Positions 1 through 64,000 of a DNA stretch of 64,000 nt are shown here, piece after piece. The first letter of the stretch is position 1; every line of letters starts with the position of its first letter. The notes below the pieces were generated by a model, which was not told the DNA's origin, did not search any database, and worked only from the letters and a program-made list of their open reading frames with translations. This DNA comes from a virus: positions 1-64,000 of IMG/VR virus record IMGVR_UViG_3300033141_004448. One strand, written 5' to 3'. A program made the translations under genes and the position numbers.

Positions 1-316
1 CCTCACACCAGTTAATCGAATTATTTGCACAATAATTTTTAGCCTTATTAAGAAGCATCTCTCTAAGATACACGCTGTCAATCTCTTTAATTTTCTTCAC
101 TGCTTGAAGTGCATTCTTGAGTGTTAATTTACCGCCCAATCCTCTGAATAAATTGTATATCGTGGATATAACCGAGCAGGGATTATATAATTTACATTTG
201 TAACAATTCACGCTTTTAGTAAAGTTACTCCCAAATGATATGCAAATACAACCAAAATGTAAAAAGATAGATTTACGTATTGCGTTAAGACCAGACGTGT
301 AACCGATTTTACTCAT
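1..316 (-). CDS. Partial hypothetical protein (runs off left edge)
   Basis: A minus-strand frame opens with ATG at 316 and stays open for 105 codons to the window edge, so the C-terminus is missing. The start overlaps the stop of the preceding gene in an ATGA junction, the packing used throughout this operon. The protein has a cysteine cluster (CYKCKLYNPC) near residue 43 that could bind metal, followed by a basic helical segment. I recognise no family. The gene is supported by the overlap and the uninterrupted frame only. Confidence 0.6.
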   Translation of the reverse strand, partial: MSKIGYTSGLNAIRKSIFLHFGCICISFGSNFTKSVNCYKCKLYNPCSVISTIYNLFRGLGGKLTLKNALQAVKKIKEIDSVYLREMLLNKAKNYCANNSINWCE

Positions 317-681
317 TTAACCATCTCCTTCAGCTTGTATATCATCTCTTCAATAATCAATTCTATGTATTCGTGATATTTTTCTTTTACGTGCCCACGC
401 AAAGACAACGAATTTAAAATATTACTATATACACCGACCGCTCTGGAAATTAAATCCCATAATGAATACTCTCCACCACAAATTTTATTTTCTATACACG
501 GGCACGATTCGGATCGAGACGTTGTTGTCTTACACGTATAATAATCGCAAAAAGGACATGAATTATGTAATGAATAATAAACATCACCCGCGTTCTCATT
601 CATTGACTTTACCATATTTAGAATTTTTTCATATTTTTTCACGGTTTCTTTTACGCAATATTCAAGTGTTGAATCTTTCAT
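313..681 (-). CDS. Cysteine-rich small protein, paralogue of 10727-11062
   Basis: A 122-residue protein with a central cysteine cluster (CPFCDYYTC, then CPC and CGG) between two helical arms; the C-terminal arm is rich in charged residues. The gene at 10727-11062 has the same plan: an early C-x3-T, a CxFCxxYxC knot, then C-P, C-G and a long C-terminal helix, so the two are diverged paralogues. The cysteines suggest structural zinc binding, which is inference. Function unknown. It lies at the downstream end of the minus-strand operon and overlaps the next gene by ATGA. Confidence 0.7.
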   Translation of the reverse strand: MKDSTLEYCVKETVKKYEKILNMVKSMNENAGDVYYSLHNSCPFCDYYTCKTTTSRSESCPCIENKICGGEYSLWDLISRAVGVYSNILNSLSLRGHVKEKYHEYIELIIEEMIYKLKEMVK

Positions 682-694
682 TCAATCATCATCA

Positions 695-898
695 CTACTT
701 AAATATTTTTTCTTTCGTTACTTTCACGGATTCTACTTCTTCATTCACAACACTTGTAATCACGTGAGTACAAAAATAAATGGTGAATGGTTCACCTCTT
801 GGTTGCTCACGAACCCAATCAATCATTGAGAATGTGTCAAAATGATAAATATTACCGTCTTTATCCTTCACGAATATATTAACGTTGCCACCAGTCAT
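695..898 (-). CDS. Small hypothetical protein
   Basis: A 67-residue frame preceded by a good packing context (its start lies 2 bases after the neighbouring stop at 901). It is predicted beta-rich with one CTHVIT segment, and no domain is recognised. It is retained because it fills the gap between two operon genes on the same strand without overlap. Confidence 0.55.
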   Translation of the reverse strand: MTGGNVNIFVKDKDGNIYHFDTFSMIDWVREQPRGEPFTIYFCTHVITSVVNEEVESVKVTKEKIFK

Positions 899-900
899 TC

Positions 901-1479
901 CTACACGTCCATTAACAATCTTGGCGAATTGTCCTGAATTAATTTTTTCACGTATTTATTATTCAAACGTAGCTCAACGGGCTTGAGTTTTTTGTCTTCT
1001 TCGTCCCAATCAATTCTCTTGTCTTTTCTGATTCGTGGTACCAAATATTCGGCAGTCTGCTCGGTAGAGTGTGCGTCAATTTCATTTTGTGGAATGATTG
1101 AAGCAAGCACTTTTTTGTTCCAGCTCACTTTGCTGTTAAGTAACACCTCTTTCAGGTCTTCGTGGCTTAGCCTGTCAAGAAGCCACTCGGTATCAGGTGT
1201 TCTACCACGCGAGCGTTCTTGCCACTCAAGGCAAAATAATGGATGGCGTGCCTGAAACCGCTTGCCATGATCTTTCAGGTAAGATTTGATTGTCGAGTGG
1301 TAATCCTTGTATTCCTTTTCGAGTAACTTAAATTGAATGTGACCAAAAATAAAATTTGCGGTTATGGTTTCAATTTCAGTTTGTGTTAGCTCTTCGCCGC
1401 GTTTCATTTTATCAATTATGATTTCTGACTCGTTAGCTCTTTTTGTGATTTCACGTTTTTCATGCGTTGCATTCGCCAT
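901..1479 (-). CDS. Hypothetical charged helical protein
   Basis: A 192-residue, strongly charged, mostly helical protein with no membrane segment and no motif I recognise. The start ATG at 1479 directly abuts the stop of the next upstream gene (TAA then ATG), so it is very likely translated with it. It belongs to a group of four small unknown proteins (695-2190) read from the TATA-type promoter near 2245. Confidence 0.65.
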   Translation of the reverse strand: MANATHEKREITKRANESEIIIDKMKRGEELTQTEIETITANFIFGHIQFKLLEKEYKDYHSTIKSYLKDHGKRFQARHPLFCLEWQERSRGRTPDTEWLLDRLSHEDLKEVLLNSKVSWNKKVLASIIPQNEIDAHSTEQTAEYLVPRIRKDKRIDWDEEDKKLKPVELRLNNKYVKKLIQDNSPRLLMDV

Positions 1480-1707
1480 TTACATCATTCCCATTTCTCT
1501 TGCTTTATCAATTAATTTATTAGCAAAATTCTTCGCTTCTTCCATTTGCTTGTTATCTTCAATTTCTCTTGATAATAATTCCGTTACCTCAAGAATTTGA
1601 TGCGGCGTACCACCGTTATATATTATATCACGTAATAATTTCTGTATATCTTTTTCAAAAGTAATATTGTGTGATAATTGTAACATTAACTGTTTTAAAT
1701 TCGCCAT
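1480..1707 (-). CDS. Small hypothetical helical protein
   Basis: A 75-residue, predicted all-helical protein (heptad-like leucines and isoleucines through residues 5-70). Start and stop abut the neighbours within one base on both sides, the best evidence that it is real. No family recognised. Confidence 0.6.
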   Translation of the reverse strand: MANLKQLMLQLSHNITFEKDIQKLLRDIIYNGGTPHQILEVTELLSREIEDNKQMEEAKNFANKLIDKAREMGMM

Positions 1708-2190
1708 TTATATCAACCCCGCTTTCTTTGCTTTTTGCCACGCTTCAGTTTCCGGGCAAATCTTTATGCTGATACAATTCAATTCTTTTACTGTTTTATC
1801 AATGCCGTACAAGATGATAGTTGCACCGTTATTCTTGTCAAAAAATTCTCCGTATGCGGATGATATTTTTTCACGGTAATTTTCGTCATCTTGCAAGTTA
1901 TGATATAAGTCATACTGTTCTCCTTTCGGCATGTGATTATCACCTACCGTGTGAAGACAAGCTCTCATTACCTTTCTTTCATTACCGTTAAAAACCGAAG
2001 TAAATTCAGTTTCTCTTCCATTCATTAGTTTATCATGCATTTCTTCCATTTGGTTTTGCAAAGAGTAATATTCGTCAATTACCGCTTCAAAGGATTGCTC
2101 GACATCTCTTAATATATGGTCGGGAACTTCTCCGCCGTAAGTTTCGAATACTTCCATTAATCCATTCAATACGTTTTCTTTCACAGTCAT
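1708..2190 (-). CDS. Hypothetical protein, first gene behind a TATA promoter
   Basis: A 160-residue acidic protein, helical at the N-terminus. It is the first gene downstream of the best archaeal-type TATA/BRE element seen in the left arm (2243-2257), about 50 bases before its start, so this four-gene unit (2190 down to 695) may be transcribed separately from the rest of the operon. No known motif; function unknown. Confidence 0.65.
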   Translation of the reverse strand: MTVKENVLNGLMEVFETYGGEVPDHILRDVEQSFEAVIDEYYSLQNQMEEMHDKLMNGRETEFTSVFNGNERKVMRACLHTVGDNHMPKGEQYDLYHNLQDDENYREKISSAYGEFFDKNNGATIILYGIDKTVKELNCISIKICPETEAWQKAKKAGLI

Positions 2191-2242
2191 ATTTTATCAC
2201 TTCCTAAAAATTAATTGTTTGATAATAACATTATCATACAGG

Positions 2243-2257
2243 TATTTATACTTTTTC
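2243..2257 (-). promoter_or_regulatory. Archaeal-type BRE/TATA promoter
   Basis: Read on the minus strand, a purine-rich GAAAAAG is followed directly by TATAAATA, the classic archaeal BRE plus TATA order. Initiation about 25 bases downstream would fall near 2220, leaving a short leader before the gene starting at 2190. The element lies in an 80-base gap between two same-strand genes, as expected for an internal promoter. The prediction is by sequence likeness only. Confidence 0.55.
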
Positions 2258-2269
2258 ATCACGAAAAAA

Positions 2270-2494
2270 TTACCCAATGAAAGTATATCTTGAACCGCTC
2301 CACCGAATATCCCTCTTGACGACACCTTCTTTTTCTAACAGTGAAAGGTATTTATAAACAGTTGATTTACACACATCAACCATTTTTAATATTTCACGCA
2401 CCGTTATGCCTTCATTATTTTTTATGATACTTGCAATGGTATCTTTTGGTGAAACATATTCAATTTTCCTTACTTTTATAGTCATTACACTCAC
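2270..2494 (-). CDS. Winged helix-turn-helix regulator
   Basis: A 74-residue protein with a complete wHTH: helix 1 (KDTIASIIKN), a turn, recognition helix around VCKSTVYKYLSLLEKEG, and a wing ending in RWSGSRYTF. The spacing matches small archaeal MarR/ArsR-like regulators that consist of the DNA-binding domain only. It lies in the operon just upstream of the 2243-2257 promoter, so it may control that promoter; this is inference. Its start overlaps the Cas4-like gene. Confidence 0.8.
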   Translation of the reverse strand: MSVMTIKVRKIEYVSPKDTIASIIKNNEGITVREILKMVDVCKSTVYKYLSLLEKEGVVKRDIRWSGSRYTFIG

Positions 2495-3198
2495 TTCCCA
2501 TAAATTGATTCATAAAACATTTCACAATACTTATTTACCCAACACCACTTACAAGCCGAACTTCCGCGTTTAAATTCAGGCTTGATATTTTCGCCACGCA
2601 AGAATCCCGTAACATTCCGTGCATAGCGTAATATATCATCCCACGTCATTGTTAATTTAGGTATGGAATACCACCTACGCTCACCCGTAACTTTATTTAC
2701 GGCGTGTATCCACAACTTATTAACTTTCAACCCGTGATGCCTCGCAAGTAGTGCATAAATTGATACTTGATTCTTATGATGAAACTTTGGCATTCCCGCA
2801 AAAGTAGAACATGTCTTGATATCAATGATGTCGCCCTTCACGTACAAGTCAATGTGTCCAGAAATAGTAAAATTGTCAATTTTTGCTTCCACGCCCACTT
2901 CGACCTGCTCAGGTCTGTATGCACGTTGAATTTCATTATGCGTTCCATTGCCGATCATGAAAATCGTCATTAGATCCATTGGCACGTAAATGTCCATTGT
3001 CTTGATCAGTATGTCTGACGCCTCACAACCCATTGCAATTCTACTTGCACGGACGCGCGTTTTATCGCTTTCGTGTTGCAATTCCTTTATCATTAGTAGC
3101 CGTTCTTCAACGGATGGACAATTGAATGAGTTGCACGATAAGCACTCTTTCCATTGCACGTGTTTCTTACTACCGGGACAAATTGTTCCAATGATCAT
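2491..3198 (-). CDS. Cas4/RecB-like PD-(D/E)XK nuclease with Fe-S cysteines
   Basis: The protein has the Cas4 layout: an N-terminal cysteine group (C-x-SCNSFNC), a GNGTHNEI helix, catalytic strands SGHIDLYV and IIDIKT (D and D-x-K), a QVSIYALLA motif (Q-x3-Y), and a C-terminal CKWCWVNKYC group. In the family the four cysteines hold a [4Fe-4S] cluster and the D/E-x-K core cuts DNA ends with Mg or Mn. Viral relatives are thought to act in recombination or replication rather than CRISPR adaptation, and no Cas1 or Cas2 is present. The start is set at ATG 3198, six to seven bases behind GAGGTG; an upstream in-frame TTG (3213) lacks a ribosome site. Confidence 0.8.
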   Translation of the reverse strand: MIIGTICPGSKKHVQWKECLSCNSFNCPSVEERLLMIKELQHESDKTRVRASRIAMGCEASDILIKTMDIYVPMDLMTIFMIGNGTHNEIQRAYRPEQVEVGVEAKIDNFTISGHIDLYVKGDIIDIKTCSTFAGMPKFHHKNQVSIYALLARHHGLKVNKLWIHAVNKVTGERRWYSIPKLTMTWDDILRYARNVTGFLRGENIKPEFKRGSSACKWCWVNKYCEMFYESIYGK

Positions 3199-3209
3199 TT
3201 CAATACACC

Positions 3210-3614
3210 TCAATATGCGGGATGGAACATCGTTCCTTTTAGCGTTGATTTCTTTAAGTTATCAAGTATGCGTTCCAAGAATAGAATGGCATAATCGGGT
3301 TCAAAATACCTAATATCGTGGTTTACATTCCACAAACTAGGAACTGGTAACAATGTCAGTTCATGCTTGCAATGTGGGCATTCAATATACGGAAGAATAG
3401 GTGCGTTACTATTGTATGCATTTTCCGAGTTATCTATACCAATTTTGTCAAACATAATTTCTAATTCAAGTGCGTTAATAACCCAATCATTACCTTCTAT
3501 GTTCTCTCTACTGACAATTGGTTTATGACACATCGGGCAACAAAAACCGAGCTGATTAGAACTTGTCGCGTGATTATACGCTTCGCAAGTTGGGCATTTC
3601 TCATCTTCGGGCAT
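3210..3614 (-). CDS. Zinc-ribbon protein
   Basis: A 134-residue protein with three CxxC pairs: CPTC near residue 7, CPMC near 31 and CPHC near 81, which would form one or two zinc ribbons. The remainder looks helical and has no catalytic motif. It overlaps the glycosyltransferase 3601-4596 by 14 bases. Similar small zinc proteins are interleaved with the glycan genes across this operon. Function unknown. Confidence 0.7.
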   Translation of the reverse strand: MPEDEKCPTCEAYNHATSSNQLGFCCPMCHKPIVSRENIEGNDWVINALELEIMFDKIGIDNSENAYNSNAPILPYIECPHCKHELTLLPVPSLWNVNHDIRYFEPDYAILFLERILDNLKKSTLKGTMFHPAY

Positions 3615-4596
3615 TAAATTTCACCTCTAATTTCTCATTGAATGTATTTGCCCACTTTAATGCATTCCATTTTTCCATGATTATATTTCGGTTATACTTA
3701 AGTAGATCTGATAACGGCACTTTACCCGCAATAAAATTAATATTTGACACGAGATTATTTGCGTCTTTGTATTTTAACACGGAAAAACTATCCTCCTTTT
3801 TTGAATTAACAGATAATATTGGGTAAATTCCTCCAGCACAATATTCGAGTATCTTCAATTGTCGATTATTTTTACTTTGCGGCGACAAACAGGCAACGCC
3901 AACGTTCATTAATTTGAGATATTTTGGTAATTCATTTCTATTCTTTCCACCCAAATATATAGATCTACCGCGTGAATTATCACACCTTGCTTTCACTTCG
4001 TTACTCAACACGCCGCTACCGATTATATATCCCGTTATATTCTTTTCACATAGCCTCATTGCTTTGATAAACGTGAATGGGTCTTCCACATGATTTAACG
4101 TTGCAAGTAATACAACATTAATTTCTTCAGACCATTCTGTTTTTAAATGGTATTCATAGCACTCCGTATATCGTTCTGGATTAATACAATGAGGAATGAC
4201 GTTATCACGAATGCCATTTAATTCCGGCAAATCGTGATTTTCAATCGTCCAGAAAGCGTGATCTTTAACTTTTCGTGCAAGTTCAATGTTAAAAGGCAAC
4301 GTGTGGTATCGTGTCATGAACGGAATGTTTAGTTCCGCACACGCTTGCGATTCACGGTCGCCGAGGCACAAACAAAAATCAAACTGCAAAGTTTCCCAAA
4401 TTTGCTTTAATTTAAATTTTAGGCGTGAATGATCATAATCGAACTTATGAATATCTTTACCTTCAATGCGTGTGGAATTATTTACCCGTGCACAAAGAAA
4501 TGTTAATTCGTGGTCGCGTTCGAGGAGATCACAATTTGTCGTCCATGCTCCTGACATGCCAGGAATTAGGTCGTATGACACTACTAAGATCTTAAT
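3601..4596 (-). CDS. GT-B glycosyltransferase (GT4-like), probable AUU start
   Basis: About 331 residues. An N-terminal Rossmann strand (KILVVSYDL) is followed by an IPGMSG loop, and the C-terminal half has the GT4 layout: VVLLATLNHVEDP as the first strand of the donor domain, YLGGKNRNELPKYLKLMNVG, then LKILEYCAGG with the donor-binding glutamate. It should transfer a sugar from a nucleotide donor to a glycan. The first clear strand begins at an ATT (4594-4596) placed behind GGGGTGG; a GTG at 4581 would cut into this strand. It is one of several glycosyltransferases in the operon. Confidence 0.8.
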   Translation of the reverse strand: MKILVVSYDLIPGMSGAWTTNCDLLERDHELTFLCARVNNSTRIEGKDIHKFDYDHSRLKFKLKQIWETLQFDFCLCLGDRESQACAELNIPFMTRYHTLPFNIELARKVKDHAFWTIENHDLPELNGIRDNVIPHCINPERYTECYEYHLKTEWSEEINVVLLATLNHVEDPFTFIKAMRLCEKNITGYIIGSGVLSNEVKARCDNSRGRSIYLGGKNRNELPKYLKLMNVGVACLSPQSKNNRQLKILEYCAGGIYPILSVNSKKEDSFSVLKYKDANNLVSNINFIAGKVPLSDLLKYNRNIIMEKWNALKWANTFNEKLEVKFNARR

Positions 4597-4599
4597 TTT

Positions 4600-4899
4600 T
4601 TACCACCCCATAGTTATGAATGCTACAACGTAACAAATTATCACGACTAAAAAAAACAACCCCGATATTACATACGGCGCAACATCAGAAAAACTAATTT
4701 CAGGAACTTTATCTTCATCGTCATATTTGATTCTGATTTTGTATTCAATTTCGTCAAGTTCGTATTCATCATCAAAACCGCAATTAATGCAATACCTATC
4801 TTTAATTTCGTGCCCGCAAAGCTTGCATTTTTTTATTTCGATTTCTGTTGTTAGCTCCATTTTTGGTCGCGTGTATCCCGTTGTATGATAATATATCAC
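4600..4899 (-). CDS. Zinc-ribbon protein with C-terminal membrane helix
   Basis: A 99-residue protein with a CKLCGHEI...CINCG zinc ribbon around residues 25-41, an acidic middle and a single hydrophobic helix (about residues 72-97) at the C-terminus. This suggests a tail-anchored membrane protein with its zinc ribbon in the cytoplasm. It overlaps the upstream gene by ATGA. No function is known; a membrane anchor near glycan genes would fit glycan assembly at the membrane, but that is inference. Confidence 0.7.
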   Translation of the reverse strand: MIYYHTTGYTRPKMELTTEIEIKKCKLCGHEIKDRYCINCGFDDEYELDEIEYKIRIKYDDEDKVPEISFSDVAPYVISGLFFLVVIICYVVAFITMGW

Positions 4900-5567
4900 T
4901 TATCTTCACCTTGCTGATCACGTTCAAGTGTATGACCAACTTTAATGCAATCATCTGACGCTTCCGTGTCGTTACCATCGTAAGTTACACGCACGTATTC
5001 ACGAATGAATCCATCACGTAATTCATTTGCATTTACACCAGTATCAACGTCTTCCTGCGTGTAACGGGGTGTTATTCCACGTGCTTCGTTTAAATCTATA
5101 TTATTCATCACATCACGGTAATAATTTCCAAAAGAAAATATCCTACCATGCCTTCTCGGAAAATTAAAATCAACAAACACCATTCCAGAAACCGCTCTTC
5201 TCGTATCAGGCGGGCACGGCGTGCATTCTACATCTATATGACCATGAGATTGTGATTCCATTTTTTCTTTCAATTCGGGAAATACCTTCTCTGCACAATA
5301 GCAACAATAGAAATCCATTTTATCAATGTTATCAAGGAAATCCACGAGCTCGGTATTCGTATAATGTGATAAATTCGTGAGTATGGTAAGAGGTTCGATT
5401 TTTATATAACAACCGCTTAAGTTATCGTTCATCTTTGGATAAGAATCTATGAGTGTCTTGCACGTACGACCTTTTAATTTTTTATGTATTTCGTCAAGAA
5501 GAAACATGCGGAAATTTTGAACGATCGCTTTATCAATTTTATCAATTTCATCAATGAAATCTGCCAT
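4896..5567 (-). CDS. Hypothetical protein with cysteine cluster
   Basis: A 223-residue soluble protein. A CCYC group near residue 88 and a CTPC near residue 115 could bind metal; the C-terminal third is acidic. I recognise no family. It directly follows, with overlapping stop and start, the ThiS/MoaD-like gene, so the two are translationally coupled and might act together, for example as carrier and partner. That is a guess from position only. Confidence 0.6.
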   Translation of the reverse strand: MADFIDEIDKIDKAIVQNFRMFLLDEIHKKLKGRTCKTLIDSYPKMNDNLSGCYIKIEPLTILTNLSHYTNTELVDFLDNIDKMDFYCCYCAEKVFPELKEKMESQSHGHIDVECTPCPPDTRRAVSGMVFVDFNFPRRHGRIFSFGNYYRDVMNNIDLNEARGITPRYTQEDVDTGVNANELRDGFIREYVRVTYDGNDTEASDDCIKVGHTLERDQQGEDK

Positions 5568-5767
5568 TACATCCCACCTTTCATTATCGGGATAACCGTG
5601 ATATTCATTCCTTCACTAATTTCTTCGTCCAATCCAATACGCCTGCTTTCACGCTTTAGCACGACAGCATATCGCTTCGGATCATAACCGTTTGCTTCGA
5701 GAAAATCCCGAACGGTTGTTTTTTGCAATACAAGCAAGTCTTGAATTGGAGATCTCGGATTAGTCAT
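5567..5767 (-). CDS. ThiS/MoaD-like beta-grasp (ubiquitin-fold) protein
   Basis: A 66-residue protein with the pattern of sulfur-carrier proteins: TTVRDFLEANG (helix after the first strands), YAVVLKRESRRI, then EEISEGMNITVIPIMKGG. ThiS and MoaD end in a di-glycine that is activated as thiocarboxylate; here GG is followed by one methionine before the stop, so the last residue would have to be removed. The ATG at 5767 sits behind AAGGAGTTGGT; longer forms are less likely. No E1-like or JAB protein is seen in this window, so a host enzyme would be needed. Family call from pattern only. Confidence 0.6.
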   Translation of the reverse strand: MTNPRSPIQDLLVLQKTTVRDFLEANGYDPKRYAVVLKRESRRIGLDEEISEGMNITVIPIMKGGM

Positions 5768-6629
5768 TACTACCAACTCCTTTTTGTTTAATAATATAAT
5801 TATTATCATTTATTAACCGTTCTATTTGTGGCGGGTGATCGCTACGAAACCTATTAAGTAATAATAGTTGTGCCCAGTTTTTCCTGAACCACAAGTAATT
5901 ACTTTTTATCCATTCCCTACGGAAATCGTCATCGCCATCATGAAACGCTTTCTTTTTTGGATTGGAAGAATCACGCGTGCACGAACCCATTAATTTACGA
6001 ATGTAATTTTCTTCTGTTGCAACATGACCATAATGGTAACAGCACGCCCCATTAACTCTGGCTATTTTCCTTCGGTTTTGCCATAACGTAGTATGTCGGG
6101 TATCGCCAATGTTGTCAAGTGTTTGCGGCTGTCGGTAATGGTATTTTAGGTCATCACGCCACCGAATGAATTTTAACATTCCCGTTTCATTTACTTTGTA
6201 CCAATTAAAGCCCTCTGGAATACGACCGTAAAAATTAACGAAACGGTATAACAACACGTCATGTTTATTAAACAACCCTGCACAATACTTAATCTGACTT
6301 ACATCCCTTGACTTGTAAAACTCATCCGTATCGATAATCCACATCCACGTGCAATCAAGTTCTTTACGTATGAACTCAAGGTAAGTGTTCCGTTGCTCAG
6401 CTTCGTTATCAAAATTACCCGTCAGGAGGAATACTTTATCGGATCTTTCTTGCGAGTATTCTATACAAATATTCAGTGTATTATCCGGCACTTGATTAGA
6501 AAATTCTTTTTGTGCGCCATACACGATAATGAGGTGATCAACGTATGGAAGGATACCTTCAATCGCATATTTCACGTACGGTTCTGAGTTATAGGCAATC
6601 ATGCATCCAATAATCTTCATTTTCATCAT
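5760..6629 (-). CDS. GT2-family glycosyltransferase
   Basis: A 289-residue GT-A protein. The N-terminus IIGCMIAYNSEPYV is the GT2 first strand and loop. TWMWIIDTDEFY carries the metal-binding D-x-D (about residue 97). The C-terminal part has the conserved histidine region (CCYHYGHV) common in GT2 proteins that modify surface glycans. It has no membrane helices, so it is probably cytoplasmic. It overlaps the ThiS-like gene downstream and the zinc protein upstream. Donor and acceptor cannot be read from sequence. Confidence 0.85.
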   Translation of the reverse strand: MMKMKIIGCMIAYNSEPYVKYAIEGILPYVDHLIIVYGAQKEFSNQVPDNTLNICIEYSQERSDKVFLLTGNFDNEAEQRNTYLEFIRKELDCTWMWIIDTDEFYKSRDVSQIKYCAGLFNKHDVLLYRFVNFYGRIPEGFNWYKVNETGMLKFIRWRDDLKYHYRQPQTLDNIGDTRHTTLWQNRRKIARVNGACCYHYGHVATEENYIRKLMGSCTRDSSNPKKKAFHDGDDDFRREWIKSNYLWFRKNWAQLLLLNRFRSDHPPQIERLINDNNYIIKQKGVGSND

Positions 6630-6837
6630 CCTCCTCTTCTACGTTTGTTTCACAATAAGGATTTTGGCAATAATATACATTTTCAAGTTTAGTACATACA
6701 CCAATAAGATTAGAATTTTCTTTTCGTTCTTCATCAATATCAAAACACTGACCTTTCACTAATACATTTCCATTCGTCTGGATCGTTATAACATAACGTG
6801 ATTCGAGTGGGCTTCCACATTTTTTACACGGTACCAT
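6589..6837 (-). CDS. Zinc-finger small protein
   Basis: About 82 residues with VPCKKCGSP at the N-terminus and YYCQNPYC in the second half, giving a likely zinc ribbon, then an acidic tail. Three in-frame ATGs (6846, 6843, 6837) follow an AGGAGGT; the last has the usual spacing and is chosen. The C-terminus overlaps the GT2 gene by about 40 bases in another frame. Confidence 0.65.
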   Translation of the reverse strand: MVPCKKCGSPLESRYVITIQTNGNVLVKGQCFDIDEERKENSNLIGVCTKLENVYYCQNPYCETNVEEEDDENEDYWMHDCL

Positions 6838-6877
6838 TTTCATCATACCTCCTCATACCAATCGCAATCAATCATAT

Positions 6878-7777
6878 TCATTTCCGTTCTTCCTTCCTGT
6901 ATTTCCGCTTATATACATCATCTAAACTAACCATCATTTGAAAAATATTCACGCAATTTATTATCTCGAAACCGCATTTATCACCAAAGCTCATTGAAGC
7001 AACAGGATGTGCTATTACAGGATCAGTTCCCGTACACTTTTCCTCTGACCATTTTGCGAATGCACGAAGATCCTTCGGAAGGCACTTACCACCGAGAGGA
7101 AACTTACTTTTTGACAAATATTTCCAGTGATCTTTTCCGATACGAGGATTGTCTGCGAATATTTCCATTACATTAGCACTATTACATATCTCTTGCATTT
7201 GATGTGCAAATAGACATTTCATGGCATAATAGCAATTGGTAAAATATTTAATAAATTCAGCTTCAATCGGTTCAACGTCTAATAACTGTTCATTTTTCCA
7301 GATTAAATTAAATAAGTCGTGTATCTTGTACACGTATTCATCCGATGGAAAAGATTCACCAATTATAGGTTTGCGTCTAGGTTTAATTATATCAGCTATT
7401 GCCGTTTTTTCATCCAAAAATTCGGGCATGCAACAAATATACCAATCGTTATATTCTGCAATGTAATTATCAGTCGTAAGCGGTAGTACCGTAGATTTTA
7501 TCACTATGATTTGGTCATCACGTTCTTTCGGGTGTAGCCATTCCATTACTTCGTCAAGTTCGGATAAGTCTTGCGTGCCGTCTTCTCTTGTAGGCGTGGG
7601 AACGCAAATAAACACGAAATCACAATTTTTACGAATGTCATCACGCGTGGATTGTAATGATTTATACGCCACGTTATTATACTTATCATAAAGTAAGATA
7701 TTAACGTCATTCACCTGACCGAACGCTTTTGCAAGTGCTTGACCAACCGTGCCCAAACCGATTATCCCGATTATCAT
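6878..7777 (-). CDS. UDP-glucose/GDP-mannose dehydrogenase-like, lacking the C-terminal domain
   Basis: NAD-dependent nucleotide-sugar dehydrogenase of the Ugd family, which oxidises UDP-hexoses to uronic acids. Visible: GLGTVGQALA (NAD-binding GxGxxG), VFICVPTPT, IKSTVLP, MPEFLDE (family pattern PEFL-E), and GGKCLPKD with the catalytic cysteine at residue 232. The protein is 299 residues, whereas the usual enzymes are near 400-450; the C-terminal UDP-binding domain is essentially absent. It may still bind NAD and substrate as a minimal form, or act on another sugar. It lies between glycosyltransferase genes, consistent with supply of uronic acids for a virus-directed glycan. Confidence 0.82.
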   Translation of the reverse strand: MIIGIIGLGTVGQALAKAFGQVNDVNILLYDKYNNVAYKSLQSTRDDIRKNCDFVFICVPTPTREDGTQDLSELDEVMEWLHPKERDDQIIVIKSTVLPLTTDNYIAEYNDWYICCMPEFLDEKTAIADIIKPRRKPIIGESFPSDEYVYKIHDLFNLIWKNEQLLDVEPIEAEFIKYFTNCYYAMKCLFAHQMQEICNSANVMEIFADNPRIGKDHWKYLSKSKFPLGGKCLPKDLRAFAKWSEEKCTGTDPVIAHPVASMSFGDKCGFEIINCVNIFQMMVSLDDVYKRKYRKEERK

Positions 7778-8019
7778 TTCAATTCACCAATCTCATTTTT
7801 TCGTTCTAATATCTCACGTAAAGATTTTATTTTTCCTTCTTTTCGTTGTTTAATAAACCATAATAAATCTTTAATAAAATTATAATGGTAATCGCATAGA
7901 TACATACCGTATTCTTTATGCTTTACTTTTCGTTCGCAAACTTCACCATAAGCAAATACTTCGGCAGATCTAGCAAATGGTATTTTTCTAAACTCGCAAC
8001 GAAGTTTAACTTTTGTCAT
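7774..8019 (-). CDS. Small cysteine/histidine protein
   Basis: An 81-residue basic protein with C8, C28 and a C-x2-H pair in YLCDYHYNF that could form a zinc site (C...C...C-x2-H). A helical basic tail follows. It overlaps the dehydrogenase start by ATGA. Function unknown. Confidence 0.6.
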   Translation of the reverse strand: MTKVKLRCEFRKIPFARSAEVFAYGEVCERKVKHKEYGMYLCDYHYNFIKDLLWFIKQRKEGKIKSLREILERKNEIGELK

Positions 8020-8020
8020 T

Positions 8021-8401
8021 TTAATCCTCCGTTAATAACTTCAGTAGCTTTTCTCTTGCACGGAACTCATTGCCATCACACAAATAAGTGAATGATTTCA
8101 TCCACGCATTCCATATCCCGCGAAAAACACTGAGGTTTTTGCTACCCACTTCGAGTGCAACAACATTACAGATTTCATTCAATGTCATATCTATATCTTT
8201 CTCCATGATATAATCATTAAAATCACGATGTAACGAAAATCTCTTTATTCCCACAACGTGAATATTAGTTTTTGGGAATAAGTCTATTTTTACTGCTATA
8301 GAGTCTGCGAAATCTTCATACCACACGTCATATATGATATTAAGTTTCTTACTTAATTTATCTTTTATTTTTTGTGCAAATTCATGAATATTTTTCTTCA
8401 A
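8021..8401 (-). CDS. Hypothetical protein
   Basis: A 126-residue mixed alpha/beta protein without cysteine clusters or membrane helices and with no recognised motif. The start overlaps the end of the FemAB-like gene, the stop is 1 base before the next gene. It is likely cotranslated with the FemAB-like protein and may be its partner, which is inference from position. Confidence 0.6.
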   Translation of the reverse strand: MKKNIHEFAQKIKDKLSKKLNIIYDVWYEDFADSIAVKIDLFPKTNIHVVGIKRFSLHRDFNDYIMEKDIDMTLNEICNVVALEVGSKNLSVFRGIWNAWMKSFTYLCDGNEFRAREKLLKLLTED

Positions 8402-9323
8402 GTTTCATTCCTCCTTTTTTATATTTTGATATTTTATTATACGGCAATACATAATAACCCTTAAACATTCGTTTTATTTCTTTCACGGGCGAATGTAAAA
8501 AACCGTGCACGTTACCCAATTGTTTAATAAGATAATAATGTTCGGTTTCATAACAACCAAAGCCTTTTTTGAAGTTCCACGTCCCGTCATTTATCTTTGC
8601 ACTTGAGTGCATGTTGAATACCGATATATCCTGCATTTTTGCAATATTAAGTTCTTCATTCAACAAAAATGTATTGCCGTCAAGGTAAAAGTATTTTGAG
8701 TCAAATGCAGAACGGTAATAATCAACGTGATATTCGTTCTTCAGAAATATTGCACCGCCTATCATCATATTCTTATAAAACACGCAAGATAAATACGAAT
8801 TATCAAGTTCAAGTAACTTGCGAAAATAATCATACTCTATAACTTGCGATTTTTGCTCAAGAGAACGCTTGACGTGGATCTTGTACCATTCACTGAGATA
8901 TTCATTACCCGTTTTCACGGAAAGAACTTTTTTCTTGTTTATTTTTCTGATTTTGAATTTCACGTCCGACCTATAATTATCCATCACGTTACCAACCGAG
9001 CGTAAATTCACGTATTGTATCGGGTTCACGATTGTCGTGTCAAATAAATTAAAAAGCTTGCTTTTCATATTCTTCAAGAATAATGGTGCGGTTACATACG
9101 TGAAAATATCAACGTCAAATCCTCTTAGCATATTAAATATTTTCATGATTTCGTCTGGTAACGTAGGAGCGTAGCTTGAATATCCTGGCTGGCAGTTTGC
9201 AACATTACCGTATTTTGTTTTACGAATGAATATCGGTAACCCGTTCATGCGTATGAATTTATCTTTGTTGTAATACGATTGCAAGAAGTCAGAGTATTCT
9301 TCGGATTGTTGAACCATTATCAT
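8382..9323 (-). CDS. FemAB-like/GNAT-fold transferase
   Basis: A 313-residue protein resembling the second half of FemAB/'Acetyltransf_6' proteins: a basic helical insert (VKFKIRKINKKK), then YEWYKIH-type helix, CVFYKNMMIGGAIFLKN, DYYRSAFDSKYFYLDGNT and FNMHSSAKINDGTWNFKKGFG, the typical 'gaS...G...FK..FG' close of the family. Members transfer amino acids or acyl groups from tRNA or CoA to sugars and peptides. In this operon it probably adds an amide or acyl group to a glycan. Substrate unknown. Confidence 0.72.
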   Translation of the reverse strand: MIMVQQSEEYSDFLQSYYNKDKFIRMNGLPIFIRKTKYGNVANCQPGYSSYAPTLPDEIMKIFNMLRGFDVDIFTYVTAPLFLKNMKSKLFNLFDTTIVNPIQYVNLRSVGNVMDNYRSDVKFKIRKINKKKVLSVKTGNEYLSEWYKIHVKRSLEQKSQVIEYDYFRKLLELDNSYLSCVFYKNMMIGGAIFLKNEYHVDYYRSAFDSKYFYLDGNTFLLNEELNIAKMQDISVFNMHSSAKINDGTWNFKKGFGCYETEHYYLIKQLGNVHGFLHSPVKEIKRMFKGYYVLPYNKISKYKKGGMKLEEKYS

Positions 9324-9616
9324 TCTTCCACTTCCGAGAGATATTTTCGAATTCTATCCATTTCGTCATACCACCATTTCGGAATGGTTAATTTCTTTTC
9401 TTCTATTATTTTTTTTCGTTCGAGCAAGTAACCTATGCGTGCCAAAATAATTTTTTCTTTTGGTACATCAACTCGTGTGAATATACTAACAGAATAATCT
9501 TCATCATATTCGCCACTTTCTATAACTTCTTTAATAGCTTCATCTAATGAGTCAAAGTCTTCACTATATTCTTCATACGGATCGCCTTTCATAAAAATCA
9601 CGGTATATTTTTTCAC
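9320..9616 (-). CDS. Small acidic hypothetical protein
   Basis: A 98-residue acidic protein with a beta-hairpin-like N-terminus and helical C-terminus. It overlaps both neighbours by ATGA, so it belongs to the operon. No family recognised. Confidence 0.6.
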   Translation of the reverse strand: MKKYTVIFMKGDPYEEYSEDFDSLDEAIKEVIESGEYDEDYSVSIFTRVDVPKEKIILARIGYLLERKKIIEEKKLTIPKWWYDEMDRIRKYLSEVEE

Positions 9617-10515
9617 TTTATCGCCTCCATGAATTGATCTACTCGGTAACCAATCGTGTGTTTTTTTACCAGCTCATACTCCATTTTCCAATTGTCTGGA
9701 CAATCCAATATCCGTTTTATCAGCAATAACAACCCTTCTTTATCGTATGTTACTTCAGTTCCGAATAATTCGGCAGGGTACACGTCTGAAGCTAATATAT
9801 TCCCGCTACCAATCACTTCAAAAAATCGTAGCGTGGCAATCTTCACGTCAGGGTGATTTACGTGTAATGTTACTCTTGCACGGTTAATCAATTTATTTAA
9901 TTCTTCCCTGAACACTTCATTACCGAGTGAAGAAGAGAACACTTTAATGTCTATGCCATTCGAGGTGAGATATTTTAAGGTTTCAATACGATTCGGATAC
10001 AACGAACCGTACCACAACACGTCAATGTCTTTCGCAATATCGAGTTTCTTCACGTATGGCAAGACACAACATGGATTAAACGCAATGCCATTTTCGTATT
10101 TTTCCGCTTTGTCGGGATCTGTCGTGAGGTAATAATCAAAAAACGGTTGCCAATGCAAGAAATAATCAGTTCCCGCGTGGTCATCACCACACACGCCGAT
10201 TATTTTAACGCCGAGTTTTCGAATATCATTCAAAACGGCAGGGTGGACATTTTTATCACCCCACCATAGATAGTAGTCAATATCATTATTCTCGCAAAAA
10301 TCTATTATTTTATCATAGTATGACCAATATTTTTTCCGTGTATGTGGAAAAACAATATCGTGGAGTAAATGTTCCCAATCATACCCGATCTTTATATCAA
10401 GTATCTTTCTCGTGTCAAATACTGTAACTTCGTGCCCACGCCTTCGCAGTTCTTCGACATACGTTTTTTCCATTGGTATTTTTCCAGAATAATTTCCCGT
10501 AAATAAGAATTTCAT
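9613..10515 (-). CDS. CgeB-like GT-B glycosyltransferase
   Basis: A 300-residue protein of the CgeB/'glycosyltransferase family 1' kind. The first strand KFLFTGNYSG and VEELRRRGHEVTVFD form the acceptor domain. IDVLWYGSLYPNRIE and ARVTLHVNHPDVKIATLRFFEVIGSG form the donor domain, with the conserved glutamate in RFFEVIGSG. The order and length fit CgeB-type enzymes found in bacterial, archaeal and phage glycan clusters. It overlaps the next genes by ATGA on each side. Confidence 0.82.
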   Translation of the reverse strand: MKFLFTGNYSGKIPMEKTYVEELRRRGHEVTVFDTRKILDIKIGYDWEHLLHDIVFPHTRKKYWSYYDKIIDFCENNDIDYYLWWGDKNVHPAVLNDIRKLGVKIIGVCGDDHAGTDYFLHWQPFFDYYLTTDPDKAEKYENGIAFNPCCVLPYVKKLDIAKDIDVLWYGSLYPNRIETLKYLTSNGIDIKVFSSSLGNEVFREELNKLINRARVTLHVNHPDVKIATLRFFEVIGSGNILASDVYPAELFGTEVTYDKEGLLLLIKRILDCPDNWKMEYELVKKHTIGYRVDQFMEAIK

Positions 10516-10730
10516 TTGTCCATCTCCTTTAGCATGAAAAGTATTCCGTTAAGTGCCTTTTCAATGGATGATATTCTATTTTCAATCGTTGTTAATCTAT
10601 CAAATTTTGGATTATCACGGTACTGACAGTTATCTATTCCTGGCACGAGGCAAATTGGCTTAAGTTCACCTTGTGCAATGCACGTTGAATTTTTTTCATT
10701 ATAATATTTACATAATTTTATTTCGTTCAT
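10512..10730 (-). CDS. Cysteine-rich N-terminus plus coiled coil
   Basis: A 72-residue protein. Four cysteines in the first 36 residues (LCKYY, STC, PIC, NCQYR) suggest a small zinc site, followed by a heptad-containing helix (LTTIENRISSIEKALNGIL). The coiled coil suggests dimerisation. Function unknown. Confidence 0.6.
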   Translation of the reverse strand: MNEIKLCKYYNEKNSTCIAQGELKPICLVPGIDNCQYRDNPKFDRLTTIENRISSIEKALNGILFMLKEMDK

Positions 10731-11062
10731 TTCATATCCTCCAGCATTTTCTGCAGTTTTTCGAGAATCTCATTATATAAGCGTAACGATTTTTCACGCG
10801 AAGCAAGCCGTGCACGACTCCACAGATCTTCACCAGACATACCACAGATTCCAGCAGTTACGAGTGGACAAAAGGGTTTTTTGTTAAACGGGCTTTCAAG
10901 GTCTCGCTTTCTGCAGGCGTAGTGCTTGCAGAACTGGCATATCTGCAAGTGTAAGTCGTGTGCTTCTGCAGGAGAAAAATGCTCGAATGCGTATATCACT
11001 TCCTCGTACTTGTAAATGGTTTTTTCAAGGCAGAACTTCAGCACTTCATTTCCTTCGCTCAT
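10727..11062 (-). CDS. Cysteine-rich small protein, paralogue of 313-681
   Basis: About 111 residues from the ATG at 11062, which overlaps the upstream stop (ATGA); a longer form from 11092 is less likely. The cysteine knot CQFCKHYAC, then FCPLV and ICGM, with a long C-terminal helix, repeats the plan of the 313-681 protein about 10 kb away, so the two arose by duplication. Zinc binding is probable from the cysteines. Role unknown. Confidence 0.68.
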   Translation of the reverse strand: MSEGNEVLKFCLEKTIYKYEEVIYAFEHFSPAEAHDLHLQICQFCKHYACRKRDLESPFNKKPFCPLVTAGICGMSGEDLWSRARLASREKSLRLYNEILEKLQKMLEDMK

Positions 11063-11409
11063 TTTACATCTTCCTTTTCGAATGCTTCGCAAAGCGTTGC
11101 TATCAGCTCCGCGTTTTTGTTAGGAAAGAGGTGGAAAAGCCCACTCTCATATAGCTTACGATTGTAATAACACATTTTCTTGTGAATGCAGTCGTGGCAA
11201 ACTTTACCCTGTTTTGTGATAAAATCTCTTGTATTGAATAGATTCTCCGCTATGTAATTATCTATGAATTTCTGATCATCCGTGAGTAAATCGTATGGTT
11301 TGTTAGCCTCGTGATTAAAAGAGGAAGGATCGATCTGCTCAATTGCCTCCAGATACCACTCGTGTAATTTCCGAGCAAGCTTTTCAACCTTACCTTCATT
11401 CGTCATCAT
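11059..11409 (-). CDS. Hypothetical protein with CxxC-x4-C motif
   Basis: A 116-residue mainly helical protein. The motif CHDCIHKKMC in the middle could bind metal, with one more cysteine near the C-terminus (TLCEAF). It is coupled to both neighbours. No family recognised. Confidence 0.6.
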   Translation of the reverse strand: MMTNEGKVEKLARKLHEWYLEAIEQIDPSSFNHEANKPYDLLTDDQKFIDNYIAENLFNTRDFITKQGKVCHDCIHKKMCYYNRKLYESGLFHLFPNKNAELIATLCEAFEKEDVK

Positions 11410-11555
11410 TCAACCCTCCTAAAAAATTCACACGTTGTTGCATCATCATATTCATACGTTTCGCAATCACAACAATTGCACCATCCGACATCCAATGGTG
11501 GATCTTCAGCAATCATATAGTGCTCGCAATTTTCACAATAATTATTTTCGCTCAT
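11406..11555 (-). CDS. Cysteine-rich mini-protein (49 aa)
   Basis: Forty-nine residues with YCENCEHY, WCNCCDC and TTCEFF, i.e. seven cysteines, resembling small metal-binding proteins. ATG at 11555; the stop overlaps the next ATG. It has the same build (C-x2-C-x-Y at the start, C-x-F near the end) as the 41-residue protein at 14200-14325. Confidence 0.55.
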   Translation of the reverse strand: MSENNYCENCEHYMIAEDPPLDVGWCNCCDCETYEYDDATTCEFFRRVE

Positions 11556-11563
11556 TTTACTAC

Positions 11564-11710
11564 CTATTCTTTCTTAATCCATTTTACTTTATAAGCACAA
11601 ACGTGTATATCCAAACACACACCTCTCTTTTGTTTTTTCAAAAAAGATGTGAATTCTTCTTCCGACTCTAATTTAAATATATCATTTCCTTTTACTATAA
11701 AAAATATCAT
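11564..11710 (-). CDS. Small hypothetical protein (48 aa)
   Basis: Forty-eight residues, beta-hairpin then helix, no motif. It fits exactly between the glycosyltransferase stop (11714) and the next small gene (11555), with same-strand spacing of a few bases. It could be a short real gene or chance. Confidence 0.45.
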   Translation of the reverse strand: MIFFIVKGNDIFKLESEEEFTSFLKKQKRGVCLDIHVCAYKVKWIKKE

Positions 11711-11713
11711 TTA

Positions 11714-12550
11714 TTACCGCCTCCATTCTCTTTTATCAATTATATCTAATATCTGTTCCACGCGATATTTGTAATCCAATTCTTCGGTATTCACGCGTGA
11801 AATATCCTGATTTGTAATTATATCTTCTTTTGAATGACCGCAAGCAAGTATGTCATACACGCGACCCTGAATCATTTTTCGCTTGACCATGTCTTCATTA
11901 TGCAGGGCGAATATTTGCCCTGCCTGAGTATAAACTTTTCGCGTGTCCTCATACGGAATGTATCTACCCATTATCCTGATATTATCACGAACGAAGTCAT
12001 TCCACCCGTTACCATAAACGTGAATGCCATTCTTGCCACGAAAATGTTCACTCACGATCTCATATTTCCGCTTATCGTAATTTCCCACGTAAAGATACTT
12101 ACAACCATAATCTCCTGAGAAATCCGGTCTGAATGTTTCCGTGTCGGTAGCACACTCAACATGATATGAATTTGGCAGGTCAGAGTTCGGTTCTATCGTG
12201 AGGTAAGCGTCATAATGATATTGATAATTTTCGTCCCAAAAACGCTTCATATTGATCGGTGAAGAAACAATCCAAAATATCTTATGTAAAACGTTTTCCT
12301 TGACGATTTCCTTCACAAACCTATCCAAATTTTCGTTGTTACAATTAGTAATCAATATATCATAATACTTGAACTTGATATTGTTACAATTAAACAAGTC
12401 ATAAAGGTATGCTTTATATCCCATTCGCTTTAATGACGATTGAAATTGAAGAAGTTCAATCGATTCACCCCAACATTCATTTTTATTAATATATTTCGGG
12501 CATATAAGTGCTACTTTTAACTTATTTCCTTGAATTGATATATTCCACAC
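11714..12550 (-). CDS. CgeB-like glycosyltransferase whose N-terminus is duplicated upstream
   Basis: A 278-residue GT-B protein: first strand LKVALICPKYI, then FKYYDILITNCN, and a donor domain with YLYVGNYDKRKYEIV, KNGIHVYGNGW, and MIQGRVYDILACG carrying the conserved acidic region. The likely start, ATG 12550, lies inside the end of the LAGLIDADG gene (28-base overlap). The homology to the family starts only at residue 11. A second, diverged copy of residues 11-32 lies at 13228-13293 on the far side of the endonuclease gene with its own start, so the present N-terminus may have arrived with the endonuclease. Function otherwise normal. Confidence 0.78.
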   Translation of the reverse strand: MWNISIQGNKLKVALICPKYINKNECWGESIELLQFQSSLKRMGYKAYLYDLFNCNNIKFKYYDILITNCNNENLDRFVKEIVKENVLHKIFWIVSSPINMKRFWDENYQYHYDAYLTIEPNSDLPNSYHVECATDTETFRPDFSGDYGCKYLYVGNYDKRKYEIVSEHFRGKNGIHVYGNGWNDFVRDNIRIMGRYIPYEDTRKVYTQAGQIFALHNEDMVKRKMIQGRVYDILACGHSKEDIITNQDISRVNTEELDYKYRVEQILDIIDKREWRR

Positions 12551-13190
12551 ACTCCACTAATTTTCGTTGCTTTCGTTTTATCACGAATCCTATATTATTA
12601 TAATACTTTTCAATCGAATCTTTTTTATCAAGTCTTAATACCCACATCTCTTTTCCACTTTTGAGTGTATTTCTGAATGATAAACTCGAATCAATTTCAA
12701 AATACTGTAATAATAACCGTTGAGCAAATTCTAACCATTTTTTATGCGTGCTTTGTAATCTAAGTTTTAATATAATAAATTTATGACCTTTGTTATTCAC
12801 TCCTCTGTATATTCCACAGTAACCATCAGAATCAAACCATGATTGAAGAAAATGTTTTGGATATTTTTCACATAAATACATCAATCTTTCTTCTGTTTGT
12901 GATTTAAACCAATTATAAAATGGAGTATTTTTTATCTCAAATTTATATAACCATTGTTCACATTTTCTTCTCGGCTTTGTTCGACCTATATACAATTCTC
13001 TGTAATTGTGAAAAACTTTTAAAACATTCCTACCAAACTCCTCGACAAATTCTTTATCTACCGCCGTTAAACGTAATACTCCATTTACTCTATTTCCTCT
13101 TTTTATTCCATAACATCCTCCATCACCAACAATAAAATTACTTAAAATATATGACAGTTCTGGTGATGATTTAATTACAATATTTTTCAT
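12522..13190 (-). CDS. LAGLIDADG homing endonuclease (freestanding, two motifs)
   Basis: A 222-residue single-chain LAGLIDADG enzyme. Motif 1 is LSYILSNFIVGDGG (residues about 12-25), motif 2 is FLQSWFDSDGYCGIY (about 113-127); the acidic residue ending each motif (GDG and SDG) is the metal ligand for DNA cleavage. No splicing motifs flank it, so it is neither an intein nor obviously an intron gene. It is clearly a paralogue of the gene at 14437-15105 (shared LSYILSN, IVGDG, DKEF, YP-FL-SWF-SDG, and RKQR near the end). It sits between a cut-off glycosyltransferase N-terminus and the intact glycosyltransferase. Confidence 0.9.
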   Translation of the reverse strand: MKNIVIKSSPELSYILSNFIVGDGGCYGIKRGNRVNGVLRLTAVDKEFVEEFGRNVLKVFHNYRELYIGRTKPRRKCEQWLYKFEIKNTPFYNWFKSQTEERLMYLCEKYPKHFLQSWFDSDGYCGIYRGVNNKGHKFIILKLRLQSTHKKWLEFAQRLLLQYFEIDSSLSFRNTLKSGKEMWVLRLDKKDSIEKYYNNIGFVIKRKQRKLVECVEYINSRK

Positions 13191-13194
13191 AGTA

Positions 13195-13293
13195 TCACTT
13201 CATTATCCCATACAGTTCTTTTTGTATAAAAATACATTCCCACCATATTTCATTTGGAGTGAAATATTTTGGTGAGATTAACGCAAACTTCAT
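13195..13293 (-). pseudogene. Orphan N-terminus of a CgeB-like glycosyltransferase
   Basis: A 32-codon frame starting at ATG 13293, one base after the stop of the preceding gene, and ending at TGA 13195. It reads MKFALISPKY...NEIWWE and matches residues 11-32 of the 11714-12550 glycosyltransferase at about 12 of 22 positions (KxALIxPKY, NE-x-W-x-E). It then breaks off just before the LAGLIDADG gene. Its tight spacing to the upstream gene suggests this is the original N-terminus of the glycosyltransferase, displaced by the insertion. Confidence 0.72.
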
Positions 13294-13294
13294 T

Positions 13295-14188
13295 TTAACA
13301 TTTCACGCCCCATATCAATGACTCTAACTCGTCTTTTATCCTGTTTTTACACACGCTAAAATCATACTTTGGCTTAATTGCTATTGATCTTACTACCAAA
13401 TCGTTTTCATGTGAATGAATTACCTCTGCAATTCCCAATGCACCGCAAGCTATACGAAAAGAGCGAGAACCAATTTCCCACATTGAATTATAATAATACT
13501 TGCAATTTGCGATTTCACGCAACCACGAATGCCAATGCATTTCTTTGACTTCATTCTCGAACAATCCTTCGACTCTTCCGTTGTAACGCTCACACATTGT
13601 GGCAAGCGTTTTAAGCTTGTATTTTTCTTTGAATAGCCAGCTTAAAATACCGTTATACACCTTTGATACCGAACCGATCACGAGCAATTCATACTCGCGT
13701 TTGTCAAACGGAATTAAGAAATTATCTTTTACCCATTTCACAGGATATGGTGTATAAAAAGTCTTCACGTTATCGTGAATCATGCTGTAGGTATTCATAG
13801 CGCGTTCGTCTTCGTGAACATAAACCATATCCACGTACTCTTTCACGGCTTTAAAGTGATCAACTTGTCCTTGTGGCGACATTCGGAATATCATTGATAT
13901 ATCGTCTTCCTGCAACATTACTATCTTTGCTTTCGGAAAAAAACTCTTGACTTTTTTAAATACTTTCACGTGAAAGTTTTCTGGACCTTTACATTGCTGA
14001 ACGAAGACAATATCAATATCGCCCATATCATGAAATAATATTGGCTTCATAAACTCATTCAAGTTAATATAATACACGTCATTCGGAAATAGATCACCGA
14101 GTGCACCCCAATTATAGTATTTTGGCGGGTTTGTTTCGTGCCGCCACCAACCGTAATCGTTTAATGCCGAAATTAATATCATTTTCAT
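13295..14188 (-). CDS. CgeB-like glycosyltransferase
   Basis: A 297-residue GT-B protein: MKMILISALNDYGWW (first strand), IDIVFVQQCKGPENF, AKIVMLQEDD, VYVHEDERAM, then donor domain ELLVIGSVSKVYNG and MWEIGSRSFRIACGALGI with the conserved acidic/arginine region. It is probably active on a glycan acceptor; donor unknown. The start sits behind GGAGTTGATAAA, the ribosome site repeated across this operon. Confidence 0.75.
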   Translation of the reverse strand: MKMILISALNDYGWWRHETNPPKYYNWGALGDLFPNDVYYINLNEFMKPILFHDMGDIDIVFVQQCKGPENFHVKVFKKVKSFFPKAKIVMLQEDDISMIFRMSPQGQVDHFKAVKEYVDMVYVHEDERAMNTYSMIHDNVKTFYTPYPVKWVKDNFLIPFDKREYELLVIGSVSKVYNGILSWLFKEKYKLKTLATMCERYNGRVEGLFENEVKEMHWHSWLREIANCKYYYNSMWEIGSRSFRIACGALGIAEVIHSHENDLVVRSIAIKPKYDFSVCKNRIKDELESLIWGVKC

Positions 14189-14199
14189 TTTATCAACTC

Positions 14200-14325
14200 C
14201 TATATATCAATTTCTTCGAAATCACTACAGGCAACTGCATCACATTGACACTCCACTTGATGATACTCACAAAAACCAATATCCTCTTCGAGGTAACGCC
14301 AATAAAAACACTCATTACACTTCAT
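14200..14325 (-). CDS. Cysteine-rich mini-protein (41 aa)
   Basis: Forty-one residues: MKCNECFYWRYL, GFCEYH, ECQC, ACSDFEE. The pattern C-x2-C-x-x-W, then C-x2-H and C-x-D-F is a compact zinc-binding build seen in many tiny archaeal and phage proteins. Its ATG overlaps by 11 bases the end of the orphan radical SAM C-terminus (14315), implying the two were neighbours before the endonuclease arrived. Confidence 0.6.
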   Translation of the reverse strand: MKCNECFYWRYLEEDIGFCEYHQVECQCDAVACSDFEEIDI

Positions 14326-14458
14326 TTTTTTTAACCGCACGTAGTATTAATTCAAATATTCTTCTCGGAAATTTTAGTATTCGTAATTTCCACGCAATGT
14401 CTGACCACATTTCGAATGGTACCGACAAAAACCTTCTCAAGCCAGAAAAATTTTTCGA
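14315..14458 (-). pseudogene. Orphan C-terminus of the radical SAM gene
   Basis: Directly behind an in-frame TAA (14459-14461) there is an open stretch of 48 codons, read in a different frame from the overlapping endonuclease tail. It begins KNFSGLRRFLSVPFEMW and matches the last 46 residues of the radical SAM protein (15105-15242), KNFRGLKRLLSLPFELW onward, at 23 of 46 positions. It has no start of its own. Its stop overlaps the next gene start, as for an original gene end. It is best read as the displaced former C-terminus of the radical SAM gene. Confidence 0.8.
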
Positions 14459-15105
14459 TTAAACTCCCTCTCCAGAATCCTCTGTTTTCGAATGATCGTA
14501 AATCCAACTTTTTTATAAAAATTATATTTGTCTTCCTTTTTTGATATACGCAACTCATATACTCTTTTATAGTGTTCTCTTTTCTTTTTACGTTCATATA
14601 TTTTTGTATCTATACCAAAATACTTAGAAAGTAGATATTGTGCGAAATCTATCCATTCTTTATTAGTATTAATTAGTATCAGACTGAAATATTTACCTAT
14701 TGAATTACGGTTTTTCCTACGATAATTATATATTCCAACACTTCCATCAGAATTAAACCACGATATAAGAAATTCACGTGGATATTTTTCGCATAAGCAC
14801 ATTAATTCTTTAGTAGTTTTTGATTTAAACCATTTATGAAATGCTTGACTATAAAAAATTACAAGATAATTTTCTTTTCTATTTTTTGTCCCACGTGGTA
14901 CTGTAATAATAGGAGGATTATTACTCTTACCAAACGTTCGTAAGACATTCTGCATATGGAATCTAAATTCCTCTGTAAATTCTTTGTCTATACTTTGCAT
15001 CCTTATCATAAATTGAGATGGTTTAACAACATACACATTACCATCTCCAACAATTAAATTACTTAATATATAAGACAACGAAGGCGAACACTCTGGTTCA
15101 ATCAT
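14437..15105 (-). CDS. LAGLIDADG homing endonuclease (freestanding, two motifs)
   Basis: 222 residues; motif 1 LSYILSNLIVGDGN (about residues 10-23), motif 2 FLISWFNSDGSVGIY (about 112-126), each with the metal-binding aspartate. It is a close paralogue of 12522-13190 in length and layout. Its start overlaps the radical SAM stop (ATGA), with GGAGTTATAAAAA as ribosome site, and its tail overlaps the orphan radical SAM C-terminus by about 22 bases. No intron core or splice motif was seen. It probably cleaves an allele of the radical SAM gene near its 3-prime end. Confidence 0.9.
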   Translation of the reverse strand: MIEPECSPSLSYILSNLIVGDGNVYVVKPSQFMIRMQSIDKEFTEEFRFHMQNVLRTFGKSNNPPIITVPRGTKNRKENYLVIFYSQAFHKWFKSKTTKELMCLCEKYPREFLISWFNSDGSVGIYNYRRKNRNSIGKYFSLILINTNKEWIDFAQYLLSKYFGIDTKIYERKKKREHYKRVYELRISKKEDKYNFYKKVGFTIIRKQRILEREFNRKIFLA

Positions 15106-16328
15106 TTTTTATAACTCCTTTTTACTAATTGTAATACATATTCGAAGTATTTTTTAGGAAAACGAAAAATACGAAACTTCCATCCAACGTTTGCCCACAG
15201 TTCGAATGGTAATGACAATAGACGTTTTAAACCTCTAAAATTTTTTCTTATATTATCTTTTCTGAATTTCAAACCACATAACCAATATAAACTATGCTTT
15301 GCAATATCGAAATTTACGTGCTCGGGAAACATTCTCTGGAGTTCAGACGGATAACTTGCATAAGTGTACATACTAAATCTTGCCTGAGGAATCCATGATT
15401 TTGTAATATCAATGAATGTCATTAAGTCTAATAAATCTTCACGCGTTTCGGTAGGCAGTCCTACCATGAAAGAGAACATTGGAGATACATTAGGAAATTT
15501 TTTGAATACGAATTCTAACTTAAAGTAGTTTAAAACCGTTGATTTAAACTTGCAATTGAGTAATTCTCTTAACCGCTCACTTGTTGTTTCCAATCCGATT
15601 TCGATTGACACGCAACCGCAATCACTCATTTCTTTTATAGTTTTATAATTGATTTTATTAACGTCCATGTTACAATGCCATTTCATCTTGCATGACTTTA
15701 ATTCTTCTCCAATTCTTTTATCCCACTTGAAATTAGGATCGCCGATAGATACAAAATCGTGACCAGCATTTTTTATTGTCCATATTTCTTTTATTACACG
15801 ATTGACAGGAACTGGAGTCCACTTGCCATTCACGGTACAAAAACGGCATTTATTATTACAGCCGAAACTCGTGAAAAGTAACGGTTTAAATATCTTATAG
15901 AAGCGTTTCGTTTTTTCGGTAACGGGATCTTGCATATCGAATCTTTCATTTATGAAATGCACGTCATAACTTAATGATTTATAATAAAACGATTCGAGTT
16001 TTTCTTTGCCTTTATTTATTGCCTTGTACCCTCCAACATAAAAATTCATAATCCCTAATTTTTCACGAAGATAACCCATTAATAACTCGCAATGTTCCCA
16101 TTGCGTGCCTTCCATTGAAGAAAACATTACATGTTTTGCCTTACCCGCAAGTTCTATTAGCGTATAATAAGAATCACACCGTTCGTCCCAATACTCGACA
16201 TTATACCCTTCTGCTTCATATCGTGCTCCTACTTTCATTATGGAAAGCGGAATGTATTGGTCGCCAGAATGCTCGTCAATCTTTGGATAAATAAGTAAAT
16301 AATCTATTTCATTCATAACATTTTGCAT
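15102..16328 (-). CDS. B12-binding-domain radical SAM enzyme
   Basis: A 408-residue protein. Residues about 8-115 form a cobalamin-binding-like Rossmann domain (LLIYPKI..., VMFSSMEG, NFYVGGYKA). The radical SAM core follows with the 4Fe-4S motif C157-x3-C161-x2-C164 (GCNNKCRFCTVNG), SIGDPNFKWDK, and SIEIGLET. Enzymes of this build (BchE-like) carry out methylations or ring and carbon-skeleton changes on sugars, lipids or tetrapyrroles. Here a sugar or lipid-carrier substrate is likely from context. The last 46 residues have a second copy beyond the adjacent endonuclease gene, so this C-terminus may be imported. Confidence 0.85.
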   Translation of the reverse strand: MQNVMNEIDYLLIYPKIDEHSGDQYIPLSIMKVGARYEAEGYNVEYWDERCDSYYTLIELAGKAKHVMFSSMEGTQWEHCELLMGYLREKLGIMNFYVGGYKAINKGKEKLESFYYKSLSYDVHFINERFDMQDPVTEKTKRFYKIFKPLLFTSFGCNNKCRFCTVNGKWTPVPVNRVIKEIWTIKNAGHDFVSIGDPNFKWDKRIGEELKSCKMKWHCNMDVNKINYKTIKEMSDCGCVSIEIGLETTSERLRELLNCKFKSTVLNYFKLEFVFKKFPNVSPMFSFMVGLPTETREDLLDLMTFIDITKSWIPQARFSMYTYASYPSELQRMFPEHVNFDIAKHSLYWLCGLKFRKDNIRKNFRGLKRLLSLPFELWANVGWKFRIFRFPKKYFEYVLQLVKRSYKK

Positions 16329-16927
16329 GTATCATCACCATTTTTGAATAATACTTCTGATATGTCAAACACGCTATATTTATAAAACCGGACATTGATA
16401 TTTTTCCACACGATCTTTATGTTATGCACCTCATAGCGTAATCGCGGTGGTAATATCGTTATATCGGCATTAAAATACTCTGAAATGTTTATCACGTTTT
16501 CCGTGATGTCGTCAGAAAAATATGGCATATCCGACTGCAAGCGTACAGGCGTGTTAATATCAAGGTATAAACAAAATTGCGTGAATAACTCATTAAAAAA
16601 ATCAAATAATTTTATGTGGTATTTACCGTTTATAATTGACTTTATATCATCTCTATATTTTTTATAATACTTGAATTTATAAAACGTGTCGTCATATTTC
16701 TTCCACAATTTCCTTTGCCACGAAGAATCGCCGTTGTATATACGTATGTCTTCGAATTCAGTGAAACGATTATTAATGACAGGTATCGTTACACCATAAC
16801 ATTTATTATACAATTGTGGCAATTTCTCGCGATCTAACACGACAAAAACGTCTGCTTCCTTTAATGCACGCCAAAAATGTATCGTGCCAAAAAAAGGGAT
16901 GTAATCAATTAATATTTTCCTCATCAT
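16313..16927 (-). CDS. WbqC-like protein (first copy)
   Basis: A 204-residue protein resembling WbqC family members: KILIDYIPFFGTIHFWRALKEADVFVVLD at the N-terminus, then SSWQRKLWKKYDDTFYK and the KYYKKYRDDIK helix, matching the second copy (17810-18544) in order. WbqC proteins occur in O-antigen and exopolysaccharide clusters and are thought to act in making or transferring modified amino sugars; the reaction is not settled. It overlaps the radical SAM start by 16 bases and is probably a partner in the same modification. Confidence 0.72.
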   Translation of the reverse strand: MMRKILIDYIPFFGTIHFWRALKEADVFVVLDREKLPQLYNKCYGVTIPVINNRFTEFEDIRIYNGDSSWQRKLWKKYDDTFYKFKYYKKYRDDIKSIINGKYHIKLFDFFNELFTQFCLYLDINTPVRLQSDMPYFSDDITENVINISEYFNADITILPPRLRYEVHNIKIVWKNINVRFYKYSVFDISEVLFKNGDDTCKML

Positions 16928-16970
16928 TCTCTTCCTCGTAAATAAACATTCTGTCTTTTATCACCGTAAA

Positions 16971-17114
16971 TTAACCACGCGTTTTTTGCCATGCCTTACA
17001 CCCTTTACACGGTTCTTTACTCATTGGCGTATTTACAAACACGCATTTTTTGCAATAATTTTCGTATATTTCGTGTTGCCACCTATTATATGCATGAATA
17101 CAATTTCCAAACAT
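16971..17114 (-). CDS. Cysteine-rich mini-protein (47 aa)
   Basis: Forty-seven residues with CIHAYNRWQ, YCKKCVFV and EPCKGCKAW, a likely one-zinc fold. ATG 17114 sits behind GAGGTGATAAA, a strong ribosome site, which is the main reason to accept this short frame. Confidence 0.6.
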   Translation of the reverse strand: MFGNCIHAYNRWQHEIYENYCKKCVFVNTPMSKEPCKGCKAWQKTRG

Positions 17115-17123
17115 TTTATCACC

Positions 17124-17810
17124 TCAAATATGGTAATCGACTATTACAACATAATCATTCGGCTTTAGTTTATCGAGAAACCTCTCTTTGAATTTCATTG
17201 CCCAACTTACAACATTTTCTGTTCTTTCGTACCATTTACCATTTTTACACAACACCGAATAGGTATGAAAATACTTACTCGATTTAATTAAATCTTTTTT
17301 ATACTCTTCTGAATATGGAAAGTGTGAAATTTCATATTCAGCTACTATTTGTATTTTCTTTTGTATTCCTTCCCAATCAACCTGAAAAACATACGCACCG
17401 TCATACCCGCATAATCCACTATCACGACCCATTAATCCTTTTTTTCCTTTTATTGCACCAAATGGAGGCTCTTTCAAAAGTAACATTCCTTGCCACCGAC
17501 CGCCAATTTCATACCAGTCATACTTTGCATTTGGGTTACGCCAATAACCATAAACATTTATATTTTCGCTAAATTCATAACCATACCATTTTTCTAACCA
17601 TTCTTTTGCATTCTTATATTCATACTCTTTTTGATAATCTGAATGTTTTACCTTCCACTCTTCGAATTTACTTTCGAGTTCGTCTTTTTTAATTTCAACA
17701 ACAAACTCTTTTTTCAAGCACTCATAATACGGTTTCATCACTTTTTCGAGTTCGTCCCTTATATTTTCTGGTTTTTTAGGGAATACCACCATTAATGCAT
17801 AATGTGTCAT
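17124..17810 (-). CDS. Conserved phage-type hypothetical with NPNAKYDWYEIGGRW motif
   Basis: A 228-residue soluble protein. The segment NPNAKYDWYEIGGRW near residue 90 is a motif I know from many unrelated phage and plasmid hypothetical proteins, usually written W-x-NP-x-A-K-x-D-W-x-x-x-GGRW. Their function is not established. Start behind AAAGGAGTTGATATA. Its presence suggests a widespread accessory protein rather than a glycan enzyme, despite its place in the operon. Confidence 0.7.
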   Translation of the reverse strand: MTHYALMVVFPKKPENIRDELEKVMKPYYECLKKEFVVEIKKDELESKFEEWKVKHSDYQKEYEYKNAKEWLEKWYGYEFSENINVYGYWRNPNAKYDWYEIGGRWQGMLLLKEPPFGAIKGKKGLMGRDSGLCGYDGAYVFQVDWEGIQKKIQIVAEYEISHFPYSEEYKKDLIKSSKYFHTYSVLCKNGKWYERTENVVSWAMKFKERFLDKLKPNDYVVIVDYHI

Positions 17811-18544
17811 TATATCAACTCCTTTGTTTTTTCTCCGATATTGAATAGAGCGTCAATTACGCTCATTTGTGGAATAAATGGTTCATAAACTTGCTCATAC
17901 ACGGGATGCTCATATTCCTGAAACGAAATCTCAATGCCTTCACGTTCGAATAAGTCCATGTCGGCATAATTCTTTCCGTCTGCACCGAATAGGAAATGAT
18001 CGATCTTTAAATTGTAACACAATTGGACAATCTTATCGCTTGCGCTACCGAATAAATATTTCAAGTCTTCCTTTTTTCGTTCCGAATATCTCCACCTGCC
18101 GCCAGACTGGACTATCACGTATGATTTAATATCCAGCCAATTTTTAATCAGGAATATCAATTTGATATTCAATTCGGATAAACGTTTATTTTCTGCACAA
18201 AGAACGCGCTTGATATACTTGTAGTATTTCTTGAAGTATTTTGCTTTGCCGTAATTCACTTCTAACGCACGTAAGATTTTCCGTTGCCAATTCTGAGTGT
18301 TATCAATTTTTATCTCATTAAATCTCATTTGTTTTCCGGTATGAATTATCGGCACGGTTATATATTGCCACCCTTTCTCCGTGCCAATGCGTATCTTATT
18401 CCTGTTATCAAACTTATTCTTATCTCCAAAGTTAGCGGGATAACAATCCATTAATACGAACACGTCCGACCGTTTCATTTTCGACCAAAACCCTAGGTAT
18501 GGAAGAAAAATCGGTTGATGTGCAGACAATATTGTATTTGCCAA
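17810..18544 (-). CDS. WbqC-like protein (second copy)
   Basis: A 244-residue, full-length WbqC-family protein: ILSAHQPIFLPYLGFWSKMKRSDVFVLMD, NRNKIRIGTEKGWQYITVPI, NWQRKILRALEVNYGKAKYFKKYY, and the C-terminal YEHPVYEQVYEPFIPQMSVIDALFN are all family hallmarks. The family works in lipopolysaccharide or capsule sugar synthesis. The start is TTG at 18544, 4-5 bases behind GAGTTGATAG. Together with 16313-16927 it makes a WbqC pair flanking two small genes. Confidence 0.85.
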   Translation of the reverse strand: MANTILSAHQPIFLPYLGFWSKMKRSDVFVLMDCYPANFGDKNKFDNRNKIRIGTEKGWQYITVPIIHTGKQMRFNEIKIDNTQNWQRKILRALEVNYGKAKYFKKYYKYIKRVLCAENKRLSELNIKLIFLIKNWLDIKSYVIVQSGGRWRYSERKKEDLKYLFGSASDKIVQLCYNLKIDHFLFGADGKNYADMDLFEREGIEISFQEYEHPVYEQVYEPFIPQMSVIDALFNIGEKTKELI

Positions 18545-18553
18545 TCTATCAAC

Positions 18554-18802
18554 TCATTCATTCTTCGATTTTGCTTTCAACGTTGCAATACGATTAATGG
18601 TGTAATAAAAAAGATCTGGCGTATCTTTAACAAAATGTAATAATTGTAATACCATTTCCGGTTGATTAATCAGATTCATTTCTATTTTATTTACACCTTC
18701 ATTAGTAAGCCTGTATTGTTTTATACCATTTACTTCAATATACTCCATTAATCCTTCTTCGCATAGAGAATTCAATGCTTCTTTAATTACATTTTCTTTC
18801 AT
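18554..18802 (-). CDS. Small winged-helix-like protein
   Basis: About 82 residues from ATG 18802 (behind AAAAGGAGTTGATAG). ALNSLCEEGLMEYIEVNGIKQYRLTNEG looks like recognition helix plus wing of a wHTH domain, followed by a helical dimerisation tail. It may be a transcription regulator of the operon; weakly supported. Confidence 0.6.
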   Translation of the reverse strand: MKENVIKEALNSLCEEGLMEYIEVNGIKQYRLTNEGVNKIEMNLINQPEMVLQLLHFVKDTPDLFYYTINRIATLKAKSKNE

Positions 18803-18816
18803 TCTATCAACTCCTT

Positions 18817-19461
18817 TTACATGCATAATTCTGTTTCGATTATATTTTTTATATCAATCACTTTACGCAACTGAACCCTGTGAATGTTCGGAAACCTCCA
18901 ATACGGATCTTTACCCGCAAGATAATGAAACCTCGCGTGTTTCTTCTCCTGAAACGGTATGGATTTCAGCCACCCAAAATGATGAATTCGGTGATTATTC
19001 AATATGATCAAATTTGACGTATCAACGTTAATCGACTCGTGCACGGTACCACGCCACGAGTAATACTTTTTATTGTATAACCTGCACTGATAATCGGGAT
19101 AACAACCAGAATCAATTCTTATGTGCTCGTAATCTCCGAAATAATTATATCTCGGAAACGCATACGCCTTATCGTTTCTCAGCTCCATAAAAAATATGGA
19201 ATAAAGAGTATCGGTGTTGATATACTCGTCCGCGTCGAGCATTAGAATCCAATCCGTGCTTGCATTAACCGCCATTTTGTTTCTCACGCAAGAAAAATTC
19301 TTTATTAACTTGCTTTCGTTATCTTGCGGATAAACGGTATAGAAGATCTTATTCTCACCGACCATTCTTGACCGAATGATCTTTAGCTGTCGATCCTTCC
19401 ACCGAAGATACTGCTCGTCAGTACCGTCATTGCGGCTAATAACACAGATTGTTAATTCCAT
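18817..19461 (-). CDS. GT2-family glycosyltransferase
   Basis: A 214-residue GT-A enzyme: ELTICVISRNDGT (first strand), FSCVRNKMAVNASTDWILMLDADEYI with the DADE metal site, YPDYQCRLYNKKYYSWRGTVHESI, typical of the WaaE-like group of GT2 proteins that add hexose or heptose to core sugars. No membrane helix. It is among the first genes of the minus-strand operon, behind GAGGAGTTGATAAA. Confidence 0.87.
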   Translation of the reverse strand: MELTICVISRNDGTDEQYLRWKDRQLKIIRSRMVGENKIFYTVYPQDNESKLIKNFSCVRNKMAVNASTDWILMLDADEYINTDTLYSIFFMELRNDKAYAFPRYNYFGDYEHIRIDSGCYPDYQCRLYNKKYYSWRGTVHESINVDTSNLIILNNHRIHHFGWLKSIPFQEKKHARFHYLAGKDPYWRFPNIHRVQLRKVIDIKNIIETELCM

Positions 19462-19473
19462 TTTATCAACTCC

Positions 19474-19617
19474 TCATTCATTATCGTCAAATATTTTCCA
19501 TTTTCCGTAGGTTAATCTTATCCTACATTTCGGGCACTGTTTTGGTCGCTCTACAATCGGTCGCCACGTGTACCCACACTTTTTACAGGTTAATGGTTCG
19601 TGTTCTTTTAGTGCCAT
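19474..19617 (-). CDS. Zinc-ribbon mini-protein, first gene of the glycan operon
   Basis: Forty-seven residues: LTCKKCGYTWRP and PKQCPKCRIRL form a textbook zinc ribbon (two CxxC knuckles). ATG 19617 is preceded by CGGTGA. It is the promoter-proximal gene of the 19-kb minus-strand unit and could bind nucleic acid, for instance as a transcription factor-like ribbon; that is inference. Confidence 0.68.
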   Translation of the reverse strand: MALKEHEPLTCKKCGYTWRPIVERPKQCPKCRIRLTYGKWKIFDDNE

Positions 19618-19780
19618 GATTTTTCACCGAGTAATGTATATCACAACGTGTATATTAATATTATGATTAAGAAAATGGTATTGGAAAACGTGATGGCAGG
19701 TATTAGTTTTCACAATATATACTCTAAAAAAATTGATAAAAAAGTACTATTTTTGAATATGAAAAAGTGTTATTTCCTAG

Positions 19781-19830
19781 TGACAGTGACAGTAGTGACA
19801 GTAATAGTGACAGTGACAGATATTCTGTCA
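19781..19830. repeat. TGACAG direct-repeat array ending in a palindrome
   Basis: Five TGACAG copies begin at 19781, 19787, 19796, 19808 and 19814; the last is part of the perfect palindrome TGACAGA-TAT-TCTGTCA (19814-19830). Steps of 6, 9, 12 and 6 bases are not the constant repeat-spacer of a CRISPR. The arrangement is typical of a cooperative operator or an iteron. Directly downstream genes encode ribbon-helix-helix proteins, which bind such short repeats. Confidence 0.75.
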
Positions 19831-19835
19831 CGAAA

Positions 19836-19852
19836 AAGTACAATCTGTACTT
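19836..19852. repeat. Second perfect palindrome
   Basis: AAGTACA-ATC-TGTACTT, two perfect 7-base arms around a 3-base centre, five bases after the first palindrome, which has the same 7-3-7 geometry. Equal geometry with different sequence suggests two related dimeric DNA-binding proteins, or one with relaxed specificity. Confidence 0.65.
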
Positions 19853-19889
19853 GGTAGGCGCGACCGAGAAAACCACTTTTTGTTCTTCC

Positions 19890-19899
19890 TTTATAAATA
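19890..19899 (+). promoter_or_regulatory. TATA box for the plus-strand RHH genes
   Basis: TTTATAAATA about 100 bases ahead of the first plus-strand gene (start 19999). Transcription would begin near 19920. The operator-like repeats lie 40-110 bases upstream of it, a position suited to activation or to control of both divergent units. Confidence 0.5.
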
Positions 19900-19998
19900 A
19901 AAACAAGAAAAAATTTAAAAATAGCAAAAATGATATGAGAAGTATGAAAAAAATTGTAACGAAAATATGAAAAATAATGATTATTAGGTGTGAAAAGT

Positions 19999-20196
19999 AT
20001 GGTCAGAAAAATCCGCTTCACGATAAGTCTTGATGAAATCACGTATAATAAATTAGAATATTACCGTGTTAAGCTTCACCAGAAACGAAGCGAGGTAATA
20101 AAAAATGCAATCTACTTGTGGTTCGAAAATATTCTCACTAATCCGATACTAAAAAAGGTGCTAACGGATGACGAAAACGAAGATAAAGAAGAATAA
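19999..20196 (+). CDS. Ribbon-helix-helix (CopG-like) DNA-binding protein
   Basis: About 65 residues: a beta strand KIRFTISLDE followed by helix TYNKLEYYRVK and helix RSEVIKNAIYLWFENI is the RHH fold of CopG/MetJ-like repressors. The start ATG 19999 is eight bases behind GGTG; an in-frame GTG at 19990 overlaps that site and is less likely. It is the first gene after the repeat array and a natural candidate for binding it. Confidence 0.78.
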   Translation: MVRKIRFTISLDEITYNKLEYYRVKLHQKRSEVIKNAIYLWFENILTNPILKKVLTDDENEDKEE

Positions 20197-20434
20197 AAAG
20201 AAATGGAAGTGTGTAGGTGAACGACAATATATTGTATGTCTTCCACAATTTTATGCTGAAAAAATAGACTCACTCGTGAAAAGTTCACTTTATCCATCAG
20301 AAGACGCATTATTCATTTCAATGGTTGAATGGTGGTTGAATCAACCGTCCACGCAAAGAAAGATAGATTATGCTGAGGAGTGGCAAGCAGAAAATCAAAT
20401 TGAAATTGAAGGAGAATACGAAAATTTTTCTTGA
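20168..20434 (+). CDS. RHH-like small protein
   Basis: Eighty-eight residues with a basic N-terminus, a strand QYIVCLPQFY and two helices (AEKIDSLVKSS and SEDALFISMVEWWLN) compatible with a ribbon-helix-helix fold. The tail is acidic. It overlaps the preceding RHH gene by 29 bases, so the two are cotranslated and may form a mixed dimer; inference. Confidence 0.6.
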   Translation: MTKTKIKKNKKKWKCVGERQYIVCLPQFYAEKIDSLVKSSLYPSEDALFISMVEWWLNQPSTQRKIDYAEEWQAENQIEIEGEYENFS

Positions 20435-20471
20435 AGAAAGATTTTTATTTTTACTTTGTTACTAACTTAGT

Positions 20472-20606
20472 ATGAAATATATCAATATCGTTTTTGAGGA
20501 TAAAGAATTTGAATTTCTGAAAGAAAAAAAAGGCAATTTATCATGGCGTGAATTTATTTTAAAGTTACTTGAGGTGGATAAAAAGAATGGAAGAAAAAAG
20601 AAATGA
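20472..20606 (+). CDS. Third RHH-like mini-protein (44 aa)
   Basis: Forty-four residues: KYINIVFEDKEFEFLKEKK, then LSWREFILKLLEV, i.e. strand-helix-helix in the shortest RHH form. The start ATG at 20472 follows a T-rich stretch; the end overlaps the next gene. Low but real support from fold pattern and position in the RHH group. Confidence 0.5.
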   Translation: MKYINIVFEDKEFEFLKEKKGNLSWREFILKLLEVDKKNGRKKK

Positions 20607-20760
20607 AAAAGAAATCGCTATTTCTATGTTAAGTAATTTTTTTGAGAGGAATGAAATATTCAATTTTAAAATATCGGACACGAAAGAATATAATAGTGAC
20701 ACGAATCAACTTATTAGTTGTTTTATCATAGAAATGAATGGGATCGAAAAGAAAAAATAA
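20587..20760 (+). CDS. Small hypothetical protein
   Basis: About 57 residues from ATG 20587, preceded by GAGGTGGATAAAAAG, a good ribosome site inside the end of the previous gene. No motif. Its 3-prime end overlaps the possible start of the PIG-L gene. Confidence 0.5.
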   Translation: MEEKRNEKEIAISMLSNFFERNEIFNFKISDTKEYNSDTNQLISCFIIEMNGIEKKK

Positions 20761-21346
20761 ACTCAGTGAAAATACGTTGAGTAATTTTGATAACTTTTTG
20801 TTTATCGGGGCGCACCCTGACGATATTGTCATTAGTTGCGGTGGAATGATACAACGGTTGTTAAAGCACGGTAAAACTGTAATTGCGTTGTGCTTGACAG
20901 GTTTTAGAAACAAAGTAAGATCGAATGAATATATTAAGGGAATGAGATTATTAAGCGTAAACGATTGGTCAATATTTGAATTTAATGACAAGGAAATCAA
21001 ATTGAAAGAAATTTTACCGTGCATTGAAAAATTCATTTCTTCGTATGAAATTAATACGATATTCACGCATTGGCACGGTTGTGTTCATCAAGATCATAGG
21101 GTAGTATCGGAAGCAAGTCGTATTGCCGCAAGAAAAGGCAACGTGAATTTGATCTACTACGAAGATTACAGGCACAAACTAAGCCAGTTTGCGTGGAAGC
21201 CGAACACGTTTTTCACAATGACAGAAGAAGAGTTGGATAAAAAAAGAAAGGCATTATACTGCCACGAATCGCAAAAAGGAACGTGGATGGAGAAGGTACT
21301 TCGCGATAATGTCGAGCGTTTTGAGATAGGATACTTGTCATTATAA
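20738..21346 (+). CDS. PIG-L/LmbE-type N-deacetylase
   Basis: About 202 residues. FLFIGAHPDDIVISCGGM holds the zinc-binding AHPDD motif, TIFTHWHGCVHQDHRVV the second metal motif (HxDH), and CHESQ near the C-terminus is also typical. Family members remove N-acetyl groups from GlcNAc-type sugars on lipids, mycothiol-like thiols or polymers. It fits with the glycan genes on both sides. The start may be ATG 20738 or TTG 20777 behind CAGTGA; the conserved domain begins after both. Confidence 0.87.
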   Translation: MGSKRKNKLSENTLSNFDNFLFIGAHPDDIVISCGGMIQRLLKHGKTVIALCLTGFRNKVRSNEYIKGMRLLSVNDWSIFEFNDKEIKLKEILPCIEKFISSYEINTIFTHWHGCVHQDHRVVSEASRIAARKGNVNLIYYEDYRHKLSQFAWKPNTFFTMTEEELDKKRKALYCHESQKGTWMEKVLRDNVERFEIGYLSL

Positions 21347-21357
21347 TTCCTCTATGA

Positions 21358-21831
21358 TTATAATCCATGCCACTTTTTATGGCATTCGTCACAAACCGTA
21401 AGAAGATTATCGTGACTAAGTGACATTTCAGGGAATATTATAACACTATTTATATGATGAATGTTTCTAGCTGGTTTTTTTCCGCATATTTTACACGTAT
21501 AATTATCTCGCTTTAATATTTCTATTCTACATTTTGCCCATTCTTTTGAATTGTAAAAATTATTTGCTGACTTGAATCGTTTTTCCCATTCGTTTTTGGT
21601 AAATCCCTTCGGATTGTCGTTTTTTGTCATTCTTATATTGTGGATGTTGCTAGCATTTAATCGTTCTTGTACATCCAGTACCTTTATGATGAGAAGTCTA
21701 CGTTCATCAATCAATTCAGGTGTCATACCACTTATATCGTAATCAATTTCGTCTAATATTTCTCTGCAATATGGTTCATCAATGTTATCTTTACAGTATT
21801 TATCTAATTCGTATATTTTATTAAATTTCAT
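21358..21831 (-). CDS. HNH endonuclease with a shared N-terminal domain
   Basis: A 157-residue protein. The C-terminal half is a complete HNH nuclease: WAKCRIEILKRDNYTCKICG, NIHHINSV, then LLTVCDECHKKWHG, with two CxxC pairs for zinc and the HH pair for cleavage. The N-terminal 50 residues (YCKDNIDEPYCREIL...LLIIKVLDVQERL) resemble the 95-residue protein of 22525-22812, so a common module is used twice in this four-gene inverted cassette. It may be a homing-type or defence nuclease. Confidence 0.85.
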   Translation of the reverse strand: MKFNKIYELDKYCKDNIDEPYCREILDEIDYDISGMTPELIDERRLLIIKVLDVQERLNASNIHNIRMTKNDNPKGFTKNEWEKRFKSANNFYNSKEWAKCRIEILKRDNYTCKICGKKPARNIHHINSVIIFPEMSLSHDNLLTVCDECHKKWHGL

Positions 21832-22528
21832 CTTTCCACCACAATCCTTCTCCTTGAAAATCTTTCAATACATCTTCAGCGGTTATTTTACTATCTTTTA
21901 AGTATTGTTTTAATGTTTGTGTTTTATCAAAGATGTTTATTGATGAGGAAAAAAGATCAATAAGGTTTCTTATTACACGCTCTTGAATAGCACATTTAGC
22001 TGTAAAAGAAAATACACTTCTTATAGTTATACCGTCTATAAATTGAAGACTTTTTTTTAAACCCACGTCTATTTTCTTTTCTCCTGATATAATAATTCCT
22101 TTTACGTCACATTTTTTTTCTTCTTTTATTGCAGTCATATATTTTAGAATTTGACCTATAACATTTTTATTAGCTTGTTGTTTTATTTCAATAATCGTAT
22201 AATTGTTTGACTTTCTTTCTTTAGCAAGTATGTCGATTATACCATATTTACAACGGTATTGTTGTGCAAAGAAATTCAGTTCCTTCAACCACGGAATGTA
22301 AATCCATCTATCAATGATCCAGTTTTCTATATCTTTTTCATTTTTCCATTCAAGATTGTTAGTATTTATGTACACATTAATCACGTAAAAGAGGTCATGC
22401 AAAAAGTCAATTATTTTTTGATTCCTTTTTTGAAGTAATTCTAATATAGTTCTTTTAGGTTCCTCGAATTCTGATAAATTCGCATCATCAATTTTTCTTA
22501 AAAACACATCTGGACTAATCCATATCAT
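21821..22528 (-). CDS. NucS/EndoMS-like (DUF91) nuclease
   Basis: A 235-residue protein. The segment CKYGIIDILAKERKSNNYTI and then IIEIKQQANKNVIGQILKYM gives the D...E-x-K core and Q of restriction-fold nucleases in the NucS/DUF91 arrangement; WIIDRWIYIPWLKELNF precedes it. NucS acts on mismatches or branched ends; stand-alone DUF91 proteins are poorly known. The N-terminal 60 residues do not resemble the NucS beta domain. It overlaps the HNH gene by 11 bases, pointing to joint function. Confidence 0.72.
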   Translation of the reverse strand: MIWISPDVFLRKIDDANLSEFEEPKRTILELLQKRNQKIIDFLHDLFYVINVYINTNNLEWKNEKDIENWIIDRWIYIPWLKELNFFAQQYRCKYGIIDILAKERKSNNYTIIEIKQQANKNVIGQILKYMTAIKEEKKCDVKGIIISGEKKIDVGLKKSLQFIDGITIRSVFSFTAKCAIQERVIRNLIDLFSSSINIFDKTQTLKQYLKDSKITAEDVLKDFQGEGLWWKDEI

Positions 22529-22812
22529 TTTTTGTTTCTCCTCTTCTTTGATATACGATTCACTATTTCGAGTGTCTTAGTAACAATAGCTCTCCATCGT
22601 TTTCCTCTATCTCTTTCACAACGTATCAACATTTCTGTACAATAAGATTCATTCTCATGATCTTCACAATAAGTACGAAAATCTTCGTAGGTAATAAATT
22701 CAATTTGTTTCGAATTATCCATTGTGTTGTATGATATTTTTCCTTTATTCTGACTCTTTTTCTTCTTTGGTTTTTCCACTAAGCTCTTTTCTAATTCCTT
22801 TAAGAAACTCAA
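22525..22812 (-). CDS. Small protein sharing the HNH-protein N-terminal module
   Basis: Ninety-five residues. After a lysine-rich start, EDFRTYCEDHENESYCTEML and IVTKTLEIVNRIS align with the N-terminus of the HNH protein (YCKD, E-YC-E-L, LDVQERL). The module may bind DNA or the NucS-like protein encoded next to it. It overlaps that gene by ATGA. Confidence 0.62.
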   Translation of the reverse strand: MSFLKELEKSLVEKPKKKKSQNKGKISYNTMDNSKQIEFITYEDFRTYCEDHENESYCTEMLIRCERDRGKRWRAIVTKTLEIVNRISKKRRNKK

Positions 22813-22975
22813 TTAAAACACCACGTTTTTCTTTGGTAATTACATTAAAATCTATTTTTTTGTGGTTTAATTCAAACAATTCTAATAGGATCTTAATAGG
22901 ATGATCCTTTTGTCGTGGGATTGTTATGAAGATTTGATTATTTTTGCTAACGTAGAAATTTTTAATCAACAACAC
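22745..22975 (-). CDS. AbrB-like small protein
   Basis: Seventy-six residues. VSKNNQIFITIPRQ resembles the swapped-hairpin AbrB strand pattern (SKNGQI-ITIP), followed by a helical region. It is the first gene of the inverted cassette and may be its regulator or antidote. Its end overlaps the next gene by about 68 bases in another frame, which lowers confidence that both starts are right. Confidence 0.5.
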   Translation of the reverse strand: MLLIKNFYVSKNNQIFITIPRQKDHPIKILLELFELNHKKIDFNVITKEKRGVLIEFLKGIRKELSGKTKEEKESE

Positions 22976-22980
22976 TTCCT

Positions 22981-23021
22981 TATTAATAAATTATCAATAG
23001 TGTATTAATATGTTATTAATA
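22981..23021. repeat. Three TATTAATA palindromes
   Basis: TATTAATA occurs at 22981, 23003 and 23014, 22 and 11 bases apart, i.e. on the same face of the helix, in the gap between the inverted nuclease cassette and the intein-bearing glycosyltransferase. They may be operators or simply TATA-like promoter sequence for the minus-strand cassette. Confidence 0.45.
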
Positions 23022-23088
23022 TAGTTTAACTAAGTATTTGAATCTTTCTTCTCGTGTAACAATCAAAATTCACGATTTTTCCACTCAT

Positions 23089-23098
23089 ATTTATAAAC
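23089..23098 (+). promoter_or_regulatory. TATA box ahead of the tail operon
   Basis: ATTTATAAAC lies about 40 bases before the first start codon of the plus-strand unit that runs through the glycosyltransferase into all tail genes. Initiation near 23118 would leave a short leader. It is the only clear promoter candidate for this block. Confidence 0.5.
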
Positions 23099-23134
23099 GT
23101 GTACGGCGATTTATTTTCAAATCATTTGAGGTAA

Positions 23135-25765
23135 ATGACTATGGCAAAACAAAGAAAGAAAACTGCTATGGCAACACATTCGCCAAATATCCCTACAGGG
23201 TTTGGACGGGTGAGTCGCGAGATATCGTGTTACCTAGGAGATTTTTATCAGCATTATTGCGTGGGATGGCAATTTCAAGGTGAACCCGGGATTTATACAT
23301 TCATGGACGAACCGAAAGGAGGAAACTTTCTTTTATGCCCGACTGCAGTGAACGGTAATTATAACGAATTTGGTCAAAGAACTTTCCCGTTATTCATACC
23401 ATTTGCAAAACCTGATTTGTTGATAACACTTGCAGATTGGTTTGTGTTTTCACCGGGAGCACATAACGGATACATAAATTACAATGATAATTGGTTGCCG
23501 AATTTTCTAAACAATGCAAGTGAACAATTAAAAAAGAAGATACACAACGTATGGTACTTCCCAATCGATTCAACACCGATAAATAATGCATTCATTCGGC
23601 TTCTGGAGAAAACAGAAGTGCCAGTTGTAATGTCAAAATACGGTTCAAAAGAGCTGAAGCGTTTGGGCATATATCACGAGTACATACCGCACGGCGTGAG
23701 AAAGAGTAATTTTCACATTAACTCCGAAGAAAATCGAATGTCGTCAAGGCGTGATATTGCTAATAGATTCCGCAATCACCCATTAATTAATAAATCGTTG
23801 TTGAATAAAATCGAAGATAGTTTTATTTGTTTTCCAGATCATACGCATATTTTAACATCTAACTTCACGCAACAAAAAATAGGTGATTTAGATGATTATG
23901 GTCACGTGATATCTGGAAGTGGGAATATTAGACAATATAAAAAGTTACAACGGAAATATGATGGTTCAATGATCACGTTTAAAGTTCAAGGTAGTTATAG
24001 AAATATTACTTGTACTAATAACCATCCGATACTTGCCGTGAAACGACAAACAATTCAATGTCGATTACCTTCACGACAAAAAAACAGATGTGTATGCCGA
24101 ACTAATAAAGAATCACGCGCGGAACCATGTCGTTCGTGTAAGGATAAGTCATTTAATAACATAATTTGTGATTACTTTCCTGCACGTGAACTTAACACTG
24201 GAGACTTCATTGCGTATCCAATAGAAACAAATTTTAATTCTAAAACTTTAATTGACCTTTCAAAAATACTAAACTTTGAGGGAGAAATTAGAGATGACAA
24301 GATCAGGGCAAGCTGGAATAAAAATTGGGTAAATAGATATCTACCATTAAATGCTGAATTCCTAGAATTACTTGGATATTATATAGCCGAGGGTAATTGC
24401 ATTAAACGAACCGGAATACAATTTACAATAAACAAAAACGAGAACGCATTTACAGAGCGAATAAGGGAACTAGTACAAACATTATTTGGACTACCGATAA
24501 GAATCTACGATCAAAAACAAAACAAGGCACGAATGATTCGTGTCAAGGGAACTATAATCAATAAGATATTTAGCTATTTTGGTGGAGAATATGCCGACAA
24601 GAAGCTCATTTCAAAAGAAGTGATGCAACTCAACCCACGACTTTTACTCAATTTAGTAAAAGGATTTCACCGTGGAGATGGACATTACACAAAAACGAGT
24701 TCTGGTAAAAGAAAACGTTGGGTGCTTACAACAACATCAGAACAGCTTGCGTGGCAGTTACATACCATTTTAGAACGAAATAAGATCTTCTCTAATATTA
24801 GAAAGGAACCAAGATCAAACAGAAAAACAATATATCGTATTACAGTTTATGGTGGATACCTGACTGAAAATCTTGATACTGACACTTACAAAAGAAAATG
24901 GAACACAAAAATTTACTATGATAATTATGTCTTAAAGGAAATAAAATCCAAAGAAACTTATGAAGATAAAATCAATGTCTATAATCTCAGTGTATTCCGT
25001 GATAATAATTACCTAGCAAATAATGCAATTGTCCATAATTGTTTTTGGGGTGGTAGAAATCAGCTTCGTAAAATGCCGCAGTCGCTTGTTGAAGTGTGCG
25101 GTAAATTTGCAAAGGACAAAGAAGACGTGTTATTCATTTTTCACACATCACCAACACCATACGAAGTAGGTTTTACCTTACCATTTCATAATGAGCGATA
25201 CGGGATAAACGATAAAGTGATCTTCACGGAGTCAAGTCAGGTGTACCACCCGTCAAATCACTTCATAAATAATATCATTAATTGCGGTGATGTATATCTT
25301 GATACAGCAGGTGGCGAAGGTTTCGGCTTCTTTAGGCTTGAGTCTGCCGCTTGCGGTCTTCCACGCGTGATGATCAATTGGACAAGCTCAGCAGAGCTAA
25401 TGGGATTGAAAGAAAATGACATACCAATTAAAATTGAAGACGTGATATCTGTTAATGGTGGCGGCGAAACAGAAAATATTAAAACTGAGAGCGGAATTTT
25501 AGTGCCACCAATTACAAGGTGGACAAGCGGTGTCGGTGCAGATTTTGGCTTGATTGACGTTGATCTTGCTGTAGAAGCGTTAAATTACTTATATGACCAC
25601 AGGCAAGAGTGCAAGCGAATGGGAAGAAAAGGAAATCAATTTGCCTTTGAAAATTATAATTGGGATCAAATCCTACCAAAATGGCACGATTTAATTGAAA
25701 CTATATTCGAAGAATATGAACAAATAAAACAGAAAATGGAGCTCGTAATTGACAGTCCAACTTAA
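23135..25765 (+). CDS. GT4-type glycosyltransferase interrupted by an intein
   Basis: An 876-codon frame. Removing residues 232-635 joins DSFI to CFWGGRNQ and gives a 472-residue GT-B protein: HSPNIPTGFGRVSREI (acceptor loop with GFGR), VWYFPIDSTPI, VVMSKYGSKEL, YIPHGV, then VLFIFHTSPTPYE, VYLDTAGGEGFGFFRLESAACG with the two GT4 glutamates (E-x7-E), and NYNWDQILPKW. The intein sits at the start of the donor domain. Start ATG 23135 or 23141. Its 3-prime end overlaps the first tail gene, so it is transcribed with structural genes and may glycosylate virion or host surface. Confidence 0.9.
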   Translation: MTMAKQRKKTAMATHSPNIPTGFGRVSREISCYLGDFYQHYCVGWQFQGEPGIYTFMDEPKGGNFLLCPTAVNGNYNEFGQRTFPLFIPFAKPDLLITLADWFVFSPGAHNGYINYNDNWLPNFLNNASEQLKKKIHNVWYFPIDSTPINNAFIRLLEKTEVPVVMSKYGSKELKRLGIYHEYIPHGVRKSNFHINSEENRMSSRRDIANRFRNHPLINKSLLNKIEDSFICFPDHTHILTSNFTQQKIGDLDDYGHVISGSGNIRQYKKLQRKYDGSMITFKVQGSYRNITCTNNHPILAVKRQTIQCRLPSRQKNRCVCRTNKESRAEPCRSCKDKSFNNIICDYFPARELNTGDFIAYPIETNFNSKTLIDLSKILNFEGEIRDDKIRASWNKNWVNRYLPLNAEFLELLGYYIAEGNCIKRTGIQFTINKNENAFTERIRELVQTLFGLPIRIYDQKQNKARMIRVKGTIINKIFSYFGGEYADKKLISKEVMQLNPRLLLNLVKGFHRGDGHYTKTSSGKRKRWVLTTTSEQLAWQLHTILERNKIFSNIRKEPRSNRKTIYRITVYGGYLTENLDTDTYKRKWNTKIYYDNYVLKEIKSKETYEDKINVYNLSVFRDNNYLANNAIVHNCFWGGRNQLRKMPQSLVEVCGKFAKDKEDVLFIFHTSPTPYEVGFTLPFHNERYGINDKVIFTESSQVYHPSNHFINNIINCGDVYLDTAGGEGFGFFRLESAACGLPRVMINWTSSAELMGLKENDIPIKIEDVISVNGGGETENIKTESGILVPPITRWTSGVGADFGLIDVDLAVEALNYLYDHRQECKRMGRKGNQFAFENYNWDQILPKWHDLIETIFEEYEQIKQKMELVIDSPT
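23828..25039 (+). mobile_element. Intein with LAGLIDADG endonuclease (404 aa)
   Basis: Starts at Cys232 (CFPDHTHILTSNF, block A), block B is TCTNNHPILAV (TxxH), and it ends IVHN followed by Cys636, all the residues for standard splicing: Cys1, the block-B His, terminal His-Asn and a +1 Cys. Two endonuclease motifs: FLELLGYYIAEGN (protein residues about 409-421) and LLNLVKGFHRGDGH (about 504-517). Between blocks B and C lie six cysteines (intein positions 78, 88, 90, 101, 104, 114), perhaps a zinc finger. It is unusual in sitting in a glycosyltransferase rather than a replication gene. Confidence 0.92.
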
Positions 25766-26222
25766 TACAGAAGAATTTCTTGACCAAATAGAAGGGCAAT
25801 TTGATAGGTTAAGAAAAAACATTGAAAAGGGTAACGAACAGCTCGGTCGTGAACTTGAGCAGGACGTTATCCTGAATATCATACTAGGTTACGTGCTCGA
25901 CCTAAATTGGAAATCTATATCTACTGAATACATGGATTACAGGATAAAGCGTGGTAAAATACCCATTCCTAGCGGTCATTTACTTGACGAGCAATTAATG
26001 AATGCGGTGCAACGTAATTTTTCAACTTCGAATAACGGTTCGGTATCATTGGTATATGTGAACGAAATGCAACCACGACCATACGAAGTATTTCAGGAAT
26101 TTGGCTTCACGTCATATAAGGGAAATTGGATCGAGCCACGACCATTTTTTCAACCTGCATTAGATAAAATAATCGAAAAATTCATGTCATTTCTGAGGGA
26201 ACATGTTGAGCGTTCTATCTAA
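25749..26222 (+). CDS. Tail completion / neck protein (HK97 gp10-like)
   Basis: 157 residues. An N-terminal helical region (FDRLRKNIEKGNEQLGRELEQDVIL), a central strand pair, and the ending EFGFTSYKGNWIEPRPFFQPALDKIIEKF; the G..-I-PRPF-.PAL. close is characteristic of HK97-gp10-like tail completion proteins. It is placed first in the tail module. It should join head and tail. Confidence 0.72.
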   Translation: MTVQLNTEEFLDQIEGQFDRLRKNIEKGNEQLGRELEQDVILNIILGYVLDLNWKSISTEYMDYRIKRGKIPIPSGHLLDEQLMNAVQRNFSTSNNGSVSLVYVNEMQPRPYEVFQEFGFTSYKGNWIEPRPFFQPALDKIIEKFMSFLREHVERSI

Positions 26223-26883
26223 GTATTATGTTAAAGACTACACGAGAATAATCCTGAATAGGATTAAGGAAAAACAGACTTTCATAAAAAGAGAGTTTGT
26301 CGGCGTGGGATTTAAAGGCATATACGAGTACAATAAAAACACGGGAAATTACGACCTCAGGCGTGATGTTAATTTTCCTGCAATTGCAGGATATCTACTA
26401 ATGGATCAGGAAGAACACATGGGATTAGGATTGTGGGCAACACAAGATCATCGTGGCGTGAGGGATAACCCTCTTTTTGTCCTTGATATATGGGCAAAGA
26501 ATAGAATGGAACTCGATCTTGCATACTCGATAATTCGGAGAATAATGTTTCAAGAACAATTTTACTTTCAATCTAAAGGTATTAGGGATATCTCACTGTA
26601 TCGTACCACTCATAGGCAGTATGACGCGGGCGATCGTATCGTTCAGGGTGCTTCTCACGTTACGACACGGGTTCAACGGCTCGTGATGTTATACCGGTTA
26701 AAAGTTGAAAAGGTATGGGATACAACACAAGAAGGTATTGGAACTATCGGCACGATTATCATTACCGATACAGGCGTGGGCGAAACTGTAACGTGGACAA
26801 TCGGTGGCGGTTTTGCAGATCCTTTAATACTTGATTTATTTAATTTATCTGAAGATAATATATTTGATTTAGGTGTATTTTAA
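26203..26883 (+). CDS. Probable tail terminator
   Basis: 226 residues in the gene position of the tail terminator, ahead of sheath and tube. FVLDIWAKNRMELDLAYSIIRRIM resembles the 'ivDiwak..e...' part of tail terminator proteins that cap the tube. A C-terminal glycine/threonine-rich beta segment is extra. ATG 26203 overlaps the preceding gene behind GAGGGA. Assigned by order and this one segment. Confidence 0.55.
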   Translation: MLSVLSKYYVKDYTRIILNRIKEKQTFIKREFVGVGFKGIYEYNKNTGNYDLRRDVNFPAIAGYLLMDQEEHMGLGLWATQDHRGVRDNPLFVLDIWAKNRMELDLAYSIIRRIMFQEQFYFQSKGIRDISLYRTTHRQYDAGDRIVQGASHVTTRVQRLVMLYRLKVEKVWDTTQEGIGTIGTIIITDTGVGETVTWTIGGGFADPLILDLFNLSEDNIFDLGVF

Positions 26884-27356
26884 TGGGTTATACGGATTTA
26901 TTATCGTTTTATAACGAGTCATTTCCGAAAGGAACACCATATACTACAGGATTTACTTTGTCATCCGTAAAAACAGGAGAGTCATTTGGCGCATTTACAT
27001 CAGAAACATTTTTTGTGAAGAGTATCACTTTATTTGTTGAAAGCGGCGCAACATTTACAAACTTTAGGCTAAGGTACCCGAATTTACATACAAGTGGCGT
27101 TTTTGACGAAACACGAACCGGATATGACGGTTTGCGGTATTTTTGCGGCGCATCACAAAAACTTCCCGATGGTCAGGGCAATGAGTATTATACTGGAAAG
27201 ACGTATTACAAGTTTGACATTGACTTTCAAAAACCGATACATCTTGTTAATGCCGATGGCGACTACATTCACATTGGACTTCAAGGGTTAGCCAATGGCG
27301 AAGTTGATGTACAAGCAAATGGATGGCGTGTACTAACTACAGATGATGGTGTGTGA
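26883..27356 (+). CDS. Beta-rich virion-associated protein
   Basis: 157 residues, rich in Gly, Thr and aromatic residues, with alternating strands (TGFTLSSVKTGESFGAF, KSITLFVESGATFTNFRL), like structural or carbohydrate-binding beta-sandwich domains. No catalytic motif. Its position between terminator and sheath indicates a virion part; exact role not recognised. Confidence 0.55.
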   Translation: MGYTDLLSFYNESFPKGTPYTTGFTLSSVKTGESFGAFTSETFFVKSITLFVESGATFTNFRLRYPNLHTSGVFDETRTGYDGLRYFCGASQKLPDGQGNEYYTGKTYYKFDIDFQKPIHLVNADGDYIHIGLQGLANGEVDVQANGWRVLTTDDGV

Positions 27357-27358
27357 AA

Positions 27359-29272
27359 ATGAAAGAACCGGGATTTGAATTTAACATAAAGGAAGAAGGG
27401 TTAATTGGTTTCATACCGTTTTCTTCTAATCGAATTGTAGTAATTGGTACCGCAGAACGCGGTCAGATTGCAGTAAGCAATGGAAAGGCGCAAATAAAGG
27501 CAACTGATATTCTTGCATATTCAAGTTATTCTTCTATTGAAGAAAAATTTGGCACGTATGATGAATTTACAGGGCAAAGCGAATTAACATTAATGCGTGG
27601 CGTTGATTTATTAACGGCGGCAGGCGCAAATTGGATTTATCCAATACGTATTGCTGACGGCAATGAAAGTGGTGGCACGCTACGTATTCGAAAATCACAT
27701 AATGTTGTTGGCGCATATTCTATGGAAATAGGAAGTGCTGACACGGGAAGTTATTCACGTGATATATCAATTCGAATACGTGATACAGACGGTTCGCCAT
27801 TTCAATTTTCAGAAATATTTTACCCTGACGGGACTACAACTGGTTTTACGCTAAGGTATTACCCTTATACAGGAAACGAGCAACGTGTCGTGCCGGGCTC
27901 TACAATCCAATATGTTACAGGTGCAATCTGGACAAAAGTCGAAGTTACAGGTCTGATTGACGAGTATGGTAATTTTGTGGAAGATGGTAAAAATGCAGAT
28001 TGGGCTACAGGCGAAACGTGGACTGTTCACTATGGTAATAATGCACTCGGGTACGGGTGGGAACATACTGTAGAACCTTATCTCACCGCAAATTTATCCA
28101 CTGGCGGTAACCATGACGTGTCGATTCTTTGTGATACGGGAGCTCCTTGGGGTAATAACTTATTATTCATGGACGATGCAACTGTAAATCAAGCGGGAGC
28201 ACCTTGCAGAAAAGGTAAAGCGATAAAAGTCACTTACTTCTATGATACAAAAGATCTTGAGGTAAAATGGCACGATAAAACCGAGGTATTCAATGGATTA
28301 AATAACGTCAATCATTGGATAACGCAAGTTAATAGCGGTTCAACACTCATAAAACTTTACAGTGATACTGGTACAGCACAAAAAGTTGTCGTGCAAGATT
28401 CAGGTTCTTCTACAATGCCGATCAACATGGACTGGACAAATCTCAACAAAGGAAATGACGGAAGGGCAATAAACAGCAATGATTACCGTGCGGCTTTGGA
28501 GTTAATTTCGGAAACAAGTTGGGATTATCTTGTATTGCCAGGTTGCACTAATACAAGCATACACAATATCGTGAAGTCGAGATTAAATACTGACGAAATA
28601 AATAATTTCGAACACAAAGCGTGTTTAGGTCATGACACTGGTAGCACTGCTGGTGAAATTATAAGCTGGGCTGATGAAGTCAGTGATAAACTGATAAACT
28701 GTTATACGTTTGGAGAAAACGGAATACTCATGACAAATAGATACACGGGTAAGCTCGAAACAGGAAGTGCGAGTTATGGTGCGTGTATCGTTGCGGCAAA
28801 TAAGGCAAAACGGACAATTTCAACCGACATGATCGGTGTTGCGTTAGACGGTATTGAAGGTATTGACGGTGAATGGAGTAAACCACAACGTGAGATTTTC
28901 CTTGATCACGGAATTGCAACAGTAATGAAAGACGCGGGTTACCGGATTAATCGTGATATTACTTCAAGTAAGAGTTCTGCATGGTTAAAAGCAACGACCG
29001 TACAAATAGTGCATTATGCACGACAGGGATCACGGCAAGTATTACGTGATTTCAAAGGTAAGAAAAACATAAACCGCGTACGCAAACGAATGGAAATGGC
29101 GGCTGATAATTTCTACAAGACTATGCTTGCTGACGAACATGTTACTGGATTTAAACCGACCGAAGTTACTTCGACACGCGGTGAACAGATAAGCGGTATT
29201 ACAAGAGTAAAATCTGAGATACAACCCGTGTATCACGTTGAATATATAAAATTCGATTTAGCATTAGGGTGA
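27359..29272 (+). CDS. Contractile tail sheath protein
   Basis: About 637 residues. The N-terminal part RIVVIGTAERG, SSIEEKFGTYDEFTGQSELTL, and LLTAAGANWIYPIRI is the sheath pattern, and the C-terminal domain holds SWADEVSDKL, GACIVAANKAKR, REIFLDHGIATVMKD, GYRINRDITS and QIVHYARQGSRQVLRDF, typical of sheath domains that bind the tube. A beta-rich insert (about residues 130-300) makes it longer than the smallest family members. ATG 27359 is preferred over the GTG six bases upstream. The sheath shows the virus is a myovirus. Confidence 0.9.
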   Translation: MKEPGFEFNIKEEGLIGFIPFSSNRIVVIGTAERGQIAVSNGKAQIKATDILAYSSYSSIEEKFGTYDEFTGQSELTLMRGVDLLTAAGANWIYPIRIADGNESGGTLRIRKSHNVVGAYSMEIGSADTGSYSRDISIRIRDTDGSPFQFSEIFYPDGTTTGFTLRYYPYTGNEQRVVPGSTIQYVTGAIWTKVEVTGLIDEYGNFVEDGKNADWATGETWTVHYGNNALGYGWEHTVEPYLTANLSTGGNHDVSILCDTGAPWGNNLLFMDDATVNQAGAPCRKGKAIKVTYFYDTKDLEVKWHDKTEVFNGLNNVNHWITQVNSGSTLIKLYSDTGTAQKVVVQDSGSSTMPINMDWTNLNKGNDGRAINSNDYRAALELISETSWDYLVLPGCTNTSIHNIVKSRLNTDEINNFEHKACLGHDTGSTAGEIISWADEVSDKLINCYTFGENGILMTNRYTGKLETGSASYGACIVAANKAKRTISTDMIGVALDGIEGIDGEWSKPQREIFLDHGIATVMKDAGYRINRDITSSKSSAWLKATTVQIVHYARQGSRQVLRDFKGKKNINRVRKRMEMAADNFYKTMLADEHVTGFKPTEVTSTRGEQISGITRVKSEIQPVYHVEYIKFDLALG

Positions 29273-29279
29273 TTAAAAA

Positions 29280-29855
29280 ATGACAGATTCACAAACAAGT
29301 TATGGAACTAGTATCGTTAAAGGATTCGTAGGAAAAAATGTAACGTGGCTAATCGGCGATGTGAAATTTGCACAAGTCGATGACGTGATGGTCGAGTACC
29401 AAAAAGACGTGCAAATAGCCCGACCGTTAGGCACGGAACGACCCGTTCTTAGATCTGGTGGAAGGTTAGTAAGATGGAATGCTCGTGGTAATCAAATTGA
29501 CTCTACTTTATGGGCATTCGCAATAGGAACTGGAATTTATGCATACTCTATCAATGACGACAGATTAATTTCTATCAGCCAAAATGGAGCGTCTGGACAG
29601 GACGTTATCTCTTCACTTTTTGAATTGACATTTCGATACAACATTGACATAACGTGGGAAATGATCGATCCGCTAAGTAAAACAAGATTAACGTGGATAC
29701 TATCGGGCGTGTTTCCCGACAGCATACGTGTCGAAACTTCGGGAAGAGGGTACGTCAAGTGTAACATGTCTGGTTATGCGGCTGACGTGCGAATGAGCGA
29801 TGAACGAAATCTTGACGATGAAACCATTGAGCAATATATAAATGGTGGAGGATAA
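29280..29855 (+). CDS. Tail tube protein
   Basis: 191 residues directly behind the sheath gene. Contains VTWLIGDVKFAQVDDVMVEYQKDVQIARPLG and a second half with TWILSGVFPDSIRVETSGRGYVKCNMSGYAADV, matching the two-layer beta pattern of myovirus tube proteins. It forms the inner tube through which DNA passes. The Gly-rich end overlaps the next start. Confidence 0.8.
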   Translation: MTDSQTSYGTSIVKGFVGKNVTWLIGDVKFAQVDDVMVEYQKDVQIARPLGTERPVLRSGGRLVRWNARGNQIDSTLWAFAIGTGIYAYSINDDRLISISQNGASGQDVISSLFELTFRYNIDITWEMIDPLSKTRLTWILSGVFPDSIRVETSGRGYVKCNMSGYAADVRMSDERNLDDETIEQYINGGG

Positions 29856-30310
29856 TGGAACGCTTCAAAGATTCCAGTTATCACGAAATCGAAATCATTA
29901 ATAATCTTGAGTATAAAGCAACCGTGATAAAAGCGTCAGACTATGAAAAAATAGATTACGTGGTATCAACACAAAATCTTTCACCGAAAGAAGAAGAGCA
30001 ATTGCGAAATAAGCTTCTACTTACGAAAAGCATTTCACGGAAAATCAACGGTGAGTGGAAACCAATCGGAATGGGATATTTTACGGACTTACCTTTATAC
30101 GAATTCCTTGCATTACTAAATTTATTTAGCCGTGTGAATAATATCAATCCTTCGGTACTTGACTCACCAGAAGTAGATTTTCTATTTGACGTGATGCAAA
30201 TGTTTCACACGCTTGATTTCCACATACTTGATAACCTCACGAAACCGCAAATTGACCTTCTGAAAGAAAAAGTAGCAAGGTGGAAGTCAGAACGTGTCGC
30301 AATCGATTAA
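29855..30310 (+). CDS. Tail assembly chaperone-like protein
   Basis: 151 residues: a beta-rich N-terminus and a helical C-terminus (LYEFLALLNLFSRVNNI, FLFDVMQMFHTLDFHILDNLTK). It lies exactly where the tape-measure chaperone gene is expected, between tube and tape measure. No slippery heptamer was seen in the 17-base overlap with the next gene, so no frameshift product is claimed. Confidence 0.6.
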   Translation: MERFKDSSYHEIEIINNLEYKATVIKASDYEKIDYVVSTQNLSPKEEEQLRNKLLLTKSISRKINGEWKPIGMGYFTDLPLYEFLALLNLFSRVNNINPSVLDSPEVDFLFDVMQMFHTLDFHILDNLTKPQIDLLKEKVARWKSERVAID

Positions 30311-30878
30311 CGCAAATTTAAAGGCAACGATAACAGTAGATACCGATTTTAAGAATGCATACCGTGACATAAACCGACTTACTAAGTTCATCACGCAACA
30401 AAGTATGATATGGAATCAACGGCTTAATCAAGGATTGACCATTAAAAAAACAAAAATACAAATGCCACAACCCGCGAGCCAAGCAATGCCGTATGAACCA
30501 TCACCATACATTCCACGAATACAAATTCCACGACCGCCGAGTAACATTACAAAAATAATAAAAGAAATAAAAGAAAAAACAGGTCAAGAAGAGTTCCGTA
30601 CCACTCGAACGCCCGGCGGAATACGAATTCGAGAAAAAGGAAAATTCGTATCAGAAGAAGCCGTAAAAGAAAGGTGGCGTGAATTATACCAACCTAGAAC
30701 GCCACCTTCCGTTACACCAGTACAATCAACACGCGGTAAATCTGGTGAAGTAAATATAAATGTAAAAGTAGAAGTATCGGGTGGAGGAGCTAGCAACATT
30801 GTAACTGATATTGCCGATACCATACGTAGAAATAATGAAGTAAAAAATGCAATACTAACTCTTGTTAGAGGAGGATGA
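30294..30878 (+). CDS. Very short tape-measure-position protein
   Basis: 194 residues from GTG 30294. N-terminus INANLKATITVDTDFKNAYRDINRLTKFI resembles the start of tape-measure proteins; a proline-rich middle follows and a short helix ends it. It occupies the tape-measure slot, yet real tape measures are usually several hundred to over a thousand residues. It could be a mini tape measure (which at about 1.5 angstrom per residue would set a tail near 30 nm) or a different baseplate protein. No long tape-measure gene is found elsewhere in the window. Confidence 0.5.
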   Translation: MSQSINANLKATITVDTDFKNAYRDINRLTKFITQQSMIWNQRLNQGLTIKKTKIQMPQPASQAMPYEPSPYIPRIQIPRPPSNITKIIKEIKEKTGQEEFRTTRTPGGIRIREKGKFVSEEAVKERWRELYQPRTPPSVTPVQSTRGKSGEVNINVKVEVSGGGASNIVTDIADTIRRNNEVKNAILTLVRGG

Positions 30879-30882
30879 TACA

Positions 30883-31479
30883 ATTCCATTTCAAAACACG
30901 GTAAGAAGTATAGGCGTGAGGGCAGGTCAATCATTCACGAAATTATTTTCACCGGGTAACTTAAAATATACCTTGCAAATGATTGCGGGATTGGCAGATC
31001 TATCACAAGATATGGGAACTATACTATCTCAGGGCACGCTAAGTGTAAATTTCACGATATATGGCGTGTTTCCATTTGGCGTGGAATTACGTGCAGGAAG
31101 TATGAGGTTCACGACAGGTCAAGTCAATCCTTCATATACTGGCGGGATACCACCACCTACAAGAATGAGAATGGAAATTAATAATAAACTCGTGGAGTTA
31201 CCAATTGTAGGTATGAACGGTAATCAGGTTCAAGACTTAGGTCGCAATGCACCGCGTGTTATATTTGAAGGCGAATTTCATTTTCCTTGGGCACAAACCG
31301 CGGTAAATATCTTTCTTGCACAATCTGCTTACCGAAAAAGTTTGCCATTTTTTACCACGCTAATACCATGTTATAGAATGATGAAACTAAAAAGTTTCGT
31401 GACAGAACCAATTCAAGGTCGAAGGGATTTATGGTATAGAATTGAATTGATACAAGATAAGGAGTTCGGTTTTCCGTGA
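30883..31479 (+). CDS. Baseplate protein (gp53/hub-cap position), probable AUU start
   Basis: About 198 residues. Beta-rich (LSVNFTIYGVFPFGVELRAGSMRF, APRVIFEGEFHFPWAQTAVNIFL), with the order expected of the gene between tape measure and hub. An ATT at 30883 lies eight bases behind GGAGG and begins IPFQNTVRSIGVRAG; the only canonical alternative is a TTG at 30862 without ribosome site. Function in baseplate inferred from place. Confidence 0.6.
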   Translation: MPFQNTVRSIGVRAGQSFTKLFSPGNLKYTLQMIAGLADLSQDMGTILSQGTLSVNFTIYGVFPFGVELRAGSMRFTTGQVNPSYTGGIPPPTRMRMEINNKLVELPIVGMNGNQVQDLGRNAPRVIFEGEFHFPWAQTAVNIFLAQSAYRKSLPFFTTLIPCYRMMKLKSFVTEPIQGRRDLWYRIELIQDKEFGFP

Positions 31480-33353
31480 GTATTATCCGTGATACCAATG
31501 AGAAAATAAGAAGTTATCTTAGCGGCGAACCGTTATACGTGATGATAAAATCGGGCGGTCAAGAGATCGCCTCAACAAGCGGTAAATACCAGACTATAAT
31601 TTCAATTGATACACATTCTGATAAAAAAGAATTATATGACACGTGTAGGATCGTTTTAGATAATAATAGGTTACAATATAATAACATGTTCGAAATAGAC
31701 TATGAGGATTTCAAAGACGATACCAAATATTTTGATAAATTACACGAAATAAACATAATAGTTCGTACAGAAGACGGTAAAGAAGACGTGATATTTGGTG
31801 GCTTCGTTCGCAGGACAATAGCAAGGTATAACTCCACTCAGGGTTATACATACGTTATCGATTGTGCGAGTTATGAGTGGGTACTTTCAGTCGTGAAGCT
31901 TGAAAAGGAGCTTGAAATTAAAACTGGCGAAGACCCAATGAATGCAATAAAATTACTCGTGAGTGCCGCTTTGCCAAAATATCCGATAAAAGACATGTAT
32001 ATTAGGACATTTCATAGTGGATGGTATAAAAATACAAGTTTTCATTTTCAAGTAGGATTATCATATTTACATGTAATACGAAAGATATGCTTCTCATTAC
32101 TAAGCGTGTATTGGATAGACGCAAGAGGTAATCATCACATTGTGAGAAGGGATGAATATTTCGATAAACCTAGTTTAGGATTGGTACCGTCATTTCCAAA
32201 ATTGAAATATGGTGAAGATATAATCAGTGCAGAGTTCGAAGAAATTGACCTTAATGATTATTATGAAAAAGTTGTCGTTCACGCATACGCTCTTGCCTCA
32301 AGTTGGAGTAAAAATACAAACGTTCCACGTACAGGTGTTGCTGGTGCAAGACTCAATGATAAAAGTAAGAAACGCGTGCTACATTTATACCTTGGATTTC
32401 TTTCTTCAGACGAAATTCAAAGTTATCTTAACATATTAGCAAAAGATATACTTAAACGTGTAAATGGAACTCCTTTTAAATTATCACTTACTATAAATGG
32501 AAAACCAAATATAAAGGCAAAAGAAACTAGGCTTGAAAATCCATTAAATTCTTTAATTTCAGTGAAAAGCAGGAATGACATAGTTTATATTTATGCACCA
32601 ATGCCACTTGACATGGGTGTAACAATTCAGAATGAAATTGATAGACCAAACGTGATAAGGCGACCGACACGAAGCAATACAATCGCAAAAATAAGTTCAT
32701 TTTTCAGGCGAAGAGCTGATATAATGCAAGGATTTTACTTCGTTAATTCTGTTTCACATAGTATTTCGGCAAGTGGGTATATCACGAAGTTAGAGCTATC
32801 GCAAAAGTACTATGAAACTAAGACGGATTTCATGCGTTTCTTGAATAAAGAAATGATGAAAATGATCGACCAAACGATTTTTGTAGGATACATACACTCT
32901 GTCAATGCAAGTAAAGATCCGCCAATAGTAAGCGTGAAATTACGAAATGATGAAATATTAAATAACGTGCGGTTATCAACGTGGAACACGTCAATAAATC
33001 AAGGCGTGTATTACATTCCTAAGGTGAATGACCGCGTGATAATAGCAAGAATTTCGGCAAGTGAATGTTATGTGATTGCTTCGATTTATACTGATGAAAC
33101 TAATAATAAAAAGGAAAATGAAATAAGAATTGGCGAACATTCTATTAAAATCGACTCCAATGGCAATCTTACATTCGGCGTGTCTGGTGGCACGGCAAAG
33201 CGCATAGCATTGGAAGATCATACTCACACTCTCACGAGTAGTCATACTCATATAGGTAATCTCGGTAATCCAACAGGTCCACCTACAAATCAAGACTCGG
33301 CACAAGAACCGACAACAGGGTTATCAAATTCAAAAATAAAATGTGAAAAATAA
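31476..33353 (+). CDS. Baseplate hub-spike fusion
   Basis: 625 residues from GTG 31476. Residues about 1-460 look like a hub protein of the gp27/gpD type (IISIDTHSDKKELYDTCRIVLDN, IFGGFVRRTIARYNS, YVIDCASYEW). Residues about 470-540 form an OB domain (FVGYIHSVNASKDPPIVSVKL, PKVNDRVIIARI), then comes a repetitive spike with SIKIDSNGNLTFGVSGG and the histidine cluster HTHTLTSSHTHIG. In P2 gpV-type spikes, HxH histidines bind an iron at the tip; the same is likely here. A single protein thus replaces separate hub and spike. Confidence 0.78.
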   Translation: MSIIRDTNEKIRSYLSGEPLYVMIKSGGQEIASTSGKYQTIISIDTHSDKKELYDTCRIVLDNNRLQYNNMFEIDYEDFKDDTKYFDKLHEINIIVRTEDGKEDVIFGGFVRRTIARYNSTQGYTYVIDCASYEWVLSVVKLEKELEIKTGEDPMNAIKLLVSAALPKYPIKDMYIRTFHSGWYKNTSFHFQVGLSYLHVIRKICFSLLSVYWIDARGNHHIVRRDEYFDKPSLGLVPSFPKLKYGEDIISAEFEEIDLNDYYEKVVVHAYALASSWSKNTNVPRTGVAGARLNDKSKKRVLHLYLGFLSSDEIQSYLNILAKDILKRVNGTPFKLSLTINGKPNIKAKETRLENPLNSLISVKSRNDIVYIYAPMPLDMGVTIQNEIDRPNVIRRPTRSNTIAKISSFFRRRADIMQGFYFVNSVSHSISASGYITKLELSQKYYETKTDFMRFLNKEMMKMIDQTIFVGYIHSVNASKDPPIVSVKLRNDEILNNVRLSTWNTSINQGVYYIPKVNDRVIIARISASECYVIASIYTDETNNKKENEIRIGEHSIKIDSNGNLTFGVSGGTAKRIALEDHTHTLTSSHTHIGNLGNPTGPPTNQDSAQEPTTGLSNSKIKCEK

Positions 33354-34009
33354 TGGTATCAATTGTCGATATATACGGAACTGGCAAGCGTGTTATCGTG
33401 AAGCGTGATGGCACGATAGATACTGACGTTACTGGTAGTGGTGATTTTCGCACGAGTAGCGGTAAAGAAAATCTCATTAACAGGATAATATTACGGTTAA
33501 TGATCCGTAAAGGTGAGATTGAAAGCGACCCTGAAATCGGTTCAGATTTATATCAATTATTGGGATTGCCGATTACCGCACTTACAAAGGAATGGTTTAA
33601 AATACTCACTTACGATGCAATAATACGCGATCCCGTTGTTAGAGAAGTCGAAAACATACAGGTATTCGAAGACTCAAGCATAAAAGGAATGGTAAGAATC
33701 ACGGGTAGCATAATTCCTGTTACAGAATACAATCAGGTAATTGACGAAGCGCACGATTACATTGAAGGCGTGTCGTCTTATGAATTAGATCAATCACACG
33801 TCAGAGAAATTACAGAAGCAAAAGGATTTGTCGGAAATAACTTAATTTATCTCATTAAGAATCGCGATTACATTCAACACGGCGACTCAATAGAATTTAT
33901 CGGTGAGATAGTGCCTAATGGAGGATTTTTAGTGTCATACCAATATTACGTGGTTAGCGAGTATAATGACGAACCAATCAATTTTGATATACCGTATGGA
34001 GGACAATAA
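33353..34009 (+). CDS. gp25-like baseplate wedge protein
   Basis: 218 residues. KENLINRIILRLMIRKGEIESDPEIGSDLYQLLG is the gp25/gpW core with the family's E-P-x-G-S pattern, and the second half holds DAIIRDPVVREVENIQVF. Gp25-like proteins tie the wedge to the sheath start. It is coupled to the hub-spike gene by overlapping start and stop. Confidence 0.82.
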   Translation: MVSIVDIYGTGKRVIVKRDGTIDTDVTGSGDFRTSSGKENLINRIILRLMIRKGEIESDPEIGSDLYQLLGLPITALTKEWFKILTYDAIIRDPVVREVENIQVFEDSSIKGMVRITGSIIPVTEYNQVIDEAHDYIEGVSSYELDQSHVREITEAKGFVGNNLIYLIKNRDYIQHGDSIEFIGEIVPNGGFLVSYQYYVVSEYNDEPINFDIPYGGQ

Positions 34010-35740
34010 ATGCCCGAATTTGTAAGAATTGAAAGCCCATTTGAGGATAAACCCTCACGTCAAGAGTTACGTGAGCAATTACGTGATCATGTCGTGCGTG
34101 GAATTGTAAAAGTGAAAGACGAAACTTTCACGTATATTAGTGGAACTAATACTTATACACTTGACCATTCACCATATTCACCTACAAGTAATAACTTTGA
34201 AATTGAAGGCACTTATAACACAGAACCGCGTGTATTTATCTTTGGAACTGACTACACGATAAGCGGTCGCACGATCACGTGGAATACAAGCGAAACCGTG
34301 CCGGATAATAACACGACATTTTACGTGGATTATACGTATCAGGGAACTTTATCGGGAATACGTGATGAAGATCCTGCATCACTTGTAATGATAGAACTTG
34401 AAGCGTGTGGCAATGCATTAGACGATATCTATGACGATCTCAAGCGAACGTATTATTCTGCATACGTTGAAACGGCAACTGGTAACGATTTAGAAAAAGT
34501 AGCAGCATTAGTCGGTGCAACAAGAACATCGGCAGGAAAATCTTCAGGAACGTTAAAATTAATATTCAGTCAAGCGGCAACTATTGTCGATCCCGTTGTA
34601 GTTCCTGCAGAAAATAGATTTTCCACGAGATCAACCACTTCTGAAGAACCAATTTATTTCAAGACACCGACAGGTTCAACGTTTAATACAGGTCAAACGT
34701 ACGGGTATATCGGCATAGAGGCACTTGTCGGTGGTAAAAACGGTAATGTCGGTAACAGCACGATAAACGTAATCGTGGACTCAATCACGAATGTTGAAAG
34801 TTGTACCAATCCTTCCGCATTAAGTGGCGGAACTGACAAAGAAGATGACGATGATTTTCGTGATAGGATACCACTTGCAAAAGAAAGCAAAGGTAAATCA
34901 ACTGCCAATGCATTAATTTTTGACTTGAATAACATACCCGGTGTTAGCTCTGTAAAGCCAAAAAATAATTGGTTTGCAACGGCACACTCGGCATTATTTG
35001 TTACGCCAGAAACGTTTCCCGCGTCATCGTCATTACAACAAAAAGTAGATGACGCTATTAATTCTGGTGTTGCATTCGGTTGTAAGATCACTGCTTTATA
35101 TCCAAAGGTAATTAATGCGTGGATGACCGTTGATGTTGAGCGTACTTCCGCGTCAGACTCAGGTGCGTTATTTAATACTATAAGCGGTAACGCGTGGAAT
35201 TATTTCGAAGGATTAGGGTTAGGCGATAGGTTCATACAACAACAATTCACGAAAGAAATACTTTCGCCAGTCGATATCGTGAGGGTAAAATCATTTACAA
35301 TATCAGAAACGGGTAACACTGATTTATATATCAACACGGATCAAGTAATGAGAATGGGTTATCGCGTGAACACGACTGGTAATAGTTTAGGAGTGTTCAA
35401 TGAAGGTGAAGTAATACCTTGCACGGGAGATTATTCTACGGGATGGGTTTCCGCAATTGGAATTGACACTATTGAAAGCGGGTTATCCGTTTTTGCAACA
35501 CACGTATATAAAATCAATGCCGTGTATCTTAATGACAGCACGTTGTGTAATGAAGGAAGCGATTACCGCTTATATTCAAGTGGTTACCCGAGCGGAGATG
35601 CTTTCTATAACACGAGTAGAATAAGTGCAATCGAATGGTTATCTGGCGCAACAAATTATCCTCTTAGTGGTGATGATTATAGCGTGTTATATCAGTACAA
35701 TGCTTTTCAAGCCAATATGACAAGTACAGGTGAGTTTTAA
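34010..35740 (+). CDS. gpJ/gp6-like baseplate wedge protein
   Basis: 576 residues. After an N-terminal extension with strand-rich repeats, the gpJ core is visible: LEKVAALVGATRTSAGKSSGTLKL, VPAENRFSTRS, IGIEALVGGKNGNVG, LSGGTDKEDDDDFRDRIPLAKESKGKSTANALI, SVKPKNNW, and VDIVRVKSFTI. Gp6/J proteins form the ring of the baseplate around the hub. The C-terminal 120 residues look like a separate beta domain. Confidence 0.88.
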   Translation: MPEFVRIESPFEDKPSRQELREQLRDHVVRGIVKVKDETFTYISGTNTYTLDHSPYSPTSNNFEIEGTYNTEPRVFIFGTDYTISGRTITWNTSETVPDNNTTFYVDYTYQGTLSGIRDEDPASLVMIELEACGNALDDIYDDLKRTYYSAYVETATGNDLEKVAALVGATRTSAGKSSGTLKLIFSQAATIVDPVVVPAENRFSTRSTTSEEPIYFKTPTGSTFNTGQTYGYIGIEALVGGKNGNVGNSTINVIVDSITNVESCTNPSALSGGTDKEDDDDFRDRIPLAKESKGKSTANALIFDLNNIPGVSSVKPKNNWFATAHSALFVTPETFPASSSLQQKVDDAINSGVAFGCKITALYPKVINAWMTVDVERTSASDSGALFNTISGNAWNYFEGLGLGDRFIQQQFTKEILSPVDIVRVKSFTISETGNTDLYINTDQVMRMGYRVNTTGNSLGVFNEGEVIPCTGDYSTGWVSAIGIDTIESGLSVFATHVYKINAVYLNDSTLCNEGSDYRLYSSGYPSGDAFYNTSRISAIEWLSGATNYPLSGDDYSVLYQYNAFQANMTSTGEF

Positions 35741-37597
35741 GTGGTTGATACTGGCGTTACTACAAGGACATCAGGTAGCTCACTCGTATTGGGATACCTT
35801 CCTCACGTTATTGGCAATAACAGCATGATTTCTGATTGGCTAGAAGCGATCGGAGAATCAATCACGGAATTTACAAAAATAAGAGAACGAAAAGTAAGAA
35901 ATCAACATTGGATAGATACTACTGAAGGTTCAAATTTAGATAAAATCGGATTAGGTCTTGCGAATATCAAGCGTTATGGTGATGATGATGAAAAGTATCG
36001 CTATAGAATAAAATCCGTGATGGGTTTTGACGGCGGCGGAAATCTTAATACCATGACGGGAATGGCACAAATGGAATACAACACGGGTTCGTGGTTTGCG
36101 TGGCACGTTCTCCGAAAAGGTATTGGTGATGGGTTAGAATGTAATAGGTTTGGTCGTTGTTTTGGAGAAAGTGGTCGTGCAACATTAATTGAATGGTTAT
36201 ATCAATCTGGTCAAACATTCGGTTCTTCTGCAGATAGGTTTAACAATAACGTTGAGCAATTTAAGGCATTAGGCGTAACGTATCAAGGTTTTGGAGAAAC
36301 ATTACCGTCAGATCTTGACTATGGTAATAGTGATACTGGTGGGTGGTATTATAGTAGTACCGGAACTGAATTATATCCATTTACGGTAAGCGTGAGTTCA
36401 ACGGGAATTAGTTATATTTATGGCGGTAGTTCCATCCACGTTTCGTTTATAAGTACTGGTGACGGCACGCGAATTACTAAAATAATCAATCCACCATTTA
36501 ACCTTTTAGAATCAGGTCATACTACATTTAATTTTTGGGTGGCAGGGAATAACCCGAATTTAGTATTCGATAAAATAAGGTTATTCAGTTCTGTATATGT
36601 AGGAAATATCAATAATGGAACTACAGTAGTGTATGAAACTGGTCATTTCACGTCATGGACTGGTGGGACGTTTAAAAATGAAGCCAATTGGAATGATCCT
36701 GCAAGTTTTACAGTGAGTGAGGGAGCTAGTACAGACGTTCGCGTGATACCAGAAACAGGCGACCATTTAAAAGTCGTTGAATTATATGATAATAATAACT
36801 CGGCAAGTTGTAAAATACAATTAGATTTTCCTAGCGATAAATCAACAGGCACGGTAGAATTTTGGTACCGCATTACTGACGGCACGCAACCGTGTGATAT
36901 TTGGGATTGCTACGAAGGCGGAACACGCAGATTTATTCTCGGCGTGGACTCTAATAATTTACAATACTATGATGGCAGTTGGAATAACATAACTACAATA
37001 AACGATAATGAGTGGTACCATTTAAAAATTACATTTCGTACCGCAACTGGTACGTCATTTGATGGGTTAAATACTAACGAATGGAATTTACACGTTACAA
37101 GCGGCGGATCGTTTGGTATTAACGGTATTACTGGCGCAACTACTACAAAATATGGTGGTTTTCCGTTCAGTGCAAACGGTAATAATATAAACAAAATGAT
37201 TGCAGATACACGTTCTGCGTCTTACGGTTATTCAATGTTTTTTGATGCCGTTGATTATGATGGTAATACCGGATATTATGACGGTAGAAATAAAAACTTT
37301 GATTCTGGTTCAGTAATAAATTGGACAACTGGAATATCATTCGGTAATGACTACCTTGATTACACGAAAGACGAAAGCGGCAACTACTTCACGGGATATT
37401 CTTTCCCGACAACATTACAAAATTTTCGGGTTGATTTATACAACTACGATAAAACATATACTGGAAGTGGATTCAATTCTACTTCAGTATCAGGCGTTAG
37501 TTTCATGTTTAAAGGAGAAACTGGTAGCTCGATTGACCTTTATTTTGACGGGCTACATTTCGGAAAAAGATATATGAGTACGGGTTCAAATATGTAG
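35741..37597 (+). CDS. gpI-like baseplate protein with sugar-binding-like domains
   Basis: 618 residues from GTG 35741. The first 150 residues follow the gpI/DUF2313 pattern: IGESITEFTKIRERKVRNQHWIDTTEG-LDKIGLGL, KYRYRIKSVMGFDGGGNLNTM. After this come two or more beta-sandwich domains: FYVWYRITDGTQPCDIWD-like strands and WNNITTINDNEWYHLKITF, a laminin-G/concanavalin-like signature. It may connect the baseplate to fibres or bind glycans. Confidence 0.7.
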   Translation: MVDTGVTTRTSGSSLVLGYLPHVIGNNSMISDWLEAIGESITEFTKIRERKVRNQHWIDTTEGSNLDKIGLGLANIKRYGDDDEKYRYRIKSVMGFDGGGNLNTMTGMAQMEYNTGSWFAWHVLRKGIGDGLECNRFGRCFGESGRATLIEWLYQSGQTFGSSADRFNNNVEQFKALGVTYQGFGETLPSDLDYGNSDTGGWYYSSTGTELYPFTVSVSSTGISYIYGGSSIHVSFISTGDGTRITKIINPPFNLLESGHTTFNFWVAGNNPNLVFDKIRLFSSVYVGNINNGTTVVYETGHFTSWTGGTFKNEANWNDPASFTVSEGASTDVRVIPETGDHLKVVELYDNNNSASCKIQLDFPSDKSTGTVEFWYRITDGTQPCDIWDCYEGGTRRFILGVDSNNLQYYDGSWNNITTINDNEWYHLKITFRTATGTSFDGLNTNEWNLHVTSGGSFGINGITGATTTKYGGFPFSANGNNINKMIADTRSASYGYSMFFDAVDYDGNTGYYDGRNKNFDSGSVINWTTGISFGNDYLDYTKDESGNYFTGYSFPTTLQNFRVDLYNYDKTYTGSGFNSTSVSGVSFMFKGETGSSIDLYFDGLHFGKRYMSTGSNM

Positions 37598-37607
37598 GTG
37601 AATAAAA

Positions 37608-38660
37608 ATGACAACATTCGGTTCGAAAAATGTTTATGATAGCAACGTGGATAAATCCGTCTGGAAATTATGGTCGGATGGTTCTGCATTCAATGATGTA
37701 AATGCAAACGTGTACCCGATCGACTTTGTGATCGGGACTGGTCAAGGGTTTATTGCAGGGTATGATACGGGCGGGTTTAAAGTTACAACCGATGGTGCTA
37801 CAGGATTAACGATTAATAGCGGCGTGTATTATTGCCGTACTACAAATACTACAATGGCTAATGATAATAATCGTCATACGGCAGTACGTATCTACGCTCC
37901 TAATGCCGTAACATTAGATCTTCATCCATTCAGTAGTGCATTAAGTGAAACGGGATATTCATTCGTTTACCTTGATGATGCTGGTGCTGTCTATGAAGCA
38001 ACGGGAATGGATTGGAGTGGTGCAGTATCATCAGTTTCAGAAAAAGTCTTACTTGCTAAAATCATCCGTGATGGAAATAACACGGTAACACAAAGTGATA
38101 TCATTGATGAACGAATTACGATACAAAAACCAATAATTGATGAAATATTATTTAACGAGCGTGTTGATACACCAAAAAGTGAAGACGGAAGAATGTATCA
38201 TAATAACAATGAATTATTCTTTTATTCATCACATCCATCAAAAATGTGGAGGTCGTTATCTCATCAAATTATTAAATGGAAAAAAGTGTATCAGGGAAAT
38301 GGTCAAAGTACAAATAGTACGTCTTATGTTGATGTTAATGGATTAACACTTACCATGACTGCACCGCGTGATTGTACTGCCATAGCATTCTTTTTTGGAG
38401 CGGCTGGTATAGAAAATGCTGTAGGTGTAAGACAATCTGTAATAATAGTAATTGATGGTGATAATTCTGAAAATGTGGTAATACAAAAATCTGGTAGTAA
38501 TAATTATTATTATCCTTTGTCTAACATACACATACGTGATGTTAGTAGTGGTAGCTTTGACGTGAAAGTCCAACATAAAACTGACAATGCATCGTATAAC
38601 ACATTAACCGTTGGAACATTATTTGTTTTCTTAGTTGAAAAAATTGAAGAAACAACGTGA
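37608..38660 (+). CDS. Tail fibre / receptor-binding candidate
   Basis: 350 residues directly after the gpI-like gene. Beta-rich N-terminus (GFIAGYDTGGFKVTTDGATGLTINSGVYYC), then a 'tail fibre' style stretch with SSVSEKVLLAKIIRDGNNTVTQSDIIDERI, and a compact C-terminal beta domain (NGLTLTMTAPRDCTAIAFFF, SFDVKVQHKTDNASYNTLTVG). The order and composition suit a host-contact protein. Receptor unknown. Confidence 0.68.
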   Translation: MTTFGSKNVYDSNVDKSVWKLWSDGSAFNDVNANVYPIDFVIGTGQGFIAGYDTGGFKVTTDGATGLTINSGVYYCRTTNTTMANDNNRHTAVRIYAPNAVTLDLHPFSSALSETGYSFVYLDDAGAVYEATGMDWSGAVSSVSEKVLLAKIIRDGNNTVTQSDIIDERITIQKPIIDEILFNERVDTPKSEDGRMYHNNNELFFYSSHPSKMWRSLSHQIIKWKKVYQGNGQSTNSTSYVDVNGLTLTMTAPRDCTAIAFFFGAAGIENAVGVRQSVIIVIDGDNSENVVIQKSGSNNYYYPLSNIHIRDVSSGSFDVKVQHKTDNASYNTLTVGTLFVFLVEKIEETT

Positions 38661-38670
38661 GGTAATTTAA

Positions 38671-38973
38671 ATGAATCATGTCCTTAATTATAAGAAAAAT
38701 CATGCTTTAAGTGATGTACTAATTAAATTAAAAGAATCAAATATCATAATTGATGGGAATGAAAAATGGATTAATAGTGATGGTAAAAATATTTCATTTT
38801 TTTCACGTGTGAAGTTTACCGATAAAGAAAAAAATGAAATTGACAATTTTATATCATCATATAAATACGAACCACAAAAAGAAAAGGAAGTATTAATTAC
38901 TAAAATTAATAATTCAAAATCATTAGATGAATTATGTGATGTTATTAAAGAAATAGTAAATAAAATATATTAA
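38671..38973 (+). CDS. Small hypothetical protein after the fibre gene
   Basis: A 100-residue lysine-rich protein with a possible C-terminal helix pair, behind GAGGTAA. Possibly a fibre assembly factor by its place; no motif recognised. Confidence 0.5.
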   Translation: MNHVLNYKKNHALSDVLIKLKESNIIIDGNEKWINSDGKNISFFSRVKFTDKEKNEIDNFISSYKYEPQKEKEVLITKINNSKSLDELCDVIKEIVNKIY

Positions 38974-39483
38974 GTGTTAAATATGTTAATGGAGATAGAT
39001 AGCTTCATACACCTCGGCATACTCGTGCTCTTCGGGATTGGCGGTGGTGTTGTCGCATACGCCATTTCATTCTTCGGTAAATACATTGGAGAACCTGAAG
39101 AAGACGAACTCACAAGGCGAAAGAAATCCATTGGTGTCGGTATATCTACTTTTATCTCGCTTTGCGTTTACTGGTATTTCACGCCCGGATTATTGATGTT
39201 CTCGTGGTCAAACATACTATTCATGTTAATGATACTCGGAACGAATACTGGTGCTGTTGAAGTGTTAAGTAAGCTATACGACTGGCTTGATATTGGTAAA
39301 GATGATGAGAAGAAACTTGAGAAACTAAAGAAATCAAGAGAAAAATTCGAGAAAATTGTTAGCGTGAACACGAAACGGATAAAAGCAATTGATGAAGAAC
39401 GAAGCAAGCTCGAAGCGTCAATTGCAATGCACGAAAAGGAACTCGAAAAACTAATGTCGGGAAACATGTTGCAAGAGGAATAA
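38974..39483 (+). CDS. Holin-like membrane protein with coiled-coil tail
   Basis: 169 residues. Three hydrophobic helices (about residues 12-35, 50-68, 72-92) then a long charged coiled coil (DDEKKLEKLKKSREKFEKIV ... EEERSKLEAS-type heptads). The start may be GTG 38974 or the ATGs at 38983 or 38989. A membrane protein after the fibre gene fits a holin or virion-release protein, but archaeal holins are poorly known, so this is tentative. Confidence 0.55.
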   Translation: MLNMLMEIDSFIHLGILVLFGIGGGVVAYAISFFGKYIGEPEEDELTRRKKSIGVGISTFISLCVYWYFTPGLLMFSWSNILFMLMILGTNTGAVEVLSKLYDWLDIGKDDEKKLEKLKKSREKFEKIVSVNTKRIKAIDEERSKLEASIAMHEKELEKLMSGNMLQEE

Positions 39484-39486
39484 CCG

Positions 39487-39966
39487 ATGGATCTTCTTTC
39501 CACTTTTTTTGTAATTATAAGTGGCATCGGTACACTACTAGGCATGGGATATACAATATACCGTTATTGGAGGGCATACACGCGGCAGGAAATACGTGAG
39601 GCAACACAAGAATGGGCAATCAATGAGTGCCGAATTGAACGCGGTAAAGTGCCAATAGTGTTTGACAGCCGTGAATCGCACGTCCTGACAATATACCATA
39701 AAGGAGAGCAATTATTTTTGCAGTCAATTCATTCGCCAAACAAGCAATTAAAGAAGGCGATTAAGCTCGGGATAACATTAATTAACGAGCAAGCGGCAAT
39801 CAATCGAATGACATCAAAGCAACGAAAGCAAAAGCAAAAATTACTCAAGCAAAAACAAAAAGAACTAAACGAAATATTAAGGCAAGAAAAACGCGAGCTT
39901 CACAAAAAATACAAAAAATTGAGAAAGATAAACAAGCGTATCGAGCAACTTGAATCTAAAAAATAA
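39487..39966 (+). CDS. Membrane-anchored basic coiled-coil protein
   Basis: 159 residues. One N-terminal membrane helix (about 4-26, STFFVIISGIGTLLGMGYTI) and a very basic coiled-coil C-terminus rich in KQKQK. It is coupled to the previous membrane gene and may act with it. It could also be a signal-anchored DNA-binding protein. No family recognised. Confidence 0.55.
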   Translation: MDLLSTFFVIISGIGTLLGMGYTIYRYWRAYTRQEIREATQEWAINECRIERGKVPIVFDSRESHVLTIYHKGEQLFLQSIHSPNKQLKKAIKLGITLINEQAAINRMTSKQRKQKQKLLKQKQKELNEILRQEKRELHKKYKKLRKINKRIEQLESKK

Positions 39967-40092
39967 TTCATTAATTTATCTATTTTTTTTCACAACTAGC
40001 TTTTTAATTTTAAAATCTCATTAATTTATCACGGTCTTCACAAGATTTTTATTAGCGAATGTTAATAACCATATTAAAAAAAACGTGGTTGA
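39967..40092. terminator. T-rich terminator and direct repeat between tail and replication blocks
   Basis: An eight-T run (39983-39990) and a shorter T5 follow the last tail-block stop, as in archaeal intrinsic terminators. A 13-base direct repeat TCATTAATTTATC occurs at 39968-39980 and 40018-40030, exactly 50 bases apart. A weak TATA-like TTTTTATTA near 40046 could start the replication genes. Confidence 0.5.
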
Positions 40093-41409
40093 ATGTCAAA
40101 AAAACAAAAAATTGATCGTGTAAGGCAACTAATATCTGAAGGAAAAGTGAGATTAATTGCTGTAGAGCAATCATTTGCTCATGCAAAAACTGAAGGAACT
40201 GATAATACACACGACACATTTATTTTCGGAAGCATTTCATTTTGCACTTGCCGAGGATTCATGTATCGTGGTAATTGCAATCACGTTAAAGCATTAAGAA
40301 ATATTGTAAATGTACAGGAGGTAACTAAAATACCGAAATTAGCAACATTATGTCCAAACTTGAATGCATTTTTTGAAGGCGGGTTACCATTAGGCGATCT
40401 AATTTTAATTTGTGGCTTAGCCGCAGTAAACAAGACGTTACTTGCACTTGATCTTACACTTTGTTATCAGGCGCAATATCCCGATAAAAATGCATTACTA
40501 ATTTTAACGGAAGAAAGGATGGAGAATACATTAAACGTTTTGTTAGATAATTACTCAAAGAAATATCACCTCAATATCAAGCGTGCAGAATGGTTTATTG
40601 AAGGTGATGAAAAATACGGCAAGCAGGGAACAAAGCAAGAAAACGTGGTGAAAAAATTTATCATAAAACGTAATGAGTTAAAGCCCGACATAGGTGATGA
40701 AACGGGTTATCTCATTACCGGGTACATTCCAAATCTTTATGATATAATGACGCTCATTGGAAGACCGGGAGTGTTCACGACTCCTGACACAAAGGATGAA
40801 AAGGGATACCAAAGGTGGATTGATTTACCGGGAGAAGTTTATCACGTACAAAAAACATTACTCGCACAATTCATTGAGCGGTATAATATCGGATGGATTG
40901 TTACTGACAGCATAACATTTCCTGTAAAAACAGAGTGGGTTCTTGCACAAAGCAATTATCCTTCCAGAAATCAGTTATACGGTCGGTGGCTAGGTAGATA
41001 CATGCATATCTGTTCGCACTATGGCATAACAATGATCAATATTGCTCACGGCGTGCCACCTAGTGCAATGAGTTTTACTTCTTCTGGCGAAGAGAAGGCG
41101 TGGGGTGGTCAAAATGTTCTCCATTCTCATAAGTACGTTATTCGGCTAAAACGAATGACAAAAAAACTTGATGGCATTGACGTGCCAAATTATAACAATA
41201 AACGTCGCGTGTATATGGATAGGTGGGGTACGAAAGAAGCGAATAAGCTTGACTCAAGCGGAAAGCCGATATACGCGGTAATAGAAGTTAGAGATGATGG
41301 TTTCTTTGACGTAGGAAGTAGCATTCCGAAAAAAACCGAAAGCAAAAAAGCGGAAGTTAAGAAACCCGCTAAAAAGAAAAAAATGAAAAAATTAAAAATG
41401 AAAAGGTGA
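40093..41409 (+). CDS. RecA/RadA-fold ATPase with SWIM-like zinc motif
   Basis: 438 residues. Residues about 50-75 hold CTCRGFMYRGNCNHVKAL, a SWIM zinc motif (CxC...CxH) that binds nucleic acid or protein. The RecA fold follows: ILICGLAAVNKTLLALDL as P-loop, NALLILTEER, and IGWIVTDSITFP as Walker B, plus GITMINIAHG. The P-loop reads GxxxxNKT in place of GxxxxGK[ST]. The tail is lysine-rich. RadA-type proteins assist recombination or act as helicase loaders; here it leads the replication block. Confidence 0.78.
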   Translation: MSKKQKIDRVRQLISEGKVRLIAVEQSFAHAKTEGTDNTHDTFIFGSISFCTCRGFMYRGNCNHVKALRNIVNVQEVTKIPKLATLCPNLNAFFEGGLPLGDLILICGLAAVNKTLLALDLTLCYQAQYPDKNALLILTEERMENTLNVLLDNYSKKYHLNIKRAEWFIEGDEKYGKQGTKQENVVKKFIIKRNELKPDIGDETGYLITGYIPNLYDIMTLIGRPGVFTTPDTKDEKGYQRWIDLPGEVYHVQKTLLAQFIERYNIGWIVTDSITFPVKTEWVLAQSNYPSRNQLYGRWLGRYMHICSHYGITMINIAHGVPPSAMSFTSSGEEKAWGGQNVLHSHKYVIRLKRMTKKLDGIDVPNYNNKRRVYMDRWGTKEANKLDSSGKPIYAVIEVRDDGFFDVGSSIPKKTESKKAEVKKPAKKKKMKKLKMKR

Positions 41410-41413
41410 TAAG

Positions 41414-43237
41414 ATGAATACAATAAAACTCAGCCCCGAAAAAATTGAACAGATAAAACAAGAGATTATCCGTCAGACAGGCGAAATTGCCGAAGAACCT
41501 TGGGATGAAGAAACGTTAAATGATGAACTTGAAAACATACGCAAAGATATGGAACGTATTTTGGGTTGCAAAGTAGATGATACGCTTGTTTTAAGACGTT
41601 TTAATAGCTTGTATGATGAAATCATAATAGAGGAACTGGAGATAAAAGATAAACTCGGTGAAAGAATACCGTACTCTGATATTGACTTAGAGAATTTTCC
41701 CGATAAAGAACACGGCGGTAAACCATTCGAAAATGTTCTTCGCGGAAAATGTATTGCTGGTTGTATCGTATCAATGTTCCGTGGTACATACAAACCGTCA
41801 GATATGGACGAAAAAGCACCGATGATAAACGTTACAATTGCCGATGAAACGGATGAATTTTTTGTTTCTGTTTTTGGCAAGAATGAATCAGTGATTAAGC
41901 AGTGGGAAAACATTCAAATTGGCGACTACGTTGAAATTACGAATGTAAGCGTATCAGAAAGACGTGAAAAAAATGAAGACTACGATGAAGAAATGGAAGA
42001 AGATCCCGAAGATAATCCGAAATACGTGGGAACGGGCGAACCGAAGTTTAACTTTTGGTTTGCAAGCGAAAATATCGAGTCAATCGTTCAGAAAATTGAC
42101 GAAAATAAATATCCCGAACTCCCGAACCACGATAAACTATTCGGTTGCAAGACAATGCGTATTTTTACTTCCGAAGATGGCGGTCGATATGCTGTAGAGG
42201 GAACTCTAATATCCATAGATAAATACACGTCTGGAGAAAAAGGTCGCGTGATACGCGGTAGTTTTATCGTGCAAATCGGAAAAGAAAGAAAAGAAGTAAT
42301 TGCTAATTTTAGTCGTTCAGCAACAAGGAGCATGCCATTATCTAAAGACGAAATCCAAATGCGGAGAATGAAAGTCCTAGGATGGTATAATCCTGAAACT
42401 AACATCTTCAAGATAGATAGAGTGTATCACTTCATCAAGAACCTGAATGGAATGTTGAAGAAACGAAAGTTGATAAAAAAGAAGAAGACGAAAAAAGCAA
42501 AGAAAAGTAACATGAAAGAAGAACTCGATGACTTTATCATAAAAATCATGGAAAATGAAGACGATGTTAATAGAGAATTATCAATAATGGAACTCAAAGA
42601 AGAGGGTTTAATGAAAGGGTGGAGCGATAGTGAAATCATGGAGGGCATAGAAAAACATCCCGAATTAGAAGTAGTCGAGATGATATTAGGAACATTCAAA
42701 ATAAAGGAAGATGAAAACAGTGCAGATGAAGATAGTTACGAAGAACCTGAGATTGATGAAACTGAGGAAGAAGATACTACTGAAAAAACAAGTGAAATCA
42801 ATACCGATAGAATTAAAGATGCAATTATCAATGGAATAAAAACGAACATAAACGACCCACGTGCATTGATACAATTTACTAACATGACGCAACAAATCGG
42901 GAATATCAAACTCGTTAAAGAAGCATACGATGAATTACTTGATGATGGTATTATAGAAGAAACTGGTGAAAACGAAAAGAAAGTTTACATATCTGAGAAC
43001 AAAACGAATGACCAAAAAAAAGAGCCAAACATTAACCCTGACACGAAGATCGTGATTAATTACTTTACCGATAATCCATCGCCTCGTGGATATACATTGA
43101 ATCAACTAAAGCGGGTATTCAAAGACGTGGACATAAAAACAATAATGGAAAAATACTTTACAGAACCAGTAAAAGCAGGAGATCATGAAATACGTAACAT
43201 CGCACCTAATAGGTGGCGAATGATTAAACTAAAATGA
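41414..43237 (+). CDS. RPA-like single-stranded-DNA-binding protein with winged-helix C-terminus
   Basis: 607 residues. Around residues 108-190 an OB-fold pattern is visible: CIAGCIVSMFRGTYKPSD, INVTIADETDEFFVSVFGK, NIQIGDYVEITNVSV, as in archaeal RPA. A second beta region follows near residues 255-330. The remaining part is acidic with two wHTH-like domains (near 390-430 and 540-600). It resembles large-subunit RPA with a protein-interaction tail. It lies between the ATPase and the primase. Confidence 0.75.
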   Translation: MNTIKLSPEKIEQIKQEIIRQTGEIAEEPWDEETLNDELENIRKDMERILGCKVDDTLVLRRFNSLYDEIIIEELEIKDKLGERIPYSDIDLENFPDKEHGGKPFENVLRGKCIAGCIVSMFRGTYKPSDMDEKAPMINVTIADETDEFFVSVFGKNESVIKQWENIQIGDYVEITNVSVSERREKNEDYDEEMEEDPEDNPKYVGTGEPKFNFWFASENIESIVQKIDENKYPELPNHDKLFGCKTMRIFTSEDGGRYAVEGTLISIDKYTSGEKGRVIRGSFIVQIGKERKEVIANFSRSATRSMPLSKDEIQMRRMKVLGWYNPETNIFKIDRVYHFIKNLNGMLKKRKLIKKKKTKKAKKSNMKEELDDFIIKIMENEDDVNRELSIMELKEEGLMKGWSDSEIMEGIEKHPELEVVEMILGTFKIKEDENSADEDSYEEPEIDETEEEDTTEKTSEINTDRIKDAIINGIKTNINDPRALIQFTNMTQQIGNIKLVKEAYDELLDDGIIEETGENEKKVYISENKTNDQKKEPNINPDTKIVINYFTDNPSPRGYTLNQLKRVFKDVDIKTIMEKYFTEPVKAGDHEIRNIAPNRWRMIKLK

Positions 43238-43247
43238 GGAATGTTTT

Positions 43248-44357
43248 TTGAATCATTCCACTTTTTTTTTAGATCCTACGTATAAAGATTTCATATTAGA
43301 TTTCGTGAATGGCAGGAAGTGTCAATTACATTATGGAATAGACGAAAATAACAATAAAATGGCAAGCAAATTCTTCATGTTGCACGAAAAAAATTATGAT
43401 AAAAAAATTTACAAAATTCATCCAAAGTATAAATGTTATCCACTCGCAATCCACTGTACTCCCGCAAGGTATATCTTCTATCCACTACGTGCGGAAGGAA
43501 TGTATGCCTTAGATTACGTTCTTGATATTGACGGCGATGGATACGAAGAAAATAAAATGATCGCAAAAATGATAATTGAATACTTTGTCGATCACGGACT
43601 AATTTCGTGGATGATGTGGAGAACACGCGGCAAGCATGATGGAATACAACTAAAAGTTCCATTCGAATGCTTCGTTGATAAAGTGGATATTTCTTACAAT
43701 GATATAGTAGAAATAAAAAAATTTTACCTGAAATTAACGTGGATATTGAATAATATCGTAACAAAAAGTAATGCAATCGAGTTAAAAATATACAATACCA
43801 CGTTTCGAGTTCCGCATACCATCAATGAAACAACAAAGAAGCACTGTAACGTGATATATGACGGAGGAGATATTGAATACCTTTCAGGTGAAGAACTGAT
43901 GAAACGCGTGGATGTTATATGGAACGATCCTTTCTTTCACAAAATGATGAAGAAGCAAATTAAATTTCCACGCAAGAAAAATAAAATGCAACGAAAGATA
44001 CGTGCAAGGTATAATATCAACGGTGCGGTCAAACCGAGTCAATTCCCACCTTGCTTCAAGACGGGAATATATACTATGGTAAAGAAAAACACGAATCGTG
44101 AAATGATAATTTTTGCAACGTGGTGTTTCCTTCGTAGCATTAAATGGAATAATGATTCTATTGTTGATTTTTTACTTCACTGGAAGCAGACGTGTAAAAT
44201 AGACGATGAAATGAATTTTGACATTAAAGAAAAAAATGCCAAACGTGAATTAGGCGGTATTAGTTGTGCATATATTAAAAATCAAGCAAAATTCTGCGTG
44301 GCAGATTGCGGTTGTAATATGCCGAATGATGTGATAAAATGGTCAGCAAAGAAATAG
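43248..44357 (+). CDS. Archaeo-eukaryotic primase (PriS-like)
   Basis: 369 residues from TTG 43248 (seven bases behind GAGGA). YALDYVLDIDGDGYEENKM contains the D-x-D of the catalytic site, WMMWRTRGKHDGIQLKVPFE supplies the histidine region of the family, and FRVPHTINETTKKHCNVIYD the 'R-P-x-S'-like region. PriS proteins make RNA or DNA primers. An ATG at 43241 is out of frame and gives only a short peptide. Placement between RPA and polymerase supports the call. Confidence 0.75.
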   Translation: MNHSTFFLDPTYKDFILDFVNGRKCQLHYGIDENNNKMASKFFMLHEKNYDKKIYKIHPKYKCYPLAIHCTPARYIFYPLRAEGMYALDYVLDIDGDGYEENKMIAKMIIEYFVDHGLISWMMWRTRGKHDGIQLKVPFECFVDKVDISYNDIVEIKKFYLKLTWILNNIVTKSNAIELKIYNTTFRVPHTINETTKKHCNVIYDGGDIEYLSGEELMKRVDVIWNDPFFHKMMKKQIKFPRKKNKMQRKIRARYNINGAVKPSQFPPCFKTGIYTMVKKNTNREMIIFATWCFLRSIKWNNDSIVDFLLHWKQTCKIDDEMNFDIKEKNAKRELGGISCAYIKNQAKFCVADCGCNMPNDVIKWSAKK

Positions 44358-44641
44358 AAGAAAAAATACTCAATCGTGCAAATGCATGTAAATTAGTATA
44401 TTCAAAACGTGGGTACTTTACGGTTGGTGATGTTGCATGCTTCGATTTTAAATTAAAGGAAGTGATGGAAGTCGCACGTAAATATAAATGGCGTGAATTA
44501 CGTGTGATGTGTCCTCATTGTGGAATTGAAGAGGGATATTATTATATTAATGATAATTGGAAAAATGATCTTTTTTTAAGGTCATTTCAACATCCAGAAA
44601 AAAGTGACATGCAAAAATCAATAACGGAGTTCCTCAAATGA
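44339..44641 (+). CDS. Small protein with CPHC motif
   Basis: A 100-residue protein overlapping the primase end by 19 bases. Helical with VMCPHCGIEEGYYYIND, a half zinc ribbon, plus two other cysteines (ACK, ACFDF). Function unknown; probably cotranslated with the primase. Confidence 0.6.
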   Translation: MVSKEIEEKILNRANACKLVYSKRGYFTVGDVACFDFKLKEVMEVARKYKWRELRVMCPHCGIEEGYYYINDNWKNDLFLRSFQHPEKSDMQKSITEFLK

Positions 44642-44823
44642 ATAATATGATAAAACGTGCAATATCGGTAATTTCGGGATATTTCGTGTCATTGCCGATA
44701 TTCTTTTTTGATTTAGATCCTATCACGCAATCCCTGATTTTGATGGTATTTTTTATCTTGTATTATTATGCATTAGATAGGTTATTCGATTATATTGAAA
44801 ATAAAAGAGGTGATAAAAAATGA
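44638..44823 (+). CDS. Two-helix membrane protein
   Basis: 61 residues with two hydrophobic segments (about 8-25 and 28-48) joined by a short loop, then a charged end. Overlaps the upstream stop by ATGA and the downstream start (ATGA-like at 44820). No family. Confidence 0.55.
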   Translation: MNNMIKRAISVISGYFVSLPIFFFDLDPITQSLILMVFFILYYYALDRLFDYIENKRGDKK

Positions 44824-44999
44824 AAGGATGGCAAATACGTTGTGGCGCACCAGATTGTGCTGACGTGTATGATGTATATCTCAATAAAAAAGATGCTGAA
44901 CGTGATATGAAAATAGTAGAAAAAAAATGTGTAGGAAAAATGAGACACTGTAAATTTAGTGTGTCAGAAGTAGAAATAATTGAAGGTAATAATAAATGA
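44820..44999 (+). CDS. Small cysteine-containing protein (59 aa)
   Basis: 59 residues; WQIRCGAPDCADVYDVYL, then KKCVGKMRHCKFSVSE, giving four cysteines that could bind a metal. Start behind GAGGTGATAAAA, the strongest ribosome site type here, and overlapping both neighbours. Function unknown. Confidence 0.6.
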   Translation: MKGWQIRCGAPDCADVYDVYLNKKDAERDMKIVEKKCVGKMRHCKFSVSEVEIIEGNNK

Positions 45000-45163
45000 A
45001 AGATGTAATAATGCCTTGTGGCAAAAAAATAAAAATTGAAAATAAAGATTACCAACATTATATAATATTAGGAACTGAAATATTTGGTCATCCCGAGTAC
45101 TTCGATATTTGTCTTCATTTTTGTGAGGTAAACGTTAATGAATGTGAATGTTGGCAAGAATAA
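44996..45163 (+). CDS. Small cysteine-containing protein (55 aa)
   Basis: 55 residues with MPCGKKIKIENKDYQHYIIL and a C-terminal NECECW. It starts at an ATGA overlap with the preceding gene and runs 26 bases into the methyltransferase start. Accepted on packing and composition. Confidence 0.55.
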   Translation: MKDVIMPCGKKIKIENKDYQHYIILGTEIFGHPEYFDICLHFCEVNVNECECWQE

Positions 45164-46367
45164 AATTAAAGTTCTTGATTTATTTTGTGGAGCGGGTGGT
45201 TTTTCTTACGGTTTCCAACAAGCAGGATTTAAGATTGTTGCAGGAATAGATAACGATAAACGTGTAAAAGAAACATTTGAAAAAAATCATCCTGATGCCG
45301 AATTTATTCTTGCTGATATTACTGAAGTGAGTATAAAGAATTTTTTAAATGTTGATATCGTGATCGGAAGTCCGCCATGCCCCGAGTTCAGCAGGGCTAA
45401 AGCGAATCCCGACCCGAAGAAAGGGATGATTTTAGTAAATCAATTTTTAAAGTGGATTTCTTTAATTAAGCCAAAATATTGGATTGGCGAAAATGTAAGT
45501 GGGTTAATGAAATATTTAGATAACGACACGCTATCAATGGCATTCGGAAAAAAAATAAAAAAGAAAATATTAGATTGCGTGAATTATGGAGTTCCACAAT
45601 TTCGCAAAAGATTATTTTTTGGTAAATATCCCGTTCCAAAACCCACGCACGCAAAAGGAAGAACGTTTTCTTTGACAGGAAACATATTAAAAAAATGGGT
45701 AACGGTAAGAGATGCAATTGGAGATTTAATAGAATTAATTAATAATGAAATATACCTCACTGATCAAATCGGTAATAATACAAAATCACATACACCGATA
45801 TATAATGCCACCACACGACCATCACGAGCCGTAACATCAATCCCGCAACGACAAATAATGAATCTTGAAATGACCAAATCCACGCAAAAATCAATTCAGC
45901 ACAAATTTGACTGTAACTTTGGAATGCAGAAAAGATATAACAATTTCTCACTTGATAAACCGAGTATTACGATCACGGATATGCACGGAGATAGTCCGAT
46001 AATTGAAATATCAAACTTAGAGTCGCTTAAAACGCACGACAAAGTTTATGATAGATGTTTAAATGTATTGGACAAACCTGCGAAGACCTTAATTACATTT
46101 CGTAGTACTCATCACGTTAAAATCAACGAATTAAATTATTCATCTTATAAAATAAATGAATATCCAAAGTCGTACGTTAAATGTAGAAAGAAATATCGAA
46201 GATTGACCATCCGAGAATGTGCCAGACTGCAAAGCTTTCCCGACTCATTCATATTCTACGGTTCTAAGACCGCCTGTTATAAAATGATCGGTAATGCCGT
46301 GCCTCCGTTAATGGCATATCACCTCGCAATGGCAATAAGGAGTGAAATGAATGAAAATACGCGATAA
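45138..46367 (+). CDS. C5-cytosine DNA methyltransferase
   Basis: 409 residues with all key motifs in order: I VLDLFCGAGGFSYGF, IV GSPPCPEFSRAK (catalytic PC), VI IGENVSGL, VIII PQFRKRLFF (QxRxR), then a target-recognition region, and X KMIGNAVPPLMAYHLA. The enzyme should methylate cytosine in viral DNA, probably against host restriction or as a mark. No cognate restriction gene sits beside it. A cut-off second methyltransferase start follows immediately. Confidence 0.93.
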   Translation: MNVNVGKNKIKVLDLFCGAGGFSYGFQQAGFKIVAGIDNDKRVKETFEKNHPDAEFILADITEVSIKNFLNVDIVIGSPPCPEFSRAKANPDPKKGMILVNQFLKWISLIKPKYWIGENVSGLMKYLDNDTLSMAFGKKIKKKILDCVNYGVPQFRKRLFFGKYPVPKPTHAKGRTFSLTGNILKKWVTVRDAIGDLIELINNEIYLTDQIGNNTKSHTPIYNATTRPSRAVTSIPQRQIMNLEMTKSTQKSIQHKFDCNFGMQKRYNNFSLDKPSITITDMHGDSPIIEISNLESLKTHDKVYDRCLNVLDKPAKTLITFRSTHHVKINELNYSSYKINEYPKSYVKCRKKYRRLTIRECARLQSFPDSFIFYGSKTACYKMIGNAVPPLMAYHLAMAIRSEMNENTR

Positions 46368-46455
46368 AATTTTTCAGGGACATGTTTTAGATATATTAAA
46401 AAAATTTCCTGACGAATGTATCGACTGCGTGGTTACAAGTCCTCCTTACAAGTAA
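46351..46455 (+). pseudogene. N-terminal stump of an amino-methyltransferase
   Basis: Overlapping the end of the C5 enzyme in another frame, ATG 46351 opens a 34-codon frame: KIFQGHVLDILKKFPDECID followed by CVVTSPPYK and then TAA. This is the start of the DNA N4-cytosine/N6-adenine methyltransferase fold ending in the catalytic TSPPY motif. The remaining several hundred codons are missing and the polymerase gene begins 45 bases later. It is the remnant of a deleted second methyltransferase. Confidence 0.75.
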
Positions 46456-46499
46456 GGTCATTCCGATATTAGAAATGTTAGTATAATGAGCGTGATGAA

Positions 46500-48968
46500 A
46501 TGTTATATCTTCTCAACGTGGTATATGATGGGAAATACGGCTTCTTCACGAAAAAACGTTATTCTGCCAAATTAAAATTCTATAATGACGAAACGCAACA
46601 AATTGAAGTGCACGATGACCACACGAATCACCATCCTAATTTTATCGTTGATGAAAAACCTACATTTAAACACCACGAGTTATACCGTATCGTGCAAAAA
46701 CCGAAGATAGATCGTTTGCACGATAAGCGGAGGGTAATGTATAAAGTTTTCACGAAGACACCATTAGGCGTGCCTGAACTCTCAAAGAAGTTCAAGAAGG
46801 CATGGGAAAATAAAATAAAATATGTAAATTGTTACCTTGACGATAGAAAGTTAGTACCGTGCATGCCATATAACACGCCACGCTCTGATAATTACGTTCA
46901 ACAGCAACATGATAAGGAAATTCTTAATGAAATATTTGCGGGCATAAAAGATGAGAGTGATGAATTTTTTAGGTGGCTACAACATTACCTTGACATGTAT
47001 CTTACAACAGTACCTTCCGTGAGAAGGTGTGGTATGGATATCGAAGTTGCTGAAGAAGCTCCAAATAAATTTCCTAATCCACAAAAAGCAAAACAACCAG
47101 TTTTATCAACGTGTATAATCGGTTCTGACGGGAAAGTGTATAAATTCGTGAATAAAGAATTGAAAGAACCGCCAACCGATAAATGTGTTCATTACATGGA
47201 AGAATGGGAACTGATTTATAACACGTTAAAAGTTTGCGACTCATACCCAATGACGCTAACGTTTAACGGTGATGGGTTTGACGTGCGGTATTTGAGAAAC
47301 AGACTAAGGCATTTGAAAAAAAATATTAACATTCCCGTTTACATAGATTCTGATCGTTTTTGTCATTTCCGTCATTCAGTTCATATAGACTTACAGCTTT
47401 TTTTACAACAGGGCGCAATCCAGAAATATGCATTTAAAGACACGTATAAAACCACGAGTCTTGAAGCGTGTAGTCAGGCATTGTTTAACGTGGGTAAAGT
47501 CAAGCACGATGGACTTGTTAGGGATCTTTCCACTGATGAATTAATAAAGTATAACGAACGCGATGCGTGGCTGACGCTTTATCTCACGCAATTCAATAAT
47601 GAGGTTCTCTTGAAGTTAATGTTTTTTGCGGCAAGAATAAATAAATGTGATTTAATGCTCGTTACAAGAAAGACCGCAATGACGTGGCTATCCGCACGTT
47701 TCAGCTGGATACACAGGCACGATAATATACTCATACCATTAAAAGAAGATATTGAAAAATTAAAAGGTGGAGCGAGTAAAAAAGGTAAAACTGGCGCAAA
47801 ATTTTCTGGTGCAAAAGTCCTCGAACCCGTGCCAGGTGTATTTTGGAATGCAGTTCTTGTAGATTTTGTATCAATGTATGCAAGTATAATCAAAGAGTAT
47901 AATATATCTTATGAAACCATAATGTGTGGGCATGAAGAATGTAAACGTAAGCTTCCGCGACTAGGCTACCAAATCTGCTCAAAGTATGACGGTATCATTG
48001 CCACCCATTTATCTTTGGATCTCGTGTTGAGAAAAAACTACTTCAAGCCCAAAGCAAAACTTACAGGAAATCTAATGTTAAAAGCGATTGAGCAGTTTAT
48101 CAAAGTTGAAGTGAACATGTCGTGGGGTATCATTGGAAATGATAAATTTGATTACTACTGCGAACCAGCCGCGGAAGGTATTACGGATACAGGACAATTC
48201 AATTTATTATCACTGAGAAAAGAAGCATTAAATCCTACTTACGTGAACTCAATTCCGATAAGTAAATTAAGACAGCTTACCTGTAAAACGCTTTACGGAC
48301 ATACCGACAGTTGTATGCTTGATAATCCGCACGAATTAATGGTAGAACACCTGAAAAACTTCTGTATTGAAAAACTTGGTCTTGAACTTGACGTGGAAGC
48401 GAAGTACCTCGTTGTATTCCTCACGTCAAGAAAAGCAAATTACATTGGAATTGAAATCACGAAGGATGGCAATAAAGCCGTGATAAAAGGTCTTGCGGGA
48501 AAGAAGTCTAACACGCCGTTATTATTTCAAAAAACGTTTAAGAAAGTAATATCATTACTTGAACAAATAGAATCAAAAAAGACGCTTCCGCTTATCACGA
48601 AACGAATAATCAAAGTAGTGAAACATACCAGAAAAAAAATAATGACAAAAAATGTCACGCCCGAAGACATATCATTTAACATATCAATGTCAAAAGAACT
48701 TAATTGTTACACGAAGAATATACCGCAACATGTTAGAGCGGCACGATTACTCAAAGAATTTGGTGAAGAAGTACATTCGGGTGATATTATCAGCTACATA
48801 AAATGCAAGAATGGTGTCGTACAACCTGTTGAATTTGCTGACGTGAAGCTAATGGATACAAAGAAGTACCGTGAGCAATTAGAGTCTATTTTTCAACCCT
48901 TATTCGAACCATTGCAAATTAATTATGCAAGCGTGATTGAGGGAAGGAAACAATTATTAGATTTTTAA
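46500..48968 (+). CDS. polB: Family-B DNA polymerase with proofreading domain
   Basis: 822 residues. Exonuclease motifs: ExoI GMDIEVA (D180, E182), ExoII NGDGFD (N256 to D261), ExoIII YNERD (Y351, D355). Polymerase motifs: A DFVSMYASII (D455), B KVEVNMSWG (K535, N539), C YGHTDS (599-604), where the usual first Asp of DTD is His601 and the catalytic Asp603 is kept. The length and layout match a replicative viral or archaeal PolB, though the palm/fingers region is divergent. It is preceded by the methyltransferase stump, with no gap for a promoter. Confidence 0.92.
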   Translation: MLYLLNVVYDGKYGFFTKKRYSAKLKFYNDETQQIEVHDDHTNHHPNFIVDEKPTFKHHELYRIVQKPKIDRLHDKRRVMYKVFTKTPLGVPELSKKFKKAWENKIKYVNCYLDDRKLVPCMPYNTPRSDNYVQQQHDKEILNEIFAGIKDESDEFFRWLQHYLDMYLTTVPSVRRCGMDIEVAEEAPNKFPNPQKAKQPVLSTCIIGSDGKVYKFVNKELKEPPTDKCVHYMEEWELIYNTLKVCDSYPMTLTFNGDGFDVRYLRNRLRHLKKNINIPVYIDSDRFCHFRHSVHIDLQLFLQQGAIQKYAFKDTYKTTSLEACSQALFNVGKVKHDGLVRDLSTDELIKYNERDAWLTLYLTQFNNEVLLKLMFFAARINKCDLMLVTRKTAMTWLSARFSWIHRHDNILIPLKEDIEKLKGGASKKGKTGAKFSGAKVLEPVPGVFWNAVLVDFVSMYASIIKEYNISYETIMCGHEECKRKLPRLGYQICSKYDGIIATHLSLDLVLRKNYFKPKAKLTGNLMLKAIEQFIKVEVNMSWGIIGNDKFDYYCEPAAEGITDTGQFNLLSLRKEALNPTYVNSIPISKLRQLTCKTLYGHTDSCMLDNPHELMVEHLKNFCIEKLGLELDVEAKYLVVFLTSRKANYIGIEITKDGNKAVIKGLAGKKSNTPLLFQKTFKKVISLLEQIESKKTLPLITKRIIKVVKHTRKKIMTKNVTPEDISFNISMSKELNCYTKNIPQHVRAARLLKEFGEEVHSGDIISYIKCKNGVVQPVEFADVKLMDTKKYREQLESIFQPLFEPLQINYASVIEGRKQLLDF

Positions 48969-48983
48969 GGTGTATATTATAAT

Positions 48984-49133
48984 ATGGTATATCTTGATAA
49001 GTCACTCTTAGAGTATGACATAGAAATTAAAAGTAAAAAAATTAGTCACGAAAATATATTAAAAATACGAAAAAAAGAGAAAGAATCCATCAAGAAACAT
49101 ATCAATCACGCGGATAAAATGATGACATTTTAA
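48984..49133 (+). CDS. Small basic helical protein (49 aa)
   Basis: 49 residues, mostly lysine-rich helix (ILKIRKKEKESIKKHINHA). It sits directly behind the polymerase gene and ends eight bases before the convergent minus-strand gene. It could be a polymerase-linked factor or chance. Confidence 0.45.
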   Translation: MVYLDKSLLEYDIEIKSKKISHENILKIRKKEKESIKKHINHADKMMTF

Positions 49134-49141
49134 TAAAAATG

Positions 49142-49477
49142 TTATCTAACTCCACCAACACGATATATTCTCGGATCTTTAAGTCGTTTTGCTTTTGACT
49201 CTAACTGTTCGAGTAAATTTCGTTCTCGTTCTTCGTTTAGATCTATAACTTTAACTTTAACATTTTCTTTTATTTTCTTCGGTTTTGGCTTTGTTTGTGC
49301 ACGTATCTCTTTTCGTTTCTCGGTAATGATTCTTTGTAGTTCGTTAATTTGTTCTTGTTGCTTCTCATCAACAATTTTGTTTTCACGTATTTCTTTCCGC
49401 AATCGTGCTTTCTCGGCACGAACTGCTTCGATTTCTCTTTGTAGTCGTGCGATTTCCTCTTCGGTCAAGTCATTCAC
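49142..49477 (-). CDS. Long coiled-coil protein
   Basis: 111 residues, nearly all coiled coil (LQREIEAVRAEKARLRKEIR..., heptads up to residue 60), then a basic linker and second helix. It is the last gene of the minus-strand head block, coupled by an 8-base overlap to another coiled-coil gene, and the two might pair. Possible scaffold or fibre stalk; unproven. Confidence 0.6.
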   Translation of the reverse strand: MNDLTEEEIARLQREIEAVRAEKARLRKEIRENKIVDEKQQEQINELQRIITEKRKEIRAQTKPKPKKIKENVKVKVIDLNEERERNLLEQLESKAKRLKDPRIYRVGGVR

Positions 49478-49721
49478 CTTTTTCGGAATTAGATTTCAAT
49501 TGTGCTAACTGTTCTTTTTCAAGTGCTAATATTTTCTCAATGACTTGGCGGTATGTTTCCTTTAAGTCATTGTACACGTTTTCCAAAGAAAGTTTTTTTG
49601 CCTCAATTTCTTTTAATTCCTTTACCTTTTCAGCAAGATCCTTGTACTCGGTTTCGGTAACATCGAGTTCACGTCTTATATCAAAGGCATTGACTTTTAA
49701 CATGTTTAATTCTTCGTTCAT
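49470..49721 (-). CDS. Coiled-coil protein
   Basis: 83 residues of predicted continuous coiled coil (EYKDLAEKVKELKEIEAKKLSLE...). Same strand and overlapping 49142-49477. Together they follow the beta-helix gene. Role unknown. Confidence 0.6.
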   Translation of the reverse strand: MNEELNMLKVNAFDIRRELDVTETEYKDLAEKVKELKEIEAKKLSLENVYNDLKETYRQVIEKILALEKEQLAQLKSNSEKGE

Positions 49722-49737
49722 TTTTTAATCACTTCCA

Positions 49738-50952
49738 TTAAATTGTTATATATTGTAACCAAATCTTACAACTATCACTTCCACCATTTGCAGACTGTAA
49801 TTTAGCAGAAATCAATGTCCCGCCAGTGAATACAGGACTATTAACATTATCTACAACGAGTGTTCTTCTACCACCTGCACCGTGAAAGAATGTCTGGCAA
49901 AATTCGGTATTTGAATCTCCAAATGCTAATTTCAAACCATACAAAGTATTTGCATCACTCGGATTATCTACATACACGCCGCTAACTTTAAATGGATTAA
50001 GCGTATCAGAACCAGTAATCAAATTTGTCCATTCGCCGTCTTCGCCATTATTACTACCCGCTTGTATCGTGATACCACTTGATACGTTATTTGGTATTAT
50101 TTTATAATAATAATCACTCCAATTAATACCATTTTGATCGAAATGTACTACATTACCACCGCTTAAATTTACGTTTGACGTATTACCATAGAAACACACG
50201 CTTTCAAAACAAGTTTTATCGCCATCGTCAATCTTCACGCCAATATTACATTCTTTTACCATACACTTTTCATAAAAAAATATATAATTATTATTAGAAT
50301 CAAAACCGTGAATACCCGTTTTACATTTTAACACGTCAATTTTACCCATGTATACACTTGTTGCGCCTTGTATGCTTATTCCCGTTGAATTAGATGAATT
50401 GCCAAATATTCTTAAATCATTAATTAACACGTGGCTACAACCACTTTCTAATTTCAATCCACAACGACCAACTACCATGTTACTCGAATCAATATAACAA
50501 CTTTCAATCGTGCTACCCTTCACGCCAGATCCTGTATAAATAATACCGTCTGAACCAGTTCCACAAATGATAGCAATATTTGATAAATTACCTATTTTCG
50601 TAAATTTCAAAATAGACGTAGCACCAGAATGGTTATTTACGATTTTAGTTGCGTTCATTCCTACACCGCGTATTTCAACATTTGCCGAAACTAATGGATC
50701 GCCACTAATATTAATATCGAAACCGCTATTATTATCCGTTGATAGAAGCAATAAAGTCATGTCGTGATCGTTTGTAGAACATAATTGTAATGCATCGTAT
50801 AAATTATTTATTGCATTATCCCATGACTTTCCATCGCCATTTGAACCATTTGGGTTCACGAATAATACATCAGTGTAAACACGCGCTTCTTTTGACGAAT
50901 CGATTGCCGCTAATTCATCAACATTTGACGATAAATTAACAGTTGTATTCAA
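49738..50952 (-). CDS. Right-handed beta-helix virion protein (tailspike-like)
   Basis: 404 residues. VLFVNPNGSNGDGKSWDNAINNLYDAL is the conserved opening of phage beta-helix proteins (pectate-lyase-like), followed by rungs such as VEIRGVGMNATKIVN, STIESCYIDSS, HVLINDLRIFGNS, and a C-terminal beta domain. Such proteins bind or cut polysaccharide as spikes; no catalytic residues can be fixed. It is encoded with the head genes, not the tail genes, so it may be a head fibre or a spike. It fits with the virus's glycan theme. Confidence 0.75.
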   Translation of the reverse strand: MNTTVNLSSNVDELAAIDSSKEARVYTDVLFVNPNGSNGDGKSWDNAINNLYDALQLCSTNDHDMTLLLLSTDNNSGFDINISGDPLVSANVEIRGVGMNATKIVNNHSGATSILKFTKIGNLSNIAIICGTGSDGIIYTGSGVKGSTIESCYIDSSNMVVGRCGLKLESGCSHVLINDLRIFGNSSNSTGISIQGATSVYMGKIDVLKCKTGIHGFDSNNNYIFFYEKCMVKECNIGVKIDDGDKTCFESVCFYGNTSNVNLSGGNVVHFDQNGINWSDYYYKIIPNNVSSGITIQAGSNNGEDGEWTNLITGSDTLNPFKVSGVYVDNPSDANTLYGLKLAFGDSNTEFCQTFFHGAGGRRTLVVDNVNSPVFTGGTLISAKLQSANGGSDSCKIWLQYITI

Positions 50953-50991
50953 ATGTTTCTCGCGGTCATAAACATTATCAAGTGGTATATT

Positions 50992-51393
50992 TCACACGTC
51001 CGATATAACTCCATCGAATGTAAATTTAGTATCAACAACGGTAGAATGGCATACGAATTTGCTTCCTGCAGGGTACCATACATCTGGAAATGATATGAAT
51101 GTCGAACCGCTATCAGTTTTTGGGCATTGGTAAATTACAATATTATCCCTCGTGTCAATGCTAAACCAAAAATCTCCAGATTGCGCTAATGCACTTAAGT
51201 ATGAAGTAGGAAATCCCGCTACAGTTTGTATATGACCTACTGACGGTAATTCTTTAAAGACAATACCGGATAACGCTTCATTGCCTTCGGGTACCGTAGG
51301 TTTTACACCTAACCACCCACTTGAATAATACGTTGAGCCTGTTCCCGGAGTAACAGAATGTAATTCTCTACGAAAATTATACGAATTGCCCAT
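50992..51393 (-). CDS. Beta-rich virion-associated protein
   Basis: 133 residues, Gly/Ser/Thr-rich beta protein (TGSTYYSSGWLGVKP, FWFSIDTRDNIVIYQCP, FPDVWYPAGSKFVCH). It lies between head-completion genes and the beta-helix gene. It could be a capsid decoration or fibre adaptor. No specific family recognised. Confidence 0.55.
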   Translation of the reverse strand: MGNSYNFRRELHSVTPGTGSTYYSSGWLGVKPTVPEGNEALSGIVFKELPSVGHIQTVAGFPTSYLSALAQSGDFWFSIDTRDNIVIYQCPKTDSGSTFISFPDVWYPAGSKFVCHSTVVDTKFTFDGVISDV

Positions 51394-51420
51394 TACATCA
51401 CTTCCGTAATTTGATTTTCA

Positions 51421-51585
51421 TTATCTCACCAAAGTTTTCTTTTTATTAATAGTCGTGGGATGACGTTTAGAAGAACCACTTGTAAAGTATTGTTGCTTAA
51501 TTGGCTTACCTTCTTCATTTGGGTGTCGTTTAAAATGTTTTTTTTGGAGGTCGTCATGTAATTCGACTATTTCTTTAACTACCAT
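51421..51585 (-). CDS. Small basic protein (54 aa)
   Basis: 54 residues, helical start then basic tail (KRHPNEEGKPIKQQYF, KRHPTTINKKK). It fits between neck gene and beta-rich protein on the same strand. The double KRHP is notable. No function known. Confidence 0.5.
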   Translation of the reverse strand: MVVKEIVELHDDLQKKHFKRHPNEEGKPIKQQYFTSGSSKRHPTTINKKKTLVR

Positions 51586-51590
51586 TTGTA

Positions 51591-52064
51591 TCACTCCATA
51601 TCAATATCGTATTTTAACCATATCTTATAATATATAATTCGATTACTTATTTTCCACGTTTCTACATTATTCACGATAAATGTAGTTCCGTCATGAATGA
51701 TTTGATCATTTAAGTCAAGATTATAATCATCTGGTGAATTCATTCTATAATTTATATCTACACCGCTTGTATCCTTTGCTTTCATATAAAGCCTCGCACG
51801 ACCCTGTTCGGCATATCCAACAACAGTGTGTTTTAGCCTCTGTTCACGTTGCGATAATTCATTCGGTTGAACCATTCCTTTTATTGTATAATCCGTGTAA
51901 TTAAATTGCCTATTATTAGTTTGTGTGGTATCGACTTCGTCATAAACGTCATCATAACTACTATCAGGCGCACGTAATCCCGTGAAATGACGAAGCGTGA
52001 TTTCTTCACCATAATCGTCTATTGCCTCATTGAAGCGATTTATCAAACTACTACTCACGGTCAA
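51591..52064 (-). CDS. Head closure / neck protein candidate
   Basis: 157 residues. RFNEAIDDYGEEITLRHFTG, GMVQPNELSQREQRLKHTVVGYAEQGRARLYMKA, and IHDGTTFIVNNVETWKIS resemble phage head-closure proteins ('head-tail joining', SPP1 gp16-like). Its place after the connector gene supports this. It closes the portal once DNA is packed. Confidence 0.65.
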   Translation of the reverse strand: MTVSSSLINRFNEAIDDYGEEITLRHFTGLRAPDSSYDDVYDEVDTTQTNNRQFNYTDYTIKGMVQPNELSQREQRLKHTVVGYAEQGRARLYMKAKDTSGVDINYRMNSPDDYNLDLNDQIIHDGTTFIVNNVETWKISNRIIYYKIWLKYDIDME

Positions 52065-52525
52065 TTGATCACGCCCGCGTCTTCACCTATGTTATGTAAG
52101 GCAGGATAAATTGAATCTTCGTAATCGCCGGGGTCGTCAAGAAATGAAAATTTGTTCGTGCTTAACATTTCAAGCCGTCTATGATATCGCGATTCAAAGT
52201 AATCACGACCCGCTTGAAACACGCCTACATTCCAATTCAATCCTTGTTCTTCTACTCTAAAATCACCTAACATCACGTTTTTACCTAGAAATGAATCTCC
52301 TACAAATAACCCAAGAACCATCACGGCAGTACCATCAGCAATACAACCACGTTGAAGCCATTTACCGCTATCATAAGAAATTCCTACATCAGCTTCAACT
52401 TCTGCTTGCGTTTCACGCCAAAATTCAGTAATCATATTATCAGGAATGCGGCTTGTATCGCCGGTACCAAGTTTTCCTAACCTAAGCCGTACCACATAAA
52501 TCTCATCTGATGTCGGATGCGACAA
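52061..52525 (-). CDS. Head-tail connector (adaptor) protein
   Basis: 154 residues from TTG 52525 (six bases behind GGTGA). Starts VVRLRLGKLGTGDTSRIPDNMITEFWRETQAEVEADVG, the helical opening of adaptor proteins (gp6/gp15 type) that form a ring under the portal, then helices with VMVLGLFVGD. It overlaps the neck gene by ATGA-type junction. Confidence 0.7.
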   Translation of the reverse strand: MSHPTSDEIYVVRLRLGKLGTGDTSRIPDNMITEFWRETQAEVEADVGISYDSGKWLQRGCIADGTAVMVLGLFVGDSFLGKNVMLGDFRVEEQGLNWNVGVFQAGRDYFESRYHRRLEMLSTNKFSFLDDPGDYEDSIYPALHNIGEDAGVIN

Positions 52526-52558
52526 TTATATTCACCGTATAAATAAATATTGTAGGAT

Positions 52559-52566
52559 AAAAAAAA
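52559..52566 (-). terminator. T8 terminator after the capsid gene
   Basis: On the minus strand a run of eight T lies about ten bases after the major-capsid stop, in the short gap before the connector gene. Archaeal RNA polymerase stops at such U-runs. A partial stop here would yield more capsid than connector message. Confidence 0.5.
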
Positions 52567-52576
52567 GACACCTACA

Positions 52577-53650
52577 TTACGAAGTTGCAAAGTCGTTACA
52601 TATTTGTACAGCGTCAGTCCAAATGATTTTTCCTTTTAGCCTTTGCGTGGCAAGATATCCCTGTGCATCACGTTGAGTGTCATCGTACCTTCGTGCCGTA
52701 ATCATACGGTTTTGTGCAATGATACCTGCAACCTTTCGGTCAAGCATGATCATGGTACCAGCTGGCATTTCAGAACTTACGAGAATGTCTAACACGCCCC
52801 AAAGGTTCATTACCTGACCACGCAGCGCGTTCTCAACAAACTGAGAATTTGCTTGGAATCTTCCTGCCGCAGAACGCCATTCGTCTGTCTTCATTAACTC
52901 TCGCATCTGATATGGATGCATCACGATAGTATCAGCATCCCAATCTTGCACGTTAATTTCTGTTAGCATGTTTAAAATTTGAACTAGCGTGATTGGCTGA
53001 CTACCAGTATAATCTGTACCGTTATTTATCATTACATTCTGAAGTTGTGTATTCTCAAGCTTTGCCATTGCTTCGCCTGCAAGTCTAACTTGTCGTGGAA
53101 ACAATGCAACGCGAGCGTCTTCGATCATTTCAGTTGTAAGTTCGACACGCACGCCATATTTTTCTGGAGTTACCGTTTCTTCGGTAAATCGTTCCATTTG
53201 CTCTGGAATTTCGGCATACTCGCTAATGATAAATGCAGACACCGAATCTTTAGTTCCTTTTTGTAACGTATATGTAGTTCCTTTGAACGTTATCAGATCA
53301 AATAGTTGCCTACCGATTAAATGCGGAAATGCCGCTTCGTAGATTCGTTCAGCAATAACCTCGGGCACGAGATAAGAATAATTATCGTATGAGGTCGTTG
53401 CGGCTTCAGTGATTTTCACTTTCCTTCGTCTATCATTGAATTGTTTGAGATCTTCAGAGATATACTCGTAATAACGATTGTAAAAAATCTCTGGAATGGC
53501 AACGCTAATGTATGACTCGCTATTCCATTTGATTTCATTTTGAATTAAATCGTTTGCCTCTTGAATGGCGTATTCAAGCATGTATTCACGTTTATCCTTT
53601 GATGGTTTTAGGGCTAAAATCTGTTCTTTTATTTCTGCTATTGATGCCAT
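52577..53650 (-). CDS. Major capsid protein (HK97 fold)
   Basis: 357 residues. An N-terminal helical arm, then VPEVIAERIYEAAFPHLIGRQLFDLITFKG, EETVTPEKYGVRVELTTEMIEDARV, ANTQLQNVM-like spine helix (AMAKLENTQLQNVMIN), IVMHPYQMRELMKTDEWR, and the C-terminal P-domain with GVLDILVSSEMPAGTMIMLDRK, as in T4-like/HK97-fold capsid proteins. It follows two decoration genes and the protease. No separate delta domain cleavage site is certain. Confidence 0.88.
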   Translation of the reverse strand: MASIAEIKEQILALKPSKDKREYMLEYAIQEANDLIQNEIKWNSESYISVAIPEIFYNRYYEYISEDLKQFNDRRRKVKITEAATTSYDNYSYLVPEVIAERIYEAAFPHLIGRQLFDLITFKGTTYTLQKGTKDSVSAFIISEYAEIPEQMERFTEETVTPEKYGVRVELTTEMIEDARVALFPRQVRLAGEAMAKLENTQLQNVMINNGTDYTGSQPITLVQILNMLTEINVQDWDADTIVMHPYQMRELMKTDEWRSAAGRFQANSQFVENALRGQVMNLWGVLDILVSSEMPAGTMIMLDRKVAGIIAQNRMITARRYDDTQRDAQGYLATQRLKGKIIWTDAVQICNDFATS

Positions 53651-53660
53651 ATCATTTCAC

Positions 53661-54209
53661 CTACTTATTATCCATATTTAATGATTGCATTAGCAAAATT
53701 GCTACTGGTCGCATGTTAAATGGACTTGAAGTCGTTCCTGTTCCAGCAGTTGCTGGTGCTTCTGTATTATTCAGTGCAATGCCTAAAATTGAATCGCCTG
53801 TTGCAACCGTGCTCTTATGTACCGTCCCTAGTTTTTCATTCGTGCCTGCAAGTGAAGCCCTAACGCGATCGCCGCAACTTATTGCAGTATTAGTTTTACC
53901 TATAACCACACCTTTAAGTTGAACCGTAACTGCGTTTCCACTTGAAGCGGCACTCAATGCTATGCCGATAGTACTAAGACCTTCTTTTGCGTCAGCACCT
54001 GCGGCACAAACTGATGGTTTTTCACTAACGGTACGTGCCTTTGAGAAATTCCACGTAGAACCGCTCGAATATAATGCAACCGCGTCAAGGTACTGAATAT
54101 CGTCTTCAGCTCTAAACGTGATATTACGCGCTTCACCGAATACCGTACCTTCTTTTTGTGGCGTGAAACCACTTTCCCATTGCCACACTTCTGTGTTTGG
54201 TTTTACCAT
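53661..54209 (-). CDS. Decoration/DUF2190-like protein
   Basis: 182 residues of beta-rich sequence with NITFRAEDDIQYLDAVALY, GIALSAASSGNAVTVQLKGVV, AISCGDRVRAS and GDSILGIALNN. The paired 'GIAL..A..G' segments are the DUF2190/head decoration pattern. It shares that pattern with 54229-54675, so two related decoration proteins precede the capsid gene. Confidence 0.7.
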   Translation of the reverse strand: MVKPNTEVWQWESGFTPQKEGTVFGEARNITFRAEDDIQYLDAVALYSSGSTWNFSKARTVSEKPSVCAAGADAKEGLSTIGIALSAASSGNAVTVQLKGVVIGKTNTAISCGDRVRASLAGTNEKLGTVHKSTVATGDSILGIALNNTEAPATAGTGTTSSPFNMRPVAILLMQSLNMDNK

Positions 54210-54228
54210 AATTTTTCACCTACTTTTT

Positions 54229-54675
54229 TTACCAACCTCTCGGACTGAAATAACCCAAAAACGTATCTCCGCTTGCAGAAGCAGCTTCGATCGCATAACC
54301 CACGTAGTTCACCATTCCAACAAGTTCACTTGCCTGCGCCATGCTACCACCAGTAATTTGATATGTCGAACCAGTAGGACTAAATGCCGAAACAAGCCCA
54401 CTACCAGTATTTTCAACGACAAGTTTATTACCAGCTGATATTGCACCAGCCGAAGTAAATATTGCATAATTGTTCGGAGAAATGAATGAAACGCCTGAAT
54501 TTTCACCAGCACACTCTTTCGTAGTAACCCCGTGTACGTTACCAGAATTGAATGAACTGAGGTAAAGTTTTCCGTCATCACCATAACAAATAACTCTAAA
54601 TGCCGGTAATGCCGAACCTGCTTTACTTACTTTTGTTAGCCTGTCTGCACCATTTAAATAACTTGAATTTGTCAT
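54229..54675 (-). CDS. Decoration/DUF2190-like protein
   Basis: 148 residues from ATG 54675 behind GGTGATAAC. ALPAFRVICYGDDGKLYLSS, GVTTKECAGENSGVSFI, AISAGNKLVVENTGSGLVSAF and ASGDTFLGYFSP form the small beta-barrel of head decoration proteins. It sits between the protease and the second decoration gene. Confidence 0.72.
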   Translation of the reverse strand: MTNSSYLNGADRLTKVSKAGSALPAFRVICYGDDGKLYLSSFNSGNVHGVTTKECAGENSGVSFISPNNYAIFTSAGAISAGNKLVVENTGSGLVSAFSPTGSTYQITGGSMAQASELVGMVNYVGYAIEAASASGDTFLGYFSPRGW

Positions 54676-54685
54676 TGTTATCACC

Positions 54686-55969
54686 TTACTCTATTTTGGG
54701 TTCTTTCTTAAAGACGAGTTCGTTATCTATACAATACTCGACAAAATCCTCCTTCAGTGGTTTATTAAATCCTAACGCGCGTTCAATGATACGTTTATGT
54801 TCAATTAATTTAATCGCTTTCCGTGCTTCCTCAGATAAATTTACCTTTTTTTCTTTGACAATGTCTATGAATCCACCTTTATGTTGTGAGCTTTCTTCAA
54901 CCGTGTTATCCTCTTTGTTATTATCTTTCACTTCGCCCAAAATTTTCATTCGGGTTTCAAGTTTTGATAATGACCACGTGAATAACTCCTTCTCACGTTC
55001 TGTCATTTTCTTTTCGGGATATGACTTTGGTAAGACTTTAGTTTCAAGTACCGCTATTTCCCTTGCAATTCGTTGTCGTTCACGTTTTTCAAGTTGTTCC
55101 TTTTCTTTGCGGGTTTCTTCCGCTTTCTTTTGAAATTCAGATTTTTGCTCTTTCAATATCTCGACTTCTTGAGAATGTTCTTCTTCCCATTTTTCCCGAG
55201 CTTTTCTGAGCAATTCCTGAACATCAACTTCAACTTTTTCGCTCATTGTTTTTTCCCTTTTTTCTTTTTTTTCTGATAATTTTTCAATAAATGTTGGAAC
55301 ACGTTCTTGTGCTATTTGAGCGGCGGGTACGCCTTCACGGTTATATACTATTGCCAATCCTGTAAACTCGAAGTTATGAGGTATGATAGTACAAACTTCC
55401 TCACTGCCATTTTTTGACTTGTACTTCATGCCTTTGTAATGACTACATTCACCATAAACGCAACCACAAATCGAGCATTCTACCCATTCTGGTTGTGCCT
55501 CAATACTTACGTGATCGATATAACCCGACTCTAATGCCGCCGCAGAAGCGGGATTAATCATCGTATCTATCTCCATCACAAAATTCACCTGCTTGGACTC
55601 ACCGAGAATTGAGGTAAGAACGCGTCCTATTGGAGGACTAAAATGATCGTGATTAGCATTTACTTTTTGACCTTCGAGTGTAGTGTATGCCCTTTTAATT
55701 TCTTCTTCCGTGTAATTTACCAGATTACGACTGACTCCAGGTACAAGTGCCGTCCCTGCAAGATAGATATACCGATTATTTTCAGTTGAAATATCATCAA
55801 CTCTTTCACAAAGAAGATCCTCTTCGTCAAAGTATTCTCGTTTCCATTTCAACTTTGTAGTCTTTGCACAAATAGCCCTTGCGGCACTATCCGCTTTGTC
55901 TTGGGACATTCCACGTTTGATCATTTGAGGAAGTACTCTTTGAAAGCAACGTTGTAATTTGGCTGGCAT
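54686..55969 (-). CDS. Prohead protease fused to coiled-coil scaffold
   Basis: 427 residues. The N-terminal 230 residues are the protease: YIYLAGTALVPGVSRN, GQKVNANHDHFSPPIGRV with the active-site histidine, SGYIDHVSIEAQPEW with the serine, and an inserted cysteine pair (CSICGCVYGEC). Residues 238-427 are a charged coiled coil like a scaffolding protein. An in-frame ATG at about residue 240 (SEKVEVDVQELL) could yield scaffold alone. Protease-scaffold fusions with internal starts are known from phages such as lambda. Confidence 0.8.
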   Translation of the reverse strand: MPAKLQRCFQRVLPQMIKRGMSQDKADSAARAICAKTTKLKWKREYFDEEDLLCERVDDISTENNRYIYLAGTALVPGVSRNLVNYTEEEIKRAYTTLEGQKVNANHDHFSPPIGRVLTSILGESKQVNFVMEIDTMINPASAAALESGYIDHVSIEAQPEWVECSICGCVYGECSHYKGMKYKSKNGSEEVCTIIPHNFEFTGLAIVYNREGVPAAQIAQERVPTFIEKLSEKKEKREKTMSEKVEVDVQELLRKAREKWEEEHSQEVEILKEQKSEFQKKAEETRKEKEQLEKRERQRIAREIAVLETKVLPKSYPEKKMTEREKELFTWSLSKLETRMKILGEVKDNNKEDNTVEESSQHKGGFIDIVKEKKVNLSEEARKAIKLIEHKRIIERALGFNKPLKEDFVEYCIDNELVFKKEPKIE

Positions 55970-55970
55970 G

Positions 55971-56198
55971 TTATTTACCCGTTATGCTCTTTTTATGAGG
56001 AGAGATAGTTCCGGGATCTCTCTTTGATAGTGCACCTCTTTTTTGTGAATAGATATGATTGCCGTAGTTCTGGTTACCGTGTTGAGATTTAGTCCCATTT
56101 TGTGTACCAAGCCTACGGTCAATTGTATTTCCCTTTTCAGCACTCGTTCTACGGTCGCCCGCATTAGAGCCCTGATTAAGTAATGTTTTTGGACTCAT
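55971..56198 (-). CDS. Small low-complexity protein between portal and protease
   Basis: 75 residues rich in Asn, Gly, Gln, Ser and Lys, without hydrophobic core, so probably unfolded. It starts in the portal stop (ATGA overlap at 56195-56198) and ends two bases before the protease start, which supports translation. Possibly a minor head or assembly protein. Confidence 0.55.
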   Translation of the reverse strand: MSPKTLLNQGSNAGDRRTSAEKGNTIDRRLGTQNGTKSQHGNQNYGNHIYSQKRGALSKRDPGTISPHKKSITGK

Positions 56199-57832
56199 TG
56201 TTTTGTTACCTTACCTTTTTGTTTTGTTTTATCGGTCGGAGGATTAACTTTATTGCTGTTAAATCTCTGACCGAGTGAATTGGTAGTATTTTGTTGCTGT
56301 TGAATTGGATAAATGAACATATCACCATAATTCTTAATTTCTTTCTTTTCGATAGGATCGTATGCTTTTATTGGTTCTGTCAAGCCAATCATTCGTCTTG
56401 CTTCATTCGGAGTTATCATTCCGATTGCTTGCATTTTTACTAAATTCTGTTCTTTTTTATCACGTTCAATTCGCTCGAAGCGATTCCATCGTATGTTAAG
56501 ATTTTTTACTTTTCGTCTTCCCATACCCTTGAGATTAAGTTGTAACCTCAAAAGTGGAAGTATGATATTGGTAGTGAGCAGATTCTGCAATGTCTGGTTA
56601 TGCATGTCAAATTCTTCAAGGTTCTCACGTGATTTGGCATCGGATTTACCTAGACCTAATGCAACTGCAGGAGTTCGTATTGTACCCAAAATTTCATCCC
56701 TTATCTCTTCAAAGTATGGCGTGAAATTCAATGCCACTTTAAAGTCGCTACCCAATGTTTTTCCATCCACTCCATATGGCACACCAATATCACTTGAGGG
56801 ATGTGTTTTCAAATTACTTATGAAACTCGTAATCTTTTCTTTTGGCATGCGAGGGATTGCTTCATTGCCGAAAATCCATAAAATTATAGGCGAACCATAC
56901 CGATGCAACGTCTTCATTGCATCTGCCCAAACATTAAGCTTACGCTTAATAGTTTCCACGAGTGGATGTATGACTGAATAACCATAAGGATCTTCAATTG
57001 TAGCACCACGTTTCCAGTGTATGATTTCATCAGGAAAGAAATACTCCTGACGGTATGACGAAAATTCCCAATAACCAAAGACGTTACGTTGCTCGTCAGT
57101 TTCCACAAACATGTATTGTGGGTCGTTATGAAATAACTTGATTATTTCATTATCAAATACAACCGGTTGAAGAAATTCATTTCCGTATGACAAATAATTT
57201 AGTATGGCATTTGTCATGTGTTCATGAAATTTAATTCTGCTATTCTCGGTAAAATCAATGAGTTCACGTTTTGCGTCTTTATTATTACATTCTATCTGAA
57301 ATCCCGGTTGCATTGTTTTGTATGCACGTTCCTCAATGGCGGCATTTACTATCGGTTCACGTTTTATGATTTTCTTTATCACGTCTAAATTTATCGGATG
57401 TGGTTGTAACGTGGTTATTTTCGTGCGATTAATTTTTGGTTTGTTTACAAATCGTTGAATGCTTTCATTTTGTATTAACTTAAATTTATGCTTTAATTGA
57501 ATTAAATCGTAATATTCATGCTTTGAAAAATAACTGTTATAATTATCATATTCATTCTCTTTTAATTCCATTATTTCTCTCAGAAAAAACGTTTTGCTTA
57601 TCCTTTCATTCAATTCAACGGTTGAGTTCTTAATCTTCTCGGAAATGAGATCCCTATTTTCTTTTATATATAACTCGAAACTCACGGATCTATCATTAAA
57701 AAATATATCACTACTGAATACATTTAGTTTCTCAAGGTAATGAGGTTCTCTTTTTTCCTCTATTATATAAAAGTCAAAATCACCATTTCGGAATGAAAGT
57801 AATTGCTGTGGTGTTAATTCTACGTCACTCAT
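56195..57832 (-). CDS. Portal protein
   Basis: 545 residues. Portal hallmarks: REPIVNAAIEERAYKTMQPGF, FTENSRIKFHEHMTNAILNYLSYGNEFLQPV, DEIIHWKRGATIEDPYGYSVIHPLVETIKRKLNVWADA, RYGSPIILWIFG, and LGTIRTPAVALGLGKSD. It forms the dodecamer through which DNA enters. The N-terminal 110 residues are an additional helical extension, and the Gln/Asn-rich tail is short. The TATA box at 57855-57864 is only about 27 bases from the ATG, so the mRNA may be leaderless. Confidence 0.88.
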   Translation of the reverse strand: MSDVELTPQQLLSFRNGDFDFYIIEEKREPHYLEKLNVFSSDIFFNDRSVSFELYIKENRDLISEKIKNSTVELNERISKTFFLREIMELKENEYDNYNSYFSKHEYYDLIQLKHKFKLIQNESIQRFVNKPKINRTKITTLQPHPINLDVIKKIIKREPIVNAAIEERAYKTMQPGFQIECNNKDAKRELIDFTENSRIKFHEHMTNAILNYLSYGNEFLQPVVFDNEIIKLFHNDPQYMFVETDEQRNVFGYWEFSSYRQEYFFPDEIIHWKRGATIEDPYGYSVIHPLVETIKRKLNVWADAMKTLHRYGSPIILWIFGNEAIPRMPKEKITSFISNLKTHPSSDIGVPYGVDGKTLGSDFKVALNFTPYFEEIRDEILGTIRTPAVALGLGKSDAKSRENLEEFDMHNQTLQNLLTTNIILPLLRLQLNLKGMGRRKVKNLNIRWNRFERIERDKKEQNLVKMQAIGMITPNEARRMIGLTEPIKAYDPIEKKEIKNYGDMFIYPIQQQQNTTNSLGQRFNSNKVNPPTDKTKQKGKVTKQ

Positions 57833-57912
57833 TAAAGATAAAAGCTACAATAAGTATATATAAATGAATTACTAAAATTAGCATGTTACAAATTGTTACA
57901 AAGTGATCGGAA
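57833..57912. promoter_or_regulatory. Divergent promoter between portal and terminase blocks
   Basis: Eighty bases. TATATATAAA (57855-57864) reads as TATA in both directions: about 50 bases before the plus gene (57913), about 27 before the portal ATG (57832). TGTTACAAA occurs twice (57884-57892 and 57894-57902), ten bases apart, close to the expected plus-strand start point, a likely operator. Confidence 0.55.
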
Positions 57913-58188
57913 ATGAAATTAAAGACATTTGAATCAAAACTTTATTTTCATAATAAACATTCCGACATGCATTACCTAAAAGTTTCTACAGCACTCGCAC
58001 GCGAGGAAGATTATCCATTTCGACCGAATAAAAAAATAAAAAATGTTATCGTGGGTAAAGCACTAGTTTTTTACAACGAAGATGATGAAGAAGAATTACT
58101 CAAGCAAATAAACGATAACTCGACCCCAACATTCAAAGAATTGATAAAAAAGGAACAAAATAATGAAGATGTGTATTTCGAATGGTAG
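57913..58188 (+). CDS. Small hypothetical protein ahead of the terminase genes
   Basis: 91 residues, basic N-terminal half and acidic helical end. ATG 57913 is preceded by GTGATCGGAA. It overlaps the probable small terminase by about 7 bases. No motif recognised. Confidence 0.55.
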   Translation: MKLKTFESKLYFHNKHSDMHYLKVSTALAREEDYPFRPNKKIKNVIVGKALVFYNEDDEEELLKQINDNSTPTFKELIKKEQNNEDVYFEW

Positions 58189-58805
58189 TAAATCCCGATG
58201 AAAGCTGGGACGATGCCTATCTTGCAAAAATACAAGTAATAGAAGAAAAATGGGCAAAACCTAATGGGCATGAACATATTTGTGGTCATCCTACAAGAAA
58301 TGGCACGCCGTGTAAACGATTTCCTACTGATATGGGTGGAAAAATTATAAATGGAAGGTGTGCCATTCATGGCGGCTACCCAATGGTTTCTCATTCTGTC
58401 AAAGCAATAGTAACCAAAAACATAGATTTCATGTTATGCGATAAATGTGCGATAAATCTTGAGGGAAGGTGTGAAGCATACAAGAAAAATCATACGTGTT
58501 CAATCGAAGCCGAGATATACCAAACATTGTGGCAAAACCTCAATGCAATATACAAGTTCGATGATTTTCCGAGTCAAGTAATGCTCGACTCGATGATACG
58601 TGATTACATACGTAGGCATAGGGCGTGGCAATTAGAAAATGTCGTGGGCATTGAGTGGGCAATAAAAATTGGCGTGGCTAACTACTATGAACGTGCAACG
58701 GAAGCACTTGCAAAATGGTTCGATAGGTTAGGAATGATTAAGAAATCTGATAAAAAAACCATTAGTAGCATGATGGCTACGCTATCAAAGGTGAGCAAGA
58801 AATAA
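58182..58805 (+). CDS. Probable small terminase subunit with zinc motifs
   Basis: 207 residues immediately ahead of the large terminase. It has a CGHPTRNGTPCKRF...CAIHGG zinc motif and a second LCDKCAINLEGRCEAYKKNHTC group near residues 85-105, then helices (AIKIGVANYYERATEALAKWFDRLGMIKKS) similar to small-terminase oligomerisation helices. The CxH-type start also resembles HGG proteins encoded beside terminases. DNA recognition for packaging is inferred from position. Confidence 0.65.
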   Translation: MVVNPDESWDDAYLAKIQVIEEKWAKPNGHEHICGHPTRNGTPCKRFPTDMGGKIINGRCAIHGGYPMVSHSVKAIVTKNIDFMLCDKCAINLEGRCEAYKKNHTCSIEAEIYQTLWQNLNAIYKFDDFPSQVMLDSMIRDYIRRHRAWQLENVVGIEWAIKIGVANYYERATEALAKWFDRLGMIKKSDKKTISSMMATLSKVSKK

Positions 58806-60517
58806 CACTCGAGGAATCAAGTCCATTAGCAACATTATCTCCGCAAGAATTCAAATATATCGTGGACGATCCCGTCCGTTTCGATCTTTTTTTTTACGGC
58901 GTGTGGGATTATTGGTATCAAAAAGGCGTAATACAAGATCTACATGACGCTATAGCGGCAGTATTCGGGAGGCAAACTGGAAAATCAGACATACTAGCAA
59001 GAAGGGAGAATTATAACGGTGCTACTAATCTGGAAGATGATTTAATTTCAATTTTGGTTGCACCGGCACAACGTCAATCCGAAAATTTATACTCACGTTG
59101 TAAGAAATATCTCAATCGTAGCCCGATACTTCTTTCTGAATTAAAGGAAGGTCGGGTTCTAATGAAAGGCATTGAGTTTCTTAACGGATATACAATCGTA
59201 AACATGCCAATCGGTCAAAGTGCCGATAAAGTACGCGGTTTTTCTGTTGATGAACTCGTATTCGAAGAAGCCGCTTTCATACCGGGTGCGGCATACGATG
59301 CACTCACAGATTCACTTCTTTCTACCGCAGGAACTGAAATTCGTATCGGTACGCCAAATGGTAAAGCGAATCCACTTTACTTAGCATTCGAAAATGCATT
59401 TCGAATACACACCATTCCCGAAAGTAGATGGGAAGCATGGGATATTACGAAAGATGACATGATAGTTAAAAAATTTGACAACGTTGATATGGATGATGCA
59501 TGGTCGTGCCACCACTATCCTAGCCACGTAGGCTTGAATGTATATAAGGTATTCAAGGCTTACGCAAAAGAAGTGTGGGATATTGGAATGGAAGATAGAC
59601 GCTTCAAGAAACGTCATCGCGGATGGAGGGTTATCAAAACTGAAAATAAACGGTATATCGGTCAATTGATCACTGACCATTGGGATGTCATCAGTAAATT
59701 TCCGCTCGAAAATGAATTACGCGTGCAATACACGCAAGTGAAAGACTTACTTGATAATGAACTCCATTTTATCGTGGGATTTCCGCAAATCAACGCAAAG
59801 AGATTGAAACGGCAACTTAAGCGACCACGTAATACGGTTGAACGCGAGAACCTAGCATTATTCTCTGATGATGATGGTGTTGTATTTCCATACGAATTTG
59901 TCGTTCGTGCATTCCGCAAAAATATATCGTTATGGACACACCCACGACCAAACCTCGAATATTTTGGTGGCGTGGATATCGCAAAAGGTATTGGTGGCGA
60001 TTATTCAGTCATTACAATTGTTGCATATAATAGGGAAGCAAATAAAATACAGCTCGTGTACCAGTGGAAATCGAATAAACGAAGAATCAAAGAAGTGAAG
60101 CAACGTGTGCTCGACTTACACAAAATATGGAAAATAAATAGGTGGTTCATTGACTCAAACACCATCGGCACGGAAACCGTTGAAGACCTACAGGACATGT
60201 TAGGAACGAATTACATAGATGGTATTGGATTCCAAACTAAAGATAAGGCTGATATGGTAGCTAACATGGAAATGTTACTCGGAGATAATTCAAGCCCGTG
60301 TAATGTTTACATACCAAACGAATTAGAAGAATTAAAACACCAATTTAAATTTTACACGAAAGAATTATCAAAAGACGGTAGTAAACTCAAGTATCACCAT
60401 CCCGATTGGGAAGGTGAACACGATGATGAGCTTGACTCTTTCATGCTTGCATGTTTATGTGCGAAGTCTGCAAAAGTAGTTGATTTTGACGTTTATTTTA
60501 TCGATCCAATATGGTAA
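58802..60517 (+). CDS. Large terminase subunit (ATPase-nuclease)
   Basis: About 571 residues from ATA 58802, behind AAAGGTGAGC; the first ordinary start, GTG 58862, gives 551 residues and loses a SPQEFKYIVDDP helix typical of the family. ATPase: AVFGRQTGKSD (Walker A), SILVAPAQRQSENL, and VFEEAAFIP (Walker B with Glu in place of Asp). Nuclease: FGGVDIAKGIGGDYSVI, RWFIDSNTIG and HDDELDSFMLACL with the three acidic metal ligands. It packages viral DNA at the portal. The plus-strand orientation is opposite to the head genes. Confidence 0.92.
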   Translation: MTLEESSPLATLSPQEFKYIVDDPVRFDLFFYGVWDYWYQKGVIQDLHDAIAAVFGRQTGKSDILARRENYNGATNLEDDLISILVAPAQRQSENLYSRCKKYLNRSPILLSELKEGRVLMKGIEFLNGYTIVNMPIGQSADKVRGFSVDELVFEEAAFIPGAAYDALTDSLLSTAGTEIRIGTPNGKANPLYLAFENAFRIHTIPESRWEAWDITKDDMIVKKFDNVDMDDAWSCHHYPSHVGLNVYKVFKAYAKEVWDIGMEDRRFKKRHRGWRVIKTENKRYIGQLITDHWDVISKFPLENELRVQYTQVKDLLDNELHFIVGFPQINAKRLKRQLKRPRNTVERENLALFSDDDGVVFPYEFVVRAFRKNISLWTHPRPNLEYFGGVDIAKGIGGDYSVITIVAYNREANKIQLVYQWKSNKRRIKEVKQRVLDLHKIWKINRWFIDSNTIGTETVEDLQDMLGTNYIDGIGFQTKDKADMVANMEMLLGDNSSPCNVYIPNELEELKHQFKFYTKELSKDGSKLKYHHPDWEGEHDDELDSFMLACLCAKSAKVVDFDVYFIDPIW

Positions 60518-60572
60518 AATATAAATATGAGTATATGATTATCATACATAATAAAAACTCGAGGTGATAAAA

Positions 60573-61277
60573 ATAAGTGTACTGATAGAATTAGACAGCA
60601 GAGAACCGAGTGAATTTCTTCATCACTTAAAGTCAGTATTTGACAAAAAAGATGTAAAAACACGTAAAAACCTTTTCAAGACCGAAATAAAAGCACTTAA
60701 AGTTGGCGACTTTATTATTAATAATACAATTGGAATTGAACGTAAAGCCGCAAGAGATTTCATTTCTTCTATTTCTGACAAGCGATTATTTCGCCAAATC
60801 GAAGATCTCGTGAAAGCATACGGGCACCAAAATTCGTACTTACTTTTGGAGGGTTCACTCGAAAAAGAAATGCAATGGAGTAAAATATCACCCGAATCAG
60901 TATATGGAGCGTTACGATGGGTAGGTCAGCAATGTCATGTAATTAACGTGTTAAACACGCAACAATCTGCAAGATTTCTCATTAATCTTGCAAAACAAAT
61001 AATGAAAGACGACACGCCACGTTTACCACGAATGGTTATAAATAAACCACGTGAAAATGAAACTGATATAAAACGATGGCAAATAGCATTTCTACAAACA
61101 TTACCGAAAATAGGTGCAACCGTTTCCACGAGCATTCTTAATGAGTATGGTTGCCCGAAAGCATTCTTTGATGATATTACTGACGGAAAAATCCCAAAAT
61201 CCAGAATTAACAATAAAGAAGAAGCAATAAAAATATGGAAATCTATTTTGACAGAAGTCGTGGAGGAAAAATTATGA
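60573..61277 (+). CDS. XPF/ERCC4-family nuclease with helix-hairpin-helix
   Basis: About 234 residues, starting at ATA 60573 behind GAGGTGAT (alternative GTG 60564 lies inside that ribosome site). VLIELDSREPSEFLHHL, LKVGDFIINNTIGIERKAARDF (ERK-x3-D catalytic motif) and ISDKRLFRQIEDL define the XPF/Mus81 nuclease; an (HhH)2-like region (FLQTLPKIGATVSTSILNEYG) closes it. Archaeal XPF cuts branched DNA in repair and fork restart; here it likely resolves replication or packaging intermediates. Confidence 0.9.
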   Translation: MSVLIELDSREPSEFLHHLKSVFDKKDVKTRKNLFKTEIKALKVGDFIINNTIGIERKAARDFISSISDKRLFRQIEDLVKAYGHQNSYLLLEGSLEKEMQWSKISPESVYGALRWVGQQCHVINVLNTQQSARFLINLAKQIMKDDTPRLPRMVINKPRENETDIKRWQIAFLQTLPKIGATVSTSILNEYGCPKAFFDDITDGKIPKSRINNKEEAIKIWKSILTEVVEEKL

Positions 61278-61789
61278 GCATTGTCAGAACATGTGAATAC
61301 TGTAATGAAGAATTTTATACCGAAAGTAAAAATTCAAAGCGAAAATATTGCAGTAGTAAATGCAGAAAAGAAGCACGTAAAAAGAAGTTAAGAGAAGAGA
61401 AAGAACTGGATAGTGAACCAATTCTTGATTTTAAAATGGAAGACATTCCACCAAAAGAACATTTCACGGTAAAAACCGGAAATGAAAAACGTAAAGATAA
61501 ACCGGTATCATTGTTATTTCTATGCAACCAGTGCATTATCAAAAAATATAATCCCATAAAAAAGAAGTTGATCGTGCCAGGACACCAACTACTCGGCACG
61601 TATTACGGCAAATGCCCTTCGTGCGGAAAGGAAGTGCCATTCAATCCAGAAATGTCTGCTAACATGCGTGCATTTGTACGAATACCGCCAAAAGACGAAG
61701 CACCATTAAACGATGACGATATTCGTGCATGTAAAAAAATATACAAACACTATGCTGTTGTATCACGGAATAAGTTGTATGGAAAATGA
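61274..61789 (+). CDS. Zinc-finger protein
   Basis: About 171 residues from ATG 61274, overlapping the nuclease stop. RTCEYCNEEFYTESKNSKRK followed by YCSSKCRKEARKKK is a 'FCS/MYM'-type zinc knuckle with basic tail, and a second ribbon is CNQC...CPSCGKEVPF. Probably nucleic-acid binding. Function unknown. Confidence 0.65.
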   Translation: MSIVRTCEYCNEEFYTESKNSKRKYCSSKCRKEARKKKLREEKELDSEPILDFKMEDIPPKEHFTVKTGNEKRKDKPVSLLFLCNQCIIKKYNPIKKKLIVPGHQLLGTYYGKCPSCGKEVPFNPEMSANMRAFVRIPPKDEAPLNDDDIRACKKIYKHYAVVSRNKLYGK

Positions 61790-62340
61790 AATTAATGAAT
61801 AAACAGGTATTATCAATCGACAATCATGACATACCAAAGCATTGTAGTAGGATCAATCAGATAATTTCGCTTATCACGGAAGCGGATGAAGAAAAGAATA
61901 ACCGCTTCAAAATGGAGTATGAACTACTACGTGAGTCTAACGATGGTTATGTTATAATGATAAATAATCTCCGTTCTGAGATTTCTAAATTAAAAGAAAC
62001 AATAAAATCATTAAAATGGGAAAACAACGAGAAACAAGAGAAAATAACAAGACTTAAGGTAAAATTACAAAAAATAAAAACTACTAAAAATCACAACGAA
62101 AAAGGATTATTAAAGAAGATTTCCGACCTGAATAAAGAAAATGATACAACGCTTTCAGAATTAAGACGAATGGTAAAACGTAATAAAGAATTCTATGATG
62201 AAACTGTAGAACTCAAGAATGCTTTGAGTTCCGAATTTAGCATTGTAAGTTCCACGGTACGTAAAATGCTGATTGACAAGATAACATTTACCGAGTTCAT
62301 GAAAAATAAAATAAAAAATAAAATTAACGAGCTGTTCTAA
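61786..62340 (+). CDS. Long coiled-coil protein
   Basis: 184 residues, nearly all coiled coil (heptads from about residue 45 to 130: LRSEISKLKETIKSLKWENN), charged, no membrane helix. It starts at an ATGA overlap with the previous gene. Possibly a structural or segregation-type protein; no family recognised. Confidence 0.6.
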   Translation: MKLMNKQVLSIDNHDIPKHCSRINQIISLITEADEEKNNRFKMEYELLRESNDGYVIMINNLRSEISKLKETIKSLKWENNEKQEKITRLKVKLQKIKTTKNHNEKGLLKKISDLNKENDTTLSELRRMVKRNKEFYDETVELKNALSSEFSIVSSTVRKMLIDKITFTEFMKNKIKNKINELF

Positions 62341-62825
62341 TGAATGGAAAATACCACTTGTTGATAAACACGATTGGTGGAGTATTTTTGTTTTTGTATT
62401 GTGTATTTGCGTATATTTTATCTATTTTATCACCACTCCTTGACTATATTTTTCCGATATCCAATCAATCGTGGTCAGACACACCTGGTATAATATTTTC
62501 ATTCATTGCTTCATTCGCGTGGTGTGATATAGATCAGCACGTGAGTTGGCTTACCCACAGAAATTGGTTTACACACTCCATACTTATTTCCATACCGCTT
62601 TTATTCATACCATTATGGTGGTGGCAATTCACGGCAGGCGTGTTTACTTTCTTCGTGGGCTTACACTTAGTTTGCGACTGCATAAAAGATCCGAAGAAGC
62701 AGAAAGGGTACTGGAACGTGGCAATAACAAAGAAAAAACGGATGAATAGGTGGCAATCTTTATTATGGCTAGAAATAAATGGATGGGTAGGAATTATACT
62801 AGGATTGATGGTGATGTTAATATGA
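62340..62825 (+). CDS. YdjM/DUF457-like membrane metal-dependent hydrolase
   Basis: 161 residues with about four membrane helices. SFAWCDIDQHVSWLTHRNWFTHS contains the D-x-D-H and HR-x-x-THS metal ligands of the family (PF04307), and GLHLVCDCI supplies the third site. Members are membrane hydrolases of uncertain substrate, in bacteria linked to LexA control and in archaea to lipid metabolism. In this virus it may act on lipid-linked substrates, perhaps glycolipids; that is inference. Confidence 0.8.
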   Translation: MNGKYHLLINTIGGVFLFLYCVFAYILSILSPLLDYIFPISNQSWSDTPGIIFSFIASFAWCDIDQHVSWLTHRNWFTHSILISIPLLFIPLWWWQFTAGVFTFFVGLHLVCDCIKDPKKQKGYWNVAITKKKRMNRWQSLLWLEINGWVGIILGLMVMLI

Positions 62826-62911
62826 TTTTTTTAGTGGAATTCAGAAATTAAAAATGAAAGAATTATGGGATAACGAAGAAGATAATATATGAGAAGGAGA
62901 ATGTTATTATT

Positions 62912-63115
62912 ATGAAAGAAAAAAAATATAAAATACATCACGATAAAACGCGGAAATTACAAAAAAGAGAAGTTGGCGAAATAAAAATAAGTGATGGAAA
63001 AGTAGAATATGAAAAAATGATTAAACGACTACAAAAGATAGGTCATTTTGATGAAAATGAAAATCTTACAGAGAAGGGCAAACAATATGTATTAAAAATT
63101 CTAAAAGAAAGATGA
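62912..63115 (+). CDS. Small basic helical protein
   Basis: 67 residues, lysine-rich, behind GAGAAGGAGAATG. The C-terminal half (YEKMIKRLQKIGHFDENENLTEKGKQYVLKIL) looks like a wHTH-type or 'helix-turn with wing' end. Weak prediction of a DNA-binding role. Confidence 0.5.
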   Translation: MKEKKYKIHHDKTRKLQKREVGEIKISDGKVEYEKMIKRLQKIGHFDENENLTEKGKQYVLKILKER

Positions 63116-63124
63116 GGTGATCGA

Positions 63125-63322
63125 ATGGAAGAAGCAGTAAAACGAGTAAAATGTCCATTATGCAAAAATGAATACTTTAGCAAACGTAAAGTAGGAACTA
63201 TTTTAAATTTAATATATAATCATAATGATCCCGAGTTATTTGATGTTAAATTTATATGGACTTGCGAAAAATGTAAAAGGGAATGGTTATTAGAAGAAAT
63301 CGCAATAGTAGATAAAAAATAA
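63125..63322 (+). CDS. Zinc-ribbon small protein
   Basis: 65 residues: VKCPLCKNEYFSKRKVG and WTCEKCKREWLLEE, two CxxC knuckles in a simple zinc ribbon. ATG behind GAGGTGATCGA. It resembles the other zinc mini-proteins near the glycan genes. Confidence 0.68.
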   Translation: MEEAVKRVKCPLCKNEYFSKRKVGTILNLIYNHNDPELFDVKFIWTCEKCKREWLLEEIAIVDKK

Positions 63323-63339
63323 AATAAAGCGTGAAGAAT

Positions 63340-63708
63340 ATGGTCGTAACAGAGAAAGCAACAATTTCGGCTGAAGAGTGGCGAAAACAGATAAACTATA
63401 AACGCACGGACGGGTGGCGTGTTATAGCTGAACGTGGTAATGGTAACGTTGCAATTGAGAAAGACACGCGAACGCGTGATGACAACACCTCAATGACAAT
63501 GCGTGATCGACACGACAAATATCGAAGGAAAGTAAAAGTCGAAAAGGATTATACTTACCTTCACAAGCACGCAATACCAAAATCATTGACCTCCTCAGAC
63601 TATGATGATATTTACAAAACTGGTCGCGATAGAAGAAAACAATATTACCCACGATTTGAAGAAGAGAAAGAAGGGAGTGGATTTACCCGTGATGGAAGCT
63701 ACGATTAA
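63340..63708 (+). CDS. Hypothetical charged protein
   Basis: About 122 residues from ATG 63340 (GTG 63331 possible). Very rich in Arg, Lys and Asp (TRDDNTSMTMRDRHDKYRRK), so likely disordered or nucleic-acid binding. No family recognised. It overlaps the next gene start. Confidence 0.55.
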   Translation: MVVTEKATISAEEWRKQINYKRTDGWRVIAERGNGNVAIEKDTRTRDDNTSMTMRDRHDKYRRKVKVEKDYTYLHKHAIPKSLTSSDYDDIYKTGRDRRKQYYPRFEEEKEGSGFTRDGSYD

Positions 63709-64000
63709 TTCGTATTTTACTTCAGAAATGGAAATTGAACGTTTCACAATGCCGTTTTTTCATTCCATTTTACCGCGTTACGTTTCTCCACATTATTGTA
63801 AGAATTGTATGCTATCACAAGAAACGTCCAATTCCACTGAAATGGTATTAGAACACGAGTTAGAAAATCGTGGTACGGATTTCGGATTTTCACCCTCGAG
63901 AATTGGTGCGGAATCGGTAACGATCTTCCTAAATTCCGCAGAGCAGAGAGAAGATAGCACGAAAAATTCAATCTTGAACGCAAAAATTCAATTCTCTAAG
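63692..64000 (+). CDS. Partial hypothetical protein (runs off right edge)
   Basis: ATG 63692, about ten bases behind GGAGTGG, opens a frame of 103 codons that continues past the window edge without a stop. The first half has a YCKNC pair. No domain recognised. The competing opposite-strand frame here lacks a ribosome site and neighbours on its strand. Confidence 0.55.
   Translation, partial: MEATINSYFTSEMEIERFTMPFFHSILPRYVSPHYCKNCMLSQETSNSTEMVLEHELENRGTDFGFSPSRIGAESVTIFLNSAEQREDSTKNSILNAKIQFSK

Follow-up and report, generated by a model that had tools for sequence, protein, structure and literature searches.

Gene hybrids arising from mobile endonuclease ORFs have been described in fungal mitochondria, and one report lists atp6, atp9, cox2 and nad3 of Glomus sp. 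together with atp6 of Allomyces macrogynus (PMC3630166, citing Paquin 1994). As presented there, the endonuclease ORF brings with it a C-terminus of foreign origin, which becomes fused to the gene and leaves the native end stranded downstream, and the role of the endonuclease in mobility is said to have been shown biochemically (PMC3630166). N-terminal versions have been reported from Tremella (PMC7315562). Among viruses, the free-standing endonucleases of T4 (SegA etc.) lie between viral genes and spread by break repair with co-conversion of the flanks, according to a review which also records one-sided illegitimate break repair in T4 intron homing (PMC2988022). Endonuclease islands of phages are found at exchange boundaries, where they bracket a gene block that differs between viruses (PMC10448857). 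Word searches returned no mention of duplicated gene ends in the T4 review (PMC2988022) and no terminus duplication in PMC10448857, and the open-licence literature searched contained no earlier report of a terminus swap in a phage or archaeal virus.

Here, we describe two LAGLIDADG endonuclease genes, HEG1 and HEG2, each flanked on its two sides by diverged copies of the same gene end. As in Allomyces and Glomus, where the endonuclease ORF (mostly LAGLIDADG) also separates two diverged copies of a C-terminus and the gene body continues into the inserted copy (PMC3630166), one copy is at both loci in frame with the gene body and the other is stranded. The two copies of Glomus atp6 are 63.5% identical in DNA, as given in the same paper, compared with 63% here, while the setting differs, being fungal mitochondria in one case and a tailed virus in the other. 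On the best explanation, the HEG1/HEG2 arrangement works like the fungal mitochondrial gene-hybrid elements, in a probable archaeal tailed virus.

Anatomy of the two loci

The window, i.e. the whole stretch of DNA analysed, covers positions 1-64000 of a virus record 66,636 bp in length. A preliminary description had pointed to a radical SAM gene that ends normally, a LAGLIDADG gene that begins in its stop codon and, beyond this, a startless second copy of the last 46 or so codons whose stop overlaps the next small gene. We recovered each of these elements, and the locus contains the following features:

15102-16328 (-): radical SAM gene, 408 aa, presumed hybrid (ORF; Pfam PF04055 Radical_SAM, E 8.8e-16)
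15243-16328 (-): presumed native body of the radical SAM gene (GC3 0.329)
15102-15242 (-): attached C-terminus, presumed donor, 46 codons and stop (GC3 0.217, like HEG1)
14437-15105 (-): HEG1, two-motif LAGLIDADG endonuclease, 222 aa (Pfam LAGLIDADG_3 and AlphaFold/Foldseek)
14315-14458 (-): orphan C-terminus, presumably how the radical SAM gene originally ended (similarity to the attached copy; GC3 0.319)
14200-14322 (-): small Cys-rich ORF, presumed native downstream neighbour (ORF list and sequence; native-like codon use)

The radical SAM ORF has its stop at 15102, and its TGA is overlapped by the ATG of HEG1 (ATGA); the attached C-terminus contains a AAAAGGAG-type ribosome site serving HEG1, which was rated good. 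The orphan C-terminus consists of 47 sense codons at 14318-14458 (-) in a third frame, with neither an internal stop nor an ATG, followed by a stop at 14315-14317 that overlaps the small Cys-rich ORF (ATG at 14322) by 8 nt. The last 7 or so codons and the stop of HEG1 are orphan DNA read in another frame. The orphan and attached C-termini share 23 identical residues over 45 to 47 aligned codons (52% over 44 aa by tblastn; E 5e-14 in a profile search of the whole record), and their local score of 150 was reached by 0 of 2000 shuffles, which averaged 28; the next best ORF of the window scored 42 with the C-terminal query. Translation of the orphan as a small protein was considered and set aside, the only start being a TTG with no visible ribosome site.

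A second case, the mirror image of the first, lies 1.3 kb from it, where HEG2 stands between two copies of a glycosyltransferase N-terminus:

13295-14188 (-): gene between both endonuclease inserts (ORF list; GC3 0.406)
13195-13293 (-): orphan N-terminus with its own ATG, presumed original glycosyltransferase start (12 of 21 aa identical to the attached N-terminus)
12522-13190 (-): HEG2, LAGLIDADG endonuclease of 222 aa with two motifs, paralogous to HEG1 (43% identity, E 3e-45)
12425-12520 (-): attached N-terminus, presumed donor (GC3 0.188, like HEG2)
11714-12550 (-): glycosyltransferase-like gene, weak Glyco_trans_1_2 match, presumed hybrid (ORF and Pfam)
11714-12424 (-): presumed native body of the glycosyltransferase gene (GC3 0.405)

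The orphan N-terminus reads MKFALISPKYFTPNEIWWECIFIQKELYGIMK over 32 codons, stopping just short of HEG2, and its ATG lies 1 nt past the stop of the 13295-14188 gene, for which no Pfam match was obtained. The glycosyltransferase gene opens with LKVALICPKYINKNECWGESIEL, and 12 of these first 21 residues agree with the orphan. About 21-24 codons match in this short duplication, which had an E of 0.001 when the window was compared with itself; the pair scored 62, a value attained by none of 3000 shuffles, and the runner-up among the ORFs of the window scored 35. In the attached copy, TTA stands where the native ATG would be, with AAGGA before it (12520-12550, -), and the sole common start in frame is a GTG inside HEG2 that would add 10 residues; the gene thus seems to have lost its native start. 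This N-terminal case extends the proposed mechanism beyond C-termini. An all-against-all six-frame self-comparison of the window revealed no further orphaned gene end, so that both stray ends adjoin the two free-standing LAGLIDADG genes.

Endonucleases, copy divergence and composition

Both endonucleases match PF14528 (LAGLIDADG_3) above the cut-off (E 2.1e-14 for HEG1 and 1.6e-9 for HEG2) and carry two acidic motifs, LSYILSN[LF]IVGDG and FL.SWF[ND]SDG, whose aspartates are identical in the two proteins. The AlphaFold model of HEG1 is of middling confidence (pLDDT 67, pTM 0.69), and its best PDB match is I-DmoI, an archaeal intron endonuclease (Foldseek E 4e-7, probability 1.00); as modelled, the fold of HEG1 is that of a LAGLIDADG protein. 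Both enzymes are predicted to cleave DNA at specific sites. They are encoded by separate ORFs which overlap their neighbours by 4 and 29 bases and, like the T4 free-standing endonucleases, lie between genes, outside any intron or intein. The T4 Seg and Mob enzymes differ in being of the GIY-YIG or HNH type and in cutting hundreds or thousands of bp away (PMC2988022).

Two other possible mobile nucleases were observed in the window. A glycosyltransferase gene of 876 aa at 23135-25765 (+) has an in-frame LAGLIDADG insert resembling an intein, which is the third PF14528 match of the record. A small ORF at 21358-21831 (-) with a terminal HNH-like motif may be a further mobile nuclease gene; no duplicated neighbour ends were detected around it in the window self-comparison.

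Nucleotide identity is about 62-63% in both copy pairs, dN is 0.37 for both, and dS is 1.6 for the C-terminal pair or saturated. The differences between orphan and attached copies are concentrated at third positions. Such a dN, combined with near-saturated synonymous change, argues that the copies diverged as working genes and not by decay in place. Several stops would also be expected in a pseudogene that had decayed where it lies. Stops make up 9% of out-of-frame codons in native genes, a rate at which a run of 47 stop-free codons has a P of about 0.01. As outgroup we used L113, an archaeal radical SAM homologue found with the radical SAM query in a Thermoplasmatota genome sample; in its genome this homologue is single copy at the threshold used, with one such C-terminus. 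It aligns with both viral C-terminal copies over the same region with scores of 53 and 49 and, being about equally near both, suggests that the orphan is little decayed. In all likelihood, the copies were working gene ends while they diverged, each in its own lineage, and were united recently.

In Allomyces and Glomus, element-free relatives reveal the native copy (PMC3630166), whereas here it was assigned by position and by codon composition over 32 to 46 codons, the latter a weak substitute for relative-based trees. At the radical SAM locus, GC3 is.329 in the body and.319 in the orphan, versus.217 in the attached end and.209 in HEG1; at the glycosyltransferase locus, the corresponding values are.405 and.344 versus.188 and.197 (HEG2). 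When synonymous composition was tested with a correction for amino-acid content, the attached ends as a pair were unlike native windows (P 0.012) and fitted the endonuclease windows (P 0.33), and the orphans as a pair were unlike endonuclease windows (P 0.010) and fitted native ones (P 0.20). The best change point in HEG2 plus the glycosyltransferase gene falls 37 codons into the latter (lnL 15.8, compared with 11.4 at the HEG2 boundary), near the end of the orphan copy and with a wide support interval; for the radical SAM gene alone, no significant change point was found (P 0.17). Single contrasts are weak, with P between 0.02 and 0.19, among them the terminus contrast within the radical SAM gene (P 0.125), the direct paired comparison of GC3 (P 0.07) and the four-segment contrast against native windows (P 0.19). 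Composition is therefore suggestive of attached ends that came from a donor and of orphans that are native.

Proposed route of gene-end replacement and its alternatives

We consider it likely that the two free-standing LAGLIDADG genes entered by one-sided intronless homing between diverged viruses, replacing gene termini. Each endonuclease gene would have adjoined a homologue of its target gene in a donor virus richer in AT, HEG1 right after the radical SAM stop and HEG2 right before the glycosyltransferase start. The enzyme would cut the recipient target, near the 3' end in the radical SAM gene and near the 5' end in the glycosyltransferase gene, and the broken gene body would invade the donor homologue and copy its terminus together with the adjoining endonuclease gene. 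The other side, having no homology, would be end-joined directly to the remaining recipient end. The product would comprise the recipient body, the donor terminus, the endonuclease gene and the stranded recipient terminus, C-terminal at HEG1 and N-terminal at HEG2, and the hybrid gene would presumably have lost the cleavage site.

The mirror-image anatomy common to two paralogous endonucleases speaks for one-sided homing. Each attached end overlaps its endonuclease gene, and these overlaps, with the ribosome site for HEG1, give attached end and endonuclease the appearance of long-standing neighbours. The outer junctions of the orphans look native, a stop overlapping the next gene in one case and an ATG following the previous stop in the other, while the inner joins look crude, HEG1 borrowing its stop from orphan DNA, as expected of such a join; orphan and endonuclease gene look like new neighbours. 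HEG1 and HEG2 bracket a single native block (the small gene and the 13295-14188 gene), with homologous genes only outside it, and this accounts for one C-terminal and one N-terminal case. Replacement of a terminus, as proposed in the preliminary description, is the best explanation and gains strength from the second mirror case, the equal coding-type divergence and the codon composition, but a fixed cassette bringing its own terminus is not required, since ordinary free-standing homing with one-sided homology would lead to the same arrangement.

If this is true, terminus replacement would be a general outcome of homing with one-sided homology and not a peculiarity of fungal mitochondria, and viruses would gain a route to hybrid enzymes. 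Stray gene ends beside endonuclease genes, easily missed in annotation, would also be explained. A gene end duplicated across an endonuclease gene can readily be searched for and marks a candidate cleavage site, so that sequence could serve to predict the targets of free-standing enzymes. A broader reading, which we hold only tentatively and with slightly less than even confidence, is that paired related endonucleases bracket a cassette of the glycan region and swap termini both ways, providing archaeal viruses with a recurrent route to hybrid surface-glycan enzymes; beyond fungal mitochondria, the papers searched described nothing of the sort.

Glycan gene clusters often contain tandem paralogues. 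Two radical SAM and two glycosyltransferase genes could accordingly have existed side by side, endonuclease insertion with deletion leaving only terminal stubs. The window does contain other diverged paralogous pairs, all on the (-) strand (WbqC-like genes at 16313-16927 and 17810-18544, small Cys-rich ones at 313-681 and 10727-11092), and the divergence of the copies would also fit old paralogues. Nevertheless, two independent deletions would be needed, both ending beside an endonuclease gene and each leaving just the abutting terminus, while the attached ends match the endonuclease genes in codon composition and not their own gene bodies, and the genome of the archaeal homologue has, at the threshold used, just the one copy. 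We therefore regard decayed tandem duplicates as unlikely.

Less probable still is the capture of a middle fragment, in which both endonucleases would have cleaved the DNA of a co-infecting virus, and a virus that already possessed HEG1 and HEG2 would have had the excised piece joined in between the two. That piece would comprise the orphan C-terminus, the small gene, the 13295-14188 gene and the orphan N-terminus. The orphans do face each other and bound one native-looking piece of 1.3 kb, but the radical SAM and glycosyltransferase bodies share the composition of this piece, unlike the attached ends and endonuclease genes, which makes two foreign tracts a simpler assumption than a single capture.

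Some of the cases in fungal mitochondria carry an intron annotation (PMC7315562, PMC4019555); diverged copies of part of a gene stand on either side of the mobile element, and partial gene replacement has been proposed. These introns lie within genes, whereas HEG2 is free-standing before its gene and no intron was found. Splicing out of the attached end and endonuclease gene, joining the body to the orphan, is highly improbable here: a search of 11500-16500 against Rfam, with E up to 1, gave no intron, HEG1 fills the whole space from the attached stop to the orphan with no room for an intron RNA or core, and the unspliced radical SAM gene is complete. An assembly artefact or chance similarity, conceivable in a metagenome-derived virus contig, is just as improbable, since copies differing at 37% of bases are no collapsed or mis-joined repeat and there are two cases, with scores reached by 0 of 2000 and 0 of 3000 shuffles.

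The virus, its relatives and its glycan genes

The gene content of the window includes a tail sheath, a terminase, a capsid, a family-B polymerase and an ERCC4 nuclease. In the phage collection, the closest match of the terminase is Halogranum tailed virus 1 (29%), which makes a tailed virus of archaea likely, short of proof. Viral contigs were searched for relatives with the radical SAM protein, HEG1, an alignment of HEG1 and HEG2, and the terminase and capsid alignment as queries. Nothing was returned besides IMGVR_UViG_3300013103_000157 (L003), the sole related contig found, a fragment of 10.9 kb from a related virus with 84% identity in the best terminase segment and 77% in the capsid; mainly structural and packaging genes were seen on it, and no endonuclease. 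The collections searched (viral contigs, phages and plasmids) held neither an endonuclease-free close relative nor a donor.

Degenerate patterns at the DNA level were drawn from the shared C-terminus (L004-L008), from the second motif of the endonucleases (L010, L011, L015-L024) and from the radical SAM cysteine motif (L026-L105), and all their matches were attributed to chance or very distant similarity. Among phages and plasmids, tblastn detected no radical SAM relative, and a weak HEG2 match (H1) was discarded, as it lies inside an apparent intein of a terminase gene and is not free-standing. HEG1 and HEG2 had one weak match in 390 Thermoplasmatota genomes, within a 999-residue frame, and 380 genomes contained no relative of the glycosyltransferase.

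The archaeal radical SAM homologue L113 is flanked by a glycosyltransferase-like gene and a PIG-L-like deacetylase gene, and a PIG-L-like gene is also present in the virus (window 20738-21346, +). The occurrence of this gene in both places suggests that the viral glycan genes resemble a host surface-glycan cluster.
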